Shown in pieces: positions 1 through 38,322 of a stretch of DNA of 38,322 nt. The stretch lies in the NCBI RefSeq assembly GCF_030268965.1, contig NZ_BSSE01000043.1, positions 1 through 38,322 on the forward strand, read 5' to 3'. The position numbers were made by a program, and so were the translations under genes. Source of the DNA: Microtetraspora sp. NBRC 16547 (lineage in GTDB: Bacteria; Actinomycetota; Actinomycetes; Streptosporangiales; Streptosporangiaceae). The notes beneath the pieces were generated by a model that had not been told where the DNA came from, made no database searches, and saw nothing but the letters and a program-made list of their open reading frames with translations. Each line of letters starts with the position of its first letter. Within the stretch, counting starts at the first letter, position 1.

Positions 1-174
1 AACACGCTTGATCTTCCGCCGCAATCCGGCGGGTGTCGTAGGCTTCACTTTCGAGGTGCCGTTCTCCTGCAGGATCAAGATCTAGTCAATCCAGATCATG
101 CCAGGTCAGAGCGGCACCTTTTGTCGTATGTGACGCTAGGTGACGATCATCCGCATGTCGGTGAATTCACGAGG

Positions 175-459
175 TTAGCTCGTGATCAGCCCACCAACCC
201 TCGCCGAGCCATCATCCTCATCGCGTCCGATGATCTGCCGCTCGATCGCGTCCGTGATCGCCCTGTCCGCCCCGCGTACGGCGTGCTGATAGATCATGGC
301 CGCCGGCACCTTGTCGTGCCCCAACCGGGCCATCAGGTCCTTGAGCCCCGCTCCGGACTCGGCCGCGAGCATGTTGCCGGTGTGACGAAGGTCAGGAAAG
401 TGGAGCCCCCGCATCCCCATCTCCTTGACCAGGTCCACCCACCGCGTACGGGTGTTGAA
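175..459 (-). pseudogene. Tyrosine recombinase (integrase), C-terminal part
   Basis: About 94 residues of the catalytic end of a phage-type integrase. The triad part of the domain is visible: LRHTG (Arg/His), LGHDK (His) and MIYQH with the nucleophilic Tyr. The reading frame is open to a stop at 175, but no N-terminal or core-binding part precedes it; homology starts near FNTRTRW and upstream in the same frame is only the antisense of the DUF2306 gene. At the break there is a 13-bp tandem repeat (CCGGGATCA at 461 and again at 474). The missing upstream half matches, in order and strand, the fragment at 3286-3905, so the two are probably one gene split by an insertion. Not expected to be active. 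Confidence 0.8.
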
Positions 460-479
460 TCCGGGATCAACCTCCGGGA

Positions 480-1199
480 TCAGGTCGCGAGCGCGGTGCG
501 GCGGCCGCGGCGGGCCACCTCGCGCTCCAGGTACCACTCCACGACCAGCAGCGGGATCGTCCAGCCGAGCCAGCCGGACAGGCCGGAGATCGTCCACGCC
601 ATCAGGTCGGGGTCGCCGTGGAAGACGGTGTCCTGCAGCGGGGGCAGGGCGATGATCAGGATCCCGGTCCACACCCGGTTGGTGATGATGGAGTAGGTCA
701 GCACGGTGCTGCGCAGCATCCAGCGCCGGTGGTCGGCGTACCGGCGGGCGCGGGCGGCGCGCCAGCCCGCCACGGTGAAGGCGAGCCACAGCAAGGCGAG
801 GAGCACGTCGCTGACCGCGAGGAACGGCCCGAACGGGGTGCGCGCCCCGATGACCAGGCCGGTCAGCCCGGCCGGCAGCACCCCGGCGAACACGTAGACC
901 CGCCCGGCGCGCCGGTGCCACACCGAGTGCCGCCGGCGGAACCACGGCCACACCTGGAAGAACGCGGTGACCATGGCGACCGAGGCGAACAGCACATGCG
1001 CCACGAGCAGCGGGTAGTGCAGGCCGAACCCCTCTGGCTGCGGCACCCGGGACAGCGACGGGTCCCCGGTCAGGTACGGCGGCAGCGAGAACGCGAGGAA
1101 CCCGGCCGTGACCAGGCCGAGCGGCACCGTCCAGCGACGCCGCCACCACGGACGCCGGCGGGCCGATACCGGCGGAGGACTGTCGATCGTCGTGTGCAT
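480..1199 (-). CDS. DUF2306-family integral membrane protein
   Basis: 239-residue predicted membrane protein with a basic cytoplasmic N-terminus (RRRPWWRRRW) and about six or seven hydrophobic segments. The layout, with YADHRRWMLRSTVLTYS and NRVWTGILI, resembles DUF2306 proteins, whose biochemical function is unknown. The ATG at 1199 has GGAG six bases upstream. It is transcribed divergently from the TetR gene at 1303, and three matching palindromes lie between the two starts, so repression by that TetR protein is likely. Its 3' end abuts the truncated integrase; the stop codon lies inside the 13-bp repeat that marks that junction. Family call from recalled motifs, moderately sure. Confidence 0.8.
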   Translation of the reverse strand: MHTTIDSPPPVSARRRPWWRRRWTVPLGLVTAGFLAFSLPPYLTGDPSLSRVPQPEGFGLHYPLLVAHVLFASVAMVTAFFQVWPWFRRRHSVWHRRAGRVYVFAGVLPAGLTGLVIGARTPFGPFLAVSDVLLALLWLAFTVAGWRAARARRYADHRRWMLRSTVLTYSIITNRVWTGILIIALPPLQDTVFHGDPDLMAWTISGLSGWLGWTIPLLVVEWYLEREVARRGRRTALAT

Positions 1200-1229
1200 G
1201 ACGACTCCAAGGGGGAGGGTCGAGTGGAT

Positions 1230-1282
1230 GCGTATGCCATACGCTTAATGCGTACCATATACGCAACGCGTAGGCCATACGC
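1230..1282. promoter_or_regulatory. Three 15-bp TetR-type operators
   Basis: Three copies of GCGTA-N5-TACGC start at 1230, 1250 and 1268. The first (GCGTATGCCATACGC) is a perfect 7-1-7 palindrome; the others keep the 5-bp arms. Spacing is 20 and 18 bp. They fill the gap between the divergent starts at 1199 and 1303, the classical place for a TetR repressor controlling itself and its neighbour. Confidence 0.8.
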
Positions 1283-1302
1283 AAACTGGTAAGCTCCCTG
1301 GA

Positions 1303-2043
1303 ATGCCGGACAACATCGGAGACGAGCTGCCGCACGCGCTGAACGTGCTGTGGGGGCGGGCCAAGCCGAAGGGGCGGGGACGCACGCCCGCGCTCAGCCT
1401 GGAGCGGATCGTGGCGGCGGCCGTCGCCCTCGCCGACGAGGAGGGCCTGGCCGCGCTGTCCATGGCCCGGCTCGCCGAACGGCTCGGCTGCGCGCCCATG
1501 TCGCTGTACCGGTACGTGGCCAGCAAGGACGACCTGCACCTGTTCATGCTGGTCGCCGCGCCCGGCCCACCGCCGGAGTTCGGCACGGCGCCGGCCGACT
1601 GGCGCGGCTCACTCACCCGGTGGGCCGTCGAGCTGTTCGGCGTCTACCTGCGGCATCCGTGGATCGTCCAGCTGGTGAACTCCCCGCCGGTGGACCCCGG
1701 CCAGCTCGCCTGGTTGGACGCCGCGCTGCGCGCCCTCGGCGGCACGCCGCTGGACCAGCGGGCCCGGTTCTCGGTGGTCATGCTGGTGCTGCACTACGTG
1801 CGCGGCGCGGCCCAGCTCCTGACGTCCATGACCGCCGAACCAGAGGAAGGGGCCGACGGGGCGTACGCCGCCCTGCTCACCGAGCTCGCCGAACCCGGCC
1901 GGTTCCCGGCGCTGGCCTGCGCCGTCGAGGCCGGGGTGTTCGCCCCCAACCCGGGGGCCGGTCCGGACGACGACTTCCGCGCTGGCCTGGACCACCTGCT
2001 CGACGGGGTGGGGGTGGCGATCGAACGCGCCGCCCGGGCTTGA
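1303..2043 (+). CDS. TetR/AcrR-family transcriptional regulator
   Basis: 246 residues, one-component repressor type. The N-terminal HTH runs from about residue 28 to 80: LSLERIVAAAVALADEEG is helix 1, and LSMARLAERLGCAPMSLYRY contains the recognition helix. The remaining alpha-helical part resembles the TetR_C_1 ligand-binding domain of tetracycline-repressor-like proteins. An N-terminal extension with KPKGRGRTP may contact the minor groove. It is divergent from the DUF2306 gene, and the palindromes at 1230-1282 are its likely operators. The ATG at 1303 lacks a strong ribosome-binding site, so a leaderless or weakly translated message is possible. Ligand unknown. Confidence 0.9.
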   Translation: MPDNIGDELPHALNVLWGRAKPKGRGRTPALSLERIVAAAVALADEEGLAALSMARLAERLGCAPMSLYRYVASKDDLHLFMLVAAPGPPPEFGTAPADWRGSLTRWAVELFGVYLRHPWIVQLVNSPPVDPGQLAWLDAALRALGGTPLDQRARFSVVMLVLHYVRGAAQLLTSMTAEPEEGADGAYAALLTELAEPGRFPALACAVEAGVFAPNPGAGPDDDFRAGLDHLLDGVGVAIERAARA

Positions 2044-2111
2044 GCCGGGTCAGCCGACCGGCGCGGCGCCGCAGGAGGCGCGGAGCCGCGAGCTCCTTCG
2101 GTCAGCATCGG

Positions 2112-2468
2112 CTACTCCACCTCGTCAAGGGGGGCGAGGAGGCCACAGGCTCCTTCGATGCCTCCTGAGGAGACCAGGTCACGGATCGCAGCCGCCATTC
2201 CTTCGAACCCGGCATCCCTGACGATGATCAAATCTGAGCACCAGAAGTACCGGCCGCCAAGGCACTCACCAGTGCGCGCGTCCTTGTCCATGATTCGCCG
2301 TACTACATCCAGCGTCATGAACGTCGCGTACCGACGGGAGCCGTCGCGGAAGGTGATCGTCACGTCTGCCTCGTCAGCGGTATCCGGCTCGTACCCTTCC
2401 CACGCTGGAATGGTCATCTCGAACTCGGGATCCGTGATGCGGTAGAAGGTCCCGTCGAAACTGATCAC
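2112..2468 (-). CDS. Conserved hypothetical protein
   Basis: 118 residues if started at the GTG at 2468, which has GGGAGG nine bases upstream. A longer reading from the GTG at 2531 adds 21 residues but has no comparable ribosome-binding site. The product is acidic and soluble, with no signal peptide or membrane segment; phrases such as VISFDGTFYRITDPEFEM and DVTITFRDGSRRYATFMTLD suggest a small mostly beta fold. I do not recognise a functional domain. It is convergent with the TetR gene and lies just beside an attR-like scar at 2548-2685, so it is probably element cargo. Confidence 0.6.
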   Translation of the reverse strand: MISFDGTFYRITDPEFEMTIPAWEGYEPDTADEADVTITFRDGSRRYATFMTLDVVRRIMDKDARTGECLGGRYFWCSDLIIVRDAGFEGMAAAIRDLVSSGGIEGACGLLAPLDEVE

Positions 2469-2547
2469 CCTATTACGCCTCCCGCTGCGGCAAACTCCGA
2501 GGGATCCATCCAAGAAGCGTCCCACCTCCACATCCCGCCGCGATCAC

Positions 2548-2685
2548 CGTGCCATTGGCGTGCCATTAGGCAGGGTGACGAGGGGGCAACCACGGTCACT
2601 CATGACCGGCTCCACGCGCAGGTCAGCGTCCGTACGGGCCTTGATCCATGCAATTCCCAAGCTGACAGCGCGGGTTCGATTCCCG
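2548..2685 (+). repeat. attR-like scar 1: arm repeats plus tRNA-Gly 3' half
   Basis: An 11-bp tandem repeat (CGTGCCATTGG, CGTGCCATTAG) at 2548-2569 resembles the arm-type binding sites of tyrosine recombinases. About 105 bp further lies 2654-2685, matching the anticodon loop (TTCCCAA), variable region and T-arm of tRNA-Gly(CCC), ending at TTCGATTCCCG. The acceptor end (CACCCGCTCCA) is replaced by unrelated sequence, so this copy is truncated. No 5' tRNA half precedes it. It belongs to the same family as the copies at 7.0, 8.0 and 32.8 kb. Confidence 0.7.
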
Positions 2686-2706
2686 AGATCTCGGTCACGG
2701 GTGGTC

Positions 2707-2970
2707 TCATTCCTCGTCGCGGCCATGCAGGTAGTCCTCGAAGGTGGGGCGTCGATCTCTTCGGCGCGACAACACGATTGCGGCCACCAGCGCGGCAGGG
2801 ACCATTGCGAGCCTGAGCGCCCTGCGGCCCAGTCGGCGGACCACCTTGAGCAGTTCCTTGAGCGTCTGCCAAGGGTGTCTCAGGGCTATGACGGTCAACA
2901 TGAAGGCCACGCCGCCGAGGCTGATCCCCGAGAAGTCGTCGGGGTCGTCTCGCCCCTTCTCCTTGGTCAC
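2707..2970 (-). CDS. Possible small membrane protein
   Basis: 87-residue reading frame from a GTG, without a clear ribosome-binding site. It has two hydrophobic stretches (about residues 18-31 and 53-68) separated by a basic loop (VVRRLGRRALR), and a charged tail. This is consistent with a small bitopic or hairpin membrane protein, but no family is recognised. It lies between an att scar and a dispersed repeat in decayed integrative DNA, so it may be a chance frame. Confidence 0.3.
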   Translation of the reverse strand: MTKEKGRDDPDDFSGISLGGVAFMLTVIALRHPWQTLKELLKVVRRLGRRALRLAMVPAALVAAIVLSRRRDRRPTFEDYLHGRDEE

Positions 2971-3182
2971 GGTGCGGAACTGAAGGTGAAGGGCAGGAGC
3001 TTAATGCTGCGGACCAATGGAATCCTCCCAAGTCAGCATGGACATCAGGGTCGCAATTGAGCCGTGATCGTGAGCGTACATCAGGGAGCCTTACATGGCT
3101 CCGGACCATTGGCTCGACGGGATTCCAAGGCGCTTCGGTGGGCAGCAGGACGAAAAGGGCTGATTGAGTAGATCCTGCCGCA

Positions 3183-3281
3183 CTGCCGAATTGCGCTTTT
3201 AGGGATCAAGGGCGGCGCTGCGCGCCGCCTCGCGGCCCTGCACTCGCTCGGCGGCCAGGGCATGCGGCCTGGGGGCCGGTC
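3183..3281. repeat. Dispersed ~100-bp repeat, copy A
   Basis: The segment begins CTGCCGAATTG, contains a GC-rich hairpin (GGCGGCGC...GCGCCGCC) and ends with GGCATGCGGCCTGGGGGCCGGTC. The same order of motifs recurs at 38014-38118, and the last 26 bases recur at 5989-6014. Here it directly abuts the point where the integrase fragment breaks off, suggesting a small mobile or recombinogenic element. The rest of 2971-3182 holds nothing I can identify. Confidence 0.65.
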
Positions 3282-3285
3282 TCCA

Positions 3286-3905
3286 GCAACGCGCCGGGCT
3301 CGTAAAGGACGTAAGTACTCAGGTGCTCACGCAGCGCGGGGATGATCGCCTGCGGGATACCGATCACCCGCCGTCCCGCCTTGGACTTCGGAGGCCCGAG
3401 AACCAGCTCACCCGTAGACCGCTCGATGAAGGCCGCCCGAACGCGAACCGTCGCGGCCTCCAGATCGAGGTCACTACGAAGCGCGCTCACCTCCCCCCAC
3501 CGCAGACTCGCGAAGGTCGCCAGCAGCACCAGGGCGGAACCGCCGATCCTGCGTGGAGTCGGCCCGGCCATCCATACCCATCTTCCACAGCGCCCGCTCG
3601 GCATCAGCACAGCTGTGGAAAACCTCGGGATGGGTGCGCATCTCGCCATGCCGCTGGAAGCGCAGCCGATAGGCACCGTTCTTGACCTTGCGGACGTTGC
3701 CGACCGGACGACGGCCTACCCTCTCGGCCAGCTCGAAGACCTGGGCCACGGTCAGCACGAGCCGCTCTTCCGGGTGCTCGTCGCCGGCCCCGCGGATCCG
3801 GCACGGATTGGCCGAGATGATCTGATCCTCCTCGGCCGCAGTCATCAATACCGCCCGCAGCAGCCGATACGCCTTCGCCGCCATCGACACCGAGACGCCG
3901 TTGCC
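3286..3905 (-). pseudogene. Tyrosine recombinase (integrase), middle part with frameshift
   Basis: About 200 residues of an actinobacterial tRNA-targeting integrase. On the minus strand the order is core-binding helices (VSVSMAAKAYRLLRAVLMTA), the linker containing NPCRIRGAGDE, then in another frame the start of the catalytic domain with the first catalytic Arg (ATFASLRWGEV) and STGELVLGPPKSKAGRR. The frame change is near 3534-3537, after DSTQDRRFR, and looks like loss of two bases. The N-terminal SAM-like part is absent. The sequence ends at YEPGAL, where a dispersed repeat begins. The C-terminal continuation probably lies at 175-459. Confidence 0.85.
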
Positions 3906-4114
3906 GACCAAGGCTCGGTCGTCCTGGTTACCGTCGGTGACACCTGAGCGGCCTGGTGGCTCACTCACATGCCGATGAGCGGACGTTGGGACGTCAGTGG
4001 TGCGGGTGTCGTTGGATGGCTATGTGGTCGGGTTTCGCAGTGTCCCCACGGATATCGCGTCGCTGCGGGCAGGTCGTCGACCGGGTGCTGAGGTACGGGG
4101 TCGACGGCGAGTAC

Positions 4115-5095
4115 CTATACGGTGACGACGGTCTTTCCGGCGGCGTGGCCTTGAGCGAGGTGGCGGATCGCGTCGGCGGCGTCGGCGAGGGGGTAGGCGC
4201 GGTCGATGACGGGTGTGACGGCGCCGGAGTCGATGAGCCGTCGTAGTTCCTCGAGGTCGGCGGCGTGTTCCTTGGCCATCAGGCTGCGCAGGCGCTGACT
4301 GACGAACATGGACATGAACGGTGCGCGCAGCATCTGTCGGTCGAAGCCGCCCAGTAGCCGGCCGCCACCATGCTCGCCGCCGACCAGGACCAGGGTTCCG
4401 CGCGGCGTCAGGGCGCGCCGCAGCAGGGATACCGGACGGTTACCCGCCGTGTCGATGATGACGTCGTACCGTGCCCCGTTGCCGTCGATCTGGCTGTGGG
4501 TGTAGTCGATGACCTCGGCGGCGCCGAGGGAACGGACGAGGTCAACCTTCGGGGTGCTGCACACGCCGGTGACCGTAGCGCCGAATGACTTGGCGATCTG
4601 CACGGCGAAGCTGCCCACGCCGCCCGCCGCGCCGATGACCATGACTCGTTGCCCTGGCCGCAGGCCCGCGCAGTCGCGCAGGCCCTGCAGCGCGGTCGTC
4701 CCGGAGATAGGCGTGACCGCGGCCTGCTCGAAGGAGAGGTTCGCCGGCTTGATCGCCAGCCGATCCTGCCGCGCGGTTGCGTACTCGGCGAAGGAGCCGC
4801 TCTCGCAGGTCCCGTACACCTCATCCCCCGGTCGCAGCCGTGAAACCCGCGCACCGACGGCCTCCACAACCCCGGCCAGGTCCCGGCCGCGTACCGGCAC
4901 CTTGGGCTTGCGCAGTCCGAACCCGAAGGCCCGCACCAGGTACGGCCGACCGGTCATGAGGTGCCATACGCCTGGGTCCACGCCTGCGGCACGCACCCGT
5001 ACGAGCACCTCGTCGTCACCGACCGAGGGCCGGTCGATGTCACGCAGTGCCAGCACGTCCGCCGGGCCGTACATGTCCTGAACGATCGCCTTCAT
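4115..5095 (-). CDS. Zinc-less MDR-family NAD(P)H:quinone reductase-like protein
   Basis: 326-residue medium-chain dehydrogenase/reductase of the quinone-oxidoreductase branch, cytosolic, expected to reduce quinones or enones with NAD(P)H. The GroES-like N-terminal domain (MKAIVQDMYGPADVLAL..., VRAAGVDPGVWHLMTG) lacks the zinc ligands of alcohol dehydrogenases. The Rossmann domain has VMVIGAAGGVGSFAVQIAK with the GxxGGVG loop. The chosen ATG at 5095 gives the usual start of this family; upstream in frame is only antisense noise. It overlaps the stop of the XRE gene by four bases (ATGA), so it is the third gene of a minus-strand operon and is probably controlled by that regulator. Confidence 0.9.
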   Translation of the reverse strand: MKAIVQDMYGPADVLALRDIDRPSVGDDEVLVRVRAAGVDPGVWHLMTGRPYLVRAFGFGLRKPKVPVRGRDLAGVVEAVGARVSRLRPGDEVYGTCESGSFAEYATARQDRLAIKPANLSFEQAAVTPISGTTALQGLRDCAGLRPGQRVMVIGAAGGVGSFAVQIAKSFGATVTGVCSTPKVDLVRSLGAAEVIDYTHSQIDGNGARYDVIIDTAGNRPVSLLRRALTPRGTLVLVGGEHGGGRLLGGFDRQMLRAPFMSMFVSQRLRSLMAKEHAADLEELRRLIDSGAVTPVIDRAYPLADAADAIRHLAQGHAAGKTVVTV

Positions 5096-5325
5096 GATGT
5101 CTCCTCGCCAGAGTTGGGGTACTGGAACACATCGTCGAGCCCTACGCCGAAGACGTTGGCGATGAGGAAGGCCACTTCGAGGGAGGGCGAGTACCGGCCC
5201 TGCTCGATGGCGATGACGGTCTGCCGGGTCACGCCGATGCGTTCGGCCAGTTCGGCCTGGGTCATCTCGCCGTGCGCGAAGCGCAGTGCGCGGATGCAGT
5301 TCGTCACGCGGGTCGGCTTCACCAT
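5092..5325 (-). CDS. XRE-family helix-turn-helix regulator
   Basis: 77-residue DNA-binding protein consisting of little more than an HTH_3 domain: MTQAELAERIG (first helices) and VTRQTVIAIEQGRYSPSLEVAF (recognition helix onward). Such compact regulators usually act as dimers on their own promoter. The start overlaps the membrane-protein gene upstream by seven bases and the stop overlaps the MDR gene by four, giving a tightly coupled three-gene operon. A regulator/membrane-protein pairing is repeated at 8157-9091 with different families and gene order. Confidence 0.9.
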   Translation of the reverse strand: MVKPTRVTNCIRALRFAHGEMTQAELAERIGVTRQTVIAIEQGRYSPSLEVAFLIANVFGVGLDDVFQYPNSGEETS

Positions 5326-5747
5326 TGCGGGAGCCTCCCGCGGTACATGGCAATCTTCGCGACCGAGCCGAGGACCGCCGACAGCGTGAAGCCCAGGTAG
5401 ATCACGTTGGCGATCCAGAACCGGTCCCACCCAGCCATCGCCATGAGCATCGCCGCGACCGCCCCGATGACCAGGAACGACTGACCGACGTAGTCGCCGA
5501 GTTGGCCAATCTGTCGATCACGCACGTCCGCGGCCCGCGACGCTTTGGGGCTCACGACACCGATCGCGGTCTCGGCCACGATGTTCGCCACGATCGACGC
5601 GCCGACGGTCCACAGCAACGCCGCCGCGTAAGGAGCCTCCGTCAACGGCCGCCCACCCCCGCGGCCCACCACAGTGACCACGTAGACGGCGTACGCCACC
5701 ACGGCGACGACCAACATGATCCACGCGCGCTTCTCTCTGTGCGCCAT
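5319..5747 (-). CDS. Four-helix integral membrane protein (DUF2178-like)
   Basis: 142 residues with four hydrophobic segments (about 9-28, 41-62, 88-107 and 114-132) and short loops. Proteins of this size and layout are commonly encoded beside compact XRE regulators, and DUF2178 is the nearest family I recall. The ATG at 5747 has GAGGGG about seven bases upstream. First gene of the operon with the XRE regulator and MDR reductase. The upstream AT-rich region has GGTGT/ACACC half-sites at 5759 and 5776 that might be operators. Function unknown. Confidence 0.75.
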   Translation of the reverse strand: MAHREKRAWIMLVVAVVAYAVYVVTVVGRGGGRPLTEAPYAAALLWTVGASIVANIVAETAIGVVSPKASRAADVRDRQIGQLGDYVGQSFLVIGAVAAMLMAMAGWDRFWIANVIYLGFTLSAVLGSVAKIAMYRGRLPQW

Positions 5748-6132
5748 GCCTACCCCTCGGTGTAAAACATTTTCGACACCATTAATGTAACGAATGCTTG
5801 ACGTGGTGTCCAGAATTCCTTACATCGAGTTCGGTGTGCCCGCCCGCAACGCACCGCAGTCGACGCGCTGCATCTGCCGTGGGCCCGCCACTGTTTGCGA
5901 CCTCCGCACCGCGGAGCGGTGCTCCGGCGACCCTAGCGAACACGCCTGAAGACGCCCTCATCTGCTTGAGATGAGGGCATCGGCGGCCGGGCATGCAGCC
6001 TGGGGGCCGGTCCCGGCCGCCAGCGGCCGGGCCGCCCACTCGACACACGCCGTCAGTACTACGCACCATCAGCGCACTGCGAGCTGATCACGTCCATAGG
6101 ACTGCAACAAAGCACCATTTACAGTTGGCGGC
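5748..6132. other. Intergenic region with hairpin and repeat fragment
   Basis: No gene is supported here. The left end is the AT-rich promoter of the minus-strand operon starting at 5747. At 5954-5978 there is a perfect 10-bp inverted repeat, GCCCTCATCT with a 5-base loop; it has no T-tract and is not next to a gene end. At 5989-6014 there is a partial copy of the dispersed repeat also found at 3.2 and 38.0 kb. Confidence 0.6.
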
Positions 6133-6378
6133 ATGGCCGAGATCAACCCACCCCAAGACGGTCGCTATGCCGAACTACACAGACTCGGCGAAGAAGAACG
6201 TCGCATGGCGCTTGAACTGCGAGAGATCCGCGCACAGATAGCAAGCCTCGTCCAGCAGCTCTTACCTCACCACGCACGCACAGAAAAGATCGACGAAGTG
6301 GTACAGGCGAGCGGATACAGCCGACACCTGATCGATGTCCTCCGATACAAGGAGCACCCCTGGCACCGCCCGCAATAA
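6133..6378 (+). CDS. Small helical protein, possible DNA-binding accessory protein
   Basis: 81 residues. The first half is a charged amphipathic helix (LHRLGEEERRMALELREIRA) suited to a coiled coil; the second half, IDEVVQASGYSRHLIDVLR, looks like a short helix-turn-helix of the kind found in small actinobacterial accessory proteins. There is no signal peptide or membrane segment. The ATG at 6133 is preceded by only a weak GGCGG. It lies between element scars, so it is probably mobile cargo. Function not known. Confidence 0.55.
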   Translation: MAEINPPQDGRYAELHRLGEEERRMALELREIRAQIASLVQQLLPHHARTEKIDEVVQASGYSRHLIDVLRYKEHPWHRPQ

Positions 6379-6466
6379 CCAAGCAGCCCAAGGGCAAGCC
6401 TCCGGCAGGGGTCTCCGGCTCCGGGATGACCGCCAGTGGCATGCACGTCCCTGGCGGCCGATCAGT

Positions 6467-6526
6467 GGCTGAGGTGGGGGGTCTGATCATCCCGTCAGCC
6501 ATCACCCGGGACAAGCCGAGCAGACC
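6467..6526. repeat. 60-bp dispersed repeat, copy 1
   Basis: GGCTGAGGTGG at the start and an identical 22-base end (CCCGGGACAA then GCCGAGCAGACC) are shared with 32043-32102, with a TCTGATCA/CCTGATCA motif in the middle. Both copies lie 70-145 bp upstream of a small plus-strand gene, so they may be shared leader DNA or the edge of a duplicated segment. Confidence 0.5.
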
Positions 6527-6596
6527 GGGGACAGCGGGTCGATCAGCCGGGCGAAGGTGTGTGCGGACGCCGCACCAAGACGTTCATGATGAAGAG

Positions 6597-6902
6597 ATGC
6601 TGACCGAGCCCGAAGCCCGAGGCCTCGCCGACAAAGAACTCGCCCGAATCTATGAAGAGGCCCGCGGATACTCCGACTACGACGGTGGCATCGTCGTCGT
6701 CGGCGTGGAGGAGTACCCCATCGGCTGGGTCTACTACTACCAATCGGCCCGGTACGTACGGACCGGGGAATTCAGCGCCATGCTGGCTGGCAATGCACCC
6801 ATCCTCATCGACCGCCAAGACGGCGCGATCCTTCCCACGGGTACCGCGCACCCGCTAGAGCACTACATCAATGAGCACACACGATCTCGCGCCGAACGGT
6901 GA
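6597..6902 (+). CDS. Imm35 / YrhB-domain immunity-like protein
   Basis: 101 residues with the typical run of this family: LTEPEARGLADKELARIYEE helix, the EYPIGWVYYYQSARYVRTGEF strand pair, then AGNAPILIDRQDGAILPTGTAHPLE. Imm35 proteins protect against toxins of polymorphic toxin systems, though many actinobacterial members occur alone and are of unproven role. Start at the ATG at 6597, just after GAAGAG; longer in-frame readings look non-coding. No matching toxin gene lies nearby, so here it is an orphan, probably acquired with the integrative element whose scar follows at 6923. Confidence 0.75.
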   Translation: MLTEPEARGLADKELARIYEEARGYSDYDGGIVVVGVEEYPIGWVYYYQSARYVRTGEFSAMLAGNAPILIDRQDGAILPTGTAHPLEHYINEHTRSRAER

Positions 6903-6922
6903 CGGGTCCCGGACATGGTCGT

Positions 6923-7072
6923 CGTGCCATTAGCGTGCCATTAACACCGGTAAGACAAGGGCACTCACGGTCACTCACGACCGGCCCCAGCCGCAGGTCA
7001 ACGGTCCCATGAGGCATGATCCCTACAATTCCCAAGCTGACAGCGCGGATTCGATTCCCGCCACCCGCTCCA
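6923..7072 (+). repeat. attR-like scar 2: arm repeats plus tRNA-Gly(CCC) 3' half
   Basis: Arm-type tandem repeat CGTGCCATTAG/CGTGCCATTAA at 6923-6944, then 106 bp between repeat starts to the tRNA-like core at 7029-7072. The core runs from the anticodon loop TTCCCAA through the T-arm to CACCCGCTCCA, the full 3' acceptor end with CCA. One T-stem base is changed (GCGGATTCG), so it would be a poor tRNA. The 5' half is absent. Copy 2 and copy 3 also share the hairpin that follows the tRNA end. Confidence 0.8.
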
Positions 7073-7078
7073 AGAGCG

Positions 7079-7116
7079 AAGGCCCAGGTCAGGGACACAT
7101 TCCCGACCCGGGCCTT
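7079..7116 (+). terminator. tRNA-Gly terminator-like hairpin, copy 1
   Basis: Stem AAGGCCC/GGGCCTT extended inward by GGTC/GACC and GGGA/TCCC around a CACAT loop, six bases after the tRNA CCA end. The same hairpin follows the next att copy at 8078-8115, so it was duplicated with the tRNA end and is probably the original terminator of that tRNA gene. Confidence 0.75.
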
Positions 7117-7310
7117 GATTGTTTCTGCGGCTCTTTGATCTTCTCGGGCCATTAGTCCTTGATCAGCTCACCGAAGCCAGGAACCCGGCTGCGCCGTCGC
7201 CCTCATCGTCATCGCGTCCGACGATCTCCTCAGTCACTGGTAAGACCGAGTCTTCATGAACGATGTCGTCCACCCTCTGTACTCTCTGTAGACGGGGAAG
7301 GGAGCAGGCC

Positions 7311-7643
7311 ATGACCGCGCAACCGCACGACTTTATGCCTAGCGAGACGCTGTTGCCGGAGAAGAACCTTCGAGCCATACGGGCCGCCCTTGTCGTCCCT
7401 GAGGACCGCGAGGCGTTCGATGCCGGGTTGAAGGCGGTGCTCGATGAGGTCAGGGTGAGCCTTGACCTTGCGGCGCTGAACACGTTCATGCATCGCTGGT
7501 GGATCTCCGCCTGCGACTCCGCACGAGACCCCGAGGGCCGTCGGCAGATGCATGCCCGGGCCAAGCAGGTTCTGGCCGGCGAACCCGCCCCTGCGGGAAA
7601 GCCGTGGCGCGAGATCCTCGCCGCCCGTGGAATCGATGTATAG
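7311..7643 (+). CDS. DUF6247-family protein, probable antitoxin
   Basis: 110 residues, acidic and helical, with the DUF6247 pattern: PEKNLRAIRAALVVPEDREAFDAGLKAVLDEV, then LAALNTFMHRWWISAC, ending PWREILAARGIDV. The ATG at 7311 has GGAAGGGAG upstream; the in-frame extension to 7263 is not needed. Its TAG stop is followed at once by the GTG of the toxin-like gene, the usual antitoxin-first arrangement. A second family member lies at 14626 with the same downstream order. The antitoxin role is inferred from the pairing. Confidence 0.8.
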   Translation: MTAQPHDFMPSETLLPEKNLRAIRAALVVPEDREAFDAGLKAVLDEVRVSLDLAALNTFMHRWWISACDSARDPEGRRQMHARAKQVLAGEPAPAGKPWREILAARGIDV

Positions 7644-7889
7644 GTGTACAAGCTCATCGTTGATCCAGTCGCCGAAGAGCAGATCGCTGCACTACCTGAC
7701 GAAGCACTTCGACCCCTCGCGGAGTTATTCACGCTTCTCGAGACCGCCCCTTGGAGCGGGACACCGTACAACTCGGCCAAACCCAAAGCGAACATGCTTA
7801 CCCACGCCTTCGGCGAACGCGGTCTCGCTACCTACGTCGCCCTGGAGCACCAGCGGGAGACCTATCTCGTTCGCATCGAATGGCCGTAG
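7644..7889 (+). CDS. RelE/ParE-like toxin
   Basis: 81 residues with the compact alpha-beta layout of the RelE/ParE superfamily: YKLIVDPVAEEQIAALPDEALRPLAELFTLLE forms the leading strand and two helices, followed by PWSG and a beta region ending with YLVRIEWP. Members act as ribosome-dependent mRNases or gyrase inhibitors, and which applies cannot be seen here. The GTG start is directly after the antitoxin stop, implying translational coupling. The pair lies between two tRNA-Gly att copies 999 bp apart. Confidence 0.75.
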   Translation: MYKLIVDPVAEEQIAALPDEALRPLAELFTLLETAPWSGTPYNSAKPKANMLTHAFGERGLATYVALEHQRETYLVRIEWP

Positions 7890-7906
7890 CTCTCGGCGAG
7901 CGTGAG

Positions 7907-8071
7907 CGTGCCCGTTGCGTGCCCGTACGATCAGCGCCCAACAGGGAATCACAGGGACTCACGGTCACTCGATCGACATAAGCCCAGGTGACCCTCGCCC
8001 AGTTCAGAGAGCATGGTCTTGAAAGACTTCCCAAGCTGACGGCGCGGGTTCGACTCCCGTCACCTGCTCCA
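7907..8071 (+). repeat. attR-like scar 3: arm repeats plus tRNA-Gly(CCC) 3' half
   Basis: Arm-type tandem repeat CGTGCCCGTTG/CGTGCCCGTAC at 7907-7928, a variant of the CCATT type seen in copies 1 and 2, and 121 bp between repeat start and core. The core 8028-8071 runs TTCCCAAGCTGAC through the T-arm to CACCTGCTCCA, with one acceptor change (CACCTGC for CACCCGC). GCATGGTCTTGAAAGA precedes it, close to GCATGATCTTGAAAGA at copy 4. No 5' tRNA half is present. Confidence 0.8.
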
Positions 8072-8077
8072 GGAGCG

Positions 8078-8115
8078 AAGGCCCAGGCCAGGGACACATT
8101 CCGGACCCGGGCCTT
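8078..8115 (+). terminator. tRNA-Gly terminator-like hairpin, copy 2
   Basis: Nearly identical to 7079-7116: stem AAGGCCC/GGGCCTT with an inner helix, six bases after the CCA end of att copy 3. It confirms that the duplicated block includes genuine 3' flank of the tRNA gene. It may also end transcripts of the toxin-antitoxin pair. Confidence 0.75.
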
Positions 8116-8156
8116 GATCGCTCTTACAGACTTCCTCACCCACGTGCCAGACCAGT

Positions 8157-8390
8157 TCAAGAGCGGGGTGTGAAGGACAGCAGGTCGCCGGGCTGGCAGT
8201 CGAGGACCTCGCAGATCTTGCTCAGCGTGGAGAACCGGATCGCCTTCGCGCGGTTGTTCTTAAGGATCGACAGGTTCACGTTGGTGATCCCCACCTTGTC
8301 GGCCAGCTCGACCACCGTCATACCGCGCTCTTCGAGCAACCGATCCAGATGTACCTCGATGCCGTGCTCAGGGCTTTCAGCGGGCGACAT
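8157..8390 (-). CDS. XRE-family helix-turn-helix regulator (YozG-like)
   Basis: 77 residues, an acidic N-terminus and one HTH: DRLLEERGMTVVELADKVGITNVNLSILKNNRAKAIRFSTLSKICEVLDCQPGDLL. The RAKAIRFSTL and CEVLDCQPGDLL parts are typical of short YozG-like regulators found beside DUF2975 membrane proteins. The ATG overlaps the stop of that membrane gene by four bases (ATGA), so both are read from one message and autoregulation is likely. The three operators upstream of the pair at 9105-9151 are candidate binding sites. Confidence 0.9.
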   Translation of the reverse strand: MSPAESPEHGIEVHLDRLLEERGMTVVELADKVGITNVNLSILKNNRAKAIRFSTLSKICEVLDCQPGDLLSFTPRS

Positions 8391-9091
8391 CAGACAGTTC
8401 CTTCGAGTTCCTCGCGCATGTGCGCGCCGACGCGGACTACCTTCGACATGACTACGAACCCTAGTCCGGCAAGCACGGACGCCCACGGGACGTCCCAGCC
8501 GAACAGGGCCATCTCCCATACTCTCCTGACGGAGCCGGCCACCATCGATACGGCCAGCCCGGTCTCAACGACAGCCGCGTACAGCGACGCCGCGACTGCG
8601 CCGATGATGAGGAACGCGCCGAGGAACCGCAGCCTGGCGACGACCACCTCATCGAAACCGCTCTCCCGCCGCGCGCGTCCGATCAGCCGGTCGAGGAGGA
8701 AGAGCGCGACGAGCAGCATAAGCGGGGTGGCGAACCTCGACGTCTGATAGAGCAACTGCGTGCCGAAGCTGGAGTCGTCCTTGCAGATCCGGGGCAGCGG
8801 GTGGGCGAACTCGACTCCACTCCGCACGGGGTAGGGGTTGTCGTCGATGGTGCTGCTCGCCGCCAGGGCCTTCATGCGTTGGGGGTTCTCGAAGATGTTT
8901 CCCTTCACGGCGCCGATGCCCGGCGATGCCACGCACACCAGGCTCTGGGCGCCGCGGGAACCGAAGGCGTTCTCTCCGCCGGTCAAGGCCGCACGACCGA
9001 CCTCATAGACCGTCATGGCGGCGAACAGCACCAGGAGAAGGCGGACGGCGATCGCCGTCCGCTTCAGGAGGGTGGGCCTGTCGAGGGACAC
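8390..9091 (-). CDS. DUF2975-domain membrane protein
   Basis: 233 residues from a GTG at 9091 with GGAG eight bases upstream; longer in-frame readings are antisense to the regulator gene at 9233. The N-terminal membrane helix (about 12-33) is followed by an extracytoplasmic loop of about 85 residues with two Cys (LVCVAS, RICKDD), then three more helices (about 120-136, 157-177 and 200-217). This matches DUF2975 proteins, which are commonly co-transcribed with YozG-like XRE regulators. The role is unknown, possibly membrane sensing that modulates the regulator. Confidence 0.8.
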   Translation of the reverse strand: MSLDRPTLLKRTAIAVRLLLVLFAAMTVYEVGRAALTGGENAFGSRGAQSLVCVASPGIGAVKGNIFENPQRMKALAASSTIDDNPYPVRSGVEFAHPLPRICKDDSSFGTQLLYQTSRFATPLMLLVALFLLDRLIGRARRESGFDEVVVARLRFLGAFLIIGAVAASLYAAVVETGLAVSMVAGSVRRVWEMALFGWDVPWASVLAGLGFVVMSKVVRVGAHMREELEGTV

Positions 9092-9104
9092 AGCAGCGAC
9101 TCCA

Positions 9105-9151
9105 TATCGTTGGTCGATATTATCGTTCGTCGATGCTATCGATAAACGATA
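9105..9151. promoter_or_regulatory. Three phased 15-bp operators (TATCG-N5-CGATA)
   Basis: TATCGTTGGTCGATA (9105), TATCGTTCGTCGATG (9121) and TATCGATAAACGATA (9137) repeat at an exact 16-bp period. Each is an inverted repeat with a 5-bp spacer. They begin 14 bp upstream of the GTG of the DUF2975/XRE operon and about 80 bp from the divergent regulator at 9233. The most likely ligand is the XRE protein encoded at 8157. Confidence 0.8.
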
Positions 9152-9220
9152 AAGAGTCAAGCGGGGTCCCGTCGTCCCGATGCAGGCCCCCGAGCTGGTC
9201 CCGAGCAGCTCGGCGAAGCC

Positions 9221-9232
9221 TAGACTTTCGCT
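9221..9232 (+). promoter_or_regulatory. Probable -10 box and leaderless start
   Basis: TAGACT at 9221-9226 lies six bases before the ATG at 9233 with no ribosome-binding site between them. That spacing puts transcription start on or next to the ATG, a leaderless arrangement common in actinomycetes. No good -35 is visible. Confidence 0.45.
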
Positions 9233-12200
9233 ATGCCGATCTACCTGAGCCTGCTCGACGGTGTGCGGTGGCAAGGGCAGCCGGTGGTCGGCGAAAGGGC
9301 TCAGGCGCTGCTCGCAGCTCTCGCACTCGCCTGCCGGACCGTGAACGCGGATCGGCTCGTCGCGGAGGTGTGGGGGGACGACGAACCAGCCAATCCAGCG
9401 AAAGCGCTGCAGGTCCTGGTGTCTCGGACCAGGTCGGTCGTGGGGTCGGAGGCGCTGGTCACGAAAGAGGGCGGCTACCGGCTCGAGGTTCCGGCCGACC
9501 GGATCGACGCCGTCCGGCTGCACGATCTGGCCGGCCGGGCGCGGGCGCTGCTCGTCGAGAATCCGGCCACGGCAGCCGCGGTGGCGGAGGAGGCGCTCGC
9601 GCTGGGCGTCGGGGCGCTGCCACCCGAGGGCGGCGGCCCGCTGGCCGAGGTTCGCCGGCGCGCGGAACGCGACCTGGCGTCCGCGCGGCTCGTGCTCGCC
9701 CGGGCCCGGAGCCGGAGCGGCGACCACGGCCCCGCCCTGCCCGGGCTCGAGGAGGCCGTGCGCGTCCACCCCGAGGACGAGGGGCTGCTCGCCGACCTCC
9801 TGCGCAGCGAGGCGGCGGTGCGCGGGACGGGCGCCGCGCTGGGCCGCTTCGAGCGCTACCGGTCGGACCTGCGTGCGCGGATCGGCGCCGACGTCGGCCC
9901 GGAGCTGCGGCGGGTCCACCAGGAGCTGCTGGCGCTCGACAGCCCCGTACGTGCCGGCGTGCGGTTCGACACGACCCCGCTGCTCGGCCGCGACGACGAC
10001 CTCCGACGGGTGCGGGCGCTGCTCGCCACCTCCCGGGTGGTCTCGATCCTCGGCCCGGGCGGGCTCGGCAAGACCCGGCTCGCCCATGCCGTCGCCCGCG
10101 AGGCCCCGCAGCCGGTGGTGCACTTCGTCGAGCTGGTCGGCGTGACCGCGCCCGAGGACGTGGTCGGCGAGGTCGGGTCGGCGCTCGGCGTCCGCGACTC
10201 GGTGACCGGACGCCGCACACTCACCCCGCGGCAGCGCGCCGACGTCCGCGCCCGGATCGCCCAGCAGCTCGACCTGGCCCCGACGCTGCTGGTGCTCGAC
10301 AACTGCGAGCATCTGGTGGAGGCTGTCGCCGATCTGGTCGCCTATCTGACCGCGACCACGCGGGAGCTGCGCGTCCTCACCACGACCCGCTCGCCGCTGG
10401 CGATCGCCGCCGAACGCGTCTACCCGCTGCCCCAGCTGGGAACCGGCGACGCCGTCGAGCTGTTCCGCGACCGCGCGACCGCGGCCCGGCCCGGCGTACG
10501 CCTCGACGAGAAGGACGTGCGCGCCGTCGTGGCCCGCCTGGACGGCCTGCCGCTCACGATCGAACTGGCCGCCGCGAAGGTGAGGGTGATGTCACCGGTC
10601 GAGATCGCCCGCCGGCTGGAGGACAGGTTCGCGCTGCTGCGCGGCGGCGACCGGAGCGCGCCTTCCCGGCACCAGACACTGCTGGCGGTGATCGACTGGT
10701 CCTGGAACCTTCTCGGTGAGCGGCAGCGCCGGGCCCTGCGCCGCCTCTCGGCCTTCCCGGACGGCTTCGCCCTCGACGCGGCGGAGGAGGTGCTCGGCGG
10801 CGACGCTCTCGGCGACATCGAGGAGCTCGTGGAGCAGTCCCTGCTCACCGTCGTGGAGACGGCCGACGGCGTCAGGTACCGCATGCTGGAGACGGTGCGC
10901 GAGTTCGGCCGGGTACGGCTGGACTCGGCCGGCGAGGCCGCCGAGGCGCGGGCCGCCGTGCGCGCGTGGGCCGTCGGTTACGCCCACCGGTACGGCGTCC
11001 GGCTGTACTCGCCGGAGCAGGTCCACGCGATGGACCGACTGCGTTCGGAGGAGACGAACCTCGCCGACATCCTGCGCGAGGCCCTCGCCGACCCCGACCC
11101 CGAAGCGGTGGTGGTGCTGTTCTCCACTCTGGACGGCTACTGGACGATCCGCGGGGACTATCCGCGCGGCATCGTCCTCACCCCGGCCGTCGCCGCCGCG
11201 CTGACCGGCTGGACGCCGCCGCCCCGGCTCCTCGACCGGGCCCGGGTGGCCCTGAGCATGGCACTGTTCAACACCGTCATGGTCTCCGCCGAAGAGATCG
11301 GGGGGCTGGCACAGATGTTGTCCGCGCTGGGCGCCGACTCGGCGAACCCGGCCATCCGGGCGCTGGTGACCGCACTGCTCACCACAGTGGCGAACTCCGA
11401 GAACGGCTTCGACACGCTGATCGCCGATCCCGACCCCATGATCCGCCAGGTCGCGCTGCACTGGCTGAGCCACGGCCGGGAGAACGCCGGCGACCCGGTC
11501 GGCGCGATCGAAGCGGCCCGGGCCGCCCTCCAGCTCGTCGATGACGACGGCGGTCCCTGGCGTCGGGCGGTGCTGCACACCCAGCTGGCCGGCCTGTACG
11601 CGCACCTCGGTGACTCCGCGTCGGCCTCCGGACACGCCACCGAGGCGCTCCCGGTGCTCGAACGCCTCGGGGCGGTGGACGACGCCATCCAGCTCCGCGC
11701 CGCCCTCGCCATGGCGGCGCTCACTGAGGGGCGCCGCGACGAGGCCGCACGGATGATCGACGACCTGGAGGCGCTCGCCTCCCACGGCACCTACGGCGGG
11801 ATCCTGTCGGCCGCCGCCGGCAGAGCCCAACTGGCCCTGGTCGACGGCGACATCGCCGAGGGACTGCGGCGGCACCGCGAGACCGCCGAGGTGCTCCGGA
11901 ACCTGCGCGTCCCGGGCACGCCGGACGGTTTCACACCGTGGACCATCCTGGGCGAGGTCATCGCGCTCTCGGCGTTCGCGCAGTACGGCGAGGGCGACGA
12001 CGGCGCGGACTTCTTCGAGTCGCTGCGGACCAAGGTCCTGATCATGTTCGGCCCGGACCACACGTTCAGGGACTACCCCTTGGTGGGGATGGTGCTCGCC
12101 GGGCTGGGCATCTGGGGCCTGCTGAAGGGAGCGCTGCCCGCCGAGGAGGGGGTCCGGCTGCTCGTGCTCGCCGACCGGTTCGCCTACAACCGGTTCACCC

Positions 12201-12343
12201 CGACAATGCAGTGGTCGGTGCTGTCCGCGCACGCCGAACGGATCGCCCCCGGCGTCATATCCCGGATCGAGGCCGAATACGGTGAACGACGCGGCCCCGA
12301 CCTGCTGGCCGAGGCCCATGCCGTCCTGGAGCGGGTGGTCTGA
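9233..12343 (+). CDS. AfsR/SARP-type regulator with BTAD and NTPase domains
   Basis: 1036 residues. The N-terminal winged helix (about 1-85, with RLVAEVWGDDEPANPAKALQ then EALVTKEGGYRLEV) is followed by a bacterial transcriptional activation domain (about 90-235). Next comes an NB-ARC/AAA-like NTPase with Walker A GPGGLGKT (274-281) and Walker B LLVLDNCEH (Asp356), a helical region with DWSWNLLGERQR, and a C-terminal helical-repeat region of about 450 residues. Such proteins activate secondary metabolism or transport genes by binding direct repeats. It is convergent with the DrrAB exporter, whose promoter holds 11-bp direct repeats. Full length for the family, with no frameshift seen. Confidence 0.9.
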   Translation: MPIYLSLLDGVRWQGQPVVGERAQALLAALALACRTVNADRLVAEVWGDDEPANPAKALQVLVSRTRSVVGSEALVTKEGGYRLEVPADRIDAVRLHDLAGRARALLVENPATAAAVAEEALALGVGALPPEGGGPLAEVRRRAERDLASARLVLARARSRSGDHGPALPGLEEAVRVHPEDEGLLADLLRSEAAVRGTGAALGRFERYRSDLRARIGADVGPELRRVHQELLALDSPVRAGVRFDTTPLLGRDDDLRRVRALLATSRVVSILGPGGLGKTRLAHAVAREAPQPVVHFVELVGVTAPEDVVGEVGSALGVRDSVTGRRTLTPRQRADVRARIAQQLDLAPTLLVLDNCEHLVEAVADLVAYLTATTRELRVLTTTRSPLAIAAERVYPLPQLGTGDAVELFRDRATAARPGVRLDEKDVRAVVARLDGLPLTIELAAAKVRVMSPVEIARRLEDRFALLRGGDRSAPSRHQTLLAVIDWSWNLLGERQRRALRRLSAFPDGFALDAAEEVLGGDALGDIEELVEQSLLTVVETADGVRYRMLETVREFGRVRLDSAGEAAEARAAVRAWAVGYAHRYGVRLYSPEQVHAMDRLRSEETNLADILREALADPDPEAVVVLFSTLDGYWTIRGDYPRGIVLTPAVAAALTGWTPPPRLLDRARVALSMALFNTVMVSAEEIGGLAQMLSALGADSANPAIRALVTALLTTVANSENGFDTLIADPDPMIRQVALHWLSHGRENAGDPVGAIEAARAALQLVDDDGGPWRRAVLHTQLAGLYAHLGDSASASGHATEALPVLERLGAVDDAIQLRAALAMAALTEGRRDEAARMIDDLEALASHGTYGGILSAAAGRAQLALVDGDIAEGLRRHRETAEVLRNLRVPGTPDGFTPWTILGEVIALSAFAQYGEGDDGADFFESLRTKVLIMFGPDHTFRDYPLVGMVLAGLGIWGLLKGALPAEEGVRLLVLADRFAYNRFTPTMQWSVLSAHAERIAPGVISRIEAEYGERRGPDLLAEAHAVLERVV

Positions 12344-12347
12344 CACC

Positions 12348-12369
12348 GTCTACATCTTGTCTACATCTT
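12348..12369. repeat. 11-bp tandem duplication at a gene end
   Basis: GTCTACATCTT occurs twice in a row between two convergent genes. The duplicated unit contains the last codons and stop of the ABC permease (minus strand), so a second copy of its stop region lies just downstream. Probably a slippage event. Confidence 0.7.
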
Positions 12370-13212
12370 GCGGGAGTACGAACGGACCGCCAGTGGAGCG
12401 AAGACCGCAACGACGACCACGCAGCCGATGACCGCCCAGCCGACCTCGGCCGTCACGGCCCCGTCGTTGAACAGGTCGCGTACCGCGGAGACGACATGCG
12501 ACACCGGGTTGACCTTCACGAACGCCTGCAGCCACCCGGGCAGCGTCTCGGCGGGGACGAAGGCGTTGGACAGGAAGGTGAGCGGGAACATGATCATCAT
12601 CGAGATGCCCTGGACGCTCTGCGCGGAACGCGCCATCGTGCCCAGCCAGGTGAAGATCCACGCCAATGACCAGCCCGCGATCACCGTGAGTACGATGCCG
12701 CCGACGCAGCCGAGAACACCGCCGCCGGGGCGGTAACCGATGGCCAGGCCGGCGACGAGCGTCAGCACCGACGCGAGACCGTAACGGATCAGGTCGGCGA
12801 TCATCGGCCCGGCCAGGGGGGCGATCCGCGCGATCGGCAGGGACTTGAAGCGGTCGAACACCCCCTTGTCCATGTCTTCGCGCAACTGCACGCCGGTCGC
12901 CATACAGACGGTCAGGGCCGTCTGGGCGAGGATGCCCGGGATCAGTACCGGCAGGTAGTCCGACACGCTTCCGGAGATCGCGCCGCCGAAGATGAACGCG
13001 AACATCGCGGTGAACAGCAGCGGCTGGATGAGGACGTCGAAGAACTGCTCGGGCTTGCGGCGCATCTTCTTCAGGGCTCGCCGTGCCATCGCCAGGATCT
13101 GAACCCAGGTCTCCTGGACCGAGCTGCGGGCCGTGGTGCGGGCGACCACGGCGGACGGGTCGATGCGGCGAGGGGTGAGAGGGGTCGTGGTCATGGTGCT
13201 CGTGGTGGTCAT
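12361..13212 (-). CDS. DrrB-type ABC-2 transporter permease
   Basis: 283 residues. A cytoplasmic N-terminus (about 1-55) leads into about six membrane helices. Recognisable ABC-2 features are RKPEQFFDVLIQPLLFTAMFAFIFGGAI, DMDKGVFDRFKSLPI in the coupling region, and MMIMFPLTFLSNAFVPAETLPGWLQAFVKVNPVSHVV, the hallmark of DrrB/NodJ-like permeases. The ATG overlaps the stop of the ATPase gene by four bases (ATGA), so the two are coupled. Together they should form a heterotetrameric exporter for a drug-like or lipid substrate; the substrate is not deducible. Confidence 0.93.
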   Translation of the reverse strand: MTTTSTMTTTPLTPRRIDPSAVVARTTARSSVQETWVQILAMARRALKKMRRKPEQFFDVLIQPLLFTAMFAFIFGGAISGSVSDYLPVLIPGILAQTALTVCMATGVQLREDMDKGVFDRFKSLPIARIAPLAGPMIADLIRYGLASVLTLVAGLAIGYRPGGGVLGCVGGIVLTVIAGWSLAWIFTWLGTMARSAQSVQGISMMIMFPLTFLSNAFVPAETLPGWLQAFVKVNPVSHVVSAVRDLFNDGAVTAEVGWAVIGCVVVVAVFAPLAVRSYSRKM

Positions 13213-14180
13213 CGGGCCGCCTCCATCTGGGGTTCGTCGTCGGCGCCGTGGCCGGTCAGCGCCAGGAAGACCTCGTCCAGCGTCGGTTTGGCGACGCTCA
13301 CCGAGGAGATGCCGAGGCCGGCTTCCCGCAGGCCGATCAGGACGTCCGCGGCCCGGTTGGGGTCGGGGAGGGGGATGTTCATGCGTCCTGATTCCGGGGT
13401 CAGGACCGGTTCCTCGCCCAGCAGCCGGCGGACGACGTTCGCGGCCAGGACGGTGTCGGAGCCATCGGCGAGGTTGAGCTGCAGGGTCGAGTCGCCGACC
13501 TGGGTCTTCAGGGCGTCGGGGGTGTCCTCGGCGACCTTTCGGCCTCGGTCGATCACGGCTACGCGGTCGGCCAGTTGGTCGGCCTCGTCCAGGTATTGGG
13601 TGGTAAGGAGGATCGTGGAGCCGTCGGTGACCAGCTCGCGGATGGTGTCCCACATCTGGCCCCGGGTTCGTGGATCAAGGCCGGTCGTGGGCTCGTCCAG
13701 GAAGATCAGGGGTGGGCGGGTGATCAGGCTCGACGCGAGGTCCAGGCGGCGGCGCATACCGCCGCTGAACTGGGACAGGGGACGGTCGGCCGCCTCCTGG
13801 AGGCCGAAGCGTTCGAGCAGCTCGACGGCGATGGTCTTGGCTCGGGTGCCGGTCAGGCCCTGTAGACGGGCGAACAGCCAGAGGTTCTCCCGGGCGGTCA
13901 GGTCCTCGTCCACCGAGGCGTACTGGCCGGTGACGCCTACCAGCTGCCGGATGCGGTGGGGTTCCCGCCGGACGTCGACGCCGAAGATCTCCGCGTGACC
14001 GCCGTCGATCGGGAGCAGGGTGGCGAGCATCCGGAGCATCGTGGTCTTACCCGCTCCGTTGGGGCCCAGGACTCCGAAGATCTCGCCTTGCCGTACGTGA
14101 AGGTCGATTCCATCCACGGCCCGGAAGTCTCCGAAGTTCTTGACCAGACTGTCGGCCCGGACCGCACTGAGGTCCGCCAT
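13209..14180 (-). CDS. DrrA-type ABC transporter ATP-binding protein
   Basis: 323 residues, daunorubicin-resistance ATPase family. Walker A GPNGAGKT (39-46), Q-loop near VTGQYASVDEDLT, signature LSQFSGGMRRR (135-145), Walker B LIFLDEPTTGLDP (158-170), and a distal TTQYLDEADQLADR. The C-terminal DUF4162-like region ends with KPTLDEVFLALTG, typical of DrrA. It powers the permease encoded downstream. The ATG at 14180 is preceded by an upstream region with three 11-bp direct repeats 61-93 bp away, suggesting activation by a SARP- or PhoP-like regulator. Confidence 0.95.
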   Translation of the reverse strand: MADLSAVRADSLVKNFGDFRAVDGIDLHVRQGEIFGVLGPNGAGKTTMLRMLATLLPIDGGHAEIFGVDVRREPHRIRQLVGVTGQYASVDEDLTARENLWLFARLQGLTGTRAKTIAVELLERFGLQEAADRPLSQFSGGMRRRLDLASSLITRPPLIFLDEPTTGLDPRTRGQMWDTIRELVTDGSTILLTTQYLDEADQLADRVAVIDRGRKVAEDTPDALKTQVGDSTLQLNLADGSDTVLAANVVRRLLGEEPVLTPESGRMNIPLPDPNRAADVLIGLREAGLGISSVSVAKPTLDEVFLALTGHGADDEPQMEAAR

Positions 14181-14625
14181 GACGCGTCTCCTCTCTCCGC
14201 CGGGTACCTCCCGGCGTCCGAGGAGAGCTTCTGCCTTGTCGGCTTCATCGCGGCTTCACGGTGGTTTCACCTCTGACCTGGCGGTTTCACCGGCTCCGGT
14301 GTCCTTCTCCACTACGGCATGTCTTCGCCATCCGCGGCAACATCTTCACCGTCCGAGAGAAGGGCCCGCGCGCTGTCCCCACGTCGTCGAGGCGATGCGC
14401 AATGCTATGAGACCCGCTCCCGCTCTTCTCGGAGCTGACAGACCTCCGGACGCAGCCGGGCGACCCGGCGGACCGCCCATACGCTGGGCTTGCTGGCTCC
14501 ACGATGACGCTGGGTTATCCCGACGTTCCCATCAGCCATCTCTATCGGCCCACGACGGCTAAGCTCGACGGCAGATGCCTCGGCTCGCTTACCCGAGCCG
14601 AGGGTGAACGTGAGGAGGTAGCGGC
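14181..14625. other. Intergenic region upstream of drrA-like gene
   Basis: 445 bp without a supportable gene; weak reading frames here lack ribosome-binding sites and recognisable domains. It must hold the promoter of the minus-strand exporter operon (including the repeats at 14241-14291) and, at the right end, that of the DUF6247 gene, whose ATG is preceded by GTGAGGAGGTAG. Confidence 0.6.
14241..14291. promoter_or_regulatory. 11-bp direct repeats (GGYTTCAYSG)
   Basis: GGCTTCATCGC, GGCTTCACGGT and GGTTTCACCTC follow each other without gaps from 14241 to 14273; a further GGTTTCACC lies at 14283. The 11-bp period resembles PHO boxes and AfsR/SARP sites of actinomycetes. The position, 61-93 bp upstream of the exporter start, suits an activator. 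Confidence 0.65.
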
Positions 14626-14997
14626 ATGACCGCCGAGCCGCACGAACTGATCAGCGTTAGGACGCCTGAACAGATCGTGGAGTCCCTAAAGGTCGACCGT
14701 AGTCCGCGTAACATCCGCGCTTGCCTTCCTCCTAGCGATCACGACTACTTCGACAGGGACTACCGGCGGGCCATGGCCAAGGCCACCGAGGAACTGGACC
14801 TCACGCCCGTCAACGCCCTGCTCGCTCATTGGTGGCACATGGCCAGGATGAAGGCAACCGGGGAGTACGAAGCGGTCCTGGAACACGGGGCTCGCATCCA
14901 AGAGCAGATCGAACGTGGCGAATACGTCCCGGGGCGACCGTTGCGGGAGGTTCTTGCCGAACGTGCATCCGAACTCGGCGTGGAACTCAACCTTTAG
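14626..14997 (+). CDS. DUF6247-family protein, probable orphan antitoxin
   Basis: 123 residues. It matches the gene at 7311 in layout: PRNIRACLPPSDHDYFDRDYRRAMAKATEELDLTPVNALLAHWWHMA, then GEYVPGRPLREVLAERASELGVELNL. A good ribosome-binding site (GAGGAGGTAG) lies eight bases before the ATG. Its stop is directly followed by an ATG that begins a toxin-like sequence, but that partner is cut short after about 26 recognisable residues. The antitoxin therefore seems to have outlived its toxin. It might still buffer related toxins or act as a DNA-binding protein. Confidence 0.8.
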   Translation: MTAEPHELISVRTPEQIVESLKVDRSPRNIRACLPPSDHDYFDRDYRRAMAKATEELDLTPVNALLAHWWHMARMKATGEYEAVLEHGARIQEQIERGEYVPGRPLREVLAERASELGVELNL

Positions 14998-15111
14998 ATG
15001 TATACGGTCAGCAGGAGCAAGCAAGTAGACGAGCAGATCGCCGCACTTCCCGCCGAAGCGCTCGCAGCGTTCCACGAGGAGAGGTCCCGGCCAGCACGGA
15101 TTCCGCTGTAG
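14998..15111 (+). pseudogene. Decayed RelE/ParE-like toxin
   Basis: A 37-codon frame starting at the ATG directly after the DUF6247 stop. MYTVSRSKQVDEQIAALPAEALAAFHE aligns with the start of the intact toxin at 7644 (MYKLIVDPVAEEQIAALPDEALRPLAE), then the match is lost and a TAG follows. About half or more of the toxin fold is missing, so it should be inactive. Confidence 0.7.
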
Positions 15112-15130
15112 CTCGGCGAGAAACATCGTA

Positions 15131-15147
15131 TTAGGGAGAAGCCCTAA
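15131..15147. promoter_or_regulatory. Inverted repeat TTAGGG-N5-CCCTAA
   Basis: A perfect 6-bp inverted repeat with a 5-base spacer, followed by another CCCTAA-type half-site (GACCCTAACC) near 15155. It lies about 105 bp upstream of the HD-domain gene, so it may be an operator. No regulator can be assigned. Confidence 0.35.
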
Positions 15148-15251
15148 CGATCGTTGACCCTAACCTGCGGCGTGAAGGGTATCCACCCCTCGGATTATCC
15201 GGCAGCTCCATGATCTTGGGGCGTCACGACCGCTCTCGATGGGAGCCGCCC

Positions 15252-15890
15252 GTGTCCGAGACGATCGCCGGGGTCGCCATCCCTGACAGCCCGATCGCCG
15301 CTGAAGCGACGTCGCTCGTACGGGAGACGTCGACCCCGCTCCTCTTCCACCACTCGCGCCGGGTGTTCCTCTTCGGCAGCCTGCAAGCCCGTGCCCTCGG
15401 GATCGCCCCCGATCCGGAACTCCTCTACATCGCGGCCCTCTTCCACGACACGGGTCTCGTACCGCCCTATCGGAGCGACGATCAGCGCTTCGAACTTGAC
15501 GGTGCCGATCAGGCCCGCGCGTTCCTCCGTTCCCACGGCTTCTCCGAAGCCGACGCCGATCTCGTGTGGACGGCGATCGCCCTCCACACCACGCCCGAGG
15601 TCCCCTACAGGATGGCCCCGGAGATCGCCGCGACCACCGCGGGTGTGGAGACCGACGTGCTCGGCATGCGCCTGGACAACCTGAGCCAGGAGGAGCTCGA
15701 CGCCGTGACGGCCGCGCACCCGCGGCCCGACTTCAAGCGAGAGATTCTTCAGGCGTTCAAGGAGGGTTTCGAGCACCGCCCGGACACGACCTTCGGCACA
15801 GTGAACGCCGACGTGCTCGAACACTTCGTCCCCGGATATCGGCACATCGACTTCGTCGAGGTCATCAAGAACTCCCCCTGGCCCGAGTGA
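15252..15890 (+). CDS. HD-domain phosphohydrolase-like protein
   Basis: 212 residues from the GTG at 15252 (GGGAG six bases upstream). The ATG at 15210 would add 14 residues but has a weaker ribosome-binding site, and VSETIAGVAIPDS looks like a natural start. The metal-binding HD pattern is visible: HHSRRVFLFG (first His), ALFHDTGL (His-Asp) and TAIALHTT. The overall layout resembles the small HD proteins related to cyanamide hydratase and other two-metal hydrolases. Soluble and single-gene; the substrate cannot be named. It follows the decayed toxin-antitoxin remnant but appears unrelated. Confidence 0.85.
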   Translation: MSETIAGVAIPDSPIAAEATSLVRETSTPLLFHHSRRVFLFGSLQARALGIAPDPELLYIAALFHDTGLVPPYRSDDQRFELDGADQARAFLRSHGFSEADADLVWTAIALHTTPEVPYRMAPEIAATTAGVETDVLGMRLDNLSQEELDAVTAAHPRPDFKREILQAFKEGFEHRPDTTFGTVNADVLEHFVPGYRHIDFVEVIKNSPWPE

Positions 15891-16373
15891 TCGGGGCGGC
15901 CGGTGCATTAGTCCCCGGACTTGTCGTCCCCCGGTTCGCCGACTGGCCGCAGGTGACCTCCGCCGCATACGACCGCTGTGAAGTCCTCACGCTCGATCTC
16001 GGCACCCTCGGGTACACGTACGGGATGTGAGCAGGTGGTGCGGCGGCGCTCTGCGGCCGAGCTGCGGCCGAGCCGCGGCCGCGCGGCCGGCCATGCCGCG
16101 ATATGGCCGATGGACCACCCCCATGGGGAGAGAATCCGCCCCTCGCCGCAGGGGCGCGGTCGTGCTTTGTGGCAGGCCTTGCGTGAGACGGCGGCCGGGC
16201 CGTGTGTCCCGGGTCGCTTTTTGTGGGGTTCCCACAACGCAGCAGCTCCAGTACGCGCGATGCGGGACATTGGTGTAGCCGGGGCTAATCGAGCAGGGTG
16301 TAGATAGGTGCAGGCGACGCTCCGGGACCCGGACGTCGCCTTCTGTGCGTGGGTACTTGGGGAGGCTCAGCCG
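15891..16373. other. Intergenic region upstream of the giant carboxylase
   Basis: 483 bp with no gene I can support. It contains three 11-bp tandem units (TGCGGCCGAGC twice from 16052, then CGCGGCCGCGC) and a perfect inverted repeat TTGTGGG-GTT-CCCACAA at 16221-16237 that could be an operator. The ribosome-binding site of the next gene, GGGGAGG, is at 16359-16365. Confidence 0.5.
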
Positions 16374-21830
<5,457 letters not shown>

Positions 21831-21966
21831 CCAGGACTCCACGAAACCCGGGGCACCTCCGTGTGGGCGGTTGCCGGCTGCCGCAGCTGTTTCCGCAACC
21901 GGATTGCCTGCCCCACTCATCCGCTGGTCGCCGGAAGATCTTGCGGCGGCACGGTCGGAGTTCGGC

Positions 21967-21998
21967 GGGCTTGCTGGGCCTTCGGGCGCAGCAAGCCC
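21967..21998 (+). terminator. Hairpin with TTCG tetraloop
   Basis: A 10-bp stem GGGCTTGCTG/CAGCAAGCCC with a mismatch and inner GCC-TTCG-GGC. It lies 137 bp after the carboxylase stop and just before the ArsR operator. There is no T-tract, as is usual for actinomycete terminators. Confidence 0.6.
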
Positions 21999-22004
21999 AA
22001 CTTG

Positions 22005-22028
22005 ATAGGCAAGTCGCTACTTGCCTAT
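22005..22028. promoter_or_regulatory. Perfect inverted repeat, ArsR operator
   Basis: ATAGGCAAGT, a 4-base spacer, then ACTTGCCTAT: a perfect 10-bp inverted repeat ending 10 bases before the ATG at 22039. The position and form suit autorepression by the ArsR-family protein encoded next. Confidence 0.8.
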
Positions 22029-22038
22029 GGTGAGGGTT

Positions 22039-22332
22039 ATGGCGGAGGATGTCTTCAAGGCACTGGCCGACCCCACCCGCCGGCACATCCTCGATGAGCT
22101 GGTGGAACGGGACGGCCAGACCCTGTTCGAGATTTGCACACGGCTGGTGACCAAGCACGGTCTCGGACTGTCCCGCCAGGCGATCAGTCAGCATTTGGCC
22201 GTACTGGAATCCGCAGGTCTGGTCCGTTCGCGGCGCCAGGGGCGCTACAAGTTCCACGATCTGGACACCGAACCCCTTGAGCGCATCATCACCCGGTGGC
22301 TCAAGCCCGATACACCCGGAGGCACCCCATGA
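22039..22332 (+). CDS. ArsR-family winged-helix repressor
   Basis: 97 residues. The pattern VFKALADPTRRHILDELVERDGQTLFEI, followed by LSRQAISQHLAVLESAGLVRSRRQGRYKFHDLD, shows the recognition helix and beta-wing of ArsR/SmtB proteins. No Cys-rich metal site is visible (only one Cys, EICTRL), so the signal may not be a metal; this subgroup often sits with a VOC or SRPBCC gene. The ATG at 22039 is preceded by GTGAGGG. An upstream ATG at 22027 lies inside the operator and is less likely. The stop overlaps the VOC start by four bases. Confidence 0.9.
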   Translation: MAEDVFKALADPTRRHILDELVERDGQTLFEICTRLVTKHGLGLSRQAISQHLAVLESAGLVRSRRQGRYKFHDLDTEPLERIITRWLKPDTPGGTP

Positions 22333-22715
22333 AGATCCACCTGACCAGCGTCTTCGTCGATGACCAGGACAAGGCCCTGCGCTTCTATACCGACGTGCTC
22401 GGCTTCGTGAAGAAGACCGAAATCCCGCTGGGCAAGGACCGCTGGCTCACCGTGGTCTCACCGGAAGACCTCGACGGGACCGAACTGCTGCTGGAGCCCG
22501 ACGGCCATCCCGCCGTGAAGCCGTACAAGGAGGCGCTGGTCGAGGACGGCATCCCGGCCGCCTCCTTCGCCGTGGAGGACGTAGCTGCGGAGTTCAACCG
22601 GCTGCGCGAGCTCGGGGTCCGCTTCACCCAAGAGCCGCTGGAGATGGGCCCGGTCACCACAGCGGTCCTGGACGACACCTGCGGCAACCTGATCCAAATC
22701 GCGCACCGCAAGTAA
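22329..22715 (+). CDS. VOC-family glyoxalase/bleomycin-resistance-like protein
   Basis: 128 residues, one vicinal-oxygen-chelate domain made of two beta-alpha-beta-beta-beta modules: KIHLTSVFVDDQDKALRFYTDVLGF in the first, and ASFAVEDVAAEFNRLRELGVRF with DDTCGNLIQIAHR in the second. Members act as metal-dependent lyases, dioxygenases or drug-binding proteins; the substrate is not predictable. Start at the ATG at 22329 with GGAGG six bases upstream, overlapping the ArsR stop (ATGA), so both belong to one small operon under the operator at 22005. Confidence 0.9.
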   Translation: MKIHLTSVFVDDQDKALRFYTDVLGFVKKTEIPLGKDRWLTVVSPEDLDGTELLLEPDGHPAVKPYKEALVEDGIPAASFAVEDVAAEFNRLRELGVRFTQEPLEMGPVTTAVLDDTCGNLIQIAHRK

Positions 22716-22803
22716 GGACCCTGCGCCGACGCCGGCCACGACCGCATCCGCGGTCAAGTTCGTGTCTCCGTGAACGATCGGTCAGTCCCGTTCAGCCAGA
22801 CGA

Positions 22804-23457
22804 TCAGCCAAGGACGAGCGGGAGTTTCGCGGCCAGCTCGCCCAGTTCGGCTCTCTCCGCGTCGGTCGGGGCACGCCGTCCGGTGCCGACCAGCAGCGCG
22901 TCCTTGTCGGAGAACGACGCGGGGAACGCGGCCCGGGCGATCTTCTCCAGCATCTCGCGTGATCGGGCGAGGCCCTCCGCGGGTGGCTCGGCCGCCGGGA
23001 GGTGCGCGACCAGGTCGAGGTGGTGCAGCGTCCACTCCAGGACGTACGCGGAGAGGTAGTCGCCGGCGGTGAGGACCTCGTCGCGGGTGCTGACATGGAG
23101 GCCCGGCTCGGCAAGTTCGGCGGCGCGACCGGCGGCGGAGCCGACATCGTCGAGGTGGAATTTGAGCAGCCGCGGCTCCTTGTACGCGGCGGCGAGCCGG
23201 ACGATCAGCGCGTCGAGCGGGTCGTCACCGGTCGGCGGCGTTTCGGCGACGTCCCAGTAGGTCACCGCGTCGCGGGTCGGCTCCGTCTCGGCAGGGGTCA
23301 CGAGGGTGATCAGGACGTCCTGTGCGTCGATGATCAGGTGGCACACCAGGTCCCGTACGAGCCAGCCGGTACAGCCGGACGGTTGTGCGAAGTCGTCGTC
23401 CGAGAGCTCGGCGACCGCCGTGCGCAACGCTGTCCACGAGCGTGAGAAGAGATCCAC
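22804..23457 (-). CDS. Maleylpyruvate isomerase / DinB-like family protein
   Basis: 217 residues of the mycothiol-dependent maleylpyruvate isomerase family (four-helix DinB-like bundle). The N-terminus has SRSWTALRTAVAELSDDDFAQPSGCTGWLVRDLVCHL, with Trp and His of the metal site; a second His-rich helix is LEWTLHHLDLVAHL. These proteins use or act on thiol cofactors such as mycothiol, and most members have no known substrate. The GTG at 23457 gives the usual family start (VDLFSRSW) although no ribosome-binding site is clear; the longer in-frame reading to 23661 looks non-coding. Confidence 0.8.
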   Translation of the reverse strand: MDLFSRSWTALRTAVAELSDDDFAQPSGCTGWLVRDLVCHLIIDAQDVLITLVTPAETEPTRDAVTYWDVAETPPTGDDPLDALIVRLAAAYKEPRLLKFHLDDVGSAAGRAAELAEPGLHVSTRDEVLTAGDYLSAYVLEWTLHHLDLVAHLPAAEPPAEGLARSREMLEKIARAAFPASFSDKDALLVGTGRRAPTDAERAELGELAAKLPLVLG

Positions 23458-23710
23458 ATCAGCAAGGTAGTGCCGAGCAGGAATGGCGGACAAACGCATT
23501 TGGACGGTCGACTCACGTACCTGGACGGTTGGCTCGGATGAGATCACCAGTGAGTAGGCACCGACCACCACAGTCATGACGAGCAGAACGTGGCGATCGG
23601 TGCCTACGTACGCTGGCGCGACACCCGAGCCCAGCCCGAGACGATTTCGCGGCCAGTTCACCCATCCGCAGATGGACCCAGTTACCCGGCCACGTTTGCC
23701 TGAGGGGCAA

Positions 23711-24508
23711 CTAGGTCGTCGCCGACCAGAGGGGCTTGTTGTCCTTGGAGTAGATCACGATGTTGCCCTGGTTCTGCACCGCCAGGTAGGAGCCTGGGTT
23801 GCCTGCGGTCTTGGTGGTCCACGCGCCCTGGTTCGACGCGCTGTAGATCACCAGGTTGCCTTCCTTCTGCATCGCGGCGTAGGCGCCCGGCTTGTCCGCC
23901 GTCGGGGTGGTCCACAGCGCCTTGTTCGCCCGGGTGTAGAGGACGAGGTTGCCTTCCTTCTGCATGAGCAGCTTGTATTCGCCGTTCGGCGACTGAACCC
24001 ACTGGCCGGTCTTGAGGGTGTGCCCCGACGGCAGCGACCCGACGTAGGCGTGCCGCGACCAGAGGAACTCGTTACTCGCGGAGTAGAGGACGAGGTTGCC
24101 GTCGTTCTGCACCTTGAGGTAGGCGCCGGGGTGGCCGGCGGTGTTGGTGCCCCACAGGGGCTGGTTCGACGCGTTGTAGATGACGAGGTTGCCCTCGCGC
24201 TGCATGGTCGCGTATGCGGTGGTGCCTGACGTAGGCGTCCCCCACAGGGCCTTGTTGCCGGGACCATAGAGGACGAGGTTGCCCTGCGCCTGCTGGATCA
24301 GCTTGTACTGGCCGTTCTCGGACTTCACCGACTCGGTCGACTTGAGGACCTCTCCGGCGGTCAGCTTATCGTCCGTCTTGTCGATTACGTCGGCGTGAGC
24401 CGTCGCCGCCGACAACGGCAGCGCGAGCGCCGCCGCAAGGATCGCGCTCACCCCTGCCCCGCGTACGGTCGCCCGCCTGAGTGATGATCGCTTCCGAACT
24501 CGCCTCAC
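23711..24508 (-). CDS. Secreted bulb-type (B-lectin) mannose-binding-like protein
   Basis: 265 residues. A basic start (RRVRKRSSLRR) and hydrophobic segment AILAAALALPLSAATAHA form a signal peptide. The mature part is two bulb-lectin domains (about 40-150 and 155-265) with six QxxGNxVxY repeats: QAQGNLVLY, QREGNLVIY, QNDGNLVLY, QKEGNLVLY, QKEGNLVIY and QNQGNIVIY. Only QNDGNLVLY keeps the Asp of the classical mannose site QxDxNxVxY, so sugar binding may be weak or altered. The GTG at 24508 has GGAG eight bases upstream. It lies 249 bp downstream of the response-regulator gene and might be in its regulon. Confidence 0.9.
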   Translation of the reverse strand: MRRVRKRSSLRRATVRGAGVSAILAAALALPLSAATAHADVIDKTDDKLTAGEVLKSTESVKSENGQYKLIQQAQGNLVLYGPGNKALWGTPTSGTTAYATMQREGNLVIYNASNQPLWGTNTAGHPGAYLKVQNDGNLVLYSASNEFLWSRHAYVGSLPSGHTLKTGQWVQSPNGEYKLLMQKEGNLVLYTRANKALWTTPTADKPGAYAAMQKEGNLVIYSASNQGAWTTKTAGNPGSYLAVQNQGNIVIYSKDNKPLWSATT

Positions 24509-24757
24509 GACACAAACTCCGAATCTTCTTGTGCTTGCCTGTACGAACTCCGTCATCACCCGATGCGCCGGCGCCTGGCACTCGGCGGCGTCGACGGCAT
24601 GGACCAGGCCCTGCACGCGCCGGTGAACGATCCCCCGACCGGGCGCCGCGAAAAGAGGGCGCCAGGGCCGCCTCGGTGACGCGGCCACCACCCTAGGAAG
24701 CCGAAGCCGACGGGCGTGACGGTCGTTCGACCCACAACGCGGACCGCGAGCGGGTGA

Positions 24758-25414
24758 TCACAGATCGTCCACATCGATCAGCCCGTCCTGGATCGCCCGC
24801 GCGACCAGGTTCGCCTTGGTCCGAGCCTCCCGGCCCACGTTCGCGTACTTGATCCGGACCCGATCGAGATAGGAGTTGACCGTTCGCGGCGTAATGCCGA
24901 GCTTCTGCGCGACGAGTTCCTTCGACTCGCACTGGAACCACTCGATCAGCACCTCTTCCTCCCTTAGGGAGAGCTTCGGCCGATCGGGCGCGGTGTCCGC
25001 ACCGAACGCCCCCGCCAGCGCCGGCGGCGTATACGGCAGGTCATGGGCGGCGGCGACCGTGGCCGCGACCAGGTGCTCATCTCCCTCGGCCTTGGTGAGG
25101 AAGGTGAAAGCCCCGATGTCCATGCAGGTCAGCGCGGTCTTCTCGTCGTCGCGCATGGTGTAGACGATGACCTGCCTACCGGCGTCGACCAGCCGCCTCA
25201 GATCGCCGTACACCGGCTGCCGGTCGGCCAGCTGCAGGTCGAGCACGACCACCGCCGCCGAGTCCCCCGGCGCCGTCCACGCGGACTTCATGGTGGCTCC
25301 GGAGGCCACGACCTCGATCGGCGGATCCGCCGTGGAGTACCAGTACTCCACCCCCGCCAGAACCACCGGATGATCGTCGATCAGCGTCACCGTGATGGCG
25401 TCACCTGTCGCCAC
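24758..25414 (-). CDS. NarL/FixJ-type response regulator
   Basis: About 218 residues from a GTG at 25414 (VATGDAITVTLIDDHPVV); the frame extends to 25429. The receiver domain has the acidic pair in LIDDHP, the phospho-acceptor Asp in VVVLDLQLAD, the conserved Thr/Ser strand VIVYTM and the Lys of FLTKAE. The LuxR-type HTH at the C-terminus (LSLREEEVLIEWFQCESKELVAQKLGITPRTVNSYLDRVRIKY) keeps the usual recognition pattern. The start overlaps the end of the second kinase gene, making it the last gene of a kinase/kinase/regulator operon, so its phosphate should come from one of those proteins. Confidence 0.9.
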   Translation of the reverse strand: MATGDAITVTLIDDHPVVLAGVEYWYSTADPPIEVVASGATMKSAWTAPGDSAAVVVLDLQLADRQPVYGDLRRLVDAGRQVIVYTMRDDEKTALTCMDIGAFTFLTKAEGDEHLVAATVAAAHDLPYTPPALAGAFGADTAPDRPKLSLREEEVLIEWFQCESKELVAQKLGITPRTVNSYLDRVRIKYANVGREARTKANLVARAIQDGLIDVDDL

Positions 25415-26529
25415 ACCGCCTCCACCCACAGTCGATTCTCAGCAACCACAGCATCGACCTCGACGTGCTGCGACGCGAACTCCGGGCGCGGCGGCGCCGG
25501 CCCGTCGCCGAGCGCGCTGACCCGGACCCGGTCGGGCGTGCGAACCACCGTGACCCGGGCGCTGGACGCGGCCGCGGCGAGCACGGCCGCCACAGGGTCG
25601 ATCAGCTCGCGCCGTACGTCCTTGGGGAGATCCCGGGACTCGCCCCGCGCCGCGAACTGGACGGTGATCCCGCTCCGCTCGGCGACCTCGATGACCGCCC
25701 GCAACTCGTGCACCAACCGGTCGGACACGTCGTCTCTCTCCGCGAACAGGCGCCGCATCCTGGCTGCCTCGCGCGCGCAGCGGCGCCGAACGTCCGGATC
25801 GGACGGGTCGAGCGAGCCGTACCCGAGCCCGGCGAGCAACGGGACAGCGGTGCCGAGCAGCTCGATGTAGCGCTGCCGGTGATCGCGGTGGACGTGCTCG
25901 GCCACCGCCTCCGCCGTGCGGAGCCGCTCCTCTTCCTCCGCCGCCTCCCTCGCCCGCGCGGCGACGCGCCGCACCTCCTGGATCACCAGGCTCAGCGCGA
26001 GCTGGAACCCGTAGACGGACACCACGGACACCGCCATCGCCGCCCAGGCCAGCGGATCGGGCGGGCCCGACACGACGGCCTTGGCGAGGGCGACGACGAG
26101 GTTCGCGCCGAGGAAGAGGGCCAGGCGCGCGGGCGGCCGGTCGAACAGCAGCAGCACGCCGTACCAGCCGACCAGGCCGAAGTACCAGTGGGCCCGATCC
26201 AGATAGTTGCCCGGCGGCGCGGCGACCGCCGCCGCGCTCGCCGCGAGCAGCACCAGCCCCGCGCCGACGCGCCGTGCCGGCGGCAGGATCCGGCCGTGGC
26301 GCGCCAGGCACACGGCGGCGCCGGCCGCGACGCCGGCCAGCAGGACGAATCCGGCGATCTCCAACCACAGCGGGTCGTAGCGTCGGCTGTGCTCGATGAG
26401 CGTGGGCAGGCAGAGGCCGAACTGCACGGCCACCGTGACCGCCAGAACCGCCGCGCGGGCGCCGCGCAGGAGCCGGTCCTCGACCCGGACGGCCGACCTG
26501 TCGCGGCGGCGCTCAGCCGTCTCCGTCAT
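25387..26529 (-). CDS. Histidine-kinase-like membrane protein with degenerate ATPase domain
   Basis: 380 residues. About six membrane helices (roughly 25-190) lead into a helical dimerisation-like region, EEERLRTAEAVAEHVHRDHRQRYIELLG, and a C-terminal part that resembles a reduced HATPase domain: ELIDPVAAVLAAAASSARVTVV where the N-box should be, and ALGDGPAPP in place of the G1 box; no G2 box is seen. It may therefore be a pseudokinase or regulatory partner of the kinase encoded just upstream, whose gene overlaps by 17 bases. Alternatively it is a divergent kinase. Its signal is unknown. Confidence 0.75.
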   Translation of the reverse strand: MTETAERRRDRSAVRVEDRLLRGARAAVLAVTVAVQFGLCLPTLIEHSRRYDPLWLEIAGFVLLAGVAAGAAVCLARHGRILPPARRVGAGLVLLAASAAAVAAPPGNYLDRAHWYFGLVGWYGVLLLFDRPPARLALFLGANLVVALAKAVVSGPPDPLAWAAMAVSVVSVYGFQLALSLVIQEVRRVAARAREAAEEEERLRTAEAVAEHVHRDHRQRYIELLGTAVPLLAGLGYGSLDPSDPDVRRRCAREAARMRRLFAERDDVSDRLVHELRAVIEVAERSGITVQFAARGESRDLPKDVRRELIDPVAAVLAAAASSARVTVVRTPDRVRVSALGDGPAPPRPEFASQHVEVDAVVAENRLWVEAVWRQVTPSR

Positions 26530-27730
26530 CCGGCCACATCCATCTCAGCGCGGTGCCCCCGCCCGGCCGCGAGCCGACCAGCACCCGGCCGCCCGCCCTG
26601 GTCATCCGCTCCACGATCGAACCGGAGAGGCCGCGACAATGCGGGGCGACCTGCCTCGGGTCGAAGCCACGGCCCCGGTCCCGCAGCTCGACCACGATCT
26701 TCCCGCTCTCGTCGAGCCCCGCGCGCAGCGACGCCTCCGCCACTCCCGCGTGCCGTTCCACGTTCGTCAGCGCCTCCCGTACGCCGTGGAAGATCGCGAG
26801 CGCCGGCGTTGCGGGCAGCGGAGGCACGGCGTCGATCTCCACCTCGACGTGGACTGCGGGGTGGCGGGTCGCGGTGCCCAGCAGCGGCCCCAACTCGACG
26901 CGGCCGTCGTCCGAGCCGGGCACCTTGGCGAGTTCCTCCAGATCCTGGCGGGCACGCTCGGGCACCCACCGCGTTCCGTCGCGGGTTCCCACCGCGACCA
27001 TCAGCAGTGTCGTGCTCGCCGTGTCGTGCAGAGTCGCCAAGTACTCCCGCTCGCCCGAGCGCCTGGCCGCCGCGACGGCGGCGTTCCGGCGCCGGGCCGC
27101 CACCCGCTCGGTGAGCCGGTCCGCCGAGCGCGCCTGGGCGCGGACGAGCACATAGGACAGCCGGGACAGCGTCAGCTCCAGCAGCACGCGCGCCCCGGCC
27201 AGCGCGATCGACCACTCGCCGTAGTGGGCGAAGGAGCCCGCGGCGAAGGCGCCGAGCCCCAGGACGCCCAGGCCGCACCCCACCAGCGGCCTGGTGGGCC
27301 ACTCGTACGGACACGTCACGGCCGTGATCGAGACCAACGCCACCACCCAGCCGCCGGGATCACCGGTGCCGGTCGCCGCCTGGCCCAAGCCCACCGCCAC
27401 GAGGACCGTCGCGTCGATGGCGACCGGCGGCCACGACCGCGAGAGCGTACGGTTCCGCGTCCAGACCAAGCGGAGCGCGCACCAGCCGATCACGAGGGCC
27501 GCCATCGAGATCGTCGCGGTCCTGTGCTCGTCCGGCGTCGCGAGGATCCCGAAAACGGCGCAGGGCACGATCACCGCCGAACGGAACCAGACCGCGTAGC
27601 GCTCGCCCGCCCGGTTGAGCTCCCGCTCCGCCACCCCCGGCCCCGCCTCGTCACCGGGCCGCGCCGCTGGATCCGGGCCCGGGCGATTGTCCGTCTGGGG
27701 TGCTTCCGCCTCTTGCTCTCTCCCGGCCAT
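26513..27730 (-). CDS. Sensor histidine kinase (NarX/LiaS-like)
   Basis: 405 residues. A Pro-rich cytoplasmic start, then about six membrane helices (around 50-190), a dimerisation helix with the likely phospho-acceptor His in YLATLHDTAST, and an intact HATPase: N-box REALTNVERHAG, G1 DRGRGFDP, G2-like CRGLSGSIVERM and GGGTALRW. It should phosphorylate the NarL-type regulator encoded two genes downstream. The ATG at 27730 has no ribosome-binding site, but GATAAT lies nine bases upstream, suggesting a leaderless message. First gene of the three-gene minus-strand operon. Confidence 0.88.
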   Translation of the reverse strand: MAGREQEAEAPQTDNRPGPDPAARPGDEAGPGVAERELNRAGERYAVWFRSAVIVPCAVFGILATPDEHRTATISMAALVIGWCALRLVWTRNRTLSRSWPPVAIDATVLVAVGLGQAATGTGDPGGWVVALVSITAVTCPYEWPTRPLVGCGLGVLGLGAFAAGSFAHYGEWSIALAGARVLLELTLSRLSYVLVRAQARSADRLTERVAARRRNAAVAAARRSGEREYLATLHDTASTTLLMVAVGTRDGTRWVPERARQDLEELAKVPGSDDGRVELGPLLGTATRHPAVHVEVEIDAVPPLPATPALAIFHGVREALTNVERHAGVAEASLRAGLDESGKIVVELRDRGRGFDPRQVAPHCRGLSGSIVERMTRAGGRVLVGSRPGGGTALRWMWPDDGDG

Positions 27731-27879
27731 CGGGTAAAGATTATCGTCCGCCTCCAGCACGGCGACCTGCGCGAACTCGGGGTCGGGCAAGGCACGGATC
27801 GAAGACCTGCAGGCAGGCTTCACGTGATCGTCAACAGAGCGGCCGCGGAGTTCATCGTGATCGCGGCACACACACTTTG

Positions 27880-28038
27880 CGCCAGAGCCCCGTCGACGGC
27901 CAGTTCGCCGTACGGAAGGTGACCACGCCGGCATTGTCGTTCGATCACCGGATCATCGATAGCGAGCTCGGTTCGCTGTTCCTCTGCGACGTGGGCGCGA
28001 TGCTCGCGGATCCGCTGCGCATGCTCGTTTGGAGCTGA
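27880..28038 (+). pseudogene. 2-oxoacid dehydrogenase E2 acyltransferase, C-terminal fragment
   Basis: About 52 residues of the catalytic domain end: [45 protein letters not shown]. The active-site motif HRxxDG is present as HRIIDS. In intact E2 proteins this is the extreme C-terminus after lipoyl, subunit-binding and catalytic core regions, none of which is found upstream; only the promoter region of the minus-strand kinase lies there. A strong terminator follows. It is thus the left-over tail of a lost gene. Confidence 0.75.
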
Positions 28039-28042
28039 GAAG

Positions 28043-28085
28043 ACGACGGAGGGCCCGGATCGTGTTGATCCGGGCCCTCCGTCGT
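28043..28085. terminator. Strong bidirectional terminator hairpin
   Basis: A perfect 19-bp inverted repeat (arms 28043-28061 and 28067-28085, starting ACGACGGAGGGCCC) with a 5-base loop GTGTT. It lies between the end of the E2 fragment (plus strand) and the end of the Thr-Pro-rich gene (minus strand), so it can end transcripts from both sides. Confidence 0.9.
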
Positions 28086-28098
28086 TCGGTGTCGCGTG

Positions 28099-28983
<885 letters not shown>

Positions 28984-29031
28984 GACCGTACCTCGGGGTG
29001 TATGGAGAATTGGAGCCTCACGGGGCTCATA

Positions 29032-29094
29032 TGTGTAAAAATGTCACACCCAACTGGCCGAAAATCCCAAAAGTTCCGAACCGTTATCTAACGG
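29032..29094. promoter_or_regulatory. Palindromes between divergent cell-wall genes
   Basis: TGTGT-N7-TCACA at 29032-29048 loosely resembles a CRP-type site, and CCGTTA-TC-TAACGG at 29081-29094 is a perfect 14-bp palindrome. Both lie in the 166-bp gap between the Thr-Pro-rich gene and the L,D-transpeptidase gene and may co-regulate them. The assignment to a regulator is not possible. Confidence 0.4.
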
Positions 29095-29149
29095 GGCCAG
29101 ATGGTTACGTGTTCGTTTCGTATGTGTCATAGAACCTCAGGAGCCGATC

Positions 29150-29929
29150 GTGCCGCTCGATGCCCCCCGCCGACTCATCGGCGCCGCGCTCGTCGCCATG
29201 GGCCTCGTCGCCTCGACCCCCGCCAGCGCCGCCGCGTCGCCCGTCACCCTCGCCACCGGTGCCTCGGTCACGGCGACCGCATTCCCCAAGGCCACCACGT
29301 TCACGGAGTTGAGCGGCCTCCCGCAGGACACCGACACGTACGGCAAGCTGAGCGGCATCGTGGTCCACCCCGTACGCACGGTAGCCGTCTACGCCCTGCC
29401 CGGCGGCAGGCCCACGGCCACCCTCCCGGCGAAGCAGCTCGGCAGCCAGACCTGGGTGCCGGTGGTGGAGGCGCGCAAGGGCTGGTACCGCGTGCTCCTG
29501 CCTAGTAAGCCCAACCACGTGACCGGCTGGATCAAGGCCAAGGGCCTGATGAAGGCGCGCAGCCGCTACCGCGCCATCGTGAAGCTGGACACCAGGCAGC
29601 TGACCGTGATGAACGCGAGCAAGAAGCTCGGCACCTGGACGGTGGCCGTCGGCGGCCCTGAGACGCCCACCCCGGTGGGCAGGACCTTCCTGCTGGCCCT
29701 GATGTCTCCGAAGGAGAAGACCTACAGCCCGCTGATCCTGCCGCTCGGCACGCACTCGGCGACGCTCGACACCTTCGGCGGCGGCCCCGGCACGGTCGCC
29801 TTCCACGGCTGGCCGGACCGGAAGGTGTTCGGCAAGGCGGTCACGCACGGCTGCATCAGGGTGCCTGTCCGCGCGCTCAAGGTGCTGGCAGGACTGCCTC
29901 TGGGGACTCCGGTTCTGATCGCTCCCTGA
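29150..29929 (+). CDS. Secreted L,D-transpeptidase (YkuD domain)
   Basis: 259 residues. Signal peptide about 1-28 (LIGAALVAMGLVASTPASA), an SH3-like region (about 70-135, with WVPVVEARKGWYRVLLPSKPNHVTGWIK), then a YkuD catalytic domain (about 140-259) with HGWPDRKVFGKAVTHGCIRVP: His219, His233 and nucleophile Cys235. It should form 3-3 crosslinks in peptidoglycan or attach proteins to it, outside the membrane. The GTG at 29150 has AGGAG six bases upstream. It is divergent from the Thr-Pro-rich secreted protein. Confidence 0.93.
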   Translation: MPLDAPRRLIGAALVAMGLVASTPASAAASPVTLATGASVTATAFPKATTFTELSGLPQDTDTYGKLSGIVVHPVRTVAVYALPGGRPTATLPAKQLGSQTWVPVVEARKGWYRVLLPSKPNHVTGWIKAKGLMKARSRYRAIVKLDTRQLTVMNASKKLGTWTVAVGGPETPTPVGRTFLLALMSPKEKTYSPLILPLGTHSATLDTFGGGPGTVAFHGWPDRKVFGKAVTHGCIRVPVRALKVLAGLPLGTPVLIAP

Positions 29930-29960
29930 GGATGAGGGCGGCGGCCAACGTGTCCTCGCC

Positions 29961-30899
29961 ATGCACGAACGCGCGCCCACTGTGGAGCGGCCGACGCGCG
30001 TGATCCAGCTCCCTGCCGGGGCCGTGGAGTACCGACTGGAGGAGCGTGGCTCACAGGTGGTGCTCATGCTGCACGGCGGTCACGTGCGGGCTGCCCTCTC
30101 ACTCGGAGAAGAGGTGTTCGCCGAAGCGGGGTACACAATCCTGGCGCCCTCGCGGCCCGGTTACGGCCTTACCCCGCTGGCGAGTGGCACCTCCCCCGAA
30201 GGTTTCGCCGACGCCGTCGCTGAGTTGTGCGATCGGCTGGGCATCGACTCTCTGGCCGCAGTGGTGGGCCAGTCGGCCGGCGGCCCCACAGCTGTGACAC
30301 TGGCTGCCCGCCACCCGGATCTGGTGAAGCGGCTGATCCTGCAAAGCGCCGTCGGCTTGCTGCCCTGGCCCGACCGCCGTACTCGGCTGGGCGCCGGCTT
30401 AGTGTTCAGTCCCCGTAACGAGAGGGTGACATGGGCGCTCGTGCACACCTTGGTACGCCGCGTCCCGAATGCGGGCCTGCGGCTGCTACTGCGGGACCTG
30501 ACCACTCGGCCGATCGGGGATTTACTGGCCACGCTCAGTGAGCAGCACCGCGCGATGCTGCTGGAGTTGTTCGGACAGATGCGCTCGGGCAGCGGGTTCG
30601 CCAATGACGTGCGCACCATGGCCACGCCCCTCAGCGACGGCCCCAGCGCCGTCGGCTCAGGCAGCAAGACGGCTCGTCGCCTGCCTCAGGTGCGCCAGCC
30701 CACCTTGGTGATCGCCAGCCGCGACGACGGGGCGGTCTCCTTCGACCACGCCCAATCCCTTGTCGAGGCGATCCCGCACGCACGCCTGATCAGCAGCAAT
30801 GCCCCCAGCCACTTCATCTGGCTCGGTGAGGACTACCCTGCCATTGCCGACACCATCGCCAACTTCCTCCATTCGCCCCAGGAGCAGGTCGGACAATAA
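29961..30899 (+). CDS. Alpha/beta-hydrolase
   Basis: 312 residues of the alpha/beta-hydrolase fold. Oxyanion region LMLHGGHV, nucleophile elbow GQSAGG (Ser), acid in ASRDDGAVSFDHA and His in SNAPSHFIW complete the triad. A helical lid of about 70 residues (LPWPDRRTRLGAGLVFSPRN onward) lies between strands. There is no signal peptide, so it is cytosolic. The substrate is unknown; the closest general group is the haloperoxidase/esterase-like hydrolases. It follows the L,D-transpeptidase by 31 bp and might be co-transcribed. Confidence 0.9.
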   Translation: MHERAPTVERPTRVIQLPAGAVEYRLEERGSQVVLMLHGGHVRAALSLGEEVFAEAGYTILAPSRPGYGLTPLASGTSPEGFADAVAELCDRLGIDSLAAVVGQSAGGPTAVTLAARHPDLVKRLILQSAVGLLPWPDRRTRLGAGLVFSPRNERVTWALVHTLVRRVPNAGLRLLLRDLTTRPIGDLLATLSEQHRAMLLELFGQMRSGSGFANDVRTMATPLSDGPSAVGSGSKTARRLPQVRQPTLVIASRDDGAVSFDHAQSLVEAIPHARLISSNAPSHFIWLGEDYPAIADTIANFLHSPQEQVGQ

Positions 30900-30926
30900 G
30901 TAGCCTCGCCAGTCCAAGGGCCATGC

Positions 30927-30998
30927 TCATCCGTACCCGACGGTCCGCCGTTCCGCCTTGGACTTGGGCGGGCCGAGAACCAGCTCGCCCGTAGACCA
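30927..30998 (-). pseudogene. Integrase micro-fragment
   Basis: About 23 codons reading WSTGELVLGPPKSKAERRTVG before a stop. They match the integrase fragment at 3286-3905 (ERSTGELVLGPPKSKAGRRVIG) and the DNA is also similar. It is a short scrap of the same integrase family and has no function of its own. Confidence 0.75.
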
Positions 30999-31035
30999 CT
31001 CGAGTGCCTGCACGGGCGGGGATGCCACTGTGGGT

Positions 31036-31890
31036 TCACGAGCCCACCGGCTTGAGAAAGCCGTTGAGGACCACCAGGCCCTTCCCGTACTTCTCGTCAA
31101 TCTCGTGTTGGAGCTTCGGCGTGACCACCCACACGCCGATCTCGACGTGGCCCGCCCGCTCGTCCACCGAGGCCGAGTAAGCGCCCTTGATCTCCTTCCA
31201 CGCCCTCTCCTGGAGTGCACGGAGCTCCGCCTCGGTGTGCTGAGCGCGGCTCAGACACAGCGCACCGCCCCAGACCTCACGGATCGCGGACTCGCGGGCG
31301 GTCGCGTCGCCGGTGAACATCAGATTCAGCACGAGCCGCTTGGGGTCGTTGGCGTATCGCTCCACGGATCGAGGGTCATTGGAGTCGTATCCGTCGATCT
31401 CTTCCAGGTAGCTCTGGTCCAGCCAGGCGCCCGCGTACCCGGGAAGCTTTCGGGCTCTGGCGAGCGCGGCTTCCCTCGCCCGGTCGGTGGCCTTTGCGGG
31501 GGCGACCGGCCGCCAACCGCCTACGGGCTTCGGACACGGTGTGGTGAAGTCGGATCGGCCACGTGGGGCACCGCGATGCTCGGGCGGGCGCGGAGGCTCG
31601 GTGAGCGTCAGCCTCTTCCCGTCCCAGGTGCCGACCACGTGGTATTCGCCCCAGCGCACGCCGCCTTGGGCGGAGTGCTCGACCGCGTTCCAATCCCATC
31701 CGACGATGTCGGGCCCACCACACTGGGGCGGCAGGGATTGCGCGACCATCGCGCAGAGCTGAGGGCCATGCTGCGGGTTGGACAACACGAACGCGTTGGC
31801 CTGGTACCGCACCGAGGGAGCGCTCGCAGCCGAGGCCGTCCCGCAGGCGGCGAGCGTCACGAGCACGGCGACCAGCCAGATGCCTCTCAT
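31036..31890 (-). CDS. Putative lipoprotein
   Basis: 284 residues. The start at the ATG at 31890 gives a lipoprotein signal MRGIWLVAVLVTLAACG with lipobox LAAC, so the mature protein should be anchored outside the membrane through Cys16. The rest has no domain I recognise; it includes two further Cys pairs (QLCAMVAQ, PPQCGG; TPCPKP, ALCLSR) and charged helices near the C-terminus (ALQERAWKEIKGAYSASVDERAGHVEIGVWV). The weak ribosome-binding site (CAGGTAC) directly precedes the ATG. It lies between an integrase scrap and an accessory region. Confidence 0.75.
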   Translation of the reverse strand: MRGIWLVAVLVTLAACGTASAASAPSVRYQANAFVLSNPQHGPQLCAMVAQSLPPQCGGPDIVGWDWNAVEHSAQGGVRWGEYHVVGTWDGKRLTLTEPPRPPEHRGAPRGRSDFTTPCPKPVGGWRPVAPAKATDRAREAALARARKLPGYAGAWLDQSYLEEIDGYDSNDPRSVERYANDPKRLVLNLMFTGDATARESAIREVWGGALCLSRAQHTEAELRALQERAWKEIKGAYSASVDERAGHVEIGVWVVTPKLQHEIDEKYGKGLVVLNGFLKPVGS

Positions 31891-32244
31891 GTACCTGAGA
31901 CGGGCAGAAACGCTCAGGGGTTCACGGTATCCCTGCCGAGATATCGCCAGACTTCCCCAGGGCTGCGGTCTTTTTGCCTCCGGGGGGCGCTGCGACTCCC
32001 GGATGATCACAAAGAGCCTGCTCGTCCCCGCCCGCCGTAGGCGGCTGAGCTGGAGGCCTGATCACCCAGCCCGCCATCGGCCCGGGACAAGCCGAGCAGA
32101 CCAAGGCCACCGGGCATGGCGGGGGTAGGAGTCAGTTCACCCCGCGATCGGGCCGCACGTCGACTATGCACCGGGGCCGCACGTCGTGCGCAGGATTTCA
32201 ACGAATCGTTGGCAATGGACTGTTTTATGAACCATCCTGGGTGC
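31891..32244. other. Intergenic region with repeat copy
   Basis: 354 bp without a convincing gene. It includes the promoter of the minus-strand lipoprotein on the left and a copy of a 60-bp repeat at 32043-32102. A frame running into the next gene from 32116 is open but lacks a ribosome-binding site and coding character. Confidence 0.5.
32043..32102. repeat. 60-bp dispersed repeat, copy 2
   Basis: Begins GGCTGAGCTGG and ends with the same 22 bases as 6467-6526. About four fifths of positions match in the ungapped middle. As with copy 1, a small accessory gene starts on the plus strand downstream. Confidence 0.5.
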
Positions 32245-32667
32245 ATGCCAGGTGATCCCTTCACTCCGCCAAATCCCGATCAGGTGCGGGCGCACCGCGT
32301 GTACGCCGCCCTCGCCCGCATCGCCGAACGGCACGCAGCGACGCGAGACCAGCGCGATCGTCAGGTCCACCCACAGGTCCTCGGCGCGCATGAGGCTGTC
32401 AGGTTGGTGTCGTTCCTCGCCGCAGGGACTGCACAGCACGACGACGACGAGCCGGCGGTCGACCAAGCCGACATCACCGCCGCACTCACCCTCATCCCGC
32501 TCGTGCGGGCCGAGATGGACCAGTTGGAGACCTCCCTGCTGCTCATCGCACGAGGCCGTGGCCTCACTTGGCAGGAGATCGCCTTCGGGTTAGGGCTCGG
32601 TACCGCCCAGGCTGCCCAACAACGCTATGAGCGGCTGGCCGGCCGCGTGGAGGCGAGCCAGGCGTAG
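32245..32667 (+). CDS. Putative DNA-binding protein
   Basis: 140 residues from the ATG at 32245. ATGs at 32227 and 32215 are possible, and none has a strong ribosome-binding site. The C-terminal helices LLLIARGRGLTWQEIAFGLGLGTAQAAQQRYERLAGRV look like a helix-turn-helix of the type seen in small actinobacterial DNA-binding proteins; the N-terminal part is charged and helical with a His-rich linker. No signal peptide or membrane segment. It sits just before att scar 4. The role is unknown, possibly an accessory regulator of mobile DNA. Confidence 0.65.
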   Translation: MPGDPFTPPNPDQVRAHRVYAALARIAERHAATRDQRDRQVHPQVLGAHEAVRLVSFLAAGTAQHDDDEPAVDQADITAALTLIPLVRAEMDQLETSLLLIARGRGLTWQEIAFGLGLGTAQAAQQRYERLAGRVEASQA

Positions 32668-32706
32668 TTTGCTTGGGCGATCGAGACGATGGACCTGTCG
32701 GCCGGA

Positions 32707-32870
32707 CGTGCCCGTTGCGTGCCCGTACGGTTGGCGATCAACGGAGAGTCAGGGGAACTCACGATTGCTCGGCCCGCATCCATCCAGGTCAGCGTTTTCG
32801 CAGCCCAGGCCGCATGATCTTGAAAGAATTTCCAAGCTGACAGCGCGGGATCGATTCCCGTCACCCGCTC
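32707..32870 (+). repeat. attR-like scar 4: arm repeats plus tRNA-Gly 3' half
   Basis: Arm-type tandem repeat CGTGCCCGTTG/CGTGCCCGTAC at 32707-32728, identical to that of scar 3, with 122 bp between repeat start and core. The core 32829-32870 has TTTCCAA instead of TTCCCAA in the anticodon loop (TCC rather than CCC) and ATCGATT in the T-loop, and ends at CACCCGCTC before diverging. It cannot work as a tRNA. The stop codon of the lipoprotein gene on the other strand lies within its end. Confidence 0.75.
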
Positions 32871-33538
32871 TTAAGTAACCAGTAGTCCTGGGATGTCTCC
32901 ATGGCAATCAGGAACCGGCCCCTGTCACGGATGCTCACCCAGTCATTCAGCCACGGCTTGCCTTCGGCTGCCCAGTGGTATGGCTCGTACATCCCGCCAT
33001 CCGGATCCCATACTCGAGCACCCGGCAGGGATTCCAAGTCCAGATCCGCGGCACTGGAGGCAGCGAACTCCATTGTCACGCCATCGCAGACGAACTCGGG
33101 GAGATCGCCGGCATCGTAGGGGTGTGAGCCATTCCGCGGCGCCGGCTTGCCGCCGAACTCATGCCAATAGTGCCTGATCTCAGCGACCGCGCTCGGACAA
33201 CCGTGGAAGCGGTCGAGGAAGGCATCGACATCGCCGTTCCAAACGTAGGCCCGGTACAGGGTCAACGCGCACTTCGCTGAAAAGTGCTCATCGTTCTTGT
33301 CGTCGTCGTTTCCCCTCCTGCATCGATCGAGGCCACTGCGGCCGATCCTCTTTGTCAGGCCCGCGGTACGGACCGTCCGGTCAAGTCGGCTGTTGAGCAC
33401 CTGCCTGGCTGACACCCGTAACTTCGCTACCTCCGGAGCCGAGGGAGAGACCGGAGATGCGGAGGAATCCGACGAGCAGGCGGACAAGGTGAGTGCCACA
33501 GTCAGCGCAAGCACACCGGGCACGTAGGAGCCCGTCAT
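32861..33538 (-). CDS. Putative lipoprotein
   Basis: 225 residues from the ATG at 33538 (GGGAG five bases upstream). Signal with lipobox: VPGVLALTVALTLSACSSDSS, Cys at about 21, followed by a Ser/Pro linker. The mature part has two Cys pairs (DRCRRG, AKCALTLYRAYV; HGCPSAV, FVCDGV) and the phrase VWNGDVDAFLDRFHGC; I do not recognise a family. The final residues LLKSG and stop are provided by the end of the tRNA-like att core, so the original C-terminus was probably replaced by recombination. Confidence 0.75.
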   Translation of the reverse strand: MTGSYVPGVLALTVALTLSACSSDSSASPVSPSAPEVAKLRVSARQVLNSRLDRTVRTAGLTKRIGRSGLDRCRRGNDDDKNDEHFSAKCALTLYRAYVWNGDVDAFLDRFHGCPSAVAEIRHYWHEFGGKPAPRNGSHPYDAGDLPEFVCDGVTMEFAASSAADLDLESLPGARVWDPDGGMYEPYHWAAEGKPWLNDWVSIRDRGRFLIAMETSQDYWLLKSG

Positions 33539-33623
33539 CACATCTCCCTTAATGGCGGTCTGGCGGCACGGCCGCGGCGCGCGAGAACCCCACGCAAGGA
33601 GGCCCACGCCACGAACTGATCAC

Positions 33624-33645
33624 CGTGCCATTAGCGTGCCATTGA
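33624..33645. repeat. Arm-type tandem repeat without tRNA core
   Basis: CGTGCCATTAG and CGTGCCATTGA, the same 11-bp repeat as in att scars 1 and 2, but with no tRNA-Gly core within 150 bp to the right. The repeat enters the 3' end of the UMP kinase gene and supplies its last codons and stop. Confidence 0.75.
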
Positions 33646-34386
33646 CCCCGGTGTCCCCAAGGCTGCCGGATCACGGGTGATCCGGGTGCCCACGTCCTCG
33701 CCCTGGCAGATCGCCTTCATAGCGCCTGTCGCCGCCACGTCGAACACGTGCATGAGGAGCCCCTGCTCGTTGGCGAGCACGAAGGCGCTCTCGTCCATGA
33801 CCCTTACTCCGGCCGCCAGAGCTTCTCGGTAGGTGAGGTTGGTGTACCGCTTGGCATCCGGGTTGAGGTTCGGGTCGCTGTCGTACACGCCATCGACACC
33901 GCGCTTGGCCACCAGCAGCGCATCCGCCTCAAGCTCCAGAGCCCGCTGGACAGCGGGATAGTCCGTCGTGACATACGGTTGGCCGATGCCGCCGGCGAGC
34001 AGAACGATCAGCCCGCGACGAAGGTGCCGGTCGGCGCGAAGCCGGATGAAAGGCTCCGCCACACTCTGCATGGGCACTGCGGTCATTACCCGCACGTCTG
34101 TTTGCGAACGTGCGGTCAGCACTCCACGCAGCATCAGCGCGTTCATGACCGTGCCGAGCATGCCGATGTTGTCAGCTTCGGCCCGGCCTATTCCCCAGCC
34201 CTCGGCCATCCTGCCACGGAAGTAGTTGCCGCCACCGATGACCACCGCGACCTCGACGCCCAGCGCGTGGACTGACAGGATCTCATCCGCCAACTGAGCG
34301 AGACTGGCCGGATCCGTGCCCCAACCAGAGTCTCCCGCGAGCGCCTCGCCGCTCAGCTTGACTATGACACGTGAGTAACGACTCAT
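33631..34386 (-). CDS. pyrH: UMP kinase-like protein, accessory copy
   Basis: 251 residues of the UMP kinase branch of the amino-acid-kinase fold, which phosphorylates UMP to UDP. VIVKLSGEALAG, VVIGGGNYFRG, DNIGMLGTVMNALMLRG and ADALLVAKRGVDGVYDSDP are the nucleotide and phosphate contacts. Where classical PyrH has STDTTA, this reads TTDYPAVQRA. The usual rpsB-tsf-frr neighbours are absent, so this looks like a paralogue rather than the housekeeping gene. After GEDVGTRI, the normal end, extra residues run into the arm repeat, which encodes the last SMAR and stop. The ATG at 34386 follows GGGAACGG. Activity is uncertain. Confidence 0.85.
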   Translation of the reverse strand: MSRYSRVIVKLSGEALAGDSGWGTDPASLAQLADEILSVHALGVEVAVVIGGGNYFRGRMAEGWGIGRAEADNIGMLGTVMNALMLRGVLTARSQTDVRVMTAVPMQSVAEPFIRLRADRHLRRGLIVLLAGGIGQPYVTTDYPAVQRALELEADALLVAKRGVDGVYDSDPNLNPDAKRYTNLTYREALAAGVRVMDESAFVLANEQGLLMHVFDVAATGAMKAICQGEDVGTRITRDPAALGTPGSMAR

Positions 34387-34614
34387 TCCGTTCCCTTCAC
34401 GGCCGCACTGTCGGCGACCCGACCAAGAATACGAGAAGCGATGGCGCTCCCCTGGCCGCCGCGGTTGTCGACGCGGGGGTCATCGCGCTGGAGAACAGGC
34501 TCCTCGGGGCGGCGGCAGCCGCGCAGGCCGGGAGCATCGCCGCGGCCTGCGCGGAGGTACGGGGATAGGCAGTGTGCCCGGTCGGTGAACCGAGAACTGC
34601 GGCGCGCCGCTCCA

Positions 34615-35565
34615 TCACCCGGTCCTGAGGTTCTTGTTGTATTCCTCGACCAGCTTGAGGTACTCGGATTCGGAGGCGGCGAACTTCGTGACGCCCTTCT
34701 TCGGGTCGGTCGTCACGAACCACAGCCAACGGCCGGCGGCCGGGTTCAGGGCAGCCTTGATGGCATCGGCGCCTGGGTTGCCGATGGGGCCGGGCGGCAG
34801 GCCGAGGCGCTTGTAGGTGTTGTACGGCGACCGGCTCTGGAGATCTTCGTGCGAAGCCGCGATGCCGAACTTGTTCAGGCCGTACAGGACCGTGCTGTCC
34901 ATCTTCAACCCCATCTCGGGCGTGCGGCTCAGCCGGTTGTAGACAACCCGCGCGACCTTGGGCATGTCGCGCTTGCTGGCCGACTCGGCCTGGACGATGC
35001 TGGCGATGGTCATGATCTCCAGTGGCGTACGGCCGACACGCTTGGCGCCTTCCACCAGGTTGGTGTCCTCGGCGACGCTCCTGAAGTGTGTCACCATCGC
35101 GGCGAGGATCTCCTCCGGGCTCGACGTGGGCGAGACCTCATAGGTCGCGGGAAAGGCGAATCCTTCCAGAGCGCCCTTGGCGTAGGCGGGAAGGTCGAGC
35201 GCCTTGCCGTCCTTGGCCGCCCGCTTGAACTCCGCCAAGGGCCTGCCGGTCACCGTCGACAGCTGCTCCAAGATCTGCGAGAGCCGCAGTCCTTCGTTCA
35301 CCGTCACGGTGATCCGGGTCTCCGCACGCGTCTCGCCGGAGCCCTGCCCGGTGAGAACCCCGGGGGCCTCCGCCCGCGAGGACAGCCCCTGGACCACGAG
35401 CGTGGATCCGACCGCCAGCACGGTGACGGCTGCCGCCGCAGCCAGGGCGAGGCCGCGGCGACGGGATCGGTTCTCGTTGACCTGGAGGAACCGGCCAGGC
35501 GGGGGTGGCTGTTCCTCATGGGCCATGTCGGAAAGGGTCTCGCGCAACAGATCCTCGATGTTCAT
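34615..35565 (-). CDS. MltG-like endolytic transglycosylase, anti-sigma-like layout
   Basis: 316 residues. A cytosolic segment of about 37 residues (MNIEDLLRETLSDMAHEEQ...PPPPGR) precedes one membrane helix (about 38-60). Outside is a MltG/YceG domain: a LysM-like part (VTVNEGLRLSQILEQL), IASIVQAES with Glu194 aligning with the family's catalytic Glu, then DSTVLYGLNKF, SPYNTYKRLGLPPGPIGNPG and YLKLVEEYNKN. MltG cleaves nascent glycan strands. The ATG at 35565 (GAGGGAG five bases upstream) overlaps the ECF sigma gene by four bases, the place where anti-sigma factors are usually encoded. Shorter than typical MltG. Confidence 0.9.
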   Translation of the reverse strand: MNIEDLLRETLSDMAHEEQPPPPGRFLQVNENRSRRRGLALAAAAAVTVLAVGSTLVVQGLSSRAEAPGVLTGQGSGETRAETRITVTVNEGLRLSQILEQLSTVTGRPLAEFKRAAKDGKALDLPAYAKGALEGFAFPATYEVSPTSSPEEILAAMVTHFRSVAEDTNLVEGAKRVGRTPLEIMTIASIVQAESASKRDMPKVARVVYNRLSRTPEMGLKMDSTVLYGLNKFGIAASHEDLQSRSPYNTYKRLGLPPGPIGNPGADAIKAALNPAAGRWLWFVTTDPKKGVTKFAASESEYLKLVEEYNKNLRTG

Positions 35566-36074
35566 CGGAACTCCCTCACGGTGCTCAGTTCAGGTGCGGC
35601 CTTCTTGAGACGTTCCAATGAGCGGTAGATCTGGCTGCGGACCGACCCCACTCCGACACCGAGGAGCCGCGCGATCTCGGTCTCGGACATGTCTTCGAAG
35701 TAACGCAGCACGAGCATGGTCCGCTGCCGGGTTGTCAGCCGGGCAAGAGCCGTGCGTATCACCAGGCGAAGATCTGCGACTTCGGCGTGCCCGTCCCCGG
35801 TCTGGTCGGGCATCCATCCGGTGGACACTTCCGCGATGCGGGAACGGCGCCGCCACCAGCTCACCTGCTCGTGGTACATGACACGACGGACGTAACCCTC
35901 GATGGCGGCAGGGTCGTGAAGACCGCGCCACTTCGCGGCCGTCTTCGCCAGCGCCGACTGCACCAGGTCCTCGGCGGCGTGCCGGTCACCGGTCAGCAGG
36001 TAGGCGGTACGGAACAGCGCCCCTGATCGATCGATGACGAAGTCCCGGAAGTCCGCCTCAAATCCTGGATCCAT
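35562..36074 (-). CDS. ECF sigma factor (SigE-family)
   Basis: 170 residues from the ATG at 36074, preceded by GAGGAGG at five bases. Region 2 (about 8-80): FVIDRSGALFRTAYLLTGDRHAAEDLVQSALAKTAAKW, with the core-binding and -10 helices. Region 4 (about 110-160): LARLTTRQRTMLVLRYFEDMSETEIARLLGVGVGSVRSQIYRSLERL, a typical HTH. Linker of about 25 residues. It should direct RNA polymerase to a small regulon and be held inactive by a partner, most plausibly the membrane protein encoded by the overlapping next gene. No promoter sequence for its own regulon could be fixed. Confidence 0.93.
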   Translation of the reverse strand: MDPGFEADFRDFVIDRSGALFRTAYLLTGDRHAAEDLVQSALAKTAAKWRGLHDPAAIEGYVRRVMYHEQVSWWRRRSRIAEVSTGWMPDQTGDGHAEVADLRLVIRTALARLTTRQRTMLVLRYFEDMSETEIARLLGVGVGSVRSQIYRSLERLKKAAPELSTVREFR

Positions 36075-36268
36075 CCATCCTCCTCGTGATGTCACCAGGC
36101 AAGGACGCGGACAGGGTGTCAATCTATGCCGACATGGCCGAACTGATCCGTATCAAGGGCTGCCTGCCCTGACCTGCATCATGTTCGCCACTTGGCGGCC
36201 GAGGCCCAGACCGGTGGTCTGGTGGGCCGACCGCAAGGAGAGCCGAACCCCGGGCGGGAACAGGATGA

Positions 36269-37072
36269 TTACCGATCAGGTGGGAACTGGTTGCCGATGA
36301 GTTCTAGCAACGCAGCGTGCGTCTCCTGGTCAGCCGCCACGACGAGCCCGCCCGCGCCGGTGTGCAGTGGCTGACCGTGGATGCCGGTCACCACGCATCC
36401 GGCGGCCTGGCACAACGCGATCCCGCTGGCGAAGTGCACGCTGTCCCGCAGATGGCCGTCAGTGACGTATGCGGCTCGCCGACCGGCGGCGACCCAGGCC
36501 ACTGCCAGGGTGGTGGAGACGACGCGCGGGCGGAAATGCTCGATGAACCCCTTTTCGGCAAGCAGCCGGACAGCCCGGAAACTCGGTTCGTTCGGGAACG
36601 GTGGATCGAGGTTGACATCTACCAGCCGCGAATCGGGCGACGGTGTGAGTTCCTCGTCCACTCCGTCGCGACGGACGTACGCGTGATCGCCGTCTGTCCA
36701 GAACACCTCGTCGGCGAAGGGGTCGGCTGAGGCCGCCACCGTGACGTCCGAGCCCATGCGCAGGGCGACGTTCACCGCGACCAGCATGCTCCGCGCGGCG
36801 TAATTCAGCGTGCCGCACAGTGGATCGACCAGCCACATGCGCTCCGCGCCACCCGAGCCCGTACGTCCGCTCTCCTCACCAGTCACGGCGTCATCCGGCC
36901 GGGCGGTGCGAATAACGTCGAGGATGGTCTTCTCCGCTTCAATGTCAGCAGCCGTGGCGAAGTCACCCGCAGACTTCTGGAAGCGCGTCAGCGACGCACC
37001 GTACATGGCACGCACGACAGCAGCTCCTGCCTGCGCCGCCGTGAGAGCCAATTCCTCGTCTGTGATCAGCAC
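36269..37072 (-). CDS. Inositol monophosphatase-family protein with altered metal motifs
   Basis: 267 residues of the FIG/IMPase fold. The Glu of TGEESG is kept, but the metal motif normally DPxDGTxN reads VDPLCGTLNYAA, with Cys for the second Asp, and the C-terminal WDxAAG motif reads VHFASG. Two metal ligands are thus missing, so it may be a binding or regulatory protein or an enzyme of altered chemistry; a similar variant form is known in actinomycetes. Start: GTG at 37072, with TATCCT seven bases upstream and no ribosome-binding site, suggesting a leaderless message. Cytosolic. Confidence 0.8.
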   Translation of the reverse strand: MLITDEELALTAAQAGAAVVRAMYGASLTRFQKSAGDFATAADIEAEKTILDVIRTARPDDAVTGEESGRTGSGGAERMWLVDPLCGTLNYAARSMLVAVNVALRMGSDVTVAASADPFADEVFWTDGDHAYVRRDGVDEELTPSPDSRLVDVNLDPPFPNEPSFRAVRLLAEKGFIEHFRPRVVSTTLAVAWVAAGRRAAYVTDGHLRDSVHFASGIALCQAAGCVVTGIHGQPLHTGAGGLVVAADQETHAALLELIGNQFPPDR

Positions 37073-37179
37073 GCACGCAGGATAGACGCGGTGGGTCAAC
37101 CAGCAACACCGGCCCTGATCACTTTGGCTACGCGCTTCTCCCTGTTCCTGGCCACGCCGGATCACCGCGTCTGGAGTTT

Positions 37180-37929
37180 TCAAGGCACCAGCGTCGGCGC
37201 CTCGGCATGCTCGGGGCGTTCCTTGCTCACGAACCGGTTCACCGCGCGGACGCTGCTGAGAAGCTGGGCGGGGAACACGATCGTGGAGTTGTGCTCCACG
37301 GCGATCTCGCTGAGTACCTGCAGGTTGCGCAGCTGCAGCGCGATGGGGTGGTCGGCCATGACATCTGCGGCCTCCGCCAAGCGTCCGGCGGACAGTGCCT
37401 CACCCTCCGCCGCGATGATCTTCGCTCGCTTCTCGCGCTCGGCTTCGGCCTGGCGGGCCATCGCCCGCTGCATGGTCGGCGGCAGTTCGATGTCCTTGAG
37501 TTCCACGAGGAGGACGAACACGCCCCACTGCTGTGTGATGCGGTCGAGGATGTGCTTGATCGACTCATTGAGCTTCTCCGTGTCGGTGAGCACCTGGTCC
37601 AGCAAGGAGCGCCCGACAACGTTGCGGACCGTCGTCTGCGCGATCTGGCCGACGGCGGCCTCCACGTTCTCGATCTCGACGATCGACTTCACCGGGTCGA
37701 CGCGGCGGTAGTACGCGACCGCGGCGACACCGATGGAGACATTGTCGCGGGTGATGATCTGCTGTGACGGGATGGGCATGGTCACGGTGCGCAGGCTCAC
37801 CTTCCGCATCCGGTCCACCAGCGGAATCATGAAGCGCAGCCCAGGCTCACGAACGTTGCGGACCTGACCCAGCCGGAACACCACGCCACGCTCATACTGC
37901 CGCACGATGGCGACACCAAGATTCGGCAT
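37180..37929 (-). CDS. Slipin/stomatin-like SPFH-domain protein
   Basis: 249 residues. The SPFH domain starts almost at the N-terminus: [43 protein letters not shown], then [25 protein letters not shown], followed by a coiled-coil region rich in Ala/Glu/Arg ([25 protein letters not shown]). Slipins make membrane-microdomain oligomers and often work with NfeD proteases; no NfeD gene is seen here. The usual N-terminal membrane hairpin is missing, so attachment must be by other means or the protein is shortened. The ATG at 37929 has GGGAGG five bases upstream. Confidence 0.9.
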
Positions 37930-38013
37930 GAGAACCTCCCTGCTTTCACGCTGCGCCGCCGAAAACGCCGCAGCTAGGGACCTAAGCCCCCTGTCCCACC
38001 ACATGCTTCGCGT

Positions 38014-38118
38014 CTGCCGAATTGAGCTCATAGGTATCAAGGCGGCGGCGCTCCGCGCCGCCGCACCGCGGCCCATCGCCCGCCCGCCGTCCGGGCATGC
38101 GGCCTGGAGGCCGGTCCC
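38014..38118. repeat. Dispersed ~100-bp repeat, copy B
   Basis: Starts CTGCCGAATTG, contains the hairpin GGCGGCG-GCGCTCC-GCGCCGCC and ends GGGCATGCGGCCTGGAGGCCGGTC. The same motifs in the same order occur at 3183-3281, with a partial copy at 5989-6014. It lies about 100 bp before the IS3-like element. Confidence 0.65.
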
Positions 38119-38215
38119 GAACGGCAGCGGCTCAGGGCCGTCACCGCACCCAACGCCCGCGGTACCGACCGACACGCCGATCATTGGCGCACCGCCTGGT
38201 CTTGCCCCGGTTTGG

Positions 38216-38322
38216 TGGACACCTGATCTGTGGGGCACCCTGTGCCCCTGAAAGAGGAGTCCACGTGCCGAACTACCCGTATGAGTTCCGCCGGCAGATG
38301 GTGGGGCTGGTGCGCTCGGGAC
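38216..38322 (+). mobile_element. IS3-family element, left end (runs off window)
   Basis: The likely left end begins TGGACACCTGATCTG, followed by a perfect 7-bp hairpin GGGGCAC-CCT-GTGCCCC at 38232-38248, then a ribosome-binding site and transposase start. The right end lies outside the window, so target duplication cannot be checked. Confidence 0.65.
38265..38322 (+). CDS. IS3-family transposase OrfA, N-terminal fragment
   Basis: Nineteen codons from a GTG, with AAAGAGGAG six to eight bases upstream: [19 protein letters not shown]. This is the usual beginning of the IS3-family OrfA helix-turn-helix ([15 protein letters not shown]). The gene continues past the window edge; OrfB and the frameshift signal would lie beyond. 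Confidence 0.75.

Follow-up and report, generated by a model that had tools for sequence, protein, structure and literature searches.

Why should a peptidoglycan transglycosylase fold be encoded directly behind a sigma factor gene, and overlap it? The ways in which bacteria monitor wall synthesis from outside the membrane are understood only in part, and such a pair of genes is found in the 38,322-nt stretch of Microtetraspora sp. NBRC 16547 DNA analysed here (contig NZ_BSSE01000043.1; the window). The reading we favour, and hold to be reasonably likely from comparison of related loci, is that the product of the second gene is a membrane-bound anti-sigma factor acting on the SigE-family sigma factor encoded by the first, in which an older propeller-like sensor has been replaced by an MltG domain.

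The first gene (35562..36074, minus strand) encodes a SigE-family ECF sigma factor of 170 aa. Its product reaches 183.5 bits with TIGR02983, above the cut-off of 141.55, and contains Pfam regions 2 and 4 (PF04542 and PF08281) without a long region 3. The start codon is ATG in the window and GTG at the same place in nine orthologues. The two genes had been predicted to overlap by four bases, and they do: the partner start lies inside the sigma stop codon, in an ATGA at 35562..35565 (minus strand).

This arrangement recurs in related genomes. At least ten of 150 genomes of the family, the window's own included, have a full-length match to the partner among the matches listed; in all ten, which carry seven genus codes, the sigma gene lies upstream with the ATGA overlap, and some MltG match is found in 146 of the 150. 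When named genomes were scanned with the sigma protein, 30 loci emerged, of which 27 have an MltG partner, one has a propeller-type partner (L149) and two are remote (L151 and L152); the remote loci have no overlapping partner and were omitted from later sets. The four-base overlap is present in every one of the 27 MltG-type loci, with an ATG start in 25 and a TTG start in two. The named loci come from Nonomuraea, Streptosporangium, Microtetraspora, Planotetraspora, Planomonospora and Spongiactinospora; one Nonomuraea record is entered as [Actinomadura] parvosata, and one Streptosporangium species carries two copies. Two genomes that share the window's genus code can be linked through identical proteins to Microtetraspora glauca and M. 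fusca, which makes Microtetraspora the probable genus of the window. Since the pair and its overlap recur in this way (27 of 30 named loci and, among the matches listed, at least ten of 150 family genomes), a chance juxtaposition or an annotation artefact can be ruled out. In a phylum-wide sample of 396 genomes only the window's own genome matched at E<=1e-75, a threshold too strict to pick up distant pairs or ones that arose independently; the pair may therefore occur outside the family as well.

The partner gene (34615..35565, minus strand) encodes a putative anti-sigma factor of 316 aa with an MltG outer domain. The original prediction of a short cytosolic part, one membrane helix and an extracytoplasmic MltG domain is correct on each point. 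Residues 1-38 (35452..35565) form the cytosolic segment, the proposed sigma-binding module, which ends in an arginine cluster: four of the ten residues preceding the hydrophobic segment are R or K. The hydrophobic segment is the only one in the protein and starts at about residue 40, where the best 19-residue window also begins; we place the alanine-rich membrane helix at about residues 39-61 (35383..35451). A linker of about residues 62-84 follows (35314..35382), poorly kept at a mean identity of 0.33, and leads into the MltG-like domain, about residues 85-312 (34630..35313). The partner reaches 206 bits with PF02618 YceG over residues 82-307 (cut-off 32.4) and 137 bits with TIGR00247 MltG (cut-off 103.4). 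Topology alone proves nothing about function here, because a housekeeping MltG, too, has a membrane anchor and a short cytosolic end.

The MltG domain is shortened. It matches positions 66-274 of the 275 in the Pfam profile, compared with positions 1-273 in the other MltG of the same genome, and the unmatched positions 1-65 correspond to a gap in the alignment with that other MltG in all 30 rows. An excerpt of one study places a LysM domain between the helix and the catalytic domain of MltG (PMC8135044); the part missing from the sigma-linked MltG is taken to be this LysM region, and a LysM part in that position, which would characterize an MltG/YceG protein, is lacking in the partner. What remains of the domain has the expected fold. 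An AlphaFold2 model of the partner (25 sequences; the alignment left out L130, L141 and L143, three of the 27 named MltG-type loci) has a mean pLDDT of 72, and in Foldseek all ten PDB chains at E<=0.001 are MltG/YceG proteins, the best being 4iiw (E 1.6e-14). Because residues 16-81 fall below pLDDT 50, the model informs on the MltG fold and says little about the N-terminus; the first two blocks have values of about 56 and 46, and a helix is modelled at residues 3-15 at low confidence.

Glu194 (codon at 34984..34986, minus strand) pairs in an alignment with the conserved Glu of 2r1f, which we take to be E. coli YceG, and would presumably be equivalent to E218 of E. coli MltG, going by the length of that protein. 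E218Q has been used for E. coli MltG, and E242 is named as catalytic in B. subtilis MltG, according to the same excerpt (PMC8135044). All 30 distinct MltG-type proteins (from 37 rows) keep the catalytic Glu, and 29 keep the motif GLPPGPI. The DST motif is altered in nine (six DSP, two NST and one ASP). The ASP form belongs to the sigma-linked MltG at L037 (partner gene starting at 1501), in which the catalytic Glu is kept; this protein is perhaps a binding-only form. Many relatives in the family have two MltG genes about 0.6 kb apart, for example G129:C81:57702 and 59014; the window's own genome showed a single MltG besides the one in the sigma pair.

The layout of the partner is not special to the MltG gene but general among SigE-family loci. 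Twelve of the 81 sigma matches in the window's own genome lie above the TIGR02983 cut-off, and ten of these twelve genes, the window's included, have a partner frame at the exact four-base overlap, with a short N-terminus, an R/K cluster and one hydrophobic segment; at L008 the overlapping frame begins further upstream. With 203.6 bits, the SigE-family sigma gene at L003 (G000:C24:20945-21406) scores highest in the genome; it has no overlapping partner, and a MarR-like gene lies downstream of it on the opposite strand.

The similarity among these partners extends to the sequence of the inner segment. It had been proposed that the N-terminal residues be sought in proteins encoded beside SigE-family genes, and profile comparison finds them there: with the helix excluded, the N-terminal profile of the MltG-type set aligns in hhalign to that of 12 paralogous partners with a score of 35.1, and to that of ten other partners of the same genome with 33.9 (one of these ten, L015, follows a sigma gene below the cut-off), compared with a maximum of 10.1 in 60 column-permuted controls for the 12-paralogue comparison. 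This suggests a general short anti-sigma module shared by SigE-family sigma factors. No Pfam or NCBIfam model matches the inner segment above its cut-off in the partners scanned; the N-terminal half of the window's partner has a weak match, which includes the helix, to the NCBIfam anti-sigma model NF052375 (E 6.4e-4; 19.8 bits, cut-off 100). Another SigE partner of this genome, at L007 (sigma gene G000:C1:484538-485005; partner L007:509-1480, minus strand, ATGA overlap), carries a PASTA domain (PF03793, E 3.7e-9, scanned in the genome's own copy). It has matches in eight of 61 family genomes, and in the own genome and five others these are near full-length and adjoin a sigma gene. Two SigE partners of a single genome thus bear wall-related outer domains, MltG in the window and PASTA at L007.

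The strongest evidence that sigma factor and partner form a paired system is an exchange of outer domains between the partners of close sigma orthologues. The sigma protein has matches at E<=1e-40 in 67 of the 150 family genomes: ten at 81-100% identity, which are the MltG-type loci, six at 72-77%, and others at no more than 59%. In the six, the sigma gene likewise overlaps a gene for a membrane partner, of about 400 aa, that starts MNIE-LLRE like the window's and continues into an unrelated outer domain. BLASTP aligns the two kinds of partner over residues 1 to about 60-80 (E about 1e-11 to 1e-20 among the matches listed, two rows of which extend to residues 116-144), and residues 1-27 have a mean identity of 72% (59-81%, 168 comparisons; L120 was too short and was dropped from the partner comparisons). 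The inner segment and helix thus stay with the sigma gene through an exchange of the outer domain. Homologous sigma genes with a different dedicated partner, which the original prediction had counted against itself, are thus found, and they favour the proposal, because the same N-terminal segment stands on another outer domain.

These propeller-like partners of Streptosporangiaceae share with the window's partner the N-terminus, the helix, the overlap and a motif upstream of the sigma gene (see below), and differ in an outer domain unrelated to MltG. We label this domain propeller-like from WSPDG-like repeats recognized by eye and from PD40/WD40 matches below the cut-off in the distant partners L109 and L112 and in L006 of the own genome; Pfam gave no propeller family in the scan of three of the seven close propeller-type partners (L103, L104 and L149), and a single-sequence model of L149 with a beta-rich outside has a mean pLDDT of 43, too low for use.

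Which outer domain is older can be judged only in part. In a tree of 48 sigma rows, all 13 outgroup rows and the basal pair of the ingroup have propeller-type partners, which makes a propeller-like ancestral state parsimonious, if not firmly supported: the 28 MltG-type rows and the five other propeller-type rows do not split into single clades, the MltG label needs two changes with one possible, and the branch above the basal pair is poorly supported (81/74). The MltG domains themselves give a simpler picture. The 28 sigma-linked domains form one clade against 30 other MltG rows (SH-aLRT 96, from a fast method and with one faulty row, L049, whose branch is absurd, among the 30), and this single clade indicates that the MltG domain was captured by the sigma partner once.

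Upstream of the sigma gene, the ten orthologues share little DNA sequence beyond GGCATAG-N16-CGTCCTTG and the ribosome-binding region. In the window this block is a promoter-like motif, GGCATAGAT-N14-CGTCCTTG, at 36100..36130 on the minus strand; the window holds one match at three or fewer mismatches, compared with 0.06 expected. Of the 27 named MltG-type loci, 26 have GCATAG-N16-CGTC upstream when spacers of 15-20 are allowed, GCATAG-N14-18-CGTC lies upstream in 18 of 19 other relatives compared with six of 9500 mononucleotide shuffles, and the motif is also common to the loci with propeller-type partners. Its 14-base form is perfect at the operon in nine of the ten genomes and has one mismatch in the tenth (G096). 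The other 11 SigE loci of the genome show no such motif in the 200 bases that precede the match. The sigma gene is probably autoregulated through the motif at 36100..36130, to judge from this pattern of conservation. No regulon or wall-related target could be established from it: in its strict form the motif picks out the operon and nothing else, and looser versions do not rise clearly above controls. The 31-base form at three or fewer mismatches has 46 matches in the own genome compared with 12 for a reversed control, the operon having no mismatch and the next best site two; the 14-base form at one mismatch or fewer has 46 matches in the ten genomes compared with 27 in the control, including two non-operon sites that each recur in two genomes and look coding by eye; and GGCATAG-N15-17-CGTC has nine matches compared with ten.

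Constraint along the partner was compared by pN/pS. Across 28 loci, pN/pS, calculated as simple Nei-Gojobori proportions that are raw for saturation and codon bias, is 0.267 for residues 2-27, 0.777 for residues 28-38, 0.655 for the helix, 1.015 for the linker, and 0.722 and 0.676 for the two parts of the MltG domain (the latter being the catalytic part), with 0.246 for the sigma gene. In the ten genomes it is 0.221 for residues 2-27 and 0.214 for the sigma gene, and 0.641 for the catalytic part of the linked MltG compared with 0.569 for that of the other MltG, whose inner end has 0.435. The near-equal values imply that residues 2-27 are as strictly kept as the sigma factor, in line with the predicted conservation of the N-terminal segment, and the linked MltG domain is about as strictly kept as the housekeeping one. 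The assignment of the sigma-linked role to the first 37 or so residues draws strong comparative support from the domain swap, the profiles and the constraint. Residues 28-38 vary, and the constraint therefore sits in the first 27 residues, among which E4, L7, R8, E17, E18 and P20 are invariant.

These data also bear on the possibility that the MltG protein is an effector rather than a sensor, the sigma factor driving its own operon so that the second gene supplies a spare strand-cutting enzyme under wall stress and the N-terminus is a mere anchor. The catalytic Glu kept throughout, the constraint near that of the housekeeping enzyme and the autoregulation suggested by the upstream motif would all suit such an enzyme; a mere anchor, on the other hand, need be neither the most constrained part of the protein nor common to partners that lack MltG, and we regard this explanation as unlikely. 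The same constraint, together with a catalytic Glu in every distinct row and GLPPGPI in all but one of the 30, speaks against the outer domain being a degenerate leftover on an anti-sigma factor, one that neither cuts nor binds glycan and leaves the signal to another protein or to the membrane. Such decay would agree with the missing N-terminal part of the domain and with a DST motif that is not intact in nine of the 30; we consider it highly improbable.

Read as an anti-sigma factor, the partner can be set beside several known systems. It is co-encoded with an ECF sigma factor, and it has a cytosolic N-terminus, a single helix, an outer domain and an N-terminus conserved together with the sigma gene, as a membrane anti-sigma factor would. 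Against this reading, its inner segment is shorter than a class I anti-sigma domain and has no zinc motif: that domain is described in an excerpt of a survey as exceeding 50 aa (101 +/- 33) and often having a zinc motif (PMC7406223), compared with about 38 residues here and neither Cys nor zinc motif. The class II factor CnrY, in the same excerpt a short anti-sigma factor with two helices that wrap the sigma factor (PMC7406223), agrees in length and has likewise a short inner segment before one membrane helix and co-encoding with an ECF sigma factor; the two-helix binding is known there, whereas here it can only be guessed at, one helix (residues 3-15) being modelled at low confidence. By analogy, CnrY would provide a precedent for so short an inner segment, and RsgI one for a glycosidase as sensor. 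RsgI of Clostridium thermocellum is described in an excerpt of one study as an anti-sigma-I factor with a GH10 sensor domain (PMC12203970). The likeness to our putative anti-sigma factor lies in a membrane anti-sigma protein with a short inner end and exchangeable outer sensors, a glycoside hydrolase among them; the difference is that RsgI partners SigI, whereas here the sigma factor is a SigE-family ECF and the outside has a peptidoglycan transglycosylase fold. No RsgI model appears among the partner's matches in Pfam (E<=1) or NCBIfam (E<=0.01). With housekeeping MltG/YceG the partner shares the fold, the catalytic Glu and the single membrane anchor, but it lacks the N-terminal part of the YceG profile, has the inner end of a SigE partner and is in an operon with the sigma gene, and the same genome retains another, longer MltG.

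Enzyme-like outer domains on membrane anti-sigma factors are already known, and an MltG domain on a SigE-family partner would be new. Full-text searches of open-licence literature turned up no paper describing a sigma partner with an MltG domain; an excerpt of one article mentions MltG and endolytic transglycosylase next to another gene (PMC11256431).

The sign of the interaction is a separate matter. The N-terminus could bind the sigma factor and recruit, stabilise or activate it, since the comparative evidence establishes linkage between segment and sigma gene and does not speak to the sign of the effect. Sequestration by a membrane-bound partner is given as the most common ECF mechanism in an excerpt of a review (PMC8999054), and by that analogy alone we find a positive role decidedly unlikely.

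If the partner is an anti-sigma factor, a rough scheme for its working can be proposed. The first 37 or so residues, with a short helix, a proline-rich stretch and the arginine cluster, would hold the sigma factor at the membrane, and the shortened MltG transglycosylase domain would stand outside in place of the older propeller-like one. There it might engage nascent, uncrosslinked glycan strands or the synthases making them, and a change in this engagement, for example when crosslinking is blocked, could alter or destabilise the membrane protein. Release might then follow, possibly via proteolysis at the alanine-rich helix, and the freed sigma factor would transcribe its own operon from the GGCATAG/CGTCC motif and perhaps further genes. 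Our guess of uncrosslinked strands or synthase contact as the signal follows from the substrate preference and PBP binding of MltG: according to the excerpt cited above, nascent strands without crosslinks are its best substrate, and it binds PBPs in B. subtilis (PMC8135044). The originally suggested role of the MltG domain as a sensor of wall synthesis is on this basis an inference from MltG biochemistry.

More broadly, and with somewhat less than even confidence, we suggest that SigE-family sigma factors of Streptosporangiaceae share an anti-sigma module of about 37 residues on interchangeable outer domains (propeller-like, PASTA and MltG), and that in this branch MltG was recruited a single time to serve as a live reporter of nascent peptidoglycan before crosslinking, in which case a wall enzyme would directly control transcription. 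Close sigma orthologues with the same inner segment and either a propeller-like domain or MltG outside offer a ready evolutionary comparison, with which the proposed sigma-binding module and the proposed sensing by MltG can each be tested directly.

We also considered whether the pair belongs to a larger operon. Across the 28 loci and part of the window, clustering of open reading frames gave no cluster present in more than three loci beyond the sigma factor, the partner and antisense frames, the method using a lossy G+C filter that kept the sigma factor in 18 loci and the partner in 18 sources including the window. Just downstream of the pair in the window is the UMP kinase gene pyrH (33631-34386, minus strand; TIGR02075, 269 bits, above the cut-off), and further along, at 28099-28983 on the minus strand, a secreted-looking protein is encoded that contains a long low-complexity run of PTPTVTPT repeats.
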